Part shown: positions 1 to 58,132 of the stretch, in pieces
How positions within the stretch are numbered: the first letter of the stretch is position 1
Layout: each line of letters starts with the position of its first letter
Assembly (NCBI GenBank): GCA_902634555.1
Contig: CACPKO010000005.1
Location: 1 to 58,132 of the forward strand
Source of the DNA: Actinomycetota bacterium
GTDB lineage: Bacteria > Actinomycetota > Acidimicrobiia > Acidimicrobiales > MedAcidi-G1
DNA: 58,132 nucleotides
Direction: 5' to 3'
Program-made: the position numbers and the translations under genes
Notes under the pieces: model-generated
The model's input: only the letters and a program-made list of their open reading frames with translations
Told to the model about the DNA's origin: nothing
Database searches by the model: none

Positions 1-212
1 ATGACTACCCCGTGTCGACCACTGACTCTTGCATAACCATCCGCCATGTGTGCGGCACCTTGTTCGTGTACAACTGGAATAAAACGAATGCCGGCGGGTT
101 CGAAAATATCCATTGCATCCATGAATGCCGAACCCATGATTCCAAAAATGGTGTCCACATTATTTGCAACCAAAGTTTCAACGAAAGCTTCACTTGGGGT
201 CATACGAGTCAT
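1..212 (-). CDS. xsc: Sulfoacetaldehyde acetyltransferase Xsc, N-terminal part (runs off left edge)
   Basis: Reading the reverse strand from an ATG at 212 gives 70 codons with no stop before the window edge. The protein starts MTRMTPSEAFVETLVANN and continues with FGIMGSAFMDAMDIF, then VVHEQGAAHMADGYARVSGRHG. This is the N-terminal thiamine-diphosphate pyrimidine-binding domain of Xsc as I know it; the HEQGAAHMADGYAR glutamate would be the ThDP-activating residue. Xsc converts sulfoacetaldehyde plus phosphate to acetyl phosphate and sulfite, the last step of taurine and other C2-sulfonate catabolism. A GAAAGGACT Shine-Dalgarno lies just upstream. It begins 15 nt after the M20 deacetylase ends, so it is probably the third gene of that operon. 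The C-terminal half is outside the window. Confidence 0.9.
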   Translation of the reverse strand, partial: MTRMTPSEAFVETLVANNVDTIFGIMGSAFMDAMDIFEPAGIRFIPVVHEQGAAHMADGYARVSGRHGVV

Positions 213-227
213 ATTTAGTCCTTTCGT

Positions 228-1400
228 TTAATCCGTTTTTGTCAACACTTCTTGTCCTAAGCGTTCTAGGACTGACAAACAGGTTTCTAAATCAGAAATT
301 TTTACAAATTCGTCTGGTTTATGAGCAACTTCAATATCTCCAGGGCCCCAGACAACAGCAGGCATTCCAGCGGCCTGATAAAGACCTGCTTCTGTTCCAT
401 AAGAAACCACATCGAAATCTGATTTTTCTAGCAACGTGGCCATGAGTGAAAGCGCAGGTGAATTTTCTTCGTATTCAAGGCCATCAACTTCACATACTCT
501 TTCTGTCTCAATTGAAGCTTCTGGATGGATTTCTTTCATCTCAGATAAAAGTTCATCTGAGAAGGCTGATAACTGTTCGTGTACATAAATTGCGTCGGAT
601 CTTTGAATCGGTCTCATTTCCCAATCAAATTTGCAGTGTTCTGCTACTACACACCGAGCTTGCCCACCGTGTATTGTCCCAACGCTCATCGTTGTTGAAG
701 GTGGCTGATATGGGCTGTCGTGAGGCGCTCTGGAAGTCATTTCTGAAGTTAATTCCATGAGTCGACTAATGAATCGAGCAGCATATTGAACGGCGTTAAC
801 TGCTTTTTCTGGTTCAGAACTATGTCCGTTGAGCCCTTTGATTGTGGTGGCATATTCATAGCAGCCCTTATGAGCTGCAATGGCTTCTAGTCCAGTTGGT
901 TCTCCGATAATTACCGCATCAGGTTTAATGTTTTTTTCTCTCAAGTCTTCTAAAAGAATTGGTGCCCCATGAAAGCCATCTTCTTCATCAAAGGTAAGGG
1001 CGATATGTAAAGGTTTAATGAGATCGAGTGAAGCAAACCATGGTGCCATGGCCAGCACACAGGCGATAAAACCTTTCATGTCGGCGGTACCTCGTCCAAA
1101 AATACAGTCATCACGTTGGTCGGCTTGAAAAGGTGGTGTAACCCAGTCGGCTGCGTTAACTGGAACTACATCTGAATGTCCTGAAAGAACTATTCCTCCA
1201 TCCATTTCTGGGCCAAAAGAAGCAAAGAGATTTGCCCTTTCTCCGTCTGAACTGTGGGTGAGAATAATTCTTGCCCCGAGGTCGCTTAAATATTTCTCTG
1301 CATAGTTGATGAGGTCAAGATTCGGAGTCAAAGCAACGGTGTCAAAACCAATGAGTTCTTTAAGAATGTTTAGTGTTTTCGCTAAGGTGGTGTCGTTCAT
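228..1400 (-). CDS. ArgE-type M20 metallo-deacetylase, candidate N-acetyl-diaminobutyrate deacetylase
   Basis: A 390-residue zinc amidohydrolase of the M20/ArgE/DapE family. Metal and catalytic residues are visible: H75 and D77 in GHSDVVPV, D107 in GRGTADMKG, and the E139-E140 pair in DEEDGFHGA. The closest recognised function is acetylornithine deacetylase, which removes acetate from an N-acetyl diamino acid. Its ATG overlaps the stop of the upstream ectoine hydrolase gene by 4 nt (1397-1400), implying translational coupling. I therefore infer that the substrate is N-alpha-acetyl-L-2,4-diaminobutyrate made by DoeA, replacing the usual AstE/aspartoacylase-type DoeB. Family assignment is firm; substrate is inference, and an arginine-biosynthetic ArgE is the alternative. 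Confidence 0.85.
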   Translation of the reverse strand: MNDTTLAKTLNILKELIGFDTVALTPNLDLINYAEKYLSDLGARIILTHSSDGERANLFASFGPEMDGGIVLSGHSDVVPVNAADWVTPPFQADQRDDCIFGRGTADMKGFIACVLAMAPWFASLDLIKPLHIALTFDEEDGFHGAPILLEDLREKNIKPDAVIIGEPTGLEAIAAHKGCYEYATTIKGLNGHSSEPEKAVNAVQYAARFISRLMELTSEMTSRAPHDSPYQPPSTTMSVGTIHGGQARCVVAEHCKFDWEMRPIQRSDAIYVHEQLSAFSDELLSEMKEIHPEASIETERVCEVDGLEYEENSPALSLMATLLEKSDFDVVSYGTEAGLYQAAGMPAVVWGPGDIEVAHKPDEFVKISDLETCLSVLERLGQEVLTKTD

Positions 1401-2581
1401 TTTTTGATAAAAAGCTTTCTTGGAAAATCAGCAAACGTTTCTGCGGGTCCACTTTCAGTAATCATGAAACTTTCAGTAATTTCCATTCCCCAATCATCCA
1501 TCCAGAGACCTGGCATGAAATGAAAAGTCATACCGGGTTTTAGTTCAGATTCATCTGTGCCGCGAAGTGAAATCGTTCTCTCACCCCAGTCAGGTGGGTA
1601 ACTAAGTCCGATGGGGTATCCGCAGCGGGCATCTCTTTCAATGCCGGCGCGAGCAAGCGTTTCGTGAAGAGCATTTGCTATGTCACAGGCTCGATTCCCT
1701 GATTGAGCTGCTTGAAGTCCGGCTTCAAGTCCTTCCACGAGAGCTTTTTCAGCGTCGACCATCTTTTGGGGAGGATCGCCAAGGAACACAGACCGGCAGA
1801 GTGGAACATGGTATCTCCGATGAACTCCAGCTATTTCGAAAAAGGTTCCTTCGCCCGATTTAAATGGCTTATCGTCCCAAGTTATGTGCGCAGCTGATGC
1901 GTCAACTCCTGTAGGCATAAGTGGGACAATGGCGGGATAATCTCCTCCGAACTCTTCTGTCCCCGCAATTGAAGTGTGATAGACCTCCGCAACTAAATCA
2001 TTTTTTCTCATCCCGGGTTCAATTAATTCAAGAATGCGGTGATGCATTTTTTCTACAATGCGTGCAGCCCTGCGCATATAGACAAGTTCCTGTTCGGATT
2101 TAATTGTGCGCTGCCAATTAATGAGACCTGTGGCATCTACGATTTGTGCTTGCGGAAGACCAGCTAGAAGGTGGATATGGGAGGCTGCTGAGTAGTAGTA
2201 ATTATCTAGTTCCACTCCAACCACTGCTTGGTCGAAACGTGAATCGGCGAGGAGAGCAGCTAAATGCTGGTAGGCATGTTTTTCCGTTGACATAACATGG
2301 TCATCTGAGTATGCGACAACGTGACGTTCATCCATATAAACCGTCCGTAAAGCCCCTTTTGCATCCATGCCACGTCCCCACCAGATCGGGTCGTCATCAT
2401 GGGTTACTAAAACCGCTTGTGGTGTGTAAAACGACCACCCGTCATAGCCGGTGAGCCAAGACATATTTGAGGGATCAGCTGAAACAAGAACTTCTATGCC
2501 TCTGGTTTCCATCGCTGAGCGTACTTTGGCAAGCCGAAGCGCGTACTCTTCGCGGCTAAAATCTAGTTCTACATCAGGCAT
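1397..2581 (-). CDS. doeA: Ectoine hydrolase DoeA (M24 family)
   Basis: A 394-residue creatinase/aminopeptidase-P fold protein. Its sequence follows ectoine hydrolase closely as I know it: VELDFSREEYALRL at the start, SNMSWLTGYDGWSFY around residue 40, GVELDNYYYSAA near 120, FGGDYPAIVPLMPTG near 210, EGTFFEIAGVHRRYH near 245, GYPIGLSYPPDWGERT near 325, and TFHFMPGLWMDDWGMEITES near the end. DoeA opens the ectoine ring to N-acetyl-diaminobutyrate in the cytoplasm. It is the first gene of the reverse operon doeA-M20 deacetylase-xsc and overlaps its partner by ATGA. No ectoine transporter or DoeC/DoeD gene lies in the window. The 120-nt gap to the divergent oxoprolinase gene must hold the promoters, but I could not pick out boxes. 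Confidence 0.9.
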   Translation of the reverse strand: MPDVELDFSREEYALRLAKVRSAMETRGIEVLVSADPSNMSWLTGYDGWSFYTPQAVLVTHDDDPIWWGRGMDAKGALRTVYMDERHVVAYSDDHVMSTEKHAYQHLAALLADSRFDQAVVGVELDNYYYSAASHIHLLAGLPQAQIVDATGLINWQRTIKSEQELVYMRRAARIVEKMHHRILELIEPGMRKNDLVAEVYHTSIAGTEEFGGDYPAIVPLMPTGVDASAAHITWDDKPFKSGEGTFFEIAGVHRRYHVPLCRSVFLGDPPQKMVDAEKALVEGLEAGLQAAQSGNRACDIANALHETLARAGIERDARCGYPIGLSYPPDWGERTISLRGTDESELKPGMTFHFMPGLWMDDWGMEITESFMITESGPAETFADFPRKLFIKK

Positions 2582-2701
2582 TTTTACTCCAAACTTTTAT
2601 TTGAGGTTCTATTCCTTTATCGCAACGTAGCCTGATTAGGGGTTGTCTGGCTAGGGGGGAACGGATCAGAATACCTAATTAGACAAATTTGAGAGGTTGT
2701 A

Positions 2702-5700
2702 ATGGTTGGATGGCAATTTTGGATTGATCGGGGCGGTACTTTTACCGACGTTGTAGCACGTCGCCCTGATGGTTCAACTGTTACTCATAAGTTACTTTCT
2801 GAAAATTCTCGTATTTACGAAGATGCTGCAATTGAAGGTATCCGTGAACTTCTTGGCCTTTCGGCTGATGATCCTTTGCCATTTGACGAGATTTCTGCAG
2901 TGAAGATGGGGACCACTGTTGCGACAAATGCTTTATTAGAACGAGAAGGGGAACCCACCGCTCTTATAACTACCTGTGGTTTTGCAGATGCTTTAAGAAT
3001 CGGGTATCAAGCCCGTCCTGAACTTTTTGCGCTGGACATTGTTTTGCCTGAAATGCTTTATACGAAAGTGGTTGAAGTTAATGAACGGGTGTCTGCTGAT
3101 GGTTTGGTCATCACACCACTCAATGTTTCTGCAGCGCGAACTCTTTTAGAGGAAGTGCGGGGTGAAGGTTTTGATGCAATAGCTATAGCGCTTTTACACG
3201 GTTATAGATATACCGAGCATGAAAAAATTCTTCATGAAATTGCTAGTGAACTTGGTTTTCAACAAATTTCAGTTAGCCACGAAGTGAGCCCCCTAATGAA
3301 GCTTGTTTCTCGTGGGGATACCACAGTGGTGGATGCGTATCTATCTCCTATTTTGCGTCGGTACGTGAACTCTGTTGATGAAAAGCTTCGTCCTGATGAC
3401 TCCGGTCCGAATCTTATGTTTATGCAGTCCAATGGTGGCCTTACCGATGCTCGTCACTTTCGTGGAAAAGATGCTTTACTTTCCGGTCCGGCTGGCGGAG
3501 TAGTTGGAATGGTAAAAACCGCAGAAACTGCTGGATTTGATCGACTCATTGGTTTTGATATGGGAGGAACTTCTACCGATGTATCGCACTATGCCGGTGA
3601 ATTTGAGAGAACACATGAAACACAAGTTGCAGGGGTTCGTGTTCGAGCACCAATGATTCACATCCATACTGTGGCAGCTGGTGGCGGTTCAATTCTTCAT
3701 TTTGACGGTTCTCGTCTACGTGTAGGACCAGATTCTGCTGGAGCAGATCCTGGGCCGGCTTGTTATGGGAATAACGGACCGCTTGCAATTACCGATGCAA
3801 ATGTCTTACTGGGTAAATTGCGTCCTGAATTCTTTCCTCAAGTTTTTGGGCCTGAAGGAAATCAGCCACTTGATGTAGAAACCGTCACTAAACAATTTGA
3901 TGAACTCGCGGAAAAAATCTCACAAGCTTCTGGGATTGCTCAATCGGCAGAGTCTGTTGCAGAAGGATTTCTCTCGATTGCGGTTGAAAATATGTCTAAC
4001 GCTATTAAAAAAATCTCTGTGCAAAGAGGCTATGACATCACCTCTTACACCTTGGTTTGTTTTGGTGGTGCAGGAGGACAACATGCTTGTCTAGTCGCTG
4101 ACCGCTTAGGAGTGAGTCGTATCCATATTCATCCGCATGCTGGTGTGCTTTCAGCTTTGGGAATTGGTTTAGCCGATATTCGTCATCTCAGCGAGGGTGC
4201 GGTGGAGTCACCGTTGTCTGAAGAATTATTGATCAGCCTTGAACCTCGATGGGATTCTATGGAAACCGAAAGTGTAAACATTGTAAAAACACAAGGAGTA
4301 GCAGATAACCGGATCACCACTATGAAGAGATTCGGTGTCCGCTACGCAGGATCCGATACCGCGCTCCAAGTTGATGCAGGTTCATGTTCAGCGGTACAAA
4401 ATGCTTTCGAAGAACAGCACCGTTCACGATTCGGATTTATTTCTCCAGAAAAAGAACTAATTATTGAATCACTACAAGTTGAAGCTGTCGGAATGTCCGA
4501 CAGCGTAGATTTGAAATCAGATTACAAAGACGTCACTGATACTCAACTCGGGGTTTTCTCTACTGTTATGAATGGAGAAACCCATAAAACTCCTTTCAGA
4601 GCTCGGTCTTCATTAAGAACTGGGGAGCCGGTTTTAGGGCCTGCAGTTTTGGTTGAAGAAACAGGAACCACAGTTATTGAACCTGGATGGTCAGCGACTG
4701 CTAACAAAAATGGGGACTTAATACTTGAACGAGTTGTCGCCCTTCCGGAACGTGCAGCTATTGGTACTGATGTAGATCCTGTTCAGTTAGAGATCTTCAA
4801 CAACCTTTTCATGAATATCGCTGAACAAATGGGAGTTGTGCTTGAGAACACTGCCGCTTCAGTAAACATTAAAGAGCGTTTAGATTTTTCTTGTGCTTTA
4901 TTTGATCCCGACGGGGATCTAATTGCTAACGCTCCACACATGCCTGTTCATTTAGGTTCAATGAGCGAATCCATAAAATCAATAATTCGACAAAACCCCG
5001 TTATGACTCCCGGCGACGTCTACGTAATGAACGCTCCTTATAACGGTGGTACTCATCTTCCAGACATCACAGTAATAAAACCGGTCTTTGACGACGATGA
5101 AAAGTCAATTATTTTTTATGTAGCGTCTCGCGGCCATCACGCAGATGTCGGTGGAAGCGTTCCCGGTTCGGCGCCTGCTGATTCGACCACAGTTGACGAA
5201 GAAGGAGTTTTGCTAGACAACGTTCTACTTGTTTCAGATGGGCGTTTTCGTTATGACCATATTCATGGTTTACTAACCGGCGGTAAATGGCCAGCCCGCA
5301 ACGCAGAGCAAAACATTGCTGATCTCCAAGCTCAAGTCGCAGCTTGTGAGAAAGGGACAAGTGAGCTTCGTAGAGTCATCGCCCATTTCGGTCTTGATGT
5401 TGTCCACGCTTACATGAAGCATGTGAAAGACAATGCGGAAGAATCGGTGCGTCGCGTTATTGATGCTTTAACTGACTCATCCTTTACCTATCTAATGGAT
5501 GATGGGCATCAAGTATCTGTGGAGATAACAGTTGATCATGAAAATCGATCAGCCTGCATTGACTTTACGGGGACTAGCGACACTCACCCAGGTAACTTCA
5601 ACGCTCCTTCATCGATCGCTCACGCATCAGTTCTTTATGTTTTTCGTTGCTTAGTCAACGACGACATTCCACTTAACGCCGGGTGTTTGAAACCTCTCCA

Positions 5701-6304
5701 AATTATTTTGCCAGAGCCATCAATGATTAATCCTTCATATCCAGCAGCTGTTATTGCGGGAAATGTGGAAACTAGCCAAGTGATTGTGGACACATTGTTT
5801 GGTGCTGTAGGTGTTTTAGCTGCTCCGCAAGGAACAATGAATAATTTCATTTGGGGCAATGATAATTATCAAAATTATGAAACTATTTGCGGTGGTGCCG
5901 GTGCAACTGCGAATGCTGATGGTTGCGACGCGGTACATACTCATATGACCAATTCTCGTCTTACTGATCCAGAGGTTCTTGAGTGGCGCTTTCCGATTCT
6001 GCTTGAAACTTTCCATATTCGGAAAGGCTCTGGCGGAAATGGTTACCGGCGCGGCGGTGATGGAACAGTTAGGCGCGTGTTATTCAACGAAGCGATGGAA
6101 GTCAATGTGCTCTCCGGGCATCGTATTGTGCCGCCCTATGGGGTGGATGGTGGTGAACCCGGAGCCGTTGGTCATACTCGCCTGATTCATGCTGACGGCA
6201 CAGTGGTCGAATTCGGAGCTAGCGCCCAAACTTTCGTGAATCCTGGAGACAGATTCGAGATTGAAACTCCTGGTGGTGGTGGTTTTGGAAAAGCAGAAAA
6301 TTAG
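2702..6304 (+). CDS. 5-oxoprolinase (ATP-hydrolysing), fused HyuA-HyuB
   Basis: A 1200-residue protein with the hydantoinase A half (about 1-690) and hydantoinase B half (about 700-1195) fused in one chain, the architecture of eukaryotic-type OPLAH. Landmarks are [12 protein letters not shown] at 8-19 (nucleotide-binding ASKHA-like loop), [24 protein letters not shown] and [19 protein letters not shown] in the A half. The B half has [39 protein letters not shown] and ETPGGGGFG at the C terminus. The reaction opens 5-oxo-L-proline to glutamate using ATP. The related ATP-dependent N-methylhydantoinase of creatinine breakdown is a less likely alternative, worth naming only because a creatinase is next door. 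The start is supported by GAGAGG upstream of the ATG. Confidence 0.92.
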
Positions 6305-6315
6305 TCTTCGCTTAA

Positions 6316-7542
6316 CTATCCCCCAATTACATTGTGTTCTGGCCCATACGGAAATCCAGAAATATTCTCTGCTCCAGTTTCTCCCACAATGAGGATGTCG
6401 TGTTCTCGGTATCCTCCTGACCCTGGTTGACCTTCAGGAATCGCAATCATTGGCTCCATGGAGACAACCATCCCGGGTTGAAGTGTTGTTTCAACGTCTT
6501 CTCGAAGTTCTACTCCTGCTTCTCGACCGTAGTAGTGGCTGAGCACTCCGAAACTATGTCCATACCCAAAAGAACGGTATTGAAGCAGGTCATAACTGCG
6601 GTAAATATCGTTTAATTCTGAGGCAATGTCACAGCAGCGTGCGCCCGGTTTTATTAGTTCCAGTCCTCGTTCATGGACTTCTACATTTATTTCCCACAAA
6701 CGTAGATGCTCATCTGAAACGTGGTCGCAGAACAGGGTTCTTTCAAGAGCGGTGTAGTACCCAAAAATCATTGGGAATGTGTTTAGAGACAAAATGTCTC
6801 CAGATTCAATAATTTTGTTAGTAACTGGATTGTGAGCTCCATCGGTATTTATACCGGACTGAAACCATGTCCACGTGTCCATGAGTTCAACGAACTGAAA
6901 AGTGTCGGCAATTTCACGAACCATTGTTTCTGTAACTGCAAGAGCTACTTCGTGTTCAGCGACACCAGCTGCTACTGCTTCTACACACGCATCTGCACCT
7001 AGGTCACAAATTCGTGTTCCATGGCGAATGAGATCATGTTCTTCAGATGACTTAATAGTACGCATCCACATTGTGGGTGTACCGACATCAACCAATTCGA
7101 CATCGGGGAAGGCTGCAGATAAAGCTTGAAATTGATCAACGCTGAGATGATCAAATTCAACGCCCAGTCGTTTTACTTTTGGGATTAGTTCTTTGACCGC
7201 TTCGTAATAGTTGTTGCGACGCCAGTCGGAATAAACAATGTTTTCACCATGGGTGCGCCTCCATGGCTGTCCCCCGTCTATGCCAGCTGAAATAGTAGTT
7301 GCAACTTTTTGGTCTATAACCATCCCGTATTTCCGCCCGAAATAGCAATAAAGCCATCCGGAGTAGTAGCAGATGTTATGCCATGAAGTAAGGAGACAAG
7401 CATCAATATTTTCTCTTTCCATATGTGCGCGTAGATCATTTTGCCTACGATCCATTTCCGCTGATGAAAAGGGAGACCATTCTTTTTCTCCCCATTCCCA
7501 TCGAGCAATATGAACCATGTCATTCGTGTTCGGCGTATTCAT
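6316..7542 (-). CDS. Creatinase (creatine amidinohydrolase)
   Basis: A 408-residue M24-fold enzyme, the usual creatinase length, that hydrolyses creatine to sarcosine and urea. It shares long stretches with Pseudomonas creatinase as I know it: IDGGQPWRRT near 88, LMDTWTWFQSGINTDGAHNPVT around 220-241 with the expected catalytic histidine at H237, DILSLNTFPMIFGYYTALERTLF, YRSFGYGHSFGVLSHYYGREAG, and SMEPMIAIPEGQPGSGGYREHDIL near the C terminus. It is metal-independent, unlike other M24 peptidases. Start codon choice is supported by TAGGAAAC before the ATG. It converges on the oxoprolinase gene with an 11-nt gap. No sarcosine oxidase or urease is visible in the window, so the products must be handled elsewhere. 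Confidence 0.94.
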   Translation of the reverse strand: MNTPNTNDMVHIARWEWGEKEWSPFSSAEMDRRQNDLRAHMERENIDACLLTSWHNICYYSGWLYCYFGRKYGMVIDQKVATTISAGIDGGQPWRRTHGENIVYSDWRRNNYYEAVKELIPKVKRLGVEFDHLSVDQFQALSAAFPDVELVDVGTPTMWMRTIKSSEEHDLIRHGTRICDLGADACVEAVAAGVAEHEVALAVTETMVREIADTFQFVELMDTWTWFQSGINTDGAHNPVTNKIIESGDILSLNTFPMIFGYYTALERTLFCDHVSDEHLRLWEINVEVHERGLELIKPGARCCDIASELNDIYRSYDLLQYRSFGYGHSFGVLSHYYGREAGVELREDVETTLQPGMVVSMEPMIAIPEGQPGSGGYREHDILIVGETGAENISGFPYGPEHNVIGG

Positions 7543-7575
7543 ATGTTTCCTAACTTAACTTTTTGTCACTTCTTA

Positions 7576-9111
7576 TTAATAAAACCACGGTGGCTGTGGA
7601 TCTTTACCGGCAGCGGCTTCTGGGTATCTCATTTCTAAATCTTTGGCTATTGGCTCTCTTCCAGTGGCACGAAGACGTTCAATGTAAGCGGGTAACTGTC
7701 CCCAAATATGAAATGGCCCACCTTCCTTAAGAACGATGTCGTGAGGGTCGACGTCGTGGATAGACAAAGAAAGCATTTCTTCTTTCCACTTTGCTAGTTG
7801 TTCAGCAGCAAAGGCAGCTATTTGAGGCTCTGTTTCTGTTAAGTCATTTAATAGATGCGGGTCTTCATCAAGATTAAAAAGCATTTCTTCTGGGAAACAG
7901 TGATAGCCATCATGCCGAGTATGCATATAGAGCCAATTTTCCCATCGCAAACTTCTTTGCACTGTCCACGCCGCTGCGGAAAGAACTAACGATTCTCGCC
8001 CAGAAGTTCCATCCTCTTGCCCCGTCCCGTCTTTAAGCGAATCAGCGAAAGAAACCCCATCCCAAGATTCCGGAACTTCAGCCCCAGCTATTTCAAGCAC
8101 CGAGGCAGCAAGGTCTACTTGATAATGTTTGCCTTTATCTGATCCGCCTTGGGAAGCTCCTTTAAGTCCTGGCCATTTAATAACTCCGGGTAGATGATGG
8201 GTGTATTCATCAGCAGTCTGATGGTCACAGTAGACCCCTAGTTCTCCGAAATTTTCTCCGTGATCTGATGAAACAACAACTGCTGTTTCATCGATGACTC
8301 CTTGTTCATCTAACGCATTCATAAGTTTTCCGACCATGCTGTCGGCACGCATTATTCCGGTGTCATAACCATCAAACATTCGGTCTACATCTGCAAGCGT
8401 TTGTAGTGTCGGGGACATTAATGGAAAGCGTGAAAAATATTTTGATACGTCACTATCTGGATCAAAGCCCAGAGTTTCTGAAGCTGAATGTGGCCCTGCA
8501 AGTGTTTGATGCTTTTCTAAAATTTCTTGCGTTATCCAATCAGGTCGTTGATCTCCGAGGTTTTCCGCCATTTCTTCTGAAGCGGTATATGGCGTATGCG
8601 GGTCCCAAACATGGACATGAAGAAACCAAGAATCTCGTTGGGCATTGCGTTTTAGCCATTCCAGAGCATGAGGAGTCACTCCTTCACTGAAGTACGTGTT
8701 ATATCCATCCTGTATGACTTCGTTGAAACCTGCATACCAATGCATCGCGGAATGCCTTTGTGCAAAAACACTTATTGTCGCCGTCCAAATTTTCTTCCGT
8801 GATAGGACTGAAGCAAAACTATGAAAGGCTCGGGGAGATTGAAATCCTCGTCGTAGCCCTTCACTAAATGGGTCAGCTGCAGTACCTCCATGACCAACTG
8901 CACCGGTGTGAATCCCAAACATGCCTGTTTGTAACGCTGATCTTGACGGCAAGCAGGGAGAGTCTGAGGTGTATAACTCTTCAAGCCGAAGACCTTCTTT
9001 TGCTAATTGGTCAATGTTTGGACTGGTAGGACGTTCATACCCGTAACAACCGAGATGATCTGGTCTCAGCGTGTCTATGTCAATCCAAAGCATTTTGAAA
9101 CTGTCTGTCAT
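7576..9111 (-). CDS. Type I sulfatase
   Basis: A 511-residue sulfatase/alkaline-phosphatase superfamily hydrolase. The N terminus has IDIDTLRPDHLGCYGY with the metal-binding aspartates, then SPCLPSRSALQTG at 51-63. C53 of the CxPSR signature is the cysteine expected to be oxidised to formylglycine. SSDHGENFGE is the later metal-binding motif. It would release sulfate from an organic sulfate ester; the substrate cannot be read from sequence. No signal peptide is evident, so it is predicted cytoplasmic. I start at the ATG at 9111 because GCAGGAG sits 8 nt upstream; the longer frame begins with a TTG at 9129 that overlaps this Shine-Dalgarno. It lies downstream of a divergent promoter region shared with glpD. 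Confidence 0.88.
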   Translation of the reverse strand: MTDSFKMLWIDIDTLRPDHLGCYGYERPTSPNIDQLAKEGLRLEELYTSDSPCLPSRSALQTGMFGIHTGAVGHGGTAADPFSEGLRRGFQSPRAFHSFASVLSRKKIWTATISVFAQRHSAMHWYAGFNEVIQDGYNTYFSEGVTPHALEWLKRNAQRDSWFLHVHVWDPHTPYTASEEMAENLGDQRPDWITQEILEKHQTLAGPHSASETLGFDPDSDVSKYFSRFPLMSPTLQTLADVDRMFDGYDTGIMRADSMVGKLMNALDEQGVIDETAVVVSSDHGENFGELGVYCDHQTADEYTHHLPGVIKWPGLKGASQGGSDKGKHYQVDLAASVLEIAGAEVPESWDGVSFADSLKDGTGQEDGTSGRESLVLSAAAWTVQRSLRWENWLYMHTRHDGYHCFPEEMLFNLDEDPHLLNDLTETEPQIAAFAAEQLAKWKEEMLSLSIHDVDPHDIVLKEGGPFHIWGQLPAYIERLRATGREPIAKDLEMRYPEAAAGKDPQPPWFY

Positions 9112-9255
9112 CAATAAATTCTCCTGCAAATTATGAAGATCGACGTACTGTACTCAAATCTTCGCACTGATTTAAAGAATTTCATAATTCAAATATTTTC
9201 AACTTATATGGCCGGATGATTATGAGATGGATTTCTTAAACCTAGGGTATGAGGC

Positions 9256-10845
9256 ATGGTTAGTGATATATCGTCGTTGCGACCTCAAGATTTAGATAAT
9301 CGAGATAGAGAAAAACTCTTCGCTCGCGCAGAAAGTGAACATTTTGATGTTCTTGTAATAGGTGGAGGTATCACTGGTGCAGGTGTAGCTCGTTCAGCAG
9401 CGTCGCGAGGATTATCTGTTGTTCTTGTGGAAGCGCAGGATCTTGCTTCAGGAACAAGTAGTCGTAGTTCAAAAATGATTCATGGCGGTGTTCGTTATCT
9501 TGCTCAAGGAGATGTCGGGTTAGTACGTGATGCTGCGAGAGAACGTCAAGTATTAAGAGAGATAGCACCCCATTTAACTCGTAAGACAGGATTTCTTTTA
9601 CCCACGCGTTCAGCCGCAGGTCTCGCAAAATTTCGTACAGCAATGTGGACCTTTGAAAAGCTCGGAAAGGTTCCGAAAGAGGACCATCATGAGGTTTGGG
9701 ATTTTGACGACCTTATTGAGCGGGAGCCTTTAGCTGCTACAGACGGAACTACTGGGGCTGTGCGTTACATCGAGTTTGTGACTGATGATTCGCGTTTGAC
9801 GTTAGCTAACGCCCGATCAGCCGCATCTGATGGTGCGCTTATTCTGACATACGCCCCAGCCGTCGAATTCATATTTGAGAATGAGATCGTTACTGGTGTA
9901 AAAGTAAGAAGTTCTCTTGAAGGAGAGTCTTTAGAAACGATAATTCGTGCGAAAGCAATCGTGAATGCTGCCGGTCCATGGGTTGATTCTGTTCGGTCTC
10001 TTGAAGATCCGAACGAACCAAATTATTTAAGTATCACCAAAGGCGTACACCTTGTTTTGCCACATGAACGTCTACCTCTAAATGACACCATTCTTCTAAC
10101 CGCTATTGATAAGCGAAGTATGTTTGCTGTTCCGCGAGGTAACACCACTTATCTCGGAACAACCGACACCTTTTATCCGGAAGCTGATTGGTGGCCGGGT
10201 GTAACAGAAGAAGATGTTGATTACTTGCTTGAGTCAACGAATCGTAGTTTTTTGTGTGAACCTATTAAACCAAGTGACATTGTTACTAGCTGGTCGGGTG
10301 TACGACCATTGATTTCTGAACCGGGTAAGGACCCGTCGGAAATTTCTCGACGGGATGAAATTTGGACTGGTCCAGGGAAAGTACTTACCATTGCAGGTGG
10401 AAAACTGACTGCTTACCGCTCTATGGCTGAACGAGTAGTTGATGAGGCTGCAGATTTACATGATCTTTCTGTTCAAAAAAGCACTACTGAAGAACAGCCT
10501 CTAGTTGGTGGAGATGTTGTAGTAGATGAGCGAAATCATTTGATTGATCTTTATGGTTCAGAAGCCAAAGATGTGTTAGCTGATGGTGGCGGTGTTTCAG
10601 CTGAAGTGCGTCAAGCCGTGACTCGAGAAGGCGCTATTTGCCTTGAAGATTATTGGGTTCGGCGTGTCCCTCGTGCCTTTTTTGACCTTGACGGAGGCAT
10701 TTCTGTTCTCCAAGAGGCAGCAAATGAAATGGGGGATCTTCTAGGTTGGGATGAGGCGAAGAAGAAAAAAGAAATCGCTTCTTGCGAAGAACGCCATAAT
10801 ATCGAAAATGGTTTATTTGCTTCTCAGGGAGAAACGAATGCTTGA
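9256..10845 (+). CDS. glpD: FAD-dependent glycerol-3-phosphate dehydrogenase
   Basis: A 529-residue GlpD/GlpA family flavoprotein that oxidises sn-glycerol-3-phosphate to dihydroxyacetone phosphate and passes electrons to quinone at the membrane. The dinucleotide-binding motif is VLVIGGGITGAGVARSAASRG near residues 32-52, followed by SGTSSRSSKMIHGGVRYLAQGD, which is diagnostic for the family. VTSWSGVRPLI and TIAGGKLTAYRSMAE are conserved C-terminal FAD-domain motifs, and a C-terminal GlpD-like domain is present. It is the first gene of a four-gene operon with an 8-nt overlap into the next gene. The FGGY kinase two genes on supports a glycerol or glycerophospholipid role. Confidence 0.93.
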   Translation: MVSDISSLRPQDLDNRDREKLFARAESEHFDVLVIGGGITGAGVARSAASRGLSVVLVEAQDLASGTSSRSSKMIHGGVRYLAQGDVGLVRDAARERQVLREIAPHLTRKTGFLLPTRSAAGLAKFRTAMWTFEKLGKVPKEDHHEVWDFDDLIEREPLAATDGTTGAVRYIEFVTDDSRLTLANARSAASDGALILTYAPAVEFIFENEIVTGVKVRSSLEGESLETIIRAKAIVNAAGPWVDSVRSLEDPNEPNYLSITKGVHLVLPHERLPLNDTILLTAIDKRSMFAVPRGNTTYLGTTDTFYPEADWWPGVTEEDVDYLLESTNRSFLCEPIKPSDIVTSWSGVRPLISEPGKDPSEISRRDEIWTGPGKVLTIAGGKLTAYRSMAERVVDEAADLHDLSVQKSTTEEQPLVGGDVVVDERNHLIDLYGSEAKDVLADGGGVSAEVRQAVTREGAICLEDYWVRRVPRAFFDLDGGISVLQEAANEMGDLLGWDEAKKKKEIASCEERHNIENGLFASQGETNA

Positions 10846-12247
10846 TAGTGATTTAGTCATTCAACTTGGAGAAATTGTTGGAAGCGACAGCGTGTTGACT
10901 TCTGATGAAGACGTCTCTCACCGTAAACACGATTACTGGGTTTTAAGTCATCTTCAATCTTGGGTTGATGTTTTTGAAGGGAGACCAGGTGCCGTGGTGT
11001 CTCCTCACTCTGTGGAAGAGGTCCAAGCCGTGATGCGTCTCGCAAATGAGACAGGTACTGCAGTTGTTCCTTTTGGTTTAGGAAGCGGAGTTTGTGGTGG
11101 AGTGCGGCCGGATCAGAGCACACTTTTAATTGATCTTTCTTCTATGAACCAGATTCGAGAAATTGATGCTTTCAATTTGACTGCAACATTTGATGCGGGG
11201 GTAAACGGTTTAGAGGCAGAAGAAGCTGTCGCTGAACACGGGTTAACAATCGGACACTGGCCTCAATCTATTGCATTGAGTTCTGTGGGTGGATGGGTGT
11301 CTACCCGAGCGGCTGGCCAGTTTTCTACTGCCTACGGAAATATTGAAGACATGGTTTATTCTCTTGACGCTGTGTTGCCAAATGGAGATCTTGTAACTCT
11401 CGGGAAAGCACCTCGTGCTGCTGCCGGCCCTGATCTTCGTCATCTTCTTTTAGGTGCGGAAGGGACTATGGGCATAGTTACTGGAGTGACTTTGGCGTTA
11501 CGTCAGCAGCCTGAGAAACGTCAATACCGTGTGTTTCATACGCCCTCGCTGTCTGCTGGTATTGAGGCTCAACGTCAAATTCTTCAAGCGGGATGGTTGC
11601 CGCCCGTGATGAGACAATATGACGAGAGGGAAACTCGTCGTACGTTCAAAACTTGGTCCATGGAAGGCCATGGACTTCTTCTCATGGTGCACGAAGGCCC
11701 TGAAGGCAGAGTGGAAGCTGAAGTAAATGCTATTGACGCTTTAGCAGACTCTTGCGGATTGATTCGCGGCGACGAGGAGGCCGGAATTCACTGGATGGAG
11801 AATCGTAACCATGTTCCCACATGGGATGAGCTATTTGATCGTGGTTTGGTTGTAGACACCGTTGAAGTTTCTTCCTCTTGGTCTCAAATTGAAGGTCTTT
11901 ACAACAGTGTTATTGAATCGGTGTCCAATATTCCTGGTGTGGTAGCTGTTTCTGCGCACAGTTCACATGCGTATAGAACTGGAATAAACCTCTATTTTTC
12001 ATTTGCTGCGGCCGCAGAAGATCCAATGGATCTTGAACCCATCTATCTTGACTGTTGGAAACACATAATGGAAAAGACCGCAGAATGCGGAGGAGGAATA
12101 GCTCATCATCATGGCATTGGAAGAGTTCGTAAGCCCTATCTAGTCCATGACCTCGGTGAATCGGGGTTAACTCTTCTTCGTAGCGTTAAAGACGCACTTG
12201 ACCCTAAAGGGCTTTTAAATCCGGGAAATCTTATTCCTGATGCCTGA
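10838..12247 (+). CDS. FAD-binding oxidase, alkyl-DHAP-synthase-like
   Basis: A 469-residue VAO/PCMH-fold flavoprotein. The FAD-binding half carries AVVSPHSVEEVQAVMRLA and VVPFGLGSGVCGG, then GAEGTMGIVTGVTL. The C-terminal part ends with IAHHHGIGRVRKPYL, like the HHHGxGxxR motif of alkylglycerone phosphate synthase, and DPKGLLNPGNL. The start at 10838 is chosen over an in-frame upstream one because CAGGGAG precedes this ATG and the longer form would run deep into glpD. It overlaps glpD by 8 nt and the kinase gene by 8 nt. Known family members exchange acyl for alkyl on DHAP or oxidise 2-hydroxy acids. Lying between glpD and a glycerol kinase, it probably acts on a glycerol- or DHAP-based compound, but the reaction is not established. 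Confidence 0.82.
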   Translation: MLDSDLVIQLGEIVGSDSVLTSDEDVSHRKHDYWVLSHLQSWVDVFEGRPGAVVSPHSVEEVQAVMRLANETGTAVVPFGLGSGVCGGVRPDQSTLLIDLSSMNQIREIDAFNLTATFDAGVNGLEAEEAVAEHGLTIGHWPQSIALSSVGGWVSTRAAGQFSTAYGNIEDMVYSLDAVLPNGDLVTLGKAPRAAAGPDLRHLLLGAEGTMGIVTGVTLALRQQPEKRQYRVFHTPSLSAGIEAQRQILQAGWLPPVMRQYDERETRRTFKTWSMEGHGLLLMVHEGPEGRVEAEVNAIDALADSCGLIRGDEEAGIHWMENRNHVPTWDELFDRGLVVDTVEVSSSWSQIEGLYNSVIESVSNIPGVVAVSAHSSHAYRTGINLYFSFAAAAEDPMDLEPIYLDCWKHIMEKTAECGGGIAHHHGIGRVRKPYLVHDLGESGLTLLRSVKDALDPKGLLNPGNLIPDA

Positions 12248-13673
12248 CCTCTTACTTGGTCTTGATGTTGGGACAACAAGTACTCGGTCAGTTATTTTTG
12301 ACGGTGATGGAAACACGATCGGTTCCTCACAACTCCCTTTATCTAGTAACGCTTCTGACTCCATTCATGTAGAACAGGATCTTGAACTGTTATGGGATGC
12401 TGTTGTCCTATCCACACATAACGCTCTAAAAGATGCGAAATGTAATCCAACGGACCTGTTTTCTGTTGGGGTAACTACTCAACGTTCCAGCATTGCTGTA
12501 TGGGAGAAGGACTCTGGTAAGCCGGTTGCTCCGATGGTTGTTTGGAATGATCTTCGCGGAATTAACCGATCTAATGAGTTGCGCGAAGCCGGGTATCCCG
12601 TAATGGCTATCGCTGCTGCTTCAAAACTTGAAGCAGTCATAGATGGCATTCCTGATGGCCGAGTACGAGCGTCTAATGGATCTCTTCTTTGGGGGACTTT
12701 AGATAGTTATCTTCTGTATCGGATTAGTGGCGGTGATCTTCATGTGACCGATAGGTCTTGTGCATGGTCATCGGCTTACCTTGATTTTTTCAATCCCAGT
12801 CAATGGAATGAAAATCTTATTTCATATCAAGGATTTGATATAGATTTTTTCCCTTCCCTGTGCCCTACTACTGGTCATCTTGGTTTCGCTACGTCTGATT
12901 TTTTAGGAGCAACAGTTCCAATTGGATCTGTTGTCGCTGATCAACAAGCCGGCATGTTCGCTCACGGTATAACTGATTCTGGTGGCTGGAAAGCTACCTA
13001 CGGCACTTCGGGTGTTTTGATGGTTTCAACGGGAGAAGATCCTCATTTCTCTTCTCCGTTAACTCCAATGTTGTTGAGCGGGTGGGACGATAAGACCTTG
13101 TTTGCTTCTGAAGGGATGGTGCGAAGCGCTGGGGAGATGATTCCTTGGGCAGTTTCTAGAGGAATTGCAAGTTCAATATCTGAGTTTTTTTCTTTGGTGG
13201 ACACTGTTTCTGATTCAGGTGAGCTTTTTGTTCTCCCGGCCCTGCATGGTTTAGGCACTCCTTACAACGACCCGGAAGCTGTTGTGTTAATTCAAGGGGA
13301 ATCTAGTTCTTCTTCAAAAGGAGAGCTGGCGAAAGCAATTCTTGAGGGGATCGCCTTTCGTATGAGTGAAATTGTTGAGTTATCTGTTGAGAGCCTTGGC
13401 CTTGAGTCCAATACTGTTTTACCTATTGATGGAGGGTTAAGTCGTAGTGATGCTTTCTGTCAGATTCAAGCGGATCTGCTCGGCAGACCGTTGGTTAGGC
13501 ATTCGACAGTTGAAGCTACCGTGTATGGGGCTGCAGTAGCTGGTGGCCAAGGGATTGGATCTGATGTTTGTGGATCTTCAAACCAAGGAGATATTTTTGA
13601 GCCGATTTTTACTCGGGACGAAGCAGACGAGAAACTATCTAAGTGGCAGAAACAAGTTCTGCCTGATAAGTAA
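12240..13673 (+). CDS. glpK: FGGY carbohydrate kinase, glycerol-kinase-like
   Basis: A 477-residue FGGY-family kinase. LLLGLDVGTTSTRSVIFD at the N terminus is the phosphate-1 loop; GVTTQRSSIAVWEKDSGKP near 80 matches the GlpK GITNQR region; VADQQAGMFAHG near 230 and ATYGTSGVLM follow the glycerol kinase pattern; PIDGGLSRSDAFCQIQADLLG near 400 is the adenosine loop. The predicted reaction is ATP-dependent phosphorylation of glycerol or a close relative to glycerol-3-phosphate, the substrate of the GlpD two genes upstream. At 477 residues it is a little shorter than E. coli GlpK (about 500). It overlaps the preceding gene by 8 nt and ends 13 nt before the next. Another polyol substrate is possible. 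Confidence 0.82.
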   Translation: MPDLLLGLDVGTTSTRSVIFDGDGNTIGSSQLPLSSNASDSIHVEQDLELLWDAVVLSTHNALKDAKCNPTDLFSVGVTTQRSSIAVWEKDSGKPVAPMVVWNDLRGINRSNELREAGYPVMAIAAASKLEAVIDGIPDGRVRASNGSLLWGTLDSYLLYRISGGDLHVTDRSCAWSSAYLDFFNPSQWNENLISYQGFDIDFFPSLCPTTGHLGFATSDFLGATVPIGSVVADQQAGMFAHGITDSGGWKATYGTSGVLMVSTGEDPHFSSPLTPMLLSGWDDKTLFASEGMVRSAGEMIPWAVSRGIASSISEFFSLVDTVSDSGELFVLPALHGLGTPYNDPEAVVLIQGESSSSSKGELAKAILEGIAFRMSEIVELSVESLGLESNTVLPIDGGLSRSDAFCQIQADLLGRPLVRHSTVEATVYGAAVAGGQGIGSDVCGSSNQGDIFEPIFTRDEADEKLSKWQKQVLPDK

Positions 13674-13686
13674 ATGAGGATTTTTG

Positions 13687-15423
13687 ATGAGTAGTTCTAT
13701 CCCAGCGAGTTTCTCACCAGATGATTCGGTAGTTGCTACTGGTCCACGTGGTCAACGTGCCCATCAGCAGCAATTCACTCATCTTGAGCGTTTGGCCGAA
13801 GGATTTCATGAGGTGACAGATCACGTTTGGTGTCAAGTTGGGAACGGTTTATCTAATCAAACTTTTATTGAAGGACCTGAAGGTTTGATCGTTATTGATA
13901 CTGGTGAGTCAATTGAAGAGATGAGTGCTTCACTTTCTGCGGTTCGTGAATATTGTTCGGCCCCGGTGACGGCAGTTATTTATACCCATTACCACTATTG
14001 CAGCGGAACTCAAGCTCTTTTAAATGGGCAAAACGATGACATGCCGATCTGGGGTCACTTTGGGATTGAAAAAAACCTACAAACAATGGCGACTGAGATT
14101 AGTCCGACGGGAGGTCGAGGCTTAGTTCATCAATTCTCCATGCTTTTACCAGAAGATGGTCCTGATGCAGCAGCGAGCGTTGGGTTGGGTTTGTATTACC
14201 GTCGAGCAGAGCATGCGCCTTTCACTTCAGGATTTATCGCTCCTAATCATCTAGTTTCAGAAACTACTGAAGCCACGATTGCAGGTCTTCGAGTACAAAT
14301 GGTTCCCGCTCCTTCGGACGCTGATGACAACATCACAATTTTCTTTCCGGATCTGGGTGTTTGTGTAAATAATCTGGTTTGGCCTGCTTTATTTAATGTG
14401 TTTGCTATTCGTGGTGAACCATATAGGGACCCCCGTGTCCTTATTTCAGGCTTGGATCAAATCCTGGCTATGAACCCTGAGTATCTTGTTGGTGCTCATG
14501 GGCCACCAATTGTAGGTAAAGACACTATTTCTGCGGGGGTGATTGATGCTCGCGATGCTTTGCAGTATCTCTGGGATCAAACCGTACGTGGGGTGAATCG
14601 GGGTCTTACTCAAGGAGAACTCATTGAATTTGTTCAACTTCCTGACTTTTTTGAGCGTTCCTATCTGACTCAACAAAATTATGGGTTGGTTGAGCATCAT
14701 GTGAGACAAATTCATAATGGATTAGTTGGGTGGTTTGATGGTGAAGAATCTTCACTTTTTCCTTTACCGACAGTGGAAAGATGCCAGCGCTTGATTGACG
14801 GGTTCGGGGGAAGAAAGAAAGTTTTTGAACAAGCAAAAAATGCTTTAGAAGAAAATGACCTGCGGTGGGCGCTTGAATTAGCAACCTGGCTTATTCGTAG
14901 TGAAGAAAATTCATCGGGTAGAGCCGATGGAGGGTCGGCTGAAGAGCGAGGGCTTCTTGCAGTGGTGCTCCGAGAAATTAGTCAGCGGACAACTTCAGCA
15001 AATGTGCGCGGATGGTGCCTTACCCGTGTTCTTGAGTTAGAAGAAAAAATTGATCTTTCACGGTTTAGGATTCATCGATTTGGACGCAATCAGGTTCTTA
15101 CTGGTTCTGCGGAAACTTTTATTCATAGTTTGAAAGTTTTGGTTGATCCATTAAAAACTGAAGGCTTGAATATGCATTTACGGTGGGTGATTACAGATGG
15201 GATTACCACTGGACTTTGGGTGCGGAATTGTGTGGCGATACCTACCGATGGAAGCGATGCAGATGCCGAAATCGTTTTAAGTCAAGAAGTCTTAGCTGAT
15301 CTACTTTCAGGCCGAGTCTCGTTAAGTGCGTCTATTGACGATGGAAATATTGAAATTAATGGAGATGCGGAACGAACTCGTCAACTCCTTGATTGTTTTG
15401 ATCTTCCATCTTTTCGTGACTAA
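13687..15423 (+). CDS. Alkylsulfatase-like metallo-beta-lactamase-fold protein with altered metal site
   Basis: A 578-residue protein with the layout of SdsA-type alkylsulfatases: an MBL fold (about 40-300), an alkylsulfatase dimerisation region (about 305-450) and a C-terminal SCP2-like domain (about 460-575). IVIDTGES and GAHGPP are typical MBL landmarks. The zinc motif, normally THxHxDHxGG, reads T-H101-Y-H103-Y-C105-S106-G107, so the aspartate and third histidine are replaced by Cys and Ser. Later acidic ligand positions also look changed (APSDADD, CVNNL). It may bind one metal or act on something other than sulfate esters. I chose the ATG at 13687, preceded by ATGAGG, over a TTG 3 nt earlier. 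It is the last gene of the glpD operon. Confidence 0.78.
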   Translation: MSSSIPASFSPDDSVVATGPRGQRAHQQQFTHLERLAEGFHEVTDHVWCQVGNGLSNQTFIEGPEGLIVIDTGESIEEMSASLSAVREYCSAPVTAVIYTHYHYCSGTQALLNGQNDDMPIWGHFGIEKNLQTMATEISPTGGRGLVHQFSMLLPEDGPDAAASVGLGLYYRRAEHAPFTSGFIAPNHLVSETTEATIAGLRVQMVPAPSDADDNITIFFPDLGVCVNNLVWPALFNVFAIRGEPYRDPRVLISGLDQILAMNPEYLVGAHGPPIVGKDTISAGVIDARDALQYLWDQTVRGVNRGLTQGELIEFVQLPDFFERSYLTQQNYGLVEHHVRQIHNGLVGWFDGEESSLFPLPTVERCQRLIDGFGGRKKVFEQAKNALEENDLRWALELATWLIRSEENSSGRADGGSAEERGLLAVVLREISQRTTSANVRGWCLTRVLELEEKIDLSRFRIHRFGRNQVLTGSAETFIHSLKVLVDPLKTEGLNMHLRWVITDGITTGLWVRNCVAIPTDGSDADAEIVLSQEVLADLLSGRVSLSASIDDGNIEINGDAERTRQLLDCFDLPSFRD

Positions 15424-15502
15424 AAATTTTTACTTTCCTTGGGGTTGAACCTGTAGTTTCATCTAAACTTTCAAAAGGTACTTCTTTATAGATAGGAAAA
15501 TC

Positions 15503-16108
15503 ATGACTGCTATTTCTCACCTTCCCCGGCCAATAACTCTGATTGATTTAATTCCTCGGTCGCGTCTTCGTGATGTGGTTGCAGTGTCTTCTTTTGCGCT
15601 TCTTACCGCAGGAGCAGCGCAAATATCGATACCTCTAGGGTTTACGCCAGTTCCAATCACTGGCCAAACCTTTGCAGTGCTTCTAGCAGGTGGGGTTCTC
15701 GGTTCAAAACTTGGGGCTGCTTCTCAAATGTTTTACGTGATTTTAGGAGCTTTAGGTCTTCCTTTTTACGCAGATGGTGCTGGTGGATGGGAAGTCGCAA
15801 CTGGATCAACCGCTGGTTACCTCTTTGGATTTATAGTCGCTGCGTTTCTTGTGGGGTTAATGGCCGAAAGAGGTCAGGATCGTAATCTTGTTACTTCACT
15901 CCCAGCTTTTATCGCTGGAAGCATAATTATCTACACCTTTGGTGCCCTTTGGCTTGCCTACAAACTTGACATACCTTTCACTGCAGGAGCAACCGAAGCA
16001 AGCGCTGTTGCTTATGGGGTGACACCTTTTATTGTCGGCGACATCCTTAAAGCAGCTTTAGCCGGTGTTCTTTTACCTGGGGTTTGGCGTCTGAGATCAG
16101 ATGTCTAA
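15503..16108 (+). CDS. bioY: Biotin transporter BioY
   Basis: A 201-residue hydrophobic protein with about six membrane segments. Family motifs include ISIPLGFTPVPITGQTFAVLLAGG near 42-65, LGSKLGAASQMFYVILGALGLPFYADGAGG near 66-95, GSTAGYLFGFIVAAFLVG and TPFIVGDILKAALAGVLLP near the C terminus. BioY is the substrate-binding S component of the biotin ECF transporter; it works with a shared energising module or alone. No bioM/bioN gene is nearby, so a shared ECF module elsewhere is likely. The ATG is preceded by ATAGGAAAATC. It stands between the glpD operon and a sulfatase gene and could be a single transcription unit. Confidence 0.93.
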   Translation: MTAISHLPRPITLIDLIPRSRLRDVVAVSSFALLTAGAAQISIPLGFTPVPITGQTFAVLLAGGVLGSKLGAASQMFYVILGALGLPFYADGAGGWEVATGSTAGYLFGFIVAAFLVGLMAERGQDRNLVTSLPAFIAGSIIIYTFGALWLAYKLDIPFTAGATEASAVAYGVTPFIVGDILKAALAGVLLPGVWRLRSDV

Positions 16109-16152
16109 TAGCGCCAGCGACAAAATTTTCTGATACAGCGATTCACGTTTAA

Positions 16153-17568
16153 ATGAGAAATAAACAGCCAAATCTTTTATTTATCTATGCTGATCAGCAC
16201 CGTTCTGACGTAATGGGTTGTGCGGGCAACGACATCGTCATGACACCTCATCTTGATCGGTTGGCCTCGGAAGGTGTTCGTTTTGATCAAACCTGGACTG
16301 AAAGTCCAATCTGTCAGCCAGCAAGAGCGTCAATATTAACTGGCCGCTATCCGAGCGACCATGGCGTACTCGGAAACTTTGCCGGCAACTGTCAACCTGA
16401 GTGGGATACTTTCCCTCGACGTCTTCAAGAAGCCGGATATACCACAGCCTCCATTGGTAAAACTCACTTCGATTCGTGGCCGATGAATGCCGAACCTGGT
16501 TCGCCTGCACCAACGGAGGAGTGGATTGGCAGTTTCGGATTTGACTACGTAATTGAAGAATTCGATCGTTACGTTCACGTCGGTGACTGGACTACGCCCT
16601 ACATGCAGTTCTTAGATGAGCATGGCGTTCTTGAAATGTACCGTGACATTGTTCTAGCTAATTTTCGAGGAGGTGACCGGCACTGGAAGGGTGTCACCTC
16701 TCCTCTACCACAAGAGTTAGATCTAACTTGCTTTCTCGCCGACGAAGCACAGCAGTGGATTAGTCGTCAGGCAGATGATAACCCTTGGTTTTTGCAGTTG
16801 TCGTTCGTGCAGCCCCATGTTCCGCTTATGGGTGACCCGATCTGGGCTGAATATTACGAAGGAACCATGATTGAACGTACTGCTCGAGTTGAACCGGTCC
16901 CTACAACGGATGACTGGGACACACATCTGACCTTTCTTCGCAAACATTCACATAGTGAGTTACTAACCGATGAGTTTGTATTAGTTGGCGCTCGCCAATA
17001 TTACGCAATGGTTTCACTTATCGATCAGCGGATCGGCGATCTGTTAGCTCAGTTGGAATCACTCGGACAGCTTGACAACACTTGGATCATTTACTCATCT
17101 GACCATGGTGAAATGCTTGGCGATCATGGTCTGATGGCAAAGTTGAACTTCTACCGATCATCAGTTCAGGTGCCACTGATCATTCGCCCACCTGGAGGCA
17201 CTGTTGAACGAGTTGAAACCGCTCCAGTTCAGGCTCTCGATATTGCCGCAACCTTGCTTGATGCCGGTAGCGCTTCACCTCTTGAAGATGCTTCTGCAGA
17301 GTCGCTTGTGCCTATTGTCTCCGACTCAGAATCTCCTACTCGAAATCACGTGGCGAGCATGATTCGCTTACGTCCTGACTTACCGACTTGGCAAGCCATT
17401 ACCGACGGCCACTGGCGAGCCACTTTTAATAGAGATAACGGCGAAGCCAGTGAACTCTTCAATCTCGTCGAAGACCCTGACGAAGCCAACAACCTTATAG
17501 CCGGCACTGCTCCAACAGATGTGCTCGATCACTTATCCGACGCGTTGACATCCACGCTGGAGAAATAA
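16153..17568 (+). CDS. Type I sulfatase
   Basis: A 471-residue sulfatase-family hydrolase distinct from the one at 7576-9111. The N terminus NLLFIYADQHRSDVMGCAGN carries the first metal-binding aspartate, followed by SPICQPARASILTGRYPSDHG at 51-71. C54 in the CxPxR core is the predicted formylglycine precursor, with alanine rather than serine at the fourth position. YSSDHGEMLGDHGLMAK near 315 is the second metal-binding segment. The overall plan is that of choline-sulfatase/arylsulfatase relatives; the substrate is unknown. No signal peptide is seen. It begins 44 nt after bioY without a strong Shine-Dalgarno and converges on kynA. Confidence 0.87.
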   Translation: MRNKQPNLLFIYADQHRSDVMGCAGNDIVMTPHLDRLASEGVRFDQTWTESPICQPARASILTGRYPSDHGVLGNFAGNCQPEWDTFPRRLQEAGYTTASIGKTHFDSWPMNAEPGSPAPTEEWIGSFGFDYVIEEFDRYVHVGDWTTPYMQFLDEHGVLEMYRDIVLANFRGGDRHWKGVTSPLPQELDLTCFLADEAQQWISRQADDNPWFLQLSFVQPHVPLMGDPIWAEYYEGTMIERTARVEPVPTTDDWDTHLTFLRKHSHSELLTDEFVLVGARQYYAMVSLIDQRIGDLLAQLESLGQLDNTWIIYSSDHGEMLGDHGLMAKLNFYRSSVQVPLIIRPPGGTVERVETAPVQALDIAATLLDAGSASPLEDASAESLVPIVSDSESPTRNHVASMIRLRPDLPTWQAITDGHWRATFNRDNGEASELFNLVEDPDEANNLIAGTAPTDVLDHLSDALTSTLEK

Positions 17569-17597
17569 GTTTTGACTGCTGACCAGTTTTTAATTGA

Positions 17598-18539
17598 TCA
17601 ACCCATTCGGGTGCGTAAAGACCAAAGTTCAGGGAAATACCTAAGTTCCGCGGTATGACGTAACCAGCCAACTCCGTCGGAACCTCCGGTACCTGGCTTG
17701 TATCCAATTGTTTTAGACACCAGGACAAAGTGCCGCCAACGATATTGAGATATTGCATCATCTAAATTGATTAGTGCCTCACCTAATTGATACAGACGAT
17801 TACTAGTACTCGGGTCTTGATAGATGTCAAACCATGCTTGTTCGACGCTTTCATTCGCTGGGTAAGGGGCCGCCCAGTCACGTTCAAGCATCTCTTGATC
17901 GATTTTGTGGCCTTTTCGATTTAAACATGCAATAACTTCGTCATAAAGACTGGGCGTTTCTAATGCCTCTTTAATGTGTGGCCATACGTGTGGAACGTTT
18001 TTATGAGCGCTAGCTAACTGTTTGTCTTTATTGCCTAAAACGAACTCAACATGACGATACATAAATGAAAGCTGGCCGGAAGCTTGATCTAAATAGTCGC
18101 GAAACTGATTGAAACCTTCAGCAGAAATTGTTCCAACAACATCCCAAGTTTTCAGTAGGAGCTCTACGAACTCTGTTGAACGATTAATAAGCATGAGCGC
18201 ATCATCGATTTCATCTTGTTGGATGCGGGCTTTTGCATTAAACAGTTCGAAATGAAGCCCTTTAAACAATATTTCTTTCACTTGTCCCATAACGAAAAAA
18301 CACATTTCGTCATAGGCGTCACTGCGCGGATGTTGAAGAGAAAGCAGTAAGTCGATGCTCTGATAGTTGATGTAAGGATTTGTATCGCCCGTAAAATCTA
18401 CAGTTGGTTCGCCGCCAGTCTCTAAAACTTTATCGGCACGAGTGTTATCTGTTGTTTGATCCATTGGCCGAGGTTCAATCCCTACGACCACTCCCTCTGG
18501 GTCCACAATTTTTGGTATTTGTGGTTTGAATTTTGGCAT
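17598..18539 (-). CDS. kynA: Tryptophan 2,3-dioxygenase
   Basis: A 313-residue haem dioxygenase that opens the indole ring of L-tryptophan to N-formylkynurenine. Family motifs are TNPYINYQSIDLLLSLQHP near 54-72, DEMCFFVMGQVKEILFKGLHFEL, SAEGFNQFRDYLDQASGQLS, FMYRHVEFVLGNK, and YRWRHFVLVSKTIGYKPGTGGSDG near the C terminus. That last block contains the proximal haem-ligand histidine and the substrate-binding glycine-rich loop. The length is somewhat above the bacterial norm because of an N-terminal extension of about 45 residues. It follows the formamidase gene by 12 nt and is the third gene of a reverse operon. Together the two enzymes take tryptophan to kynurenine; kynureninase is not in the window. 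Confidence 0.95.
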   Translation of the reverse strand: MPKFKPQIPKIVDPEGVVVGIEPRPMDQTTDNTRADKVLETGGEPTVDFTGDTNPYINYQSIDLLLSLQHPRSDAYDEMCFFVMGQVKEILFKGLHFELFNAKARIQQDEIDDALMLINRSTEFVELLLKTWDVVGTISAEGFNQFRDYLDQASGQLSFMYRHVEFVLGNKDKQLASAHKNVPHVWPHIKEALETPSLYDEVIACLNRKGHKIDQEMLERDWAAPYPANESVEQAWFDIYQDPSTSNRLYQLGEALINLDDAISQYRWRHFVLVSKTIGYKPGTGGSDGVGWLRHTAELRYFPELWSLRTRMG

Positions 18540-18551
18540 AAATGATTTTCC

Positions 18552-19412
18552 TTAAGTTTCCCTTAGGAAAGACAATACTTTTTTCCCCATCTTTGTGCTG
18601 ATATCAGCCAATTCGAACACAACATCGAAATGATTTCTTCCTTCTACTTCAAAGACAACCGTGGCATTTTCTTGCGCTTGTAAGCAGGCAGCGAATTCAA
18701 GACTCTGTGTTTTAAATTCTCCTGTTTCTACTTCTCCCCAACAAATCACACTCTCTGGAAAGCTTTTCAAATCTTTACGCAACGGGCTTAACTCTTTTGC
18801 TTCATTCAGGTTTAAATTCAACGCATCGTTTATATAGGTCCCTACAAGCGGGGTGAGTTCATATATCCCTGAAATAAGAACCGCTGCACGCACGGGTATT
18901 GCCAGAGCTGTCATTGCTGCTAAATGTGCCCCCGCTGAACTACCAATCAGAACAATGCGTTTTGTATCTATTGAAAGCTGCTCGGCTTCGTTGATTATCC
19001 ATGCGATCGCTTCTTTACATTCTTGAACAATTTCATGAAGAGATGCTTCGGGGGCCAAGGTGTAATCAATCGCTGCAAAAGCTACTTCGTTTCCCACCCA
19101 AGTAGGTGCTGCAAATGATGATTCTCTCTTTGATAGTTCTTGCCAGTAACCGCCGTGGATAAAAACAACTAATGGAAATCTTTTTCCTTCACTATTTTCA
19201 GGAGTGAAAAGATCGATTCGTTGTGATGGCTTAGCCCCATAAGCCAACTCTTTTCCTCCACCAAGTTTCTTTCTTGTTTCTTCACTTCTTGTGACGTAAG
19301 CAGAAATATAAGGGACAATGTCTTCTATGCAAGAACTTGGGGAATACTCCTTCTCTCTTTCCGTAAGGCTCATATCTTCCCAACGCCAAGTCGATTCTGA
19401 AGACGAATTCAA
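18552..19412 (-). CDS. Alpha/beta hydrolase, kynurenine-formamidase-like
   Basis: A 286-residue alpha/beta-hydrolase. H86-G-G-Y-W90 is the oxyanion motif seen in the eukaryotic/AFMID type of kynurenine formamidase, and G157-S-S159-A-G161 is the nucleophile elbow. Position beside kynA strongly supports hydrolysis of N-formylkynurenine to kynurenine and formate. This type is unrelated to the metal-dependent KynB usual in bacteria. It overlaps the acyl-CoA dehydrogenase gene by 4 nt (19409-19412) and is followed 12 nt later by kynA. The carboxylesterase family is broad, so without the neighbour only a general esterase call would be safe. Confidence 0.82.
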   Translation of the reverse strand: MNSSSESTWRWEDMSLTEREKEYSPSSCIEDIVPYISAYVTRSEETRKKLGGGKELAYGAKPSQRIDLFTPENSEGKRFPLVVFIHGGYWQELSKRESSFAAPTWVGNEVAFAAIDYTLAPEASLHEIVQECKEAIAWIINEAEQLSIDTKRIVLIGSSAGAHLAAMTALAIPVRAAVLISGIYELTPLVGTYINDALNLNLNEAKELSPLRKDLKSFPESVICWGEVETGEFKTQSLEFAACLQAQENATVVFEVEGRNHFDVVFELADISTKMGKKVLSFLRET

Positions 19413-20527
19413 ATTTTTGGTTCCCGTGGCAAACCGAGCATGCGTTCTCCAATGATGTTTCGCATAATGTTTGAGGTCCCACCCATGATTGTGTAACCCG
19501 GAGAATAGATGAGACCTTTTGTGTCATCATTCCAAAGAGTTGCTTCGGGTCCTAATACCTTGAAAACGAAATCTGCAACACGTTGTTCGTGTTCCGTGCA
19601 GTACACCTTAATCGCGGCACTAAAACCAGGGAGAGCTTGACCTAAAGCCTCTTGATAAACGAGAAAACGACCAATCCGGTAACCGGATTCAAGCTTCGCA
19701 ACTTCCTGCCTGACGCTTGCTTTATTGAAATCAGCATGTTCTAAAGCAAGATCATAGAGAGGCCGATTTGAAACCAGTCGATCTATACCCCCGCGTTCAT
19801 GTTCAAGTTGACGCATTGTTTGACGAAACGCATCTCCTTCTATTCCGACGAGATTCTCAATTGGTACTTCAACATCGTTGAAATAAACCTCGCAGAAATG
19901 TTTATTTGTGGTCATATCGGTAATAGGACGGACTTCTATCCCGGGAGTACCCATTGGAATAATGATTTCGGAGATTCCCTTGTGCGGCGGCCCTTCATTA
20001 ATTGTTCGACATATGAGATACATGTAGTCGGCTTGAGCTCCAAAACTTGTCCAAATTTTTTGGCCGTTTATGACCCATTGCTCACCGTCATTTTCAGCAA
20101 ATGTTTTTAAGGACGCTAAATCGGAACCAGAATCAGGTTCACTCATTCCTATACACCAAGTAGCCGTCCCGTTGAGCATGCCTGGTAAGTATTTTTCTTG
20201 CTGTTCAGATGTCCCGTGGGTGATGAGGCTGGGACCCATTTGACGATCTGCAAACCACATTCCAGCAATCGGCGCCCCAGCGGAAATCATTTCTTCACCA
20301 ACGATGACTCGTTCAATTGACGACCTTTCGTGACCGCCATGTTTTTTAGGCCAACTCATGCCAATCCAGCCTTCGGATGCCATCATTTGTGAAAATTCTG
20401 ATGAATACCCGTTCATCCAGCTATCGGTGAACCGTCCAAATTTCTCAACACCTTCAGCTGCGACTTTCGCGGCGCGTGACCTTAAGTCTTGAAGTTCAGG
20501 AGCCAAAGTAAAGTTGAGCACACTCAC
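19409..20527 (-). CDS. Acyl-CoA dehydrogenase
   Basis: A 372-residue flavoprotein of the acyl-CoA dehydrogenase family. The FAD/substrate-contacting block MSEPDSGSDLASLKT near 128-142 and KIWTSFGAQADYMYLICRT are characteristic. So is the C-terminal YTIMGGTSNIMRNIIGERMLGLPRE, where the catalytic base region is usual. The enzyme oxidises an acyl-CoA to the enoyl-CoA, passing electrons to ETF. It is the first gene of the operon with the formamidase and kynA. Its acyl substrate is unknown; a downstream aromatic or branched-chain acyl-CoA is possible but unsupported. It may also simply share the promoter. Confidence 0.87.
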   Translation of the reverse strand: MSVLNFTLAPELQDLRSRAAKVAAEGVEKFGRFTDSWMNGYSSEFSQMMASEGWIGMSWPKKHGGHERSSIERVIVGEEMISAGAPIAGMWFADRQMGPSLITHGTSEQQEKYLPGMLNGTATWCIGMSEPDSGSDLASLKTFAENDGEQWVINGQKIWTSFGAQADYMYLICRTINEGPPHKGISEIIIPMGTPGIEVRPITDMTTNKHFCEVYFNDVEVPIENLVGIEGDAFRQTMRQLEHERGGIDRLVSNRPLYDLALEHADFNKASVRQEVAKLESGYRIGRFLVYQEALGQALPGFSAAIKVYCTEHEQRVADFVFKVLGPEATLWNDDTKGLIYSPGYTIMGGTSNIMRNIIGERMLGLPREPKI

Positions 20528-20673
20528 TTTCTACACAACAGATACGTATTTCCCACAAAAACATTAAATTACTGGCAAAAAATGAGTTAGAGATAAAAAC
20601 ACATAAGGTTTTGTAAACTATAAGTCATTCAATTAGTGAATTTTAAATCTCTTAATTTGGCTGTGTGCAAAAC

Positions 20674-22533
20674 ATGAAAATTGTAAGAAATATCTCTGTA
20701 TTTTTAGCGGTAATTCTTTTCGGTGCTTCTTGTAGCAGCAATTCTTCTGACACGAGTCAACCACCAACGACTTCAGAAGCATCTACTTCTATTCCTCAAG
20801 GTGAACCTGAAAATACAGAAGAAGAAACTGATCCTCCACCGCCAGACGATGACCTTAGAGATTCAAACTACATTTTCGATCAGGACCAACTCCATACGTT
20901 TGAATTAGTTCTTCCGCAAGCAGCTCTTGATGAATTAAATGCTGATCCAATGGCCGAAGAATATGTAGAAGGTGAACTCGTTTTTGAAGGGGAAACAATC
21001 GGACCGGTAGGAATTAGATACAAAGGGTCAGTTGGCGCCTGGGTAGGTTGCGTCGGAGAGGGAGCTATTTTCGCTGACGGAGGAGCTAAGGCTTGCACCA
21101 AGTTGTCCATGAAAGTAAAGATCAACTGGGACGACCCTGATGCAGAATTTTTTGGTTTGCGAAAACTTCAGTTTCATTCACAGAATCTTGATCAAACACT
21201 TATGCACGAACGACTCGGCTACTGGCTGTTTCGCGAAATGGGAGTTCCTGCTCCCCGATCTGTTCATGCTCGTTTAGTAGTAAACGGAGAGTTTGTTGGC
21301 CTTTTTGCTTTGACTGAACAAATCGATGGGAGATTCACCCGTCACAACTTTGAAGATGGAACAGGAAATCTTTATAAAGAAGTCTGGCCTATAGATTCCA
21401 ACGGTGAACCAACATCTCGTGATGAGCTTTTCTACGGTTTAAAGACAAACGAAGACGACGAAGACTTAAGCATGAGCCAGATTGAATCTTTCGGATCAGA
21501 AGTCTCTGCTGCTACTGATGAAGAGTTACAAGAAATAATGAGAAAGTGGATGGACATAGAAGAAGTTATTTCTTATTCCGTTGTTGACCGTTCAATTCGA
21601 AACGACGATGGTGCTTTTCATTGGTATTGCGACTTTGAGGGAGCTGACTTTGACGCAGGTTGCAATAATCACAATTTTTATTGGTATGCGAACCCTTCTA
21701 CCGAAAAAATGCATCTCATTCCATGGGATCTAGACAATTCTTTTGAAAATATTCTCTTTGACGCTAACCCTGTTACTCCTGTGCCTGATAAGTGGGGTGA
21801 AATTACAGATGATTGTAAATCTTTCTCTTACGGCATGTGGGGGCTGAGTCAACGGTCTGCTGCTTGTGACAAGATCATGGGTTCGTGGGTTATGTTCACT
21901 AATGAATATGAGCGGATTTATAACGAATTCATGAACGGTCCTTTTGCTCAAGAACAAGTTGAATCTCTTTTAAACACTTGGGAAGAGCAAATATCTCCAG
22001 TTGTAAGAGAAGCGCAAGAAACCCATGACGATGCACTCTCATTTCAAGCATGGCAAGGAGCGCTTGATCGTTTCCGTCAAAGCTTGGCCTACGCCCGTGG
22101 TCAAGAAGTTTCAGAAGACCTTTTAAAAAGCTCTGGAAGATTTAACGACATTGAAATTCCTGAACAAAACCCTGATAACCGAAACTACCCTAATCCTGCA
22201 ATTAACTTCACTGAAATAGAACTCTTCATTAACCCTGAACCTATTCCAGGTCAACCTTGGTCTGGGACCATATCGGGAACAGGCCTTACCCCGTCAGTAC
22301 CGTCAGCCATATTTGGTTGCCCTGGTTCTTCTACACCGGATTTTGCGTTATGCGACATGTCAAACATGCTTGCCATCGTGTTTGCAGACCAAAATGGAAA
22401 CCTACAGTCAGAAGAATTCTCTGTCCCAATGATTCCTGCAGCAGGTGGGTGCTTTCTTGTCGGAAATTCGGGCCCTGATCGACAGCAAGACACCGGTGAT
22501 GAACAAGGCGGGTTTATCTGCACCGACAATTAA
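20674..22533 (+). CDS. CotH-family lipoprotein
   Basis: About 619 residues. The N terminus MKIVRNISVFLAVILFGASC has a short positive region, a hydrophobic stretch and a cysteine, fitting a lipoprotein signal with a slightly atypical lipobox. A Ser/Thr/Pro/Glu-rich linker follows (about 20-60). The CotH kinase-like domain carries GIRYKGSVG near 115, LRKLQFHSQNLDQTLMHERL near 160, MGVPAPRSVHARLVVNGEFVGLFALTEQID near 190-220, and HLIPWDLDNSFEN near 350. CotH proteins are atypical protein kinases or structural proteins; here it would be anchored outside the membrane. It is followed by DUF4956 and VTC genes, a combination seen repeatedly in bacteria. A GTG 9 nt upstream is a possible alternative start; neither has a clear Shine-Dalgarno. 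Confidence 0.82.
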   Translation: MKIVRNISVFLAVILFGASCSSNSSDTSQPPTTSEASTSIPQGEPENTEEETDPPPPDDDLRDSNYIFDQDQLHTFELVLPQAALDELNADPMAEEYVEGELVFEGETIGPVGIRYKGSVGAWVGCVGEGAIFADGGAKACTKLSMKVKINWDDPDAEFFGLRKLQFHSQNLDQTLMHERLGYWLFREMGVPAPRSVHARLVVNGEFVGLFALTEQIDGRFTRHNFEDGTGNLYKEVWPIDSNGEPTSRDELFYGLKTNEDDEDLSMSQIESFGSEVSAATDEELQEIMRKWMDIEEVISYSVVDRSIRNDDGAFHWYCDFEGADFDAGCNNHNFYWYANPSTEKMHLIPWDLDNSFENILFDANPVTPVPDKWGEITDDCKSFSYGMWGLSQRSAACDKIMGSWVMFTNEYERIYNEFMNGPFAQEQVESLLNTWEEQISPVVREAQETHDDALSFQAWQGALDRFRQSLAYARGQEVSEDLLKSSGRFNDIEIPEQNPDNRNYPNPAINFTEIELFINPEPIPGQPWSGTISGTGLTPSVPSAIFGCPGSSTPDFALCDMSNMLAIVFADQNGNLQSEEFSVPMIPAAGGCFLVGNSGPDRQQDTGDEQGGFICTDN

Positions 22534-22607
22534 TTAATGATTCTGTGAATCTCTACAACTACTAATAAAGTTAAAGCACCATAAAACAAGAAAGAAAGCA
22601 AAGTTAA

Positions 22608-23165
22608 ATGTCTCAACCTCTCCTTATCGTCTGCGATGTCGTCGCCATTCTCCTTCTAGTTTTCGGCCTCTATTATCCACGTCACCGTCGAAGAGACATG
22701 ATCCCTGCGCTTCTAGGCATAAATGTTGCTCTTTTGGGTATCACAATGACACTTACGAGAACAGAGGTGAATCTTGGTCTTGGACTAGGACTCTTCGGTG
22801 TTCTTTCCATCATCCGACTTCGCTCAAACGAATTAGGGCAGCAAGAAATTGCGTATTACTTCACAGCACTCGCTTTAGGTTTACTAGCTGGAATGCCTAT
22901 TGACCCATCGTGGGCTACCCCGACGCTGATGGCAGCAATTCTATTTGCCATGTTTGTAGGCGACCATCCGCAACTTTTTTCTGATTCACGAAGCAAAACC
23001 TTGACTCTTGATAAGGCTTATCTTGATGAAAAAGAATTGGCTGAGCGGCTTGGATCTCTTCTTGGTAAAAAGATTCTTAAAGTCAACGTAAGACGAGTTG
23101 ATCTTGTCAATGACAGCACTGTTGTAAACGTTCGATACATAGTTGAAGCCGATAGTGACGAATAG
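22608..23165 (+). CDS. DUF4956 membrane protein
   Basis: A 185-residue protein with three or four predicted membrane helices (about 4-24, 32-48, 54-70, 83-115). Then comes a soluble C-terminal part (about 125-185) ending in a small mixed alpha/beta region (KKILKVNVRRVDLVNDSTVVNVRYIV). GLFGVLSIIRLRSNELGQQEIAYYFTALALGL near 62-95 is the diagnostic DUF4956 core. Function is not known. The gene is 74 nt after the CotH gene and 18 nt before the VTC-domain gene, consistent with one operon and with a shared role in polyphosphate or cell-envelope chemistry. Confidence 0.85.
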   Translation: MSQPLLIVCDVVAILLLVFGLYYPRHRRRDMIPALLGINVALLGITMTLTRTEVNLGLGLGLFGVLSIIRLRSNELGQQEIAYYFTALALGLLAGMPIDPSWATPTLMAAILFAMFVGDHPQLFSDSRSKTLTLDKAYLDEKELAERLGSLLGKKILKVNVRRVDLVNDSTVVNVRYIVEADSDE

Positions 23166-23183
23166 TCACTTAGGTAATTTTGC

Positions 23184-23921
23184 ATGATGTTAAACATTGC
23201 AGACTTTGATCCCATCACTCTGGAAGAAATGGACAAAGCTGCGGCACTCCGAACAAGAATCGACCGAAAATATATTGTGGACAGCTTCACCGCAGGCAAA
23301 CTCGTAGAATCGCTCTCTTCTTGTGCTGCGTTAGAAATCGATGGAAAGAGAAGTTTTAACTATCGATCCGTTTATTTTGATAGCCCAGACTTTGCTTCAT
23401 ACCGTTCCGCCGCTCATCGAAGAAGGCGTCGATACAAAATAAGAAGCCGGAGCTATCTTGATACTGGTATCTGCAAACTTGAAGTAAAGCTTCGTTCAGG
23501 CGCAAAGAAAAACACTAAAAAACGTTTTGATTACGCTCTTGATAGATCCAGAGTGATCACGGATGAAGGTAGAAGTTTCATTGAATCTGCCGTTGGAGAT
23601 TTAGAAATCCCTACCCGGCTTGAGCCAGTTCTAACAACACAATATGAGCGTTCTACTTTGGTGAACTTGAATTCTTCAGCGAAGTTGACTTGCGATGAGA
23701 ATTTGGTTTGCGAAGATTGGGAAGGCAATCAAATTTCACTTGACTATTTTGTTTTTGAAACCAAATCAGATGGCCCACCAAGTTCTTTTGATCGTTTGCT
23801 ATGGGAAAACAAAGTGAGACCGATACGGATTAGTAAATTCTGTACGGGACTAGCTGCCCTTCATCCTGAGTTGCCTTCAAATAAATGGCACCGAACATTA
23901 AATCGGTACTTCTTTTCGTAA
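23184..23921 (+). CDS. VTC-domain (polyphosphate polymerase-like) protein
   Basis: A 245-residue protein with the triphosphate-tunnel VTC fold. Basic and acidic tunnel residues are visible: R-x-DRKYIV near 26-32, FNYRSVYFDSPDFASYRSAAHRRRRRYKIRSRSY near 52-88, CKLEVKLRSG near 93-102, LEPVLTTQYERST, and VFETKSD near 190. In yeast the VTC core makes inorganic polyphosphate from ATP; bacterial relatives stand beside CotH and DUF4956 genes as here. No membrane segment is present, so it would act on the cytoplasmic face, perhaps attached to the DUF4956 protein. An ATG 3 nt downstream is an equally possible start. Confidence 0.83.
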   Translation: MMLNIADFDPITLEEMDKAAALRTRIDRKYIVDSFTAGKLVESLSSCAALEIDGKRSFNYRSVYFDSPDFASYRSAAHRRRRRYKIRSRSYLDTGICKLEVKLRSGAKKNTKKRFDYALDRSRVITDEGRSFIESAVGDLEIPTRLEPVLTTQYERSTLVNLNSSAKLTCDENLVCEDWEGNQISLDYFVFETKSDGPPSSFDRLLWENKVRPIRISKFCTGLAALHPELPSNKWHRTLNRYFFS

Positions 23922-23936
23922 CTCACTATTGCTAGT

Positions 23937-25034
23937 TCAAAAAGTCAAAACAATAGATCCAACATGCTCTTTCAGGGTGAAGATCCGTTGTGCTTCATGG
24001 ATTTCTTCAAAGTTAAATACTTTGCCTACTTGTGGTTGCACCTCTCCGCGTTCTATATAACCAACTAAATCTTCGAAGAGTGCTGAATCAAAAACTGTTG
24101 CTCCATAAAGTTCAAGATCTTTGAGATATAGAGTACGTAAATCTAAATCTACAACTGGTCCCGCTATCGCACCAGCTGTAACATATTTTCCTCCTCGACG
24201 AAGCACCTCTAACCAGTCAGTAAAGTCTTCTCCACCGACAACATCAGCGACTACATCTATTTTTTTGCCATTCAATGCTTCAATTTCAGCTGGGGTGTTA
24301 GCGGTTTCTCTAGCTACGACTACGTCAGCTCCAACACTTTTGACCCGGTCAAGTTTTTGTGAAGAAGCGACAGCGTAAACCATGGCTTCACGTCGTTTAG
24401 CGAGTTGAACAAGAGCGGTTCCCACTCCCCCCGATGCTCCAGTTACGGCAATACTTTGCCCAGCTTCTAACTGAACGCGTTGCAGCATGTGTTCAGCCGC
24501 AGCCCAAGAACAAGGAAAACTCGCCAACTCTATATCCGTAAGGTTTGTTTCTACGGCATGAATATTTCGGATAGGTAACGCGCAATACTCTGCAAATCCT
24601 CCGTCACGTTCGCTACCTATATATCCAGCAAGTTCACGATTTAACGGTTCATTTTTATCTCGAACACAGGGGTTCGCTATCACTCTTTTCCCGACGAACG
24701 ATTGATCACCTTCGTCTCCCACCATTACGACATAACCACTAACGTCAGCTCCTTGAATACGGGGGAATTGGAGGCCGCTCCGCCCCCAAGTGGCGTCTTC
24801 AACCTGAGCTTCTTCAAATCCGCTGTTTGCTGTTGCACTAGTTACAGAGCGGCTATACCACCCAACTCGAGTATTGATATCGGTGTTGTTTAAACCACAT
24901 GCAGAAACTTTTACGAGCGCTTCATCTTTTTGAATAACTGGAACTGGAACGTCATCTCGAAGTTCAAGCATTTCTGGTCCACCCCGACCGTGAAGAAGCG
25001 CGGCACGCATTTTTGAAGGGATTTCAATTGTCAT
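23937..25034 (-). CDS. Zinc-type alcohol dehydrogenase/quinone oxidoreductase family protein
   Basis: A 365-residue medium-chain dehydrogenase/reductase. The GroES-like part has VKVSACGLNNTDINTRVGWY and PRIQGADVSGYVV; the cofactor part has VTGASGGVGTALVQLAKRREAMVYAVAS near 200-227, an NAD(P)H-binding motif of the quinone-reductase branch. Structural zinc cysteines are not evident. It would reduce an enone/quinone or oxidise an alcohol; substrate unknown. It converges on the VTC gene with a 15-nt gap and lies divergent to the sterol-desaturase-like gene. Confidence 0.82.
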   Translation of the reverse strand: MTIEIPSKMRAALLHGRGGPEMLELRDDVPVPVIQKDEALVKVSACGLNNTDINTRVGWYSRSVTSATANSGFEEAQVEDATWGRSGLQFPRIQGADVSGYVVMVGDEGDQSFVGKRVIANPCVRDKNEPLNRELAGYIGSERDGGFAEYCALPIRNIHAVETNLTDIELASFPCSWAAAEHMLQRVQLEAGQSIAVTGASGGVGTALVQLAKRREAMVYAVASSQKLDRVKSVGADVVVARETANTPAEIEALNGKKIDVVADVVGGEDFTDWLEVLRRGGKYVTAGAIAGPVVDLDLRTLYLKDLELYGATVFDSALFEDLVGYIERGEVQPQVGKVFNFEEIHEAQRIFTLKEHVGSIVLTF

Positions 25035-25115
25035 AAATGAATCTTATGTTTGGCTATATTTTTTTCAAAAAAAATGCTAGAAATACGCATTACACAAGAT
25101 TTTGAGGTCGCACTA

Positions 25116-26099
25116 ATGGCGGACACTATGAGAAAACCTGAAAATGGATATCAGCCCTCTGTGCCTATTAGAAAACCTCCTCTATATGCGTGGCCCCCTC
25201 GACCCCTGAAGGCTATTCGATGGTTACTTTTCGGCCTTTATTTTCCTTGGGGTTTCCTTTTTATCGGTTTAGGTATTGTGTCTTGGAACTTTTTGACTCC
25301 AGGTTCAGAAACAATGGCAACTTTAAATCTTTGGTGGATGGGTGTTATCTGGTTGAGGAACGCCCTTCTATTGAGTGCGTTAGCCGGAGCCTTACATTGG
25401 TGGCTTTATATTCGTCGCGGTCAGGGTCAAGATTTTAAATTTACCGAACGGTGGCTAGCTACAAGTAGTAGAAAATTTCTTTGGAAAAATCAGGTTAGGG
25501 ACAATATTTTTTGGTGTCTGGCTAGCGGAGTGACATTCTGGTCTCTCTTTGAGTCGTTAACTCTTTGGGCTTGGGCTTCTAATCGAATCCCGAGCGTGAC
25601 ATGGAGCGAGTCACCTATATATCTGGGCCTAATGATTTCTGTTGGTGTAATTTTTTGGTCAACACTTCATTTTTGGATTGTTCATCGAGCACTCCACTGG
25701 AAGCCGTTGTATCAACTCGCTCATGACCGTCACCATAGAAACGTAAATATTGGTCCGTGGAGTGGTATTTCATTTCATCCAATTGAACACATTATTTATT
25801 TCACCGTCTTTTTGATTTGGTGGGTCGTTCCTGTGCATCCAATTGTGATTATTGTTTCTGGTTTTTACAACGGTTTAAGTCCAGCGTTTTCTCATTCCGG
25901 ATTTGATTACATCGTGGTTGGGAATAAGTGGAAACTCTCCACTGGTGACCTTTACCATCAACTACACCACCGCTATTTTGAAGTTAACTATGGGAACACT
26001 CCAACACCCCTTGATGCCGTTTTTGGCACATGGCATGACGGGACGCAGGAAGCCCAAGAGCGACTACGCCATCGGCGGCGAAGTAGTCAAAAAGATTAA
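25116..26099 (+). CDS. Sterol desaturase/fatty acid hydroxylase family membrane protein
   Basis: About 327 residues. Several hydrophobic helices (about 28-53, 74-98, 133-152, 168-190) precede the di-iron histidine clusters. Those read HRALHW, HDRHHRN, HPIEH, then SFSHSGFDY and DLYHQLHHRYFEVNYGNT near the C terminus, giving the HX3H, HX2HH and HX2HH boxes of this superfamily. It would hydroxylate or desaturate a lipid in the membrane using O2. The frame stays open upstream to a TTG at 25050 and an ATG at 25074; I prefer the ATG at 25116 because TTGAGG lies 9 nt before it. The next gene starts 28 nt downstream. Confidence 0.83.
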   Translation: MADTMRKPENGYQPSVPIRKPPLYAWPPRPLKAIRWLLFGLYFPWGFLFIGLGIVSWNFLTPGSETMATLNLWWMGVIWLRNALLLSALAGALHWWLYIRRGQGQDFKFTERWLATSSRKFLWKNQVRDNIFWCLASGVTFWSLFESLTLWAWASNRIPSVTWSESPIYLGLMISVGVIFWSTLHFWIVHRALHWKPLYQLAHDRHHRNVNIGPWSGISFHPIEHIIYFTVFLIWWVVPVHPIVIIVSGFYNGLSPAFSHSGFDYIVVGNKWKLSTGDLYHQLHHRYFEVNYGNTPTPLDAVFGTWHDGTQEAQERLRHRRRSSQKD

Positions 26100-26127
26100 A
26101 TCTATTTTTTGAAAGGATCACTCAATA

Positions 26128-26544
26128 ATGGCTGTTTTTTCTCCTCAACAAGTCGTTCCGGCTTTAATTGATTTCGTAACTGAGAGGCATCTGGCCATAC
26201 TCACTTTGGTGAGACCTGACGGGAGACCTCATTCAACTCCAATTGGTTTTATGTGGGACGATGAATCAAAAGAAGTAAAAATTATTACTTGGTCTGGGAG
26301 TTTAAAAACTCGGCTTCTTGAAAAAGGAAACTTGATTGGGTCTGTCGCTCAAGTAGATGGTGGCCGTTGGGTTACTTTCGAGGGTGTTTGTTCAGTGAGT
26401 AGCGAACCAGATGTTTGCGAAGATGCTGTTGCCCGTTATGCAAAAAGATACTCACCGCCCAAAGACCGTGGAGCAGATAGGCGAGTAATTACTATGGCGG
26501 TCTCTAAGATACTGGCGAGTAACAGCCTTAGCCCTAATCCGTAA
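26128..26544 (+). CDS. PPOX-fold flavin/F420-binding protein
   Basis: A 138-residue split-barrel protein of the pyridoxamine-phosphate-oxidase-like family. [25 protein letters not shown] near residues 19-43 is the hallmark first half, and [21 protein letters not shown] the second. Many actinobacterial members bind F420 and are named PPOX class F420-dependent enzymes, though FMN or haem binding is also known. GAAAGGATC precedes the ATG. It ends 11 nt inside the 3' end of the convergent amine-oxidase-like gene. No specific substrate can be assigned. Confidence 0.8.
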
Positions 26545-27799
26545 GAGTCGTTATTAAAGATTCAGCAGTCCTTCGACCTGAAACCATTGCCCCTTGAATG
26601 GAAGGAGTATCTCGATGATCTCCGCATATCCACTGCGTTGAATTGATTTGGTTCGATTTTCGGAAAGGCATTTTTGATTGAAAATCGGGCTGTCCATGCC
26701 GAATAGCGTAAGTGCGTAAATGCCGCCAAGTATCAACTTGTTCTCCGAACCAGATCTTCATCTGATCCATAACTTCATCAAGGGCTTCTGTTTCATAACG
26801 GCCTGGTATAGCTGCAGAAATAAGTGCTTCTTGGTTTGAGGAGTAAGAAGCGGCAACATTAGTGAGTATCGCGACATTGAGAGCGGGACCAATTTTTTGC
26901 CCATTTAGAAGCAACGCGTCTGTTTGGGTGGGTGGATGTGGCGCAGCAAAATACACGCAAGAAGTTGGTCTTGATGGAGATTCTTCTTGTCCGAGAAGTC
27001 GAGAAGCTGCGGGAGCTTCAGTAGCGATGATCACATGAGAAGGGGTGATTTTTTCTCCCGAATCTAAAATCACTTTTGATTCTTCAAGCTTGTTGACCGG
27101 ACTGTTTAAAAGAATGTTTTCTCTCCCCAGTTCGGTTGCCAATTGGTTAGGGATTGCTTGCATGCCGTCTTTTGGTAAAGCCGCAGTCCCGGTGAAAAGC
27201 ATTTTTAGTATCAGTAACGATAAGCGAGCTGACCCTTTAAGTTCAGGATCAAGTTTGATGCCGCCAAGAAAAGGCACGAAGAAATTGGTGATCGCTCTTT
27301 GAGAAAATCCTAAAGTTTCAAGGTGTTCTAAGACATGCACGTCTTCGTGTTGAGGCAGTAAAGTCTTCCCTCTGACCACAGAGTTGCGAAGACGAAGCAA
27401 AGTCAACTTGTCTTTAAAACTCATCGCCGAAGATGTGGCTGTCGCTAATCCCATAGAAAAATCGCGGAATGGGTCAGCAACAACTTTGAATTTTCCGTCT
27501 CGAAAAATTTTTGCTCCAGAAGCAAACGAACGTAATTCAAGATTTTCTAAATTTAAATGTTGAGTCAATTCTGGGTAGCCGGTTAAGAGTATTTGGAAAC
27601 CTCGGTCTAGGAGAAAACCTTCATGATGGTCTGTGCGGACCCGTCCACCTACGTCATCTCCGGCTTCAACTACTAATACCTCATGTCCTGCTTTTTTTAG
27701 AACAGTCGCTGCTGTTAGCCCAGCTAACCCAGCGCCTACTACAAGAATCTCCGGTGATGATTCGTTCGTCTTCTGGTTCTGAAAGTTTGTATTGACCAT
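26534..27799 (-). CDS. NAD(P)/FAD-dependent amine-oxidase-like oxidoreductase
   Basis: A 421-residue flavoprotein with [42 protein letters not shown] near 19-58, the Rossmann motif followed by the second GG-R-x-x-T motif of the amine oxidase/protoporphyrinogen oxidase/phytoene desaturase superfamily. The C-terminal FAD block is [24 protein letters not shown]. Function within the superfamily is open; squalene- or carotenoid-desaturase-like and amine oxidase roles are all possible. It is divergent from the alpha/beta hydrolase gene across 53 nt containing a perfect 17-bp palindrome, which may regulate both. Confidence 0.82.
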
Positions 27800-27811
27800 A
27801 AGTTTTCCTTT

Positions 27812-27826
27812 AGTGGCCTTGCCACT
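27812..27826. promoter_or_regulatory. Inverted repeat in divergent intergenic region
   Basis: AGTGGC and GCCACT arms (6 bp) around a CTT centre, inside the 53-nt gap between the divergent amine-oxidase-like and alpha/beta hydrolase genes. It stands a few bases from a longer palindrome and may be part of the same control region or a small hairpin in the leader RNA of the reverse gene. Confidence 0.35.
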
Positions 27827-27829
27827 GTC

Positions 27830-27846
27830 TCGTTACAATGTAACGA
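27830..27846. promoter_or_regulatory. 17-bp palindrome, probable operator
   Basis: TCGTTACA-A-TGTAACGA is a perfect palindrome with 8-bp arms and a one-base centre. It occupies the short gap between two divergent genes, 6 nt upstream of the ATG at 27853 and 30 nt upstream of the ATG at 27799. Symmetry, length and position fit an operator for a dimeric repressor such as a TetR- or MerR-type protein; no such regulator is encoded in the window. TACAAT inside it could also be a -10 element. Confidence 0.5.
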
Positions 27847-27852
27847 ACCTAA

Positions 27853-28680
27853 ATGGAGAAGAAATCTTCCATGCCATTGCGAACAAGTTCAGGAACGAGT
27901 TATGAAGTCTTAGGGGATGTTGATGCCCCAGCGATTGTCTTCGTTCATGGACTCGGCTTAAGTCTTAAAACTTGGAATAACATCGCTCCTGATTTTAGTA
28001 GTGATTACCGTGTGATTCTTTACGACTTGAATGGTCATGGAGAATCTGATGCTTCTCTTCAGCAGCAGACTCTTACTTTGTTTTCTGAGCAACTTGCAGA
28101 TCTTCTAGATGAATTAAACGTTTATCAAGCGGCAATTATCGGGTTTTCGTTAGGAGGCATGATTAATCGGCGATTTGCATTAGATCATCCTGAGAGAACG
28201 GGGGCGTTAGCTATTTTGAACTCTCCGCATGAGCGAGATCAGGAGGCACAGCGTCTTGTTGAAGAGCGCGCTGTTCAAACTTCAACTGGTGGAATTGAAG
28301 CAACAATAGATGAGACGCTCAAACGATGGTTTACTCCTTCCTTTATTGAAGAAAACCCTGACATTGTTTCCGAGGTTCGTTCTGGGGTTCTAAGCAACGA
28401 TTTAAATTCTTACACTCAATGTCGCCGTGTTCTCGCTAGTGGGGTTATTGAATTGATCCGTCCTAGTCCACCAATTTCTGTTCCCACGCTTGTTATGACT
28501 TGCGAAAACGACAGTGGTTCGACACCTGCGATGGCGAATGCGATAGGTGAAGAGATAGAAAGTGCTGAAGTTGTTATTGTCCCAACACTTAAGCATCTCG
28601 GTTTACTTGAAAAACCAAAAGTTTTTATTGACTCTCTAACTGTCTTCCTTGATCGGCATTGGCCTAACCTGTCTTTATGA
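27853..28680 (+). CDS. Alpha/beta hydrolase (3-oxoadipate enol-lactonase-like)
   Basis: A 275-residue alpha/beta-hydrolase. FVHGLGLSLKTWNNIAPDF near 30-48 is the oxyanion region, YDLNGHGESD follows, and GFSLGGMINRRFALDHPER near 96-114 holds the G-x-S-x-G nucleophile elbow. A final histidine is in PTLKHLGLLEKP. The overall pattern is that of the PcaD-like branch, but lactonase, esterase and C-C hydrolase activities cannot be told apart. An internal ATG at 27871 preceded by GGAG is a possible alternative start. It is divergent from the amine-oxidase-like gene and followed 47 nt later by an LLM oxidoreductase. Confidence 0.8.
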   Translation: MEKKSSMPLRTSSGTSYEVLGDVDAPAIVFVHGLGLSLKTWNNIAPDFSSDYRVILYDLNGHGESDASLQQQTLTLFSEQLADLLDELNVYQAAIIGFSLGGMINRRFALDHPERTGALAILNSPHERDQEAQRLVEERAVQTSTGGIEATIDETLKRWFTPSFIEENPDIVSEVRSGVLSNDLNSYTQCRRVLASGVIELIRPSPPISVPTLVMTCENDSGSTPAMANAIGEEIESAEVVIVPTLKHLGLLEKPKVFIDSLTVFLDRHWPNLSL

Positions 28681-28727
28681 CCTTGCTTGATTACAAGAAT
28701 TAATCACATTTTTAGGTAAATATTTAT

Positions 28728-29765
28728 ATGAAATTTCAATTAGCGATCAACTTAGAAAGAATGGATGACACTTACGCGATGCGTGATGTCGCCGATCACA
28801 CTATTGAAATGGTGCAGATGGCTGAAGCAGGTGGATTCACCACGGTGTGGGCGGCAGAACATCATGCACTAGAAATGACAATCGCTCCGAATCCTTTTCA
28901 AATTCTTACTTGGTGGGCAGGGCACACAGAAAAAATTCGTTTAGGTACTGGAGTAGCAGTAGCTGCTTACTGGCATCCTCTGAATTTAGCGGGTGAAGCT
29001 GCCTTTCTCGATCTTGTTAGTGGGGGGAGATTGGAATTTGGTATTGGTTCGGGAGCGTACCAAAGAGAATTTGATCGTATGCACCCTGGTCTCTTGCAGT
29101 CTGATGCTTGGCGTTATATGCAAGAAATGATCCCGGTTCTCAAAGAACTTTGGTTTGGAGATTATGAACATGATGGAGAGTTCTGGTCTTTTCCTACTTC
29201 AACTTCTGTGCCTAAACCTGTGCAACAACCTCATCCGCCTATCTGGGTTGCTGCCCGCTCTCCAATTACTTTTGATTATGCAGTTAAAAATAGTTGCAAT
29301 GTTATGTCTTGGCCTATCACTCGTTCATTTGCAGAAGCCGAACTTTATAAATCCCAATTTGATGATGCTCTCAAAAATTATCCTGAAGTAGTGCGTCCAA
29401 CCTTTGCCATGATGCGTCATACCGCTGTATATGAGTCTCAAGATGAGTGGATGGTTCCGGTAGAAGCTGCCCAGCGTCAACTCAGCCAATTCGAAAATTT
29501 GTTCAAAAATTTAGGCGATGTCTCTAATGGTTTTCCAAAAACGATTCCTTTGGAAGAAGTAGATAACCGTGATGAATACGAGCCGTATATGTTGAAAGAG
29601 AATCTTATGTTTGGAACCCCAGATGAGGTGATAGCCAAACTTCAAAAATACGAAGCACTTGGTGTAGATGAATTTATTTACTATGCAAGTCTCGGTCTTG
29701 GCCATGAGGAACAGAAAAGATCAATGGATCTTTTCTGCAGTGAAGTTATCCCTGCTTTCGCTTAG
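28728..29765 (+). CDS. LLM-class flavin-dependent oxidoreductase
   Basis: A 345-residue luciferase-like TIM-barrel protein. Recognisable features are MAEAGGFTTVWAAEHHALEMTIAPNPF near 31-57, IRLGTGVAVAAYWHPLNLAGEAAFLDLVSGGRLEFGIGSGAYQREF near 71-115, and PPIWVAARSP near 175. This is the bacterial-luciferase-like monooxygenase group that uses FMN or F420. It may oxidise a small organic compound; the substrate is unknown. An AT-rich 47-nt spacer precedes it, and the 2-oxoglutarate oxygenase gene begins 44 nt after it. Confidence 0.85.
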   Translation: MKFQLAINLERMDDTYAMRDVADHTIEMVQMAEAGGFTTVWAAEHHALEMTIAPNPFQILTWWAGHTEKIRLGTGVAVAAYWHPLNLAGEAAFLDLVSGGRLEFGIGSGAYQREFDRMHPGLLQSDAWRYMQEMIPVLKELWFGDYEHDGEFWSFPTSTSVPKPVQQPHPPIWVAARSPITFDYAVKNSCNVMSWPITRSFAEAELYKSQFDDALKNYPEVVRPTFAMMRHTAVYESQDEWMVPVEAAQRQLSQFENLFKNLGDVSNGFPKTIPLEEVDNRDEYEPYMLKENLMFGTPDEVIAKLQKYEALGVDEFIYYASLGLGHEEQKRSMDLFCSEVIPAFA

Positions 29766-29809
29766 TTGAAGCCGAAAGGTGGACCGGCCCAGAACTATGC
29801 TGGCGACAG

Positions 29810-30787
29810 ATGTTAAACGATCAAATTCCTGTTATTGATCTCAATAGTGCGGATTGCGCCAACCTTCTTGATTCGACTTGGCGCGAGATCGGATTTGCCT
29901 GCATCATCGGTCATCAAATAGACCCTAAGCTTTTCGCCTCAATGAGGTCTTTACTTAAAAGACTCTTTGCTTTATCTGACGAGATCAAAACTCAATATCA
30001 AATCACTCCTGAGAACTACCGGGGTTTTATCCCCTTCGGGTTTTTTACCCCAAATCGAAAAGAGATAACAGGAACTGGAATTGATGCATACGAGGCCTTC
30101 AAACTTCATTGGGAGTGCCCATCAGAACATCCCGTACGAAACGAATGCCCTTTATACGGGTCAAACCGGTGGATTACAGAGATTGACGATATGAAGGAGA
30201 TTATTTCTACATATTGGGAAGCATGTGATGTGCTCGCCAATGAACTTCTTGTCTCTGCCGCTAAATCTCTTGCAGTTGATTCAGAATTTTTCCATTCAAC
30301 TTTTCAAGCGCCATTAACCAATATGACTCTGCTCCGATACCCGTCCACTCCTCAAGAATCTGAATACGGGATCCACCCACATAAAGACACAAACATTTTT
30401 ACTCTTTTGCATCCTGACCCAAATGGCGGATTAGAAATAAAAAGTCCAGATGGTTCTTGGATTGAAATTAATTGCCCAAAAGATGCACTGGTTATTAATA
30501 CAGGAGAAATGCTTGAGTTATGGTCTGGCGGTCATTACACCGCAACAGCACACCGTGTCATTAATAGAGGACCCGATCGTTATACATTTCCTTATTTCAT
30601 GGTTCCTAACCACAAAGTAGTCATCAAACCATTAGTGCCTACTAGGAGTGGATTTGAAAATTCAGTTATGCCTGTTGGTGAATTATCTGCTGAAGTCTGG
30701 AGAACAAACTGGCCAGAAGAGGAACCAAATAATCATGAGTTTGATTTAGGGTCTCTTTCAAATCAGCGATTATTAAAGGATTCCTGA
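29810..30787 (+). CDS. 2-oxoglutarate/Fe(II) oxygenase, isopenicillin-N-synthase-like
   Basis: A 325-residue double-stranded beta-helix dioxygenase. IPVIDLNSAD at the N terminus and SEYGIHPHKDTNIFTLLHPDPNGGLEIKSPDGSWIEI near 184-220 give the iron ligands H and D. TATAHRVINRGPDRYTFPYFMVP gives the distal histidine and the R-x-Y/F 2-oxoglutarate region. Members hydroxylate, desaturate or cyclise small molecules, including plant hormones and antibiotic precursors; no substrate can be assigned. It is in line with the LLM gene upstream and the EamA transporter gene 61 nt downstream. Confidence 0.85.
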   Translation: MLNDQIPVIDLNSADCANLLDSTWREIGFACIIGHQIDPKLFASMRSLLKRLFALSDEIKTQYQITPENYRGFIPFGFFTPNRKEITGTGIDAYEAFKLHWECPSEHPVRNECPLYGSNRWITEIDDMKEIISTYWEACDVLANELLVSAAKSLAVDSEFFHSTFQAPLTNMTLLRYPSTPQESEYGIHPHKDTNIFTLLHPDPNGGLEIKSPDGSWIEINCPKDALVINTGEMLELWSGGHYTATAHRVINRGPDRYTFPYFMVPNHKVVIKPLVPTRSGFENSVMPVGELSAEVWRTNWPEEEPNNHEFDLGSLSNQRLLKDS

Positions 30788-30848
30788 AGTTGGAGTTTCT
30801 GCGTTCTAAGATCTGCAGTTAATAGTCGCTCTAAAGATTGTTGAATCT

Positions 30849-31832
30849 ATGGCTCCAACACTTAGTAGGTTTCAAGGGTCAATTGTCGTTCTAATTTGCG
30901 GGCTCTCTTTTAGTTTTGGTCCGTTGACTTTTAGAGCTGTTGATGAGGCTGATGCTTGGCAGTATCTCTTCTGGCGTTGTTCAGCCACAGCAGTTTTATC
31001 CATCATTATTATCTGCCTTGCTGGACACAACCCCTTTCGGTCAGTAATTGAAGCGGGAAGAAATCAAATAATTGCTGGACTGTGTACCGCCGCAATGTTT
31101 ACCCTATTTATCGTTTCTCTAAGTAGAGCTACCGCAGCTTTTGTACTACTCATGCAATGTACAAGCCCTTTTTATGCCGCCCTTTTTAGTCGCATACTTC
31201 TTAAAGAGCCAGTAGAGCGAAAAACTTTAATTGCCATGACACTTTCAATCCTTGGCGTGGGTGTCATGGTGGGCGGGAACTTAGGAAGTGGTGATGCGAT
31301 AGGAACAACTCTTGCCATTATTCTCCCAATGTTTCTTGGCGGTTACACCGTGCTGGTACGTAGTTCCCCGATTCGTGACCCAGGAGTTCCAGTCATCATC
31401 GGTGGCATTACCGGAGCAATAGTGGCTGCAGCAGTTTCTCTACCAGGACCTGGTTTAAATGTTCCCTTAAATGATGTCATGATGGCTTTTATCGGAGGGG
31501 GTGTACTCATCGGATTATTCGCACCTCTGTGGAATTATGCTCATCGATTTGTTCCGGCGGCTGATGTAAGTCTCTTATTAATCTCTGAAGTTATAGCTGC
31601 ACCTATTTGGTTATGGATTTGGATGAATGAAACACCTACTTCATCTACTTTGATTGGGGGAGGGATTTGCTTAGCGGCTGTGACATGGTTAACGAGACAA
31701 GCGGCACGATCTACACAGAATTCTTCACGATTTTCTAAACGAATCCATGGCCTTTACGTGGGTGCTGCCCCAATATTCAAGCGACCCGATCTAAAAAAAC
31801 CAAATACAGAAACTAGGGACCGTCAAGAATAA
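30849..31832 (+). CDS. EamA/DMT-superfamily transporter
   Basis: A 327-residue integral membrane protein with about ten hydrophobic helices arranged as two EamA repeats (about 7-140 and 150-285). The first repeat contains TAAMFTLFIVSLSRATAAFVLLMQCTSPFYAALFSRILLKEPVERKT near 85-130, a typical DMT motif, and the second PAADVSLLLISEVIAAPIWLWIWMNETPTSSTLIGG. Such proteins export amino acids, nucleosides or other metabolites; direction and cargo are unknown. Its 3' end overlaps the convergent acyltransferase gene by 20 nt. Confidence 0.88.
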   Translation: MAPTLSRFQGSIVVLICGLSFSFGPLTFRAVDEADAWQYLFWRCSATAVLSIIIICLAGHNPFRSVIEAGRNQIIAGLCTAAMFTLFIVSLSRATAAFVLLMQCTSPFYAALFSRILLKEPVERKTLIAMTLSILGVGVMVGGNLGSGDAIGTTLAIILPMFLGGYTVLVRSSPIRDPGVPVIIGGITGAIVAAAVSLPGPGLNVPLNDVMMAFIGGGVLIGLFAPLWNYAHRFVPAADVSLLLISEVIAAPIWLWIWMNETPTSSTLIGGGICLAAVTWLTRQAARSTQNSSRFSKRIHGLYVGAAPIFKRPDLKKPNTETRDRQE

Positions 31833-33726
31833 TATTTGGAAATATAAAGTCGGCTACAAAATTGATTGCACCACTATAAATATCAAACGCCTCAAAGTGG
31901 ACACAATCAGGTCGCGGATACCGCTCTGGATCACTTTCAACTTTTAAGGCAGTATCAAAAACGAATACGTGATCCTCGGAATTTGCTATCTCTGTAATAA
32001 ACGCGTTGTATATTTCCAAATTTTCTCGATATGGACGCCTTTCACCCAGTATCAAACAGTCAGGTCGATCCTCAGTTTGAGGAGCAGTAAAAAACACCAA
32101 AGGGGCATCTGCCAATTTAGTTTGTTCCACCAAGTCTCTATACGGTTCTGCAATAAGTTCAAGAGTTGTAGGGAAAACGTATTTTTCACCCGTTTCAATA
32201 TTCGTGTGGTCAAAAAATACTGAAGCATGGTCAAAAACTAAAACCAAGTCATATTCAGGAGTAATTGAGCGTCTACACGGTTGCCCGAAAGCGTGAGGAT
32301 TTTTTTGATCCCACAGAGTGATTGTAAAGGATTCATAGTTTTCTTCTGTAAAGACCGGACTACATAATGCGAAGCCATACGTACCTATTTCTCCACCGAT
32401 TACATCTACCCACCCATCAAGCGCCGGTCCAAGGTTTTGAGCGATGGAATCACCCATAATCGCTACTTTCGGGTTAGCACTGATATAAACACTTTTTTGA
32501 GTTTCTAAATTATTTTCTAGTGGCTTTATTTCTAGTAGAGAACTTGTTGTCAGATATTCTTCTGGTGCCGGCGAAGCAAGTGGCGACTCTTCGAGTAAAG
32601 AGGTCGTTGTTGTTGTCTCTACAAGAACAGCAGCAACAGCTTCACTAATTTGTTCTTGCGACGCAGGACGCGGAGCTAAAAAAATAACGACAACTAAGGC
32701 GAGAGCACTTCCAGCAGAAACTAAACCAAGGGTAAATAGGGGCTTTGTGATTTTTTTTCCACTGCGGATAGGCCATTCCAGAACATGGTGAGATATTTCT
32801 GCGGTAACAAGTGTTAAAGCAACAGCAACAAGCGGTGAGGTATCAAGTAATTCTAAAAAAGGCCAATGAAACAAATAAATGGCATAGCTTCTCTTCCCTA
32901 ACCAAACTAAAGGCGTACAGCCCACAAAAAGGTTGGCTTTAGTTTCGCGGAGGGCGTAACCCGTAATAATCATGGAGGCCACTCCGATAAGTAAGAGCGC
33001 ACCTTTTGTTACAAATGGGTCTGACTCTCCAAGAACAAAAACACCCCAAAGTAAACCACCGGCAGCTATCCCAGCAAGCGGTCCTGGTACTTTAAAATCT
33101 GAATAGTTTTTAACTAAATACGCAAGCAACGCTCCGACAAAAACTTCAGCAAATCGAAACGGGGTGGAAAAATAAGCATCAGCATTCCCCCACCAGAGAG
33201 ATAGCCCAATCGCTATAACAACACCACCGGCCATTAACGCTTTACGAAGGCCAAATACGACAACTAGCAATGGCCAGAATAAATACACCTGTTCTTCAAT
33301 AGAGAGGCTCCAGAGATGGGCGAAAGGTCGAGGATCAGAATTAAAAATTTCCCAATACCCGCCGGTTTCTGACAGCGACCACCAATTGTGGACATACAAA
33401 GTTGCAGCTAAGCCCTCTTCAGAAACATCTCGCAGGATGTCTTGATCAGCGATCGCGATCACTATCACTGTTGCTGTGATAGTCGCTAGTACGGCAGGAA
33501 GTAAGCGACGGGCTCTACCTCCCCAAAAACTGGCCATGGAGGCTCGAGTGAATTTATGATCACGGTCTACTATCTGAGTAATCAAAAATCCAGAAAGGGT
33601 AAAAAATACTGAGACCCCAATCCACCCGCCTGGGAGAGCCGAAGGCCACGCGTGATAAATAACAACTACCAGAACAGATAATCCACGTATTCCGTCTAAA
33701 GCGGAAATACGAGAAATAGGATCCAT
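31813..33726 (-). CDS. OafA/YrhL-type acyltransferase with C-terminal SGNH domain
   Basis: A 637-residue membrane acyltransferase. The N-terminal acyltransferase-3 domain (about 1-350) opens with ISALDGIRGLSVLVVVIYHAW and has SVFFTLSGFLIT and FAHLWSLSIEEQVYLFWPLLV, with roughly ten helices. After a threonine-rich linker (about 365-400) the C-terminal part (about 415-637) is an SGNH hydrolase-like domain with VAIMGDSIAQNLG and a late DCVHFEAFDIY. The architecture transfers acyl groups from cytoplasm to an extracellular polysaccharide, peptidoglycan or lipid. Ends overlap the transporter gene by 20 nt. Confidence 0.88.
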   Translation of the reverse strand: MDPISRISALDGIRGLSVLVVVIYHAWPSALPGGWIGVSVFFTLSGFLITQIVDRDHKFTRASMASFWGGRARRLLPAVLATITATVIVIAIADQDILRDVSEEGLAATLYVHNWWSLSETGGYWEIFNSDPRPFAHLWSLSIEEQVYLFWPLLVVVFGLRKALMAGGVVIAIGLSLWWGNADAYFSTPFRFAEVFVGALLAYLVKNYSDFKVPGPLAGIAAGGLLWGVFVLGESDPFVTKGALLLIGVASMIITGYALRETKANLFVGCTPLVWLGKRSYAIYLFHWPFLELLDTSPLVAVALTLVTAEISHHVLEWPIRSGKKITKPLFTLGLVSAGSALALVVVIFLAPRPASQEQISEAVAAVLVETTTTTSLLEESPLASPAPEEYLTTSSLLEIKPLENNLETQKSVYISANPKVAIMGDSIAQNLGPALDGWVDVIGGEIGTYGFALCSPVFTEENYESFTITLWDQKNPHAFGQPCRRSITPEYDLVLVFDHASVFFDHTNIETGEKYVFPTTLELIAEPYRDLVEQTKLADAPLVFFTAPQTEDRPDCLILGERRPYRENLEIYNAFITEIANSEDHVFVFDTALKVESDPERYPRPDCVHFEAFDIYSGAINFVADFIFPNIILDGP

Positions 33727-33798
33727 GCTTAGACGACCCGATATAAAAGAAGATCTGAAATAAAGGAACTTTTGCCACTTCGTAAAAGAAGTTTCATG

Positions 33799-34848
33799 TC
33801 ATAAGTGGAGTTTGCTAATTCTTCGGAACGTAGTTGCTTCATGCTCAGAATATGGAATCCCATCAGAATGCAATAATTCGTGGAACCATGGCTCTTCATC
33901 ATCAACTTCTTCCCACCAAGATCGCCAAGGAAAACGTGTTTGTGTTTTACCATCAACTAATCCCCAGTTGATGGCTCCTACTTTTTGGTCAGAGAAAATT
34001 TGTAAATTATCTACCGTTGATCCTTCTGATCTCGCTAGCCATTCAGTACAGATCAGTGGGCGTTGATACTGATGTAAACCATGAATGATTGTGGTCAAGT
34101 CTTTTTCTGGTCCGTAATGGTGGAAAGAAATTATGTCGCTTTGCTCTAACGCTAGGGAACTAACACTGTTCATAACTGGGGCTAAGTTGCTGTCGTATTC
34201 CCATATTCCGGCTGTTAAAGGTTGAGACGGTTGAGTTGAGCGGGCCCAATCAAACACTTCGGTTAATAGTCCGGCAGCATTTTCAATCTTTGGATCTCGT
34301 GTTCCTGCTTCAATTGTTGTTCTATCCATTTGGTCGGGTTCATTGAAGAGGTCCCAAGCTAGAACTCGGGGATCTTGACCAAACCTTTCAAGTACTTTGG
34401 TTACATAGGGTCGGAGTGTGATCCACTGTTCTGGATCATGGAGTATCACAACTCCCGGGCTTTGTACCCAAATAGAGTTATGCAGGTTTGGTGCCGGTTC
34501 TGGTTGAAGGCCAAGTTCGGGATGAGTGTTCCAAACCCCATCGAAAAGCACGGGAATCATCCCTATTTTGTGATTATCCGCGATCTCTAATACTTGATCT
34601 ACTCGGTTAAGAAAGCCTTTGCTATCTGCTTCAAATAAAAGGTCGTGAAGATAAACGCGTACTGCATTCATTCCAAGGTCTGCGGCCCACCCAAGTTCAC
34701 GATCAATCGTCTCTGGATCAAAAGTTTCTGATTGCCACATTTCCAACTGATTGCCTGCAGTTGATGGTGTGAAATTGCATCCAACGATCCAGCCAATTTT
34801 TTCTGCCCATGCAGTTGACTGTTCCAGAGACCATCGTTGACCACTCAC
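33799..34848 (-). CDS. Glycoside hydrolase, GH5/cellulase-like
   Basis: A 349-residue TIM-barrel glycosidase. LGMNAVRVYLHDLLFEAD near 59-76, VLAWDLFNEPDQMDRT near 162-177 with the predicted acid/base E, ISFHHYGPEKDL near 239, and ICTEWLARSEGST near 265 with the predicted nucleophile E follow the clan GH-A pattern. There is no signal peptide, so it would work inside the cell. The substrate is unclear; beta-mannosidase or xylanase-like activities are seen among relatives. It ends just before the acyltransferase gene (72-nt gap) on the same strand, suggesting co-transcription. Confidence 0.75.
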   Translation of the reverse strand: MSGQRWSLEQSTAWAEKIGWIVGCNFTPSTAGNQLEMWQSETFDPETIDRELGWAADLGMNAVRVYLHDLLFEADSKGFLNRVDQVLEIADNHKIGMIPVLFDGVWNTHPELGLQPEPAPNLHNSIWVQSPGVVILHDPEQWITLRPYVTKVLERFGQDPRVLAWDLFNEPDQMDRTTIEAGTRDPKIENAAGLLTEVFDWARSTQPSQPLTAGIWEYDSNLAPVMNSVSSLALEQSDIISFHHYGPEKDLTTIIHGLHQYQRPLICTEWLARSEGSTVDNLQIFSDQKVGAINWGLVDGKTQTRFPWRSWWEEVDDEEPWFHELLHSDGIPYSEHEATTFRRISKLHL

Positions 34849-34915
34849 GGTTTCATCTTAGGAGCGTAAATAAAGTCCATCTAACTTTTTTTCAAAATGA
34901 GCAAACTTGTGTTGC

Positions 34916-36268
34916 CTACATGAGTGTCAGGTAAGTATCAAGTTCAACTGAACTGACCTGATCATTTATGGCACGGAACTCTGCCCGTTTAACTTCAGCG
35001 AAATAATCTACATAATCGCCGTCGCGTCCCGCCCCTAATGTGGACCGCAAAGTGTCATCAGCGACTAGAGCATCCATGGCATGTAGCAGAGTGGGAGGTA
35101 ATGCAGTAATACCGCGTTGTTGGATCTCATCAAGTGACAAAGCAAATAGGTTGTCAACATTGGGTTCGCCGGGATCAACGTCACGAGCTATTCCGTCTAA
35201 TCCACTACCTAAAAGTGCTGCTAACGCCAGATAAGGGTTTGCAGCTCCATCGGGAACTCGAACCTCGAGCCGCCCCCCTTCAGGTATTCGAATCATTTGA
35301 GTCCGATTATTTCCACCGTAAGCGACGTAAGACGGTGCCCATGTCGCCCCAGAATCAGGGGGACCTACACCAATTCTCTTAAACGAATTAACCGTTGGGC
35401 AAACTATCCCAGTTAATCCTTGAGCATGATCCAAAATCCCACCGATAAAAGAGTAAGCCATTGAACTAAGACCAAGATCTCGAGTGTCTTCATCGTCATG
35501 GAATAATGGTTCGTCGGTATCCGCGGTCCACAGACTTAGATGCGTGTGCAGACCATTACCGGTTTTGTCCGCAAATGGTTTTGGCATAAATGTCGCATAC
35601 AACCCTTGTCGGCGAGCCAAAGTATGCATCATCAGCCTCAACAAAATTAGACGATCGGATGTCGTGAGAGCATCGGCATACTCAAAATTCTGTTCAAATT
35701 GCCCATTGGCATCTTCATGATCGTTCGCATAATTACCCCACCCCATAGCATCCATGTGCCGAGATACGGTTGTGAGATGATCGAGCATCACAGTCAAACC
35801 ACGAGCGTCGTAGCAAGGTTGCTCTGATGTGTCACGCTCGTCTGCGGGGCGGAACGAACCATCTTCATTACGGTGAAGTAGCGAATACTCGGCTTCAACT
35901 CCCGCTTTTAACACAAGGTTTTGCTCGGCAGCTTTTTCCATAACCCGTTGGAGAATCACCCGCGGAGCATAAGGCCATAGCTCTCCTTCAACTGTCGCAT
36001 CACACTGGAGGGCCGCCACATTTGGTTGCCAAGGTAACTGCGTATATGAAGATGGATCCGGTATCGCTAAAACATCCGGATCGGCTGGTGTTTGACTTAA
36101 GGGGCCAGCAGCGAATCCGGCAAACCCGGCACCCACCTCTAATAAGTCGTCAATAGCCGACACTGGCACCAATTTGGCGCAAGGCTTACCATGCATCTCT
36201 ACGAACATGGCGTAAATAAACTCCACTCCGTCTTCGGAGATGCGTTCCTTTAATTCATCAGGTGTCAT
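34916..36268 (-). CDS. gmaS: Gamma-glutamylmethylamide synthetase / GlnT-type glutamine synthetase
   Basis: A 450-residue glutamine synthetase superfamily member of the GlnT/GmaS branch. Landmarks: VEMHGKPCAKLVPVS near 22-36, GAGFAGFAAGP, PCYDARGLTVMLDHL near 147, YANDHEDANGQFEQNF near 181-196, GNGLHTHLSLWTAD, TVNSFKRIGVGPPDSGATWAPSYVAYGGNNRTQMIRIP near 290-328, GGRLEVRVPDGAANPYLALAALLGSG. GmaS ligates methylamine to glutamate with ATP; GlnT relatives use ammonia. It is the last gene of a four-gene operon whose other members resemble N-methylglutamate synthase, which favours the methylamine role. Genes for N-methylglutamate dehydrogenase are not in the window, so an alternative ammonia- or amine-assimilating role remains. 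Confidence 0.78.
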   Translation of the reverse strand: MTPDELKERISEDGVEFIYAMFVEMHGKPCAKLVPVSAIDDLLEVGAGFAGFAAGPLSQTPADPDVLAIPDPSSYTQLPWQPNVAALQCDATVEGELWPYAPRVILQRVMEKAAEQNLVLKAGVEAEYSLLHRNEDGSFRPADERDTSEQPCYDARGLTVMLDHLTTVSRHMDAMGWGNYANDHEDANGQFEQNFEYADALTTSDRLILLRLMMHTLARRQGLYATFMPKPFADKTGNGLHTHLSLWTADTDEPLFHDDEDTRDLGLSSMAYSFIGGILDHAQGLTGIVCPTVNSFKRIGVGPPDSGATWAPSYVAYGGNNRTQMIRIPEGGRLEVRVPDGAANPYLALAALLGSGLDGIARDVDPGEPNVDNLFALSLDEIQQRGITALPPTLLHAMDALVADDTLRSTLGAGRDGDYVDYFAEVKRAEFRAINDQVSSVELDTYLTLM

Positions 36269-36315
36269 TAGATTCTCCTCTTAGCTGCGGCATTGTGGAA
36301 ACACCGCTTCGTTCA

Positions 36316-37650
36316 TTAATCACTTTCACGATCAGTTTCATCCTTCCCAGGTATCCAGGTGGTGCCAGCTAGCGGTACTCCTGCCATCGCCGCCGCTTCA
36401 ACAGTGAGAGCCGCGAGATCCTGAGGTTCCAAATTATGAACATGAGATTTTCCGCATGCTCGAGCCAGAGTCTGCGCCTCTAGGGTTAGCACTTTGAGAT
36501 AATTAGCTAAGCGTCGTCCAGCTAATTCTGGATCTAAACGACTCGCGAGAACAGGGTCTTGGGTAGTGATACCGGCGGGATCATTTCCCGCTTGGTATTG
36601 GTCCCAGTAACCAGCAGCTGATCCGATTGCTCTGTATTCTTCGTCAAGTGCCGGATCATTATCACCAATGGCGACCAGTGCCGCCGTTCCTATTGATACA
36701 GCATCAGCGCCTAACGCTAAAGCTTTCGCCACATCTGCACCTGAGCGGATACCTCCAGCAACTATGAGTTGAACAGTTCGGTGCATTCCAAGTTCTTTAA
36801 GAGCCCGTACTGCTTCAGGAACAGCAGCCAACGTAGGAATACCGACGTGTTCAATAAACACATCTTGGGTTGCCGCCGTTCCTCCTTGCATACCATCCAC
36901 TACAACCACGTCGGCTCCAGCCTTTACCGCCAACGCCGTGTCGTAGTAAGGGCGAGCTGCCCCGATTTTGACGTAAATAGGTTTACGCCAGCCGGTGATT
37001 TCACGAAGTTCTATGATCTTTATCTCTAGATCATCGGGTCCTGTCCAGTCAGGATGTCGACAAGCACTTCGTTGATCAACTCCTTCAGGCAGAGTTCGCA
37101 TAGAGGCAACTCTGGCGTCAATTTTCTGACCCATCAGCATGCCGCCGCCACCTGGTTTCGCTCCTTGTCCAACTACTACCTCAATAGCGTCAGCTCGGCG
37201 AAGATCATCTGGGTTCATTCCATAACGTGACGGCAAATACTGATAAACCAATTTTGTAGAGTGGCTGCGTTCTTCATCGGTCATTCCTCCATCACCTGTG
37301 GTAGTGGATGTACCAACTGCAGAGGCGCCACGCCCTAAAGCTTCTTTTGCGTTCGCGGAAAGCGAACCAAAGCTCATTCCGGCGATCGTGACAGGTATAT
37401 CTAGATGTATAGGTTCGCTAGCATTCCTAGCCCCTAAAACAACATCCGTTCCACAGGACTCTCGATACCCCTCTAGGGGATATCGAGACATAGATGCCCC
37501 TAAGAAGACAAGGTCATCAAAGTTTGGAAGTTGTCGCTTAGCGCCGAATCCTCGAATGGAATACACACCCGTGTTAGCGGCCCGTCGAATCTCAGCCATG
37601 ACTTCCGGACTAAACGTATGAGATTTTTGAAGATGCCACTCGTTGCTCAT
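36316..37650 (-). CDS. mgsC: FMN-binding glutamate synthase domain protein, MgsC-like
   Basis: A 444-residue TIM-barrel flavoprotein equivalent to the central FMN domain of glutamate synthase. Motifs include ITIAGMSFGSLSANAKEALGRGA near 87-109, SHSTKLVYQYLPSRYGMNP, EVVVGQGAKPGGGGMLMGQKI near 153-173, VVVDGMQGGTAATQDVF, and IVAGGIRSGADVAKALALGADAVSIGTAAL near 299-329. A CGKSHVHNLEP segment near 400 may provide iron-sulfur ligands. With MgsA (amidotransferase) and MgsB (GXGXG) it would form a split enzyme that makes N-methylglutamate from gamma-glutamylmethylamide or glutamine plus methylamine. Its ATG overlaps the mgsB stop by one nucleotide (TGATG). Confidence 0.82.
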   Translation of the reverse strand: MSNEWHLQKSHTFSPEVMAEIRRAANTGVYSIRGFGAKRQLPNFDDLVFLGASMSRYPLEGYRESCGTDVVLGARNASEPIHLDIPVTIAGMSFGSLSANAKEALGRGASAVGTSTTTGDGGMTDEERSHSTKLVYQYLPSRYGMNPDDLRRADAIEVVVGQGAKPGGGGMLMGQKIDARVASMRTLPEGVDQRSACRHPDWTGPDDLEIKIIELREITGWRKPIYVKIGAARPYYDTALAVKAGADVVVVDGMQGGTAATQDVFIEHVGIPTLAAVPEAVRALKELGMHRTVQLIVAGGIRSGADVAKALALGADAVSIGTAALVAIGDNDPALDEEYRAIGSAAGYWDQYQAGNDPAGITTQDPVLASRLDPELAGRRLANYLKVLTLEAQTLARACGKSHVHNLEPQDLAALTVEAAAMAGVPLAGTTWIPGKDETDRESD

Positions 37651-38348
37651 CAGCCATCACTCCTCTCGGTGGATTCACTAGCTGCGTCAACGTCGTCGGG
37701 TTGAAAGTTGTAAAGAGTGCGTGCTGAACCGTAGCGACGAAAACCTGACACATCAGCATCCATGCCGGACTCAGTTAAACAAGTAGTTAAAAATTCAAGA
37801 TGCTCAGGACGCATCTCCTTCTCAATACAATCAGCACCGAGACTGGCAACAGAGCCTCTCACGAACAGACGGGCTTCATAAATTGAATCTCCAAGATCAT
37901 CCCCTGCGTCACCAAGAACTACAAGGTTTCCGGCTTGAGCCATGAAAGCACTCATATGGCCTACATTTCCACCGACCACAATGTCGACACCTTTCATAGA
38001 AATACCACAGCGTGCTGAAGCGTTTCCGTGAATCACTACCAGTCCTCCATGTCCAGTCGCTGCTGCACTCTGCCCAGCGTTTCCGGTGATTGTCACCGAA
38101 CCCGACATAATATTTTCCGCCAATCCAGTACCTGCATTTCCATCCACTAATACCGTGGCCAATTGATTCATACCTGCGCAGTAATAACCCACTGGACCTT
38201 CAATCTTGACCTCAACAGAAGCATTAAGACCACAAGCCAATGCATGTGCGCCTTGTGGATGTGTTATTACAAATTCTCCACTTTCAGCAGTTTGTAAAGC
38301 GGCGTTCACGTCTCGGAGTGATCCCGTTGAAAGATCTAAACTTGTCAT
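37650..38348 (-). CDS. mgsB: Glutamate synthase GXGXG-domain protein, MgsB-like
   Basis: A 232-residue beta-helix protein corresponding to the C-terminal GXGXG domain of the glutamate synthase large subunit. Repeated glycine turns include GNAGTGLAENIMSGSVTITGNAGQS near 75-100, GNASARCGISMKGVDIVVGGNVGHMSAFMAQAGNLVVLGDAGDDLGDSIYEARLFVRGSV. It has no catalytic residues of its own and serves as a spacer holding the amidotransferase and FMN barrels together. I start at the ATG at 38348, which has GGAG about 6 nt upstream and gives the usual 4-nt ATGA overlap with mgsA; a TTG 12 nt earlier would give a 16-nt overlap. It overlaps mgsC by 1 nt. Confidence 0.82.
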   Translation of the reverse strand: MTSLDLSTGSLRDVNAALQTAESGEFVITHPQGAHALACGLNASVEVKIEGPVGYYCAGMNQLATVLVDGNAGTGLAENIMSGSVTITGNAGQSAAATGHGGLVVIHGNASARCGISMKGVDIVVGGNVGHMSAFMAQAGNLVVLGDAGDDLGDSIYEARLFVRGSVASLGADCIEKEMRPEHLEFLTTCLTESGMDADVSGFRRYGSARTLYNFQPDDVDAASESTERSDG

Positions 38349-39241
38349 GTTCGGCTCCAAGCAAAAATTCGGGCGGGCTCGGGTTCCCAGACCTCAGCGT
38401 CACCAACATCAGGAAGTTGAGCGATTGCCCTGTACTCCGAGGACATTGCCACCCAGTCGTCAGTTTCGGCCATCACCGCCGGTTTGCAAGCAATCGGATC
38501 GCGAACCACGGCAAAGCCGTCGCGGGTTCCAATACAAAAGGTGTAAAACCCATCTAACTCATCTAACCCTCGCTCAAGAGCTTCAACCAGGGTGTCGCCT
38601 TCTCGGAGACGCCACGCCAGATAACCTGCTGCGACCTCTGTGTCGTTCTCTGTCTGGAAAGACTCTCCTTTTGACTCAAGTATTTCTCGCAGCAAATTGT
38701 GATTTGAGAGCGAACCATTATGGACTAAACATGAGTCTTTGCCAGTGGAAAATGGGTGAGATCCAGCTGTGGTAACAGCGGATTCGGTTGCCATTCGGGT
38801 ATGTGCGATCGCATGAGTGCCTGCACGGTCAGCCAGACCATAACGTTCTGCCACTAAACGCGGATCGCCAACTGCTTTATAGAGCTCAATGGCGTGTCCC
38901 GACCCCAAGACTGTTGATTTAGGAACGTTTTTGATAATCCAATCACGGACATCAGTTCCGTCTAACGCTGTTTCTAAGATGGCGTGGTCTAAAACCATTC
39001 GATGGGTCACAGCTCCGTTGAGTGCTGTTTCTAACTGTGAACATACCTCTCCCCAGTCGGTGTTGATTCCTTCAGATAAGACAGTGAGTTTTGTACGATC
39101 GTCTTTATCGTCTCCATAAACGGCGAATCCGGCGCTATCAGGGCCTCTTTCCCGCATCTGTTCCAGCATTAACGCCGTGAGTCGACCTAACTCAGGTTCG
39201 TGGCGTGAAGTTTTTAAAAACAATCCAACAATTCCACACAT
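38345..39241 (-). CDS. mgsA: Class II glutamine amidotransferase, MgsA-like
   Basis: A 298-residue N-terminal-nucleophile amidotransferase. MCGIVGLF places the catalytic Cys at position 2 after Met removal. RMATESAVTTAGSHPFSTGKDSCLVHNGSLSNHN near 170-203 carries the conserved NG and D oxyanion/substrate residues, followed by NDTEVAAGYLAWRL. It would release ammonia or methylamine from an amide donor and channel it to the FMN barrel. It is the first gene of the operon mgsA-mgsB-mgsC-gmaS, whose sequence looks GC-richer than most of the window. The same gene set is called glxBCD-glnT in rhizobia, where the physiological role is less clear. Confidence 0.82.
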   Translation of the reverse strand: MCGIVGLFLKTSRHEPELGRLTALMLEQMRERGPDSAGFAVYGDDKDDRTKLTVLSEGINTDWGEVCSQLETALNGAVTHRMVLDHAILETALDGTDVRDWIIKNVPKSTVLGSGHAIELYKAVGDPRLVAERYGLADRAGTHAIAHTRMATESAVTTAGSHPFSTGKDSCLVHNGSLSNHNLLREILESKGESFQTENDTEVAAGYLAWRLREGDTLVEALERGLDELDGFYTFCIGTRDGFAVVRDPIACKPAVMAETDDWVAMSSEYRAIAQLPDVGDAEVWEPEPARIFAWSRT

Positions 39242-39292
39242 GTGATGAGGCTAAAGGAATTAGTTCACTGGTTACAAACTAGATACTCTTCA

Positions 39293-42200
39293 TCAATTTT
39301 CGGTGACGCGTAATCGCTCATCATCATCAGCGAAAATAAGATTTTGTTGGATCACATAATCAACTATCTTCTCAATGTGGTTTCGGGTTTTTTGAGTTAA
39401 ACGGTTAAAACCAAAGACTTCTGCTACGACCCTCACTGCATCTTCTCGCGAAAGGGAACGGCTCACGGTTATTAAATCAACCAAAGCATTGGAATACTCC
39501 ATCGGAGAAATTTCTTGTACTTCGCGTGCTGCTTCAGACCCAGAAGGACGGAACTCTGTCCAAGTGTCTGCTTGAGTAGGAGAAGCCCAAACGTAATCAC
39601 CGAACGGCGTTTGAGCGATCAATTCTTTAGGGATTAGGTTGCTAATAGCATCAACACGGTTCTTTCGTACTTGTTGGAATCCTAAACAATTAGCGGTCAT
39701 TCGGGCGAGACGTGACAGTTCAATAGGTGCTTCTGCCGTAAGGATAAGGTCAATAATTTTATTTACTTCTGTTTCAACATATTTCACATCTGAAGCTTTG
39801 TACCTATGTGGATCACCCAATACGTCAAGGTACTCTTGAGTCCCCATCTCTTCAGGGATAAAGGGTTTAAATTCCGGATGTGTATCTGTGGAATCGTTGG
39901 TTGTTTCCTGAAGTTGACCTCCAGCCGTAACCCCTGTAGCGGATTGTCCTTCCGTGTTAACAGGACTTGCATCTACGAAATGTTGCGTATCTGCTGGCTT
40001 CTCTTCAGGAGATTCATTTTGATTAGATTCAAGTAAAGTTTCGTCGTCATCGTCAGGCAACGTATCTGGTGCTTCTTCTATTCCTTCCATGGCCTTTCGA
40101 ATTCTTTCAAGAACTGCGTCTTTTTCATCTAACCAAGATGGAAGCCAAACTCTTATAACTTTTTTCCACCCACGGGATGGAAGCACCCCTAAGGGCATAA
40201 CTTCTCTTTGTTCGACTGAACCTCTGGTACGCCAACTTGGGCCATCAACCAAGACGGCAACTTTCCAATCTTTTTCATCAGATTGGCCGACTGCAACATC
40301 TACACGTAACGACGAAAGGCCATGTTGAGTTTTAGCTCGATAACCCATCTCTCTGATGCTCTGAGCGATTTGTTCAATATGGGAACTACGTTGAACAGGT
40401 ATTGAGGCGTCGCCGCTTTGATCAGGATTCTTTGCAAATATAAGGAACTTGCGTAAAAGTTGGAGATCGTGAGAATGGTTTTCAGTAACCTTCATATCCG
40501 AAGGGTCGAACGAACAAAAAATTATCAACTTTTGTTTAGTTCGGGTCACTGCGACATTCAGTCTTTTATATCCGCCTGTAGCACTAACAGGTCCAAAGTT
40601 TAGGGGAACATTATTTGTTGGTTTTGAAACTTCGGTTTCGCTCTTTTTTGAAAACGCAATCGAAAAAATTACTGTTTCCGCTTCGTCTCCTTGACAAGTT
40701 TCAAGGTTACGAATTTTGAGTTGTTTGTCAGTGGTAACACCTGATTCTTCATCCTTTTGCTCTTTTAGCGCTTGGGTGATATTGGCTTCTTCACTCTTGG
40801 GATGTTTTTCAAGCAGAGCCTCAATTAGCTTCTGTTGCGCGACGTTGAAAGTAACAACAAGGATTGATTCAGCGGCTGATTCAGGGTCTTTTGTAATTTC
40901 TTTCTTACGGCGTTCATTCCTTTTAGGATCACATAGCCGTTCAATAATTTCTTCTACCACCGCGTTAGCTTCAACTGGATTGGTTCCCACCGGTTTCAGC
41001 CCTAGGGCCTTAACTTTATCTACTGCTTCTATCTGGGGATGGTTTGGATTCGCTTCGCAGCCAGCAATAGTTGCTGAACGAAGATACTGACCATCAACTC
41101 TTCTGAAATCCATTGCTTTTTCTGAGTTCCCGGCTGTGGACGGGAACGTCATCATTGGCTCTTTATTGTAAATTTCAGTATTGCTAAACGCTATAAGGAC
41201 CTCATTTTCACTACGGAAATGGGTAAGAAGTTGTCGAGAAGGAACATTCGCGGCTTGAAACTCTGCGAGAACGCTTTCCACATCTGGAGCAGATGCTGCC
41301 ACAAGCACATTCTCTGCTAAAGAATCTCCGTCTTCAACATCAACGTTTTCGTCTTCAACATCAACGTTTTCGTCAAATTCTTCGTCATGCTCGACTAAAC
41401 GCCCAGCGTTTGAATTAAAAAAGTTTGTAGGTGGCATCTGTTCCGTGTCTCCCACAACAAGGCTGGCGCGGCCACGGCCAAGCGCTCCAATAGAGTTGGG
41501 AGTTGGGATTTGAGAAGCTTCATCAAAGATTACTAAATCAAAAATAACCGAACCGACAGGGATCAGTGTTGCTACTGAATCGGGGCTCATCATCAAACAC
41601 GGCATGACGTCAGTAAGTGACTCGCCATATTTTTGAATAAGTGTTCGTATAGGTGTTTTTTGTCCACGAATAGGTTTCAACTCACGGCGTAAATCTTGAA
41701 TTTCGCCTACGTCTCTCTTTAATGCGACACTGAATTTCTTTTTGCGTTGACTCACAATGCCGGGGATGCGTTCTTTCATTAACTTTCGCGCTTCTTTATA
41801 AGCCTTATCAAGATTGGCGATACGAAGGTCGTGACGCATCCCATCAAAGTTGTCTATGTCGCCTGCTTCAAGACGTTCGTTATAAGAAGCTTTCAGAAAT
41901 CCTCTTCTGACCCCACTCTCAAGAGAAGCAACCGGAAGAGAACCGTCAATTACTTGGCTATAAAGCGGAGAAAGACCGCACTCTTTTAACCGTAACGCAC
42001 ACTGGATTATCTCAAGCCACCGGCTTAATTGAAGGTAACGGTTGTCTTCACCGCGATCATTTAGCCAAGCAGACTGATCTTCTGTCCACGCTTGAAGGAA
42101 GGTTCTGTTTCTTAACCAGCGGCTAACGCTTTCATCGCTGAAGGGCAGAATATCCTGGAGGCTGCACCATTTCTCATAGATTTGTTCAACAACCGCTGAC

Positions 42201-45200
42201 GAAAGAGAATCTACCGGTGTTCCGGAGTTAAGTTCGGCAAAGAACTCTCCTAATCCTGGGCTATCAGTGCGTTGAGCGAGGGCGCTAAAAAGTTCCAGTC
42301 GGGTAGAAAAAGATTCGACTGCTTTTTCTTCCATTGGCGACCAGCCAGCAGGCATGCTTACCCGTAATTCTTGAGATATTCGGCTACGCATTTCGTCAAC
42401 TTGGTTTATGGCCCCGAATACTTGAACTGCGGCCTTATATAACTCTTTTGTATCAGTAGTTAACGCATCATTGCCGAGTGCATTACAAAGAGCTTTTCGA
42501 TGTTTATTTGCTGAAAAAAAGTTTGCGGTGGTGATCGCAGCAGTGAGATGAATGAGGTTATCTCTATCATCACGAACCATCACCGCAGGGCTGAGAGACT
42601 TCCGAGAATCGGCAAGCCTTTCATTAATCTCTTTGATTTCGCTCTTTAGTTCTTCAGCAATTTTCTCCCAACTTGCTCCTCCGATGAGAGTTAACTCTGC
42701 CGAGGTTGGAAGTTCCCCTAGAGCAGAAATTTTCGCAGCTTCTATAGCGAAATTTAAATCGTTAACGCAAGTAACTGCATGTAGTTTCTGCCACGGCCCG
42801 GCAAGATTATTGAAATCGTCGAGCACAGAGGCAAGACTTTCGAGCGCTAAAGAGAGAGCAGGTTTGTCGATTGGTTTATATTCAACGTTCTCTACGAAAC
42901 CCCATGGAAGTTCAGTTAACGAACCAGCAATTTCAATAAGGTTCGGAAGGGTGACACATATTTCTCGAAAAATCGGCCAAAACTCACCGTACTTGCGAAC
43001 AAACTCTCGAGGTATTTCAATAGAATTTCCTTGTTCAACCTGTAAAAGTTCTTCCCGGCTTGTCCAGAGTGACAACTCGGCCTCATTCACTGAATGAAGA
43101 GCATCTCGATAATTGTCAAGGATCTCTCCCTCTGCGGATATGCGGAACGACAAATCTTCCCATTTTCTATCCAACGGGTCCTTACTCTCACCAAGAGCTT
43201 CAATTAATTGTTCTTCAATATTTTTTCGAATTCGTTTATCTGAATCGCCTTTGGCGTGAAGTTCTAAACAATAATTGTCGAGACCCACCAGATTCAATTT
43301 TTTATGAACTTGATTAAGTGCAACAGGTTTCTCGGCGACAAAAAGAACCTTTTTCCCATGAGCCAAACATGAAGCGATCAAATTTGCGATCATTTGAGTT
43401 TTTCCTGTGCCAGGCGGCCCCTCCACCTTAAGTGACTGCCCATCAAGAGCGTGTTGAATAACTTCAGCTTGGGAATCGTTACCCATCAGAGGTGAATACG
43501 GTTCCAATCTCGGTTCAGGTATTTCAACAGGGTCTTCGAACTTCTTCCCCGGTGTATACATTAAATGTTTTACTACTGGGTTCGTGTCTCGCATTTTTTC
43601 CCAGTCATCTCGCAAATCTTTCCAAAGCCTGAAGCGTGAATAGTTGAAAACACCGAGAACGCAGCGGCGTTGAAGTTCAAAATTTTCGAGTTTTTTATCT
43701 CGAATTCTGGCTTCTATCGATCCAAACATTTTGTCAAAATCGATTCCGAATTCATCTGTTTCCGGGTATTCAAGTTCAGCAAGATCTAGGTGATAGGGCT
43801 CGCGTCGCAATTTTTCTCGAAGACAATAGTTAGGTGTGACCGACCCATTTGGATCAAGTCGCAAAGTGAACGGTGAGCCTCTACCGCCTTCAAGAAGAAC
43901 AGGGTAAAGATAAAGAGGGGCTAACCAGTTTGTTCCCGAAGCTTTACCACGGAAAGAAGTCGTCTCTTGGAACGAAAGCGAGCCAAGAGTCAAGAAAAGA
44001 GAGTTGGTTCCATTTCGAAGCAAAATCTCGTCTCTAGCGGACTTGATTTTACTAAGTTTCCCCGAAAGCGTTTTAAACCATTGATCTTCAATACGTTGCA
44101 TCAACTGGATTTCAATATCTACATTTGTCATCTCAGGCGGATACCCGCGTTCATCTCGATTCGCAATCTGGGTCTGCACTATTTTCTGAATTTGGTTGAG
44201 GTCTTTAAAACTGGGATACACAAACGGAGATTCCATGGTCCGAGCATGATCGTAGAACTCTTCAGTTGTAACCCCACTATGTTTCCAAATATCAGGAAGA
44301 ACAGCGGGCGTCTGAATCAACAACGAACCAGATTCTGGATCGAAAAGTTGGTCATCAATTTTTCCAAGAAGATCCCCGGGTACATCAAACTCAACGAAAG
44401 ATGACTGGTTCGGAGTCATCTTCAATAACTTATTACCCGCCCCTAAATCCAATAAGGAATTCATCCATGTAAGTACCCGAGGTGGCACTCTCTTATCATC
44501 ACTACCGTCAACATCGACAACAACAGGTTCAGAAAAAGCAGCGGCTTCTACTACTGGTGTGTCGGCACTTTGATCTTGAAGTTGAAACGTGTCATCGGTT
44601 TCATCAACGAGTCGATTCTCTACAAGCGAAGGAGGAGCGTAACCCTGACCCCAAGCTTTTTCGACGTCAATCATTGAAAAAAGCCACTCCAAGCGTTGAG
44701 GAGTTCCTGAGGCTTCATGTCCATCGTTAGATCCATCCCATCTAACCTGACGAGCCTCTATGCATGCCTCCCTAAAAGATTTACCCCCACTACACAAGGT
44801 TGTAGTTTCGACCATTTGCACAAGCGGCACACCAAAGGGGATTTTTAAACGGTTCATGTCATCCGCGTTATCTCCTAAAAACCATCGAATGGTCTTGTTG
44901 GAATCATCAGCGGAAGCGGTTCGCCCATAAGTGCTAGCTGAAAGCTCTTCACTCAGCTCCGTTCCTCTCAAAGCGTTCAGCAATTTGTCGTCCGAAACAT
45001 ATCCGGCGAACGCGTGGCCTGGAATAAAGAAAAGTAGTGGGGTAAGTCCAGCAGCTGCGAGACATGAAGCATAAAGAGCTGATGTATCCAAACAAGTTCC
45101 TGCCTTATCTTCAAGAATCGTCAACGGTGTCCGAACCTTTTGTGAGATGTTGTCCCACGAAGCAGGTGGATCACTATATTTGATTTCCTCGCTTCTAATA

Positions 45201-45862
45201 GCGTCATAAATAGCTTCCGCTATCCACTCCGATCTGTTTCGTTCACCCTCTCGGAGGTCGAACGACAATTTATCGGCTTGATAACCTTGCGTGCCGGAAT
45301 CACCAGTTCGGTCTTTAAGAAGATCTCGGGCTTTTGTAATAATCGGCTGAACAGCTCTCGAATTAGGCATAACAAACGCGGCAAAACAAGCAGCATGATA
45401 AGGATCCCTAATCCACTGATTTCCCGCCAGAAGAAGAAGATCTTGACTCTTTTCAGCCACTACTTCCTCATTGTCGCCAGCTAAAATTTCTACAACTAAG
45501 CGAGCATTCTCTTTTTCTCCTAAACGAGAAAGAACATCTGGATAAAGTGCAGGCGTCACTCGACTCCAATACACCTTTTGGTCTTCACATTTCCGCTCAA
45601 ACTCTTCAGGAGAAGAAGACTCGTTACGGAGGGCTTCATCTGAACGTGCCGGCGGCAACGGCATTGAAGAACCAATCCACACATCAGCAACCTTGGTTGG
45701 CGATAAAATTGTTACTCGTGGCTTAACCATGAGACCTTCAGTATCAACAGAACTTCTATTTCTGACACTGATCGCTCGAACGACAGGTCTCCCCACCCCA
45801 GCGTAGGTGTAACTCAAACTGCTACTCGCAAGTACTTCTAAATCAAGTTGAATTTCTGTCAT
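39293..45862 (-). CDS. Giant helicase-nuclease fusion (DUF4011/SF1 helicase/Vsr-like/DUF3320), Hhe-type
   Basis: A 2189-residue multidomain protein. An N-terminal transglutaminase-like segment has AGTCLDTSALYASCLAAAGL near 252 and PGHAFAGY near 280. A superfamily 1 helicase core follows: Walker A GPPGTGKTQ near 813, Walker B IFDEASQIP near 1447, LLTHFRSENEVLIAF near 1535, and a C-terminal RecA-like part with ETCQGDEAETVIFS and GGYKRLNVAVTRTKQKL near 1750. Next is a Vsr/MTES_1575-like nuclease domain with VAVLVDGPSWRTR near 1875, an acidic linker, and a C-terminal DUF3320-like domain. I recall this fusion architecture from the Hhe anti-phage system. The cell would use it to sense and cut or unwind foreign DNA. 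It lies alone between the mgs operon and tRNA-Met. Confidence 0.8.
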   Translation of the reverse strand: MTEIQLDLEVLASSSLSYTYAGVGRPVVRAISVRNRSSVDTEGLMVKPRVTILSPTKVADVWIGSSMPLPPARSDEALRNESSSPEEFERKCEDQKVYWSRVTPALYPDVLSRLGEKENARLVVEILAGDNEEVVAEKSQDLLLLAGNQWIRDPYHAACFAAFVMPNSRAVQPIITKARDLLKDRTGDSGTQGYQADKLSFDLREGERNRSEWIAEAIYDAIRSEEIKYSDPPASWDNISQKVRTPLTILEDKAGTCLDTSALYASCLAAAGLTPLLFFIPGHAFAGYVSDDKLLNALRGTELSEELSASTYGRTASADDSNKTIRWFLGDNADDMNRLKIPFGVPLVQMVETTTLCSGGKSFREACIEARQVRWDGSNDGHEASGTPQRLEWLFSMIDVEKAWGQGYAPPSLVENRLVDETDDTFQLQDQSADTPVVEAAAFSEPVVVDVDGSDDKRVPPRVLTWMNSLLDLGAGNKLLKMTPNQSSFVEFDVPGDLLGKIDDQLFDPESGSLLIQTPAVLPDIWKHSGVTTEEFYDHARTMESPFVYPSFKDLNQIQKIVQTQIANRDERGYPPEMTNVDIEIQLMQRIEDQWFKTLSGKLSKIKSARDEILLRNGTNSLFLTLGSLSFQETTSFRGKASGTNWLAPLYLYPVLLEGGRGSPFTLRLDPNGSVTPNYCLREKLRREPYHLDLAELEYPETDEFGIDFDKMFGSIEARIRDKKLENFELQRRCVLGVFNYSRFRLWKDLRDDWEKMRDTNPVVKHLMYTPGKKFEDPVEIPEPRLEPYSPLMGNDSQAEVIQHALDGQSLKVEGPPGTGKTQMIANLIASCLAHGKKVLFVAEKPVALNQVHKKLNLVGLDNYCLELHAKGDSDKRIRKNIEEQLIEALGESKDPLDRKWEDLSFRISAEGEILDNYRDALHSVNEAELSLWTSREELLQVEQGNSIEIPREFVRKYGEFWPIFREICVTLPNLIEIAGSLTELPWGFVENVEYKPIDKPALSLALESLASVLDDFNNLAGPWQKLHAVTCVNDLNFAIEAAKISALGELPTSAELTLIGGASWEKIAEELKSEIKEINERLADSRKSLSPAVMVRDDRDNLIHLTAAITTANFFSANKHRKALCNALGNDALTTDTKELYKAAVQVFGAINQVDEMRSRISQELRVSMPAGWSPMEEKAVESFSTRLELFSALAQRTDSPGLGEFFAELNSGTPVDSLSSAVVEQIYEKWCSLQDILPFSDESVSRWLRNRTFLQAWTEDQSAWLNDRGEDNRYLQLSRWLEIIQCALRLKECGLSPLYSQVIDGSLPVASLESGVRRGFLKASYNERLEAGDIDNFDGMRHDLRIANLDKAYKEARKLMKERIPGIVSQRKKKFSVALKRDVGEIQDLRRELKPIRGQKTPIRTLIQKYGESLTDVMPCLMMSPDSVATLIPVGSVIFDLVIFDEASQIPTPNSIGALGRGRASLVVGDTEQMPPTNFFNSNAGRLVEHDEEFDENVDVEDENVDVEDGDSLAENVLVAASAPDVESVLAEFQAANVPSRQLLTHFRSENEVLIAFSNTEIYNKEPMMTFPSTAGNSEKAMDFRRVDGQYLRSATIAGCEANPNHPQIEAVDKVKALGLKPVGTNPVEANAVVEEIIERLCDPKRNERRKKEITKDPESAAESILVVTFNVAQQKLIEALLEKHPKSEEANITQALKEQKDEESGVTTDKQLKIRNLETCQGDEAETVIFSIAFSKKSETEVSKPTNNVPLNFGPVSATGGYKRLNVAVTRTKQKLIIFCSFDPSDMKVTENHSHDLQLLRKFLIFAKNPDQSGDASIPVQRSSHIEQIAQSIREMGYRAKTQHGLSSLRVDVAVGQSDEKDWKVAVLVDGPSWRTRGSVEQREVMPLGVLPSRGWKKVIRVWLPSWLDEKDAVLERIRKAMEGIEEAPDTLPDDDDETLLESNQNESPEEKPADTQHFVDASPVNTEGQSATGVTAGGQLQETTNDSTDTHPEFKPFIPEEMGTQEYLDVLGDPHRYKASDVKYVETEVNKIIDLILTAEAPIELSRLARMTANCLGFQQVRKNRVDAISNLIPKELIAQTPFGDYVWASPTQADTWTEFRPSGSEAAREVQEISPMEYSNALVDLITVSRSLSREDAVRVVAEVFGFNRLTQKTRNHIEKIVDYVIQQNLIFADDDERLRVTEN
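41329..41370 (-). repeat. In-frame 21-nt tandem duplication in helicase gene
   Basis: Two identical 21-nt units lie back to back within the helicase gene and encode the heptad ENVDVED twice inside an acidic loop (about residues 1498-1511). The exact nucleotide identity points to a recent in-frame duplication. Its effect on the protein is probably confined to loop length. Confidence 0.8.
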
Positions 45863-45979
45863 TTAAACCACCGGGAATAGACCGTACCGAAGATTCTTTC
45901 TACACGCCAAGTAGCAGCACTCAACGAGTTCTTTTTGATGCAAGAAGATGTGGGTAGAGAACTAAAAACTCTCTTTTAT

Positions 45980-46180
45980 TTACAGCCATGTAGACAACGA
46001 GCTAGCAACTATCAAAATCCCAATCACTGTTCCACCAAGGACATTCATCATGAATACCTTCGGGTATTCTTCTCTCGTTCTCCAGGCGAATTCTTTACGA
46101 ATCCAGACCTTTTGTTTGGTTAAACAATAAGCGGTATAAATCAATACAACGACACCAACAAAAGTACGTATGAAAGCCAT
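45980..46180 (-). CDS. Small membrane protein
   Basis: A 66-residue ORF from an ATG at 46180, starting MAFIRTFVGVVVLIYTAYCLT. Two hydrophobic stretches (about 3-20 and 44-62) enclose a basic, aromatic loop (KQKVWIRKEFAWRTREEYPKVF). The hydrophobic/charged pattern and its fit in an otherwise gene-free stretch between the helicase gene and the tRNA suggest a real small inner-membrane protein. I do not recognise it and no clear Shine-Dalgarno is seen. The 117 nt between it and the helicase gene hold nothing I can identify. Confidence 0.45.
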   Translation of the reverse strand: MAFIRTFVGVVVLIYTAYCLTKQKVWIRKEFAWRTREEYPKVFMMNVLGGTVIGILIVASSLSTWL

Positions 46181-46246
46181 AACCAAAAGTTAACAAAGGA
46201 ATGGGTTGCCCGCCATAAGCGTCGTTACAGTTACGAGGGTTTTACT

Positions 46247-46323
<77 letters not shown>

Positions 46324-46360
46324 ACTCACGAGGATAACGGCAGGAACAGCAACCCCCTCA

Positions 46361-46906
46361 TTAGTTGTTATTAAATGGTTTGATTAATTTTTCTAAGAGC
46401 GGATGGAAATGCTCAAACTGAGGAACAGGAACTCCGGTTCTTTTCCCATACATGTCTTCAAGGACACGTAAAGTTAGAGCATCCTGATGGTGAGGGTTAG
46501 AGAGAAAAACAGTGATTTCTTCTTCATCCATTACACCGTTTTGTTGTGTCAGCGTGTATTGAGACGCATAAGACAAACGACTGTGATAGTCCGGATCAAC
46601 TGCACATAAATAGCGTTTGGCATCTACGTGGAGACGTACCGGTTCTGAAACATCTAATCCAAAGTGTTTAGCTACCCAACCGCTACCAAGATCAGCATGG
46701 CTATGTATGCCAAAGTCGTCATCTGGCTCGTCAAGCCAATGACCGACATCATGTAAAAGGCACGCTGCGATCAGCGGCTCTGAAGCCCCAGTTCCTTCAG
46801 CAGCCGCGGCAGTTAACAACACATGTTCAGCGATAGTTACGTTCTCTCCATAGTTTTGTTGTCCTCGCCCTTCCATAAATTCTGTTAGTTCTTTAATGAC
46901 TGTCAT
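46361..46906 (-). CDS. tmpB: HD-domain mixed-valent di-iron oxygenase, TmpB/PhnZ-like
   Basis: A 181-residue HD-domain protein of the PhnZ/phosphonate-associated group. Metal ligands visible are H28 (AEHVL), H52-D53 (CLLHDVGHW), H70 (HSHADLG), H93 (LHVDAKRYLC) and D142 (HHQDALTLRVLED). A QNYGEN segment at 17-22 resembles the substrate-covering Tyr/Glu loop. PhnZ/TmpB enzymes split the C-P bond of 1-hydroxy-2-aminoethylphosphonates with O2, releasing phosphate. The ATG overlaps the stop of the upstream TauD-like dioxygenase by 4 nt (46903-46906). This dioxygenase-HD order matches tmpA-tmpB, which together turn 2-(trimethylammonio)ethylphosphonate into glycine betaine and phosphate. A glycine-yielding PhnYZ-like reaction is the alternative. 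Confidence 0.8.
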   Translation of the reverse strand: MTVIKELTEFMEGRGQQNYGENVTIAEHVLLTAAAAEGTGASEPLIAACLLHDVGHWLDEPDDDFGIHSHADLGSGWVAKHFGLDVSEPVRLHVDAKRYLCAVDPDYHSRLSYASQYTLTQQNGVMDEEEITVFLSNPHHQDALTLRVLEDMYGKRTGVPVPQFEHFHPLLEKLIKPFNNN

Positions 46907-48003
46907 TTCTCTGCCTCAAGCACGCGAATAAGTGACTGCAGCGAATCTTTGTCTGCGTAGCATCCTTGAAGGTGACGGAAACCTTCTTCGTAAGAGGAAC
47001 GTCCATGAAGCACTCGCTGATTATCAAAAATCATTAACTGCCCTGCGTCTAAACGAAACTCAATACGTGCTTCTGGTTCATGCAAGAGCTCTCCTAATAG
47101 TCGGTAAGCATCGTAATAATCAGCCATTACTTCACTAGAAAAAGTGAAGGTTTGCGCTGAGCGGCTGTTATATCTCAAAGCGATTACTTCTCCTTGAGGA
47201 TTAGTTTCTATAAGTGGACTGGTTGCTTCAAGGTCTGCTGAACCTTCGTCTAAATACCGGAACCGTACTGGTTGTGTAGAAAGTAAAGAGAATACTTCGG
47301 GATGTTTTTTGCAAATCTTTTCTGCCACTGCGAATCCGTCAACAAGTTGGCTCTCTCCTCCGTCGGATTCATTAATTAGACAATGAAGGATTTGTAGTCC
47401 GGGTACGGGGTCTCGGTATGGATTATCGGTATGCATTCCGATGCCAAGTTTGGTGAATGCAAGGTTGGCTGGATCTGGTTCAGCTCTTACTTCAAAAAGT
47501 TTTCCGTAATTTGTGTTTCTGATATAACCAAACATTTTTACGACTTCAAGAACTGTCGCTGGTTCAGTTGGAACATTCTCTAACAGTCCATAGCCGTAAT
47601 CTCTTACGTGGCAAAGCAAAGAGTGGAGATCTTTTTTTGAATTCTTGAGAGTTTGATAGTCAGCGAAGAAGATTTTTTCTTGTTGTGTGGCATCCCAAAG
47701 AGTTCGGGTTGGATTGGTTTGAGAACTAATCGTATTTCTGTGGGAGTAAAGCCAACTTGTCGTAAAAACGTCGGTGTAGTGATCCGGATCAAAGGTAATT
47801 GTGATTTGGTCACCGGCATGAATGACTTCACTCAACGATTGTTGAGGTAATGAATTTATGTCAAAGGTTCGTTGGCCTCGGTCTTGGTGGCGTCCAGAAG
47901 GAATGTTGTCTCTTAACCACTGCACATAGTATTCACTGGTTTCTCCGTCAGTGAACGTGACTTGAAGCCATTTTGTGTCATGGGTTATTGACGCTATACC
48001 CAT
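46903..48003 (-). CDS. tmpA: Gamma-butyrobetaine-dioxygenase-like 2OG/Fe(II) oxygenase, TmpA-like
   Basis: A 366-residue protein with a GBBH-like N-terminal domain (about 10-75; WLRDNIPSG, without the cysteines that bind zinc in many relatives) and a TauD-type catalytic domain (about 110-360). Iron ligands are H191-T-D193 in GIGMHTDNPYRDPVPG and H333 in QRVLHGRSSYEEGFR; R343 is the expected 2-oxoglutarate-binding arginine. gamma-Butyrobetaine hydroxylase itself makes carnitine, but the coupled HD-domain gene points to TmpA, which hydroxylates 2-(trimethylammonio)ethylphosphonate at C1. PhnY, the usual partner of PhnZ, belongs to the different PhyH family, which also favours TmpA. No phosphonate transporter is in the window. 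Confidence 0.78.
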   Translation of the reverse strand: MGIASITHDTKWLQVTFTDGETSEYYVQWLRDNIPSGRHQDRGQRTFDINSLPQQSLSEVIHAGDQITITFDPDHYTDVFTTSWLYSHRNTISSQTNPTRTLWDATQQEKIFFADYQTLKNSKKDLHSLLCHVRDYGYGLLENVPTEPATVLEVVKMFGYIRNTNYGKLFEVRAEPDPANLAFTKLGIGMHTDNPYRDPVPGLQILHCLINESDGGESQLVDGFAVAEKICKKHPEVFSLLSTQPVRFRYLDEGSADLEATSPLIETNPQGEVIALRYNSRSAQTFTFSSEVMADYYDAYRLLGELLHEPEARIEFRLDAGQLMIFDNQRVLHGRSSYEEGFRHLQGCYADKDSLQSLIRVLEAEK

Positions 48004-48082
48004 TTCAACTATTGGCGTCTTCCTTTTGACTTCTCATAGTCGTAGGTCTACACCAATTATCAAATCATGAGGGGGATCAAAT

Positions 48083-49012
48083 CTAGGTGCCGGTAAGTTC
48101 AGCAACTACTGGCGTGAGAGTGTCTATCGCCGTGTCTTGAACAATGATGTAACTAATCCCCCAGCGTTCGCGTCGTTCTCTTAACGAATCCGCGATTTCT
48201 TCGGAAGATCCAATGAGAAGCATGGGTGTGTGTTCTATCTGGTCGGTAGTGAACCCAAACATTTCTGCTGTTCCATTGACAGCGCTTTCTTTGTCGTCAG
48301 TTACTTGCGTGCTGAAAACTAGAACGCTTAATTCAATGTCATCTATACGATCTCCAGCTGCTGTTCGTATCCAGTCAACTTTTTCATCAAATTTTTCTGG
48401 TGTCACATCATTGGTGGCGTCACGTCCCACGACACCGGCTCGAAGGTTCGCTGTTATTCCTACAATGTCTGCTTCTTGAGCAGCGATTCCAAGCATGCGT
48501 TTGCCGCCGCCGCCGATATGTATCGGTGGTGGGGATTGAACAGGCTTGGGCCAGCCTTCCATGTCGGTGATTTGGTAATGTTCGCCGTCAAAGTTGACGG
48601 GTCCGTCAGAAAATAGTCCTCGGATAATGGCGAGGCTTTCTTGCATTCTTTCTATGCGTATACCTGGCCGGTCATATTCCATTCCTGCTTTGTCGTAATC
48701 GGATTGCATCCATCCTGCTCCGATGCCGAATTCCATTCGCCCGTCAGATAACACATCTAAGGTGGCCATGTCTTTTGCGAGAACTACCGGATGTCGGTAG
48801 TCATTGCCGTAGACAAGTGCGCCGAGGCGAAGAGTTGAGGTTGCTTGGGCGGCGGCGGCTAAAGCGGGGGCTACCGCCAGCTGGTTTTCAAAATGATCAG
48901 GCATCACAAGTGACGACCAGCCGTTGTCTTCAAGTTGCTGGGCTGTTTCCGCCCAAGTTCTTCCTGCGGCGGGTTGAGTAAGTTGTATACCGAATCTGAA
49001 AGGTTTAGTCAT
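48083..49012 (-). CDS. LLM-class F420-dependent oxidoreductase
   Basis: A 309-residue luciferase-like barrel protein. FRFGIQLTQPAAGRTWAETAQQLEDNGWSSLVMPDHF near 5-41, TSTLRLGALVYGNDYRHPVVLAKDMATLDVLSDGRMEFGIGAGW near 58-101, and PPPIHIGGGGKRML near 160 match the actinobacterial F420-dependent branch. The substrate is unknown. A longer frame begins at 49096, but I start at the ATG at 49012 because AAGGAGAAACTCA directly precedes it. The preceding SDR gene ends 22 nt away, so three reverse genes (two SDRs and this one) form a likely operon. Confidence 0.85.
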   Translation of the reverse strand: MTKPFRFGIQLTQPAAGRTWAETAQQLEDNGWSSLVMPDHFENQLAVAPALAAAAQATSTLRLGALVYGNDYRHPVVLAKDMATLDVLSDGRMEFGIGAGWMQSDYDKAGMEYDRPGIRIERMQESLAIIRGLFSDGPVNFDGEHYQITDMEGWPKPVQSPPPIHIGGGGKRMLGIAAQEADIVGITANLRAGVVGRDATNDVTPEKFDEKVDWIRTAAGDRIDDIELSVLVFSTQVTDDKESAVNGTAEMFGFTTDQIEHTPMLLIGSSEEIADSLRERRERWGISYIIVQDTAIDTLTPVVAELTGT

Positions 49013-49034
49013 TGAGTTTCTCCTTAATAAGTAT

Positions 49035-49787
49035 TTAACGGGCGGTGTAGCCTCCGTCGACTGGAACAATCGCTCCAGTGATGTAACTAGCTTCATTTGA
49101 AGCGAGGAAGCGTACTACTTTTGCGATTTCTTCAGGTTCTGCAAGGCGTTTGACTGGTATTGTCGCTTCTGCAAGGGCAGCGAGGTCTTCTTCGGAGGGG
49201 ACCGTTGATCGACCAAATGCAAGCATGGGGGTATTTACTTCGCCAGGAGCAACTGCATTAATTCGAATGCCATCTTCTGCGTGGTCAAGAGCCATCGCTC
49301 TCGTAAGTTGATGCACCGCACCTTTGGTTGCACAGTAAGCAAGCACACCAGATGCTCCTACCCCACCCCATATTGAACCGAAATTAACAATGGCGCCGGA
49401 TTGTTGTGTAACCATATGAGTGATAGCGGCGCGTGACAGGTAGAAAACGGCATCTATGTTTACTCCCATGACTTGTCGCCATTGATCATCATTGGTTCCT
49501 GCTGCATCTGCTCGGTGAATCGTTCCCGCGCAGTTAACAAGTATGTCTAGCCGCCCATGTGTGGATACCACTTCGTTAATAGTGTTGGCGCAAAACGTGG
49601 AGTCGCTTACGTCACCGATGACTGCGGTAGCACTAGTTTCTTCAGAAACTTTTTGTGCACCGTTTTCATTGATGTCGATGAATGTTACTTTGGCGCCGGC
49701 TTTAACAAATTCTCTTACGGTGGCTGCTCCCATTCCTGAAGCTCCGCCGGTAATGACCGCCACTTGGTCAAGTAATTCGTTACTCAT
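49035..49787 (-). CDS. Short-chain dehydrogenase/reductase (classical SDR)
   Basis: A 250-residue classical SDR. VAVITGGASGMGAATVREF near 9-27 is the TGxxxGxG cofactor loop, ILVNCAGTIH near 83 the NAG-type motif, and FGSIWGGVGASGVLAYCATKG near 137-157 the catalytic Ser and YxxxK. GGYTAR closes the protein. It resembles oxidoreductases acting on 3-oxoacyl or sugar alcohol substrates; specificity is unknown. It overlaps the preceding SDR gene by 4 nt and runs into the LLM oxidoreductase gene. Confidence 0.87.
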   Translation of the reverse strand: MSNELLDQVAVITGGASGMGAATVREFVKAGAKVTFIDINENGAQKVSEETSATAVIGDVSDSTFCANTINEVVSTHGRLDILVNCAGTIHRADAAGTNDDQWRQVMGVNIDAVFYLSRAAITHMVTQQSGAIVNFGSIWGGVGASGVLAYCATKGAVHQLTRAMALDHAEDGIRINAVAPGEVNTPMLAFGRSTVPSEEDLAALAEATIPVKRLAEPEEIAKVVRFLASNEASYITGAIVPVDGGYTAR

Positions 49788-50536
49788 TCTTTTCCTTGCG
49801 GCGCGTGATCAAAATTTACTCCACCGTAAGTTTGTTCAAGAGGTTGAAGTTCCACCCGGGCTACGTTGACATGCCACGGTGCGTCTAGGGCGTAGGTAAT
49901 TGATGCAGCTACATCTGCGCTTGTGATTTCAGTTATTCCGGTTTCTTTAAGCTTGTGTCTTATGTCTTGATCGTCAATCGCGGCATCATAAAATTCTGTT
50001 CGTACCCGTCCAGGGCAAATCTCTGTGACACGTATGCCGGTGCCAACGAGTTCTAAGCGGAGATTTGTGGAAAGGAAATGTATCGCTCCTTTTGATGCTC
50101 CGTAAACACTTGAAGAAAGCGGGTAAAGCCCTGCGACAGAACCAACATTGACGATATGTCCTTTACCGTTTTTGATCATTGAGGGAGTTACGGCTCGCAC
50201 TGCGTGTATGGCAGCAGTGACGTTAGTTTCAATGGTTTGGTCAAGGTCTTCTGGATTTGCATTTACCGTGGAGTCAATAGCCCGACCAACACCAGCGTTA
50301 TTTATCAAAATGTCAGGAGCGATAGAACTAAAAAGATCGTTCATTTCTTTTGTGTCGCGTACATCAAGTATGTGTGTAGTGCATCTGGTTTTTTCTTTAA
50401 GTTCTTCTAGCCGGTCAGCTCGTCTCGCTATTGCGTGAACGGTGAGACCGCGTTTTACTAAGTCTTCTACTACTGCTTCGCCGATGCCGCTTGAAGCTCC
50501 GGTTACCAGTGCGGTTTGGTAATCGCTGATCGTCAT
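49784..50536 (-). CDS. Short-chain dehydrogenase/reductase (classical SDR)
   Basis: A 250-residue SDR, different from its neighbour. ALVTGASSGIGEAVVEDLVKRG near 9-30 is the NADP-type cofactor loop (ARRADRL follows the second strand), ILINNAGVGRAID near 75 the NNAG motif, and VGSVAGLYPLSSSVYGASKGA near 131-151 the Ser and YxxxK catalytic residues. PGRVRTEF follows. It is in the YdfG/serine-dehydrogenase-like branch. It is the first gene of a reverse trio. The 243 nt upstream, towards the divergent acidic protein gene, contain a 20-codon ORF and a perfect hairpin. Confidence 0.87.
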   Translation of the reverse strand: MTISDYQTALVTGASSGIGEAVVEDLVKRGLTVHAIARRADRLEELKEKTRCTTHILDVRDTKEMNDLFSSIAPDILINNAGVGRAIDSTVNANPEDLDQTIETNVTAAIHAVRAVTPSMIKNGKGHIVNVGSVAGLYPLSSSVYGASKGAIHFLSTNLRLELVGTGIRVTEICPGRVRTEFYDAAIDDQDIRHKLKETGITEITSADVAASITYALDAPWHVNVARVELQPLEQTYGGVNFDHAPQGKE

Positions 50537-50625
50537 GTTTTATTACCGTATCGGTTAAAAAGAAGTGTTTCTGCGTGAAATGTGGAACTTTTCATCAATG
50601 TCACAGGCGCGTGCGACAATGACAT

Positions 50626-50688
50626 ATGAAAGAAAATGATCATAAATGGTTCTCTGGAGTTTTCTCCTTTCGCCAAAGAACCCTTTAA
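50626..50688 (+). other. 20-codon mini-ORF directly before a hairpin, possible leader peptide
   Basis: ATG at 50626 opens a 20-residue frame (MKENDHKWFSGVFSFRQRTL) ending in TAA at 50686-50688. The next base starts a perfect 17-bp inverted repeat. No strong Shine-Dalgarno precedes it. The arrangement mini-ORF, hairpin, then gene at 50780 resembles a leader/attenuator, but the peptide has no obvious run of a regulatory amino acid, so this is only a possibility. Confidence 0.2.
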
Positions 50689-50733
50689 TTCTCGCATCCA
50701 AAGGTTTCGTTTCCAGACCTTTGGATGCGAGAA
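50689..50733. repeat. Perfect 17-bp inverted repeat with 11-nt loop
   Basis: Left arm TTCTCGCATCCAAAGGT (50689-50705) and right arm ACCTTTGGATGCGAGAA (50717-50733) are exact reverse complements around TTCGTTTCCAG. There is no T-run on either side, so it is not a standard intrinsic terminator. It lies in the divergent gap 50537-50779, 46 nt before the acidic protein gene. Confidence 0.85.
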
Positions 50734-50779
50734 CACCACACTAATAATCCAAACACTTATCTAAGAGAAAGCAATACTT

Positions 50780-51421
50780 ATGCAAAAATTTGACTTACCA
50801 GACCCAGAAGAAACTCCTCGCAACGTTTTTATTGAAAGAGGCAGAGTTCTTTTTGTAACTCATCAAATAACACACGTCGCAATGGCACATCCTTTAGATG
50901 GGCAACCAATTACTTGGGGACCATACTGGAACACTGCAATGGCGGTTGGGGCCTTTAGTAACCCACCAGTAGAACTTGGTGAAGAAGAATCAGGAGTATG
51001 GGCGTTTATTGACGAGGACGACAATCTTCTTGCTATTGATATGCCAGAGCCTGCAGAGAATGGTATTCCAAAAGAGGAAATACTTTCTTTACTTCGTCAA
51101 ATGATCAACGAAGAAGACATCACTGAAATTATGGAAAAAGTAATCTCCATGCAAAAAAACAACCCTTCAAAAGGGATTGGTGATGGCGGAATTAAGAAAA
51201 TTGAACTCGCTCATGAAGGAGACCACGATGGTCCCCTCCCTTCTTCTGACCCTGTTGACAGTAAAACAATCAACATAAAAGTTGAGAAAGGCAGCACAGC
51301 AGAAGATTTTTTATCGCAATTATTTGAAGCCGCCGAAGAAGCAGGTGCTGTGACAGAAGAATTTATTGAAATACCTGAAATACCTGAAACTAGAGGCAGA
51401 TTCTTCAGGAAAAGAACTTAA
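50780..51421 (+). CDS. Acidic hypothetical protein
   Basis: A 213-residue soluble protein I do not recognise. The first 95 residues look like a compact domain (ERGRVLFVTHQITHVAMAHPLDGQPITWGPYWNTAMAVGAF). The middle is strongly acidic and Gly/Pro-containing, and the C terminus (about 165-213) is Glu-rich (EDFLSQLFEAAEEAGAVTEEFIEIPEIPETRG) ending in the basic RFFRKRT. No signal peptide or membrane segment. It is a single gene behind the 17-bp hairpin and converges on the haloalkane dehalogenase gene with a 19-nt gap. Codon use looks like that of a genuine gene. Confidence 0.7.
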   Translation: MQKFDLPDPEETPRNVFIERGRVLFVTHQITHVAMAHPLDGQPITWGPYWNTAMAVGAFSNPPVELGEEESGVWAFIDEDDNLLAIDMPEPAENGIPKEEILSLLRQMINEEDITEIMEKVISMQKNNPSKGIGDGGIKKIELAHEGDHDGPLPSSDPVDSKTINIKVEKGSTAEDFLSQLFEAAEEAGAVTEEFIEIPEIPETRGRFFRKRT

Positions 51422-51440
51422 TCGCTGCTATTACTCACTT

Positions 51441-52319
51441 TTAAGGTTTTGGAAGCCAATCAGCGATTGCTTTACCTATTTCATGTGGGCTGTCTTCTTG
51501 GATGAAGTGGTTACCGGTGACTGTTATTTCTGTTTGATTTGGCCAGCTTCGACAGAATTCTCTTTGTTCTCCTGTCAAGATTGCTCCAGGGTCGGCATTA
51601 ATAAAAAGTTTTGGAATGTCTGATTCACTTAGCCAATTGGCGTAATCGCCAACTATTTCGGTTACGTCGGCTGGTTCTCCTTCTAAAGGGATTTCTCTAG
51701 GCCAGGTGAGTGTTGGTCGGCGGTGTTCTGCCTCAAGGAATGGCCGTCGATATTCATTTTTTTCTTCCTCAGTGAGACCACGCAGAATTGACCCGGGAAG
51801 TACTGCTTCTACGAAAAGGTTTTTTTCTATCACCATTTCTTCTCCAGCAGGTGAACGGAAAGCTTGGAATATTGGTGTAGCAGCCTCCGGCCATTCTTCC
51901 CATGTGACTGGGCGGACGATTGCTTCCATATAGGCAATCCCGGCGGTCCGGTCACGGTGCCGGTTAGCCCAGTCAAATCCGAGTGCTGATCCCCAATCGT
52001 GAATAACGAACGTTACGTGGTCGCCAAGATCAAGAGCGTCTAAAAGGCCATCAAGGTAATGGCGGTGATGTACGAACCGGTAAGAGTCGGCACTGGTGTC
52101 ATCAAGTTTGTCTGAGTCGCCTTGGCCGATCAGGTCAGGAGCGATACAGCGTGCTTTGGTGGATACATGGGGAATGATGTTTCTCCAAAGGTAAGAAGAT
52201 GTTGGGTTTCCATGCAGGAAAACGACTGCTTCTCCTTCTCCTACTTCGTGGTATGCCATAGATTTGCCATCTACTTCTACAAACTGTTTAGTAAGTGGGG
52301 TTGCATCATATTCGCTCAT
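51441..52319 (-). CDS. dhaA: Haloalkane dehalogenase (LinB/DhaA type)
   Basis: A 292-residue alpha/beta-hydrolase that hydrolyses carbon-halogen bonds of haloalkanes to alcohol and halide. All active-site residues occur at the same numbering as I know for LinB: halide-binding N38 ([10 protein letters not shown]) and W109, nucleophile D108 ([12 protein letters not shown]), acid E132 (AYMEAIVRP) and base H271 ([14 protein letters not shown]; 272 in LinB). [11 protein letters not shown] and FINADPGAI are also typical of subfamily II. Cytoplasmic. It is co-directional with the PPOX-fold gene 12 nt upstream. The natural substrate in sea water is probably a biogenic halocarbon, which is inference. 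Confidence 0.93.
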
Positions 52320-52331
52320 TATTTCTCCTTG

Positions 52332-52742
52332 TTAACTATGGAAAACTGTTTTATCTGGTGTGATTCTTAAGACTGTTCTTTTTTGTTCATCAAGAAATTC
52401 GATTAAAGTTTTCGGGTCAGGCCTATCTACGCTCCTTAGTTTGGCAACAACATCGGCGGTCAGTTCGGCTCGGAGTGGATCTTCAGTAATAGCTTCAGCA
52501 GAACCATAAATTATGAGATTGTCGCGGCCGCTAGACACGCTCAAACTTACTTTCGGTTGACGTAGTGCATTATTCCATTTTGCTCTGTCATGTTTTACTG
52601 AAATTATGAAACGTCCTTGATCATCGATTGTGTAACCAATCATGGATTGTTGCGGAGATCCGTCTTTACGCCCTGTGGCTAAAATCGCCCAAATATTCAT
52701 TTCAGCAAATTCTCGATGTTCACTATTCCATGTAAATGCCAT
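52332..52742 (-). CDS. PPOX-fold F420/flavin-dependent protein
   Basis: A 136-residue split-barrel protein. NIWAILATGRKDGSPQQSMIGYTIDDQGRFIISVKHDRAKWNNALRQPKVSLSVSS covers residues 17-72 and is the family core. The C terminus has the PLRAELTADVVAKLR linker and VLRITPDKTVFHS. Such proteins are often called PPOX class F420-dependent enzymes. It lies 12 nt before the dehalogenase gene and is divergent from the methyltransferase gene, so it leads a two-gene unit. No specific reaction can be assigned. Confidence 0.8.
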   Translation of the reverse strand: MAFTWNSEHREFAEMNIWAILATGRKDGSPQQSMIGYTIDDQGRFIISVKHDRAKWNNALRQPKVSLSVSSGRDNLIIYGSAEAITEDPLRAELTADVVAKLRSVDRPDPKTLIEFLDEQKRTVLRITPDKTVFHS

Positions 52743-52794
52743 ATGTTGTTAAAAGTATCGCAAATTCAAAATGGGATGCTTACTGGGGATTTAG

Positions 52795-53541
52795 ATGACA
52801 AATAATGAGGAATGCCCTCATGGGAAAGGTTCACCTGACTGGTGTAATCAGTGCACGCCACAGAATTCTGGTACGAGTCAGCAAAACTCAGATCATAATT
52901 TTGATTTAACTGATGCTTATTCGGTTGAAACTCCTGAAGACAATCTTGACTTATATGCTCGCTGGGCCGACACCTACGAATCAAGCTTTGTCGCTGACGA
53001 AGGTTACGTGTATCACCACGGTGTCGCCGCTGCATTTTTAGAAAATTTTATTTCGAGAAACGAACCAATACTTGATGTTGGTTGTGGGACAGGTCTCGTA
53101 GGCGAAGCCCTTTTAGCAAACTCTTCATTTGAGTCTGCTATAGAAGGTTTGGATTTATCTGCAGAGATGCTTGAATATGCACGATTGAAAAAAACCAGCA
53201 CAGGGCAACCTGTCTACAGCGATCTGCATGTTGGAGATCTAACCGCCACTCTTGATCTTCCAGATAACACCTACAGTGGGATAGTAAGTTGTGGAACCTT
53301 CACCCATGGACACGTCGGGCCGGAAGCTTTTGATGAGTTGTACCGTATTGCTCGACCAGGTGCACTATTTGCTATAGCAATCAACCCTGACCACTTCTCA
53401 AATCAAGGTTTTGAAACTCGTTTTTACAGTGACGTGTCATCCGGAACTATTACTGAACCGGTGTACAAAAAAGTTCAGGTTTACTCAACTGGGCCTCATG
53501 CTCAGGACAGATTCCCGATTGGAATCTTTCACTTGAATTAA
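52795..53541 (+). CDS. Class I SAM methyltransferase with N-terminal Cys/His knuckle
   Basis: A 248-residue protein. Residues 7-20 read CPHG-K-GSPDWC-NQ-C, a putative C-H-C-C zinc knuckle, followed by a polar linker. The methyltransferase domain starts near 50: LDVGCGTGLVGEALL near 93-107 is the SAM-binding motif I, GLDLSAEMLEYAR motif II, and GTFTHGHVGPEAFDELYRIARPGALFAIAINPD motifs III-IV. The acceptor is unknown; small-molecule or ubiquinone-type methyltransferases look similar. The same knuckle begins the next gene downstream. It starts the AT-rich right end of the window. Confidence 0.82.
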   Translation: MTNNEECPHGKGSPDWCNQCTPQNSGTSQQNSDHNFDLTDAYSVETPEDNLDLYARWADTYESSFVADEGYVYHHGVAAAFLENFISRNEPILDVGCGTGLVGEALLANSSFESAIEGLDLSAEMLEYARLKKTSTGQPVYSDLHVGDLTATLDLPDNTYSGIVSCGTFTHGHVGPEAFDELYRIARPGALFAIAINPDHFSNQGFETRFYSDVSSGTITEPVYKKVQVYSTGPHAQDRFPIGIFHLN

Positions 53542-53625
53542 ACCAAGAAATCAAATAAGAATCAGATCGTCGTAAAGCAAAAACTTCTAACTCCACCACG
53601 GAGTATTCTTCGTAGACTCTTAAAA

Positions 53626-53880
53626 ATGAACGATCTTGAAGAATGCCCGCATGGAATGGGATCTCCGGATTGGTGTGGGCTCTGCATAGGAACAAGCGTT
53701 CCAAGTGTCTATATTTCTGCTGGAGGAATGAAATACCATAAAGCTCCTGACTGTCCTGCGTTGATTGAAGGGCAAAGCATGGTCGACAACCCCTCTCCTA
53801 TCCAAACTGTGAACTGCGGTTCAGCAGCTGTAGCACATAGAAATCCGTGTAAAACATGTAAACCGACAAAGTGCCCCTGA
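53626..53880 (+). CDS. Small protein with two Cys-rich metal-binding modules
   Basis: An 84-residue protein. Residues 7-20 are CPHG-M-GSPDWC-GL-C, at the same position as in the neighbouring methyltransferase. Residues 26-82 are a second module, VYISAGGMKYHKAPDCPAL then NPCKTCKPTKC; the YHxxxC...CxxC spacing resembles the small metal-binding domain found behind some nucleases and Ada-like proteins. No catalytic domain is present, so it may be a DNA- or protein-binding adaptor. It lies 84 nt after the methyltransferase gene and 121 nt before the DpdC-like gene. There is no clear Shine-Dalgarno. Confidence 0.65.
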   Translation: MNDLEECPHGMGSPDWCGLCIGTSVPSVYISAGGMKYHKAPDCPALIEGQSMVDNPSPIQTVNCGSAAVAHRNPCKTCKPTKCP

Positions 53881-54001
53881 ACTACTAAGTAAAAGTCAAT
53901 AACGGCGCGGCAGAAGAAGACTTTGTCTTCTGACTTAGTGTCAGAGCTTTCTTCGTCACTAAACTTCAAAGGCCCGTTACTTAAAATTCATTGAGGATCC
54001 A

Positions 54002-54946
54002 TTGGCAAATAGAACCATACGTGTAGTTGTTAGTTGCTCTAACAAAAAGAAACTTGCCGCGCCTGACGACCTAAAAATTAATAACTACCAAGACAATTTG
54101 TCTAAAAAAATTAAACTATGGAATAACAGGCTAAATAATCCTGCTACAAAACAGTATCCAGCTCTTGAGATGTATCAAGGCGCCCATTGGAGCGTTGCAA
54201 AACAAATACATGATTTCAGTAGTAAAGAAAATTTAGATGTTGAACTTTGGATTGCTTCCGCTGGTTACGGGCTAATTAAGGCCGACACACTAATTGAATC
54301 TTATGATGCAACTTTCGCTAAAGGTTCTAAAGAATCTGTGGCAGATGAAGGAAAAACTCAGTGCTGGGATCTTCTTGCTTTACGGAAACGGTCTCATGCG
54401 GCGAACTTGACTGCTTTAGCGGTAGAAAACCCAAATGATCTTCTCGCTGTAGCTTTATCTAGCACCTACTTAAAAGCTCTGGAAACTGATTTGTTAAATG
54501 TTGCGAGTCTATTGCCTCGTGAACAGTTGTTTTTAATCTCTGCTTCAGCAACAAAAAAGCAGTCTGAACTTTCTTGTTTTCATTTGCCTGCAGATGCGCG
54601 GCTCGTAAACAAACTTGGCGGCAACTTGATTTCTCTTAACGCTCGAATAGCTCTACACCTTCTTGAGAAAGAAACCCTGCATAAGTGGAACAGAAACAAA
54701 ATTGATAAATATTTTAATGAATCAACAAAGAACCAACTTCCGTTCAAAAAATTTAAGAGAGAGAAACTAACCGATGAACAAATCGTTTCATTTATCACTG
54801 AGCAAATAAGTAGAGCAACTAAGCAAGAGAACAAAACAGGTTTTTCTCAAACTCGACTCTTGAGACAACTTCGAGATACTGGTCATGCGTGTGAGCAGAC
54901 TCGATTCCGGAAAATCTTCGAGAAGACATTAAACGATAGGCCTTAA
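54002..54946 (+). CDS. dpdC: DpdC-like protein (YaaA/DUF6884-like N-terminal domain)
   Basis: A 314-residue soluble protein. The N-terminal domain (about 5-225) has VVVSCSNKKK at 8-17, a QYPALEMYQGAHW segment near 51-63, and ELWIASAGYGLIKADTLIESYDATF near 81-105. That pattern (SCS-K, Y-x-G/S, S-A-x-Y-G-L-I, Y-D) is typical of DUF6884/YaaA-like proteins. The C-terminal 80 residues are basic and helical. Immediately downstream is a DpdA-type transglycosylase (stop and ATG are adjacent), then a DGQHR protein. From memory DpdC converts preQ0 in DNA to the amide form, and I assign it mainly by context. The start is a TTG preceded by TTGAGG; the nearby ATG codons would cut into the conserved SCS motif. 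Confidence 0.62.
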   Translation: MANRTIRVVVSCSNKKKLAAPDDLKINNYQDNLSKKIKLWNNRLNNPATKQYPALEMYQGAHWSVAKQIHDFSSKENLDVELWIASAGYGLIKADTLIESYDATFAKGSKESVADEGKTQCWDLLALRKRSHAANLTALAVENPNDLLAVALSSTYLKALETDLLNVASLLPREQLFLISASATKKQSELSCFHLPADARLVNKLGGNLISLNARIALHLLEKETLHKWNRNKIDKYFNESTKNQLPFKKFKREKLTDEQIVSFITEQISRATKQENKTGFSQTRLLRQLRDTGHACEQTRFRKIFEKTLNDRP

Positions 54947-56188
54947 ATGGATTTTTTCTTTCCTGACTCCCAAGACCAAGTAAGTCCTTTTTTTGATTTT
55001 TTAACCGAAGAACACCCACTCCATAGAGTAAGGCAACGCGATGATCGCTACGCTCACGAAACTTTAAAAGTAATTCCTTACAACGGGATACTCATTTCAA
55101 AAGTAATTATTGACGGGATGAAAGAACGAACTGGACAATACTCCGAATCACAGCGTGATCGTATTTATAGAATTGGAGCACATAAATTCTTCCGGACCGA
55201 TATACCTAATGGCCCATCAAAAATCATGGGGGACTGTGGTGCCTTTGCTTATGTAGATGAAGATACTCCACCATATAAAATCGATGAAGTTATTAATTTT
55301 TACGAAAGTATTGGACTTGATTTTGGCATCTCAATGGATCATATAGTCCTTGATTACCTGACCGAGAAACAAAGAGACGCTGGTAAAGAGGCAAATCCAG
55401 AATGGGCTCGTCGCCAAGAACTAACCATTGAGATAGCAAAAGATTTTTTTAAAGAAGTAAAAAACCAGAAATGTGCCTTTACTCCAATAGGAGTTGCTCA
55501 TGGATGGAGCCCGGAGTCTTATAAAAAAAGCGTTAACGAGTTACAAAAAATTGGATACAGCCGGATTGCCCTAGGAGGTCTTGTCCCTCTTAAGACTAAA
55601 GATATTTTAGACGTAATTTCTTGTGTTGATGAGGTTAGAAAACCAAAAACTCAACTGCATTTGCTTGGAATCACTCGACCAGACTTCATGCCTGCCTTCG
55701 CAAAACTTGGCGTGACAAGTTTTGATAGTACGTCACCATTTCGACAAGCTTTTATGGATGACAAACATAACTATTACGTCTTGAATGACTCGTATGTCGC
55801 GCTCCGAGTCCCACAATCTGATGCGAACCCTGCACTCCGGCGACGTATCCATTCAGGAGAAATTGATCAAAAAGTCGCTAAAGAAGCAGAACGGAGATGT
55901 TTGGCAAGTCTTAGAGATTTTGATGCTGGCGTAGGGTCTATAGAAGATGCACTTGATTCTCTTCGAACCTACGAAATGATTTATGACGCTAAGAAACGCG
56001 ATCGTTCACTTTCTTATAGAAGAACACTTGAAGCTTCTCCTTGGAAGTCCTGTAAGTGTGGGGTCTGCGATACGGTTGGAATTGAAGTAATAATTTTTCG
56101 GGGTGCAGAACGAAATAAAAGAAGAGGGTTCCATAATCTATCGGTGTTTAGAAACCGACTCGATGAAAGTCTCTCCTCAACTAAGTGA
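54947..56188 (+). CDS. dpdA: DpdA, DNA 7-deazaguanine transglycosylase (TGT paralogue)
   Basis: A 413-residue tRNA-guanine-transglycosylase-fold protein of the DNA-acting DpdA group. It would exchange guanine in DNA for preQ0. Catalytic counterparts are D96 in GDCGAF (94-100; general acid/base region), G210-G211 in ALGGLVP, HLLGITRPDF near 238-247, and D260 in TSFDST as the nucleophile. The zinc site C369-K-C371-G-V-C374 with H396 is intact. SMDHIV at 129-134 is typical of DpdA rather than of tRNA enzymes. It begins directly after the DpdC-like stop and its 3' end is overlapped by the DGQHR gene. preQ0 synthesis genes (folE, queD, queE, queC) are not seen in the window. Confidence 0.88.
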   Translation: MDFFFPDSQDQVSPFFDFLTEEHPLHRVRQRDDRYAHETLKVIPYNGILISKVIIDGMKERTGQYSESQRDRIYRIGAHKFFRTDIPNGPSKIMGDCGAFAYVDEDTPPYKIDEVINFYESIGLDFGISMDHIVLDYLTEKQRDAGKEANPEWARRQELTIEIAKDFFKEVKNQKCAFTPIGVAHGWSPESYKKSVNELQKIGYSRIALGGLVPLKTKDILDVISCVDEVRKPKTQLHLLGITRPDFMPAFAKLGVTSFDSTSPFRQAFMDDKHNYYVLNDSYVALRVPQSDANPALRRRIHSGEIDQKVAKEAERRCLASLRDFDAGVGSIEDALDSLRTYEMIYDAKKRDRSLSYRRTLEASPWKSCKCGVCDTVGIEVIIFRGAERNKRRGFHNLSVFRNRLDESLSSTK

Positions 56189-57341
56189 TTTGAGCGGTAT
56201 GCCAAAAAAAGAACCAGAAATAAATAACTTACGTCTCCCCGCTATCGAAATAAAGCAGGGTCTTGAAAAAAGGATTTATGCTTTCGCTATCGATGGTAAG
56301 CAACTAACAAACATTGCCACAATATCTAGAATTCACAGAGATGAAGAAGGACTTGTGGACGGCTACCAGAGACCAGAAGTTCTGGCACATGTTGCCGAAA
56401 TTCGCCGATACCTCGAATCAGAAAACCCTCTCTTGCCTAATGCTCTTGTCGTAGCTTTTGACGAAAGCGTTCAATTTGAACAATCCCCCATAGGTCCAAA
56501 CGACGCTGACGACTACGCACAGGTTGGTGTTTTGACTATTCCTGTAGATGGGTCAATCCTCGAAGAAGAAAAACCTGGATGGATTGTTGACGGACAGCAG
56601 AGAACTGCGGCTATACAGGAATCCAGTCTTGAATCTTTTCCGATATCAGTAGTTGGTTTTATAACTAAAGATGTTGCTGAGCAGCGGGCGCAATTTATTC
56701 TTGTAAACGAGACAAAACCTTTACCTCGGCCATTAATCGATGAACTTCTACCTGGGGTAAATGGGGCCCTACCCAAACGTCTTGCGCTTCGGGTACTCCC
56801 TACACGTTTACTGGAACGACTAAATAACGATGAAGACTCACCACTTAGAGGAAAGATAAGGACTCAAACAATGCCTGATGGCATAATCGCTGCTAACTCA
56901 ATTATTCAAGGATTAAAGAGCAGCATTAGTGACGGATCTCTTTATTGCTATAGAGATTCCGAAACTGGGGACGGTGATATAGAAGCCATGTTAGATTTAC
57001 TGAAATCTTTCTGGTCCGCAGTTAGACAAGTCTTTCTGCACGAATGGGGTAAACCTTCAAGAAAATCTCGATTGATGCATGGCACGGGAATCCGAAGTCT
57101 CCTTTCTTTGATGGACGAGATTGTCGGTGAAGACGTTGACGAGTACCGAGAAAACCCACAAAGGTTTGAAGAAAGCCTTAGATTCATTGAACCAGTTTGC
57201 AAGTGGTCTAACGGGAAATGGGTGTTCGGTAGCGGAAATAACATTCATGAAAAAAAATGGAACGATATACAAAATCTAGGAAACGATAGAAAACTCGTTA
57301 CTGAAGTACTTGTGAAAAGATACCGAGAAATGTTGAAATGA
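56163..57341 (+). CDS. dpdB: DpdB, DGQHR-domain protein (DndB/ParB-like)
   Basis: About 392 residues. The signature DGQQRT stands at 143-148 (GWIVDGQQRTAAIQ), the DGQHR motif that defines DndB/DpdB-like proteins and resembles the ParB nucleotide-binding motif. RIHRDEEGLVDGYQRPEVLAHVAEIRRYL near 57-84 and QFILVNETKPLPRPLIDELLPG near 177-198 are further family features. DpdB acts with DpdA to insert preQ0 in DNA, using ATP. An earlier ATG at 56103 would overlap dpdA by 86 nt; the ATG at 56163 gives 26 nt and a later one at 56199 none. The stop codon touches the stop of the convergent next gene. Confidence 0.8.
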   Translation: MKVSPQLSDLSGMPKKEPEINNLRLPAIEIKQGLEKRIYAFAIDGKQLTNIATISRIHRDEEGLVDGYQRPEVLAHVAEIRRYLESENPLLPNALVVAFDESVQFEQSPIGPNDADDYAQVGVLTIPVDGSILEEEKPGWIVDGQQRTAAIQESSLESFPISVVGFITKDVAEQRAQFILVNETKPLPRPLIDELLPGVNGALPKRLALRVLPTRLLERLNNDEDSPLRGKIRTQTMPDGIIAANSIIQGLKSSISDGSLYCYRDSETGDGDIEAMLDLLKSFWSAVRQVFLHEWGKPSRKSRLMHGTGIRSLLSLMDEIVGEDVDEYRENPQRFEESLRFIEPVCKWSNGKWVFGSGNNIHEKKWNDIQNLGNDRKLVTEVLVKRYREMLK

Positions 57342-58132
57342 TCATCTGTTAACTAGCCATGATTCAACAGCGGAAATAAAACCAGCGGATCCTTTGCCTT
57401 TTATATATTTTGTTTCTTTATCTTTAGGACGGTTACCGCTAATACAGTCGGTGGCCGCATGCTTAGCAGATCCCGTACCTACAACCATGAGTGATGCTGT
57501 TCTAGCTAGGTTCTCGAGTTCTCGTGTAGCTTGTTTTTCCGAAGATGTAACAACTTGTAATCCTGGCCATGCCTTAACCAAAGTAGTTCGGGCCCGAGTT
57601 AACGCTGTTTCAGTTAATGAATACAGTCCAACTTTAATTTCTTGGACATTGATCTCTTTTGTTTCTTCAATTGATTCTTCAGGCAACCTGTCCCGAAGAT
57701 TTAATTCAGTTGCTAGGGCCGAGAGATGCAACCGGAGAGATCTTTCAATACGGCTAAAATACCCTGACATTGGTTGAAAAAGGTTTGAATGAAAAACTGT
57801 TGCCCTGCCCGTGTCCGGGCATGGGTGATCGATCACTACTTCAATTAAGTCTGCAGCCCACTCGACTGTGGATGGTGATGAAGACCCTGACCAACGGTAT
57901 TCCAAAGAATCAAGAACTTCAGAAAACTCTTCTTGATTTACTCCAGAAGAAATTATTCTTCTAGCTAACTGCCCCATCAAATCTAATCCAGAATTCGAAG
58001 TGTCATTAAAAGATAGATAAGTTAAAAGTGTTTCTTCTACCGGCAGGACTAAAGAGTAAAATTCATCAGGAACTGTCGATAGCCATTCATAGAGACTTGG
58101 GAGAGTACCTTTTAAATCAATACCGTCTGTGG
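57342..58132 (-). CDS. Unrecognised protein beside the dpd genes, C-terminal part (runs off right edge)
   Basis: The reverse frame stays open from a stop at 57342-57344 to the window end, giving 263 visible residues without their N terminus; ATG/TTG at 57977-57980 are internal. The first part is alpha-helical with LPSLYEWLSTVPDEFYSLVLPVEE. The C terminus reads LMVVGTGSAKHAATDCI, then KGKGSAGFISAVESWL. This V-V-x-x-G-x-x-x-HAA ... G-x-G-S-x-x-x-x-x-A-x-E pattern resembles the small Rossmann-like DUF2325 domain found at the end of several defence-linked proteins. It converges on dpdB with no gap. It may be another Dpd component such as DpdD, but I cannot confirm that. Confidence 0.6.
   Translation of the reverse strand, partial: TDGIDLKGTLPSLYEWLSTVPDEFYSLVLPVEETLLTYLSFNDTSNSGLDLMGQLARRIISSGVNQEEFSEVLDSLEYRWSGSSSPSTVEWAADLIEVVIDHPCPDTGRATVFHSNLFQPMSGYFSRIERSLRLHLSALATELNLRDRLPEESIEETKEINVQEIKVGLYSLTETALTRARTTLVKAWPGLQVVTSSEKQATRELENLARTASLMVVGTGSAKHAATDCISGNRPKDKETKYIKGKGSAGFISAVESWLVNR

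Follow-up and report, generated by a model that had tools for sequence, protein, structure and literature searches.

The window analyzed here, the whole 58,132-nucleotide stretch of contig C5, ends in a compact dpdC–dpdA–dpdB cluster, which raises the question of whether the host carries a modification-only or reduced Dpd system, as the original prediction had suggested, or a complete one. Dpd is a bacterial DNA-marking and restriction system that swaps guanine for a 7-deazaguanine. The reading favored here, with a probability of roughly 0.9, is that of a chromosomal Dpd island, probably complete, in an Acidimicrobiales-like lineage; it may run on scavenged preQ0. It is probably an ordinary full Dpd restriction-modification island of known type, split over two contigs, with an apparent lack of preQ0 synthesis as its sole unusual point.

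Positions 54002 to 57341 contained three genes on the forward strand: dpdC (54002 to 54946; 314 aa, TTG start, DUF6884/YaaA-like product), dpdA (54947 to 56188; 413 aa, DNA-guanine transglycosylase), and dpdB (56163 to 57341; DGQHR/ParB-like product, partner of DpdA), with dpdC and dpdA abutting exactly at 54946/54947. In the profile searches, the Dpd matches of these three window proteins had E values of 3e-172, 9e-136, and 2e-64, far beyond chance. The original prediction had named all three genes and proposed a profile search of their products; its identification proved right and is strong, since DpdA and DpdB passed the curated NCBIfam models NF041059 (573 bits, cut-off 200) and NF041060 (452 bits, cut-off 300), respectively, and DpdC was clear in PADLOC (216 bits, E 1.6e-64). 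The NCBIfam search of the DpdC protein gave no DpdC match, and its match to Pfam DUF6884/YaaA was below the cut-off. The DGQQRT signature claimed for DpdB was likewise seen, within the motif VDGQQRTAA. The dpdB reading frame as listed opened with GTG at 56103, and homology in the N-terminal alignment began only near residues 41 to 45, well downstream of this codon, so that ATG 56163 or ATG 56199 is more likely to be the true start. The predicted role of the dpdC product is the conversion of dPreQ0 into dADG in DNA. Promoter and terminator scans gave results at or below the shuffled expectation.

Just upstream of dpdC (53626 to 53880, forward strand) lay a gene for a small protein (about 84 aa) that was rich in cysteine and had no Pfam match; this protein started with CPHGxGSPxWCxxC, a motif shared with the methyltransferase at 52795, and the DpdH of the same genome (L087:14012) had a similar CVHG...CxxC stretch with GDS repeats after it.

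The TGT aspartates D96 and D260 and the zinc ligands C369, C371, C374, and H396 of the window DpdA, all said to be kept in the original prediction, were invariant across 60 aligned DpdAs, and the solved DNA-guanine transglycosylase PDB 7UI4 aligned with the protein end to end (E 5.7e-125). A tRNA-type TGT would be the other reading of this protein, which did match the general TGT family PF01702 (37.9 bits), but the bacterial tRNA Tgt model gave only 16.2 bits (cut-off 306.75) against 573 bits to DpdA, and a separate tRNA Tgt (402 bits) lay side by side with QueA (365 bits) on contig C7 of the same genome. The original prediction had singled out clustering with tRNA-type TGT enzymes as the outcome that would speak against it; in the tree, the protein starting at 54947 grouped with the DpdAs instead, a result that supports grouping within DpdA only, because the tRNA Tgt outgroup branches were too long for rooting. 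Taken with the separate Tgt on C7, this leaves the tRNA-type reading with a practically negligible probability.

The fourth gene of the region (57342 to 58130, reverse strand) was convergent with dpdCAB, as had been noticed from the outset, but the label DUF2325-like then given to its tail was insufficient (Pfam E 0.24): the gene corresponded to positions 456 to 704 of the 704-position DpdD model NF041061 (249 positions, 190.8 bits, E 5.7e-56) and was the C-terminal third of dpdD. Its frame was open up to the contig edge. Since contig C5 stops at 58132, dpdD is cut by the assembly, and nothing points to truncation in the organism.

The restriction half was found in the last 13.7 kb of contig C1 (74123 bases) of the same genome, which contained dpdE (766 bits, cut-off 500), dpdF (724 bits, cut-off 550), dpdG (138 bits, cut-off 80), dpdH (367 bits, below the curated cut-off of 450), a 245-aa gene between dpdH and dpdJ, and dpdJ (1144 bits, cut-off 800), whose frame was open to the contig end and broke off inside the gene. 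The 245-aa gene is a dpdI candidate by position alone: it had no family match in the libraries searched, and blastp against the open reading frames of the fetched loci found nothing. dpdK was not seen and would be expected to fall in the assembly gap. The restriction genes dpdD to dpdK were thus represented by the dpdD tail in the window plus dpdE, dpdF, dpdG, dpdH, and dpdJ on C1. The observation that no restriction helicase gene precedes the edge held for the window itself, but the dpdD tail was present there and the helicase genes were on C1.

A modification-only or reduced system, in which only dpdCAB would function and the dpdD fragment and the distant genes would be relics, accords with the last 12 kb of the window, where the dpdD tail was the only restriction gene, and dpd islands without restriction genes have been published (PMC11888242). 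This reading is nevertheless very improbable and was rejected because the window contains the dpdD tail and C1 contains dpdE to dpdJ: dpdE, dpdF, dpdG, dpdH, and dpdJ had intact reading frames and stood in matching order at the end of another contig, and the open dpdD frame argues against a relic. A contig break had produced the false picture of a reduced system, which is now corrected. Directly before dpdE on C1 (L087:1188-5376), genes were observed for a NUDIX-like protein, an ADP-ribosylglycohydrolase with a VWA-like tail, a dual-specificity phosphatase, and a histone-deacetylase-like protein.

The C1 genes dpdE to dpdJ were arranged and oriented such that they would connect to dpdD, and the ends of C1 and C5 are probably adjacent. 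Judging from model lengths, the missing part would be about 3.4 kb and would comprise the final third of dpdJ, the whole of dpdK, and the initial two thirds of dpdD. Two related loci displayed the arrangement in question: (i) G175, of the same order, had queC–queE–queD–dpdE–F–G–H–I–J–K–D (dpdI by position) facing dpdB–A–C and (ii) G421, of the same family, had dpdC–A–B facing a full-length dpdD (321 bits) and then dpdK (189 bits), where its contig ended. dpdD was on the strand opposite to dpdA in 31 of the 35 loci holding both genes and on the same strand in four; these gene-order counts cover 59 of the 62 loci, with L047, L050, and G347 left out because their DpdA was masked by a longer overlapping open reading frame.

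The two pieces could also be separate islands, or the C1 piece could be misbinned, given that the junction (dpdJ end, dpdK, and dpdD start) was absent from the assembly and that metagenome-assembled genomes may include foreign contigs. Against this, each piece stopped at a contig end, exactly where the other should start, and searches of the same genome gave no match to dpdD and no strong one to dpdJ on any other contig. The pieces were alike in composition (tetranucleotide correlation r 0.94) and differed alike from their own flanks, with G+C of 0.409 and 0.403 compared to 0.45 in the rest of C5 and 0.47 in C1 upstream. The genome, estimated to be 72.65% complete, had a contamination estimate of 0.1%, which argues against misbinning; both versions of this alternative are, taken together, quite unlikely.

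The single split island was compared with known Dpd islands. The Salmonella Montevideo island and its relatives (dpdA to dpdK; 7UI4) shared with it dpdA, dpdB, and dpdC with identical catalytic and zinc residues, as well as dpdD, dpdE, dpdF, dpdG, dpdH, and dpdJ. Relative to Salmonella Montevideo, the synthesis and restriction arms of the window's genome probably converge, no preQ0-synthesis genes lay beside either half, dpdI was positional only, and dpdK, along with portions of dpdD and dpdJ, fell in the assembly gap. The layout dpdC–(B)–A–B facing dpdD–K–J–I–H, the commonest among the fetched islands, was shared with the actinobacterial islands (Streptomyces, Nocardioides, Agromyces, and others; L006 to L058); most of these had two dpdB genes around dpdA and adjoining preQ0 genes, while the window had one dpdB and no such genes. 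G421 and L005, with short contigs, had dpdC–dpdA–dpdB with one intact dpdB as in the window, and in G421 the convergent dpdD and dpdK continued after it. Unlike the window, G421 had, in the interval from its intact dpdB to the convergent dpdD, what appear to be remnants of a second dpdB (L097:3480-4000), which suggests that the one-dpdB layout of the family arose by loss of the second copy. The actinomycetote islands described in PMC11888242 group with complete operons for synthesis and restriction.

The literature on dpd islands assigns the placing of preQ0 in DNA to DpdA with DpdB and the making of dADG to DpdC (PMC11888242, PMC12839542), and it regards dpdD to dpdK as a presumptive restriction arm with little-explored activity (PMC12707154). 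If this biochemistry carries over, DpdA and DpdB would exchange guanine in host DNA for preQ0, DpdC would turn the preQ0 base into 7-amido-7-deazaguanine, and DpdD to DpdK (the helicases DpdE, DpdF, and DpdJ, the ATPase DpdH, the phospholipase-D-like DpdK, and others) would attack unmarked DNA.

The supply of preQ0 is where the island appears to depart from its relatives. Nearby preQ0-synthesis genes are common in Dpd islands, though not required, and most of the fetched actinobacterial islands had queC, queE, queD, or folE2 beside dpd; none was found in the last 12 kb of the window or in the 5 kb preceding dpdE on C1. Searches of 19 family genomes gave no true QueC, and the best matches reached only 28 bits, compared to 216 to 263 bits for true QueC of other families of the order in the same search, and QueD had no match in 16 family genomes, eight of which were >90% complete. 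Both were likewise not found in the window's genome at its 72.65% completeness; its best QueC match (all ≤28 bits) lay in an MnmA-like protein and was not counted. Besides the Tgt and QueA on C7, the genome did encode a short QueF-like protein on C20 (77 bits to QueF-II, cut-off 87), and the presence of these three with no QueC or QueD suggests the use of external preQ0. Because the family has no recognizable QueC and QueD, we infer that Dpd may run on scavenged preQ0, in a genome only about 73% complete. Two points count against scavenging: no YhhQ-type preQ0 transporter (PF02592) was found in the window's genome and 12 others of the family, and preQ0 genes could, given this completeness, sit in the missing parts. 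Transporter families for preQ0/preQ1 other than YhhQ have been described, and further ones are expected (PMC11130926). When the window and three further stretches were searched for a preQ1 riboswitch, the sole Rfam match was a tRNA.

A stronger version, in which a full Dpd island works in a family unable to make preQ0, so that self-marking and safety from its own restriction would rely on preQ0 imported by a putative transporter, stands just short of even odds. If preQ0 synthesis is truly lacking, how the cell keeps its DNA marked with an imported precursor becomes a testable question.

The closest DpdAs were those of L005, an Acidimicrobiales metagenome-assembled genome (65% identity), and G421 (64%), and the three formed one supported group in the tree (100/99). 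No DpdD match was found in the genome of L005, whose dpd contig was, at 4 kb, too short for this to be informative. The original description of the host as a marine actinobacterium is consistent with this nearest named relative; the bacterial family of the window's genome is probably marine. Within the family, 2 of 48 genomes had a DpdA above the cut-off, and for the order as a whole the figure was 8 of 397, a rarity that fits an island often gained or lost, and the lower island G+C agrees with this. A probably complete Dpd island is thereby added for a small-genome actinobacterial lineage.

Two further gene arrangements were observed in related genomes. L077:9834-15213 (G158, same order) carried a gene for a 585-aa fusion of a DpdC-like DUF6884 part (weak, E 3.6e-4) and DpdA (315 bits); genes for a UvrD-type helicase and a PD-(D/E)XK nuclease came next, and dpdB was not seen. 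This locus looks like a compact, divergent Dpd-like system. In or close to their dpd islands, G066, G006, and L041 had a further dpdB-like gene adjoining an HNH nuclease gene.
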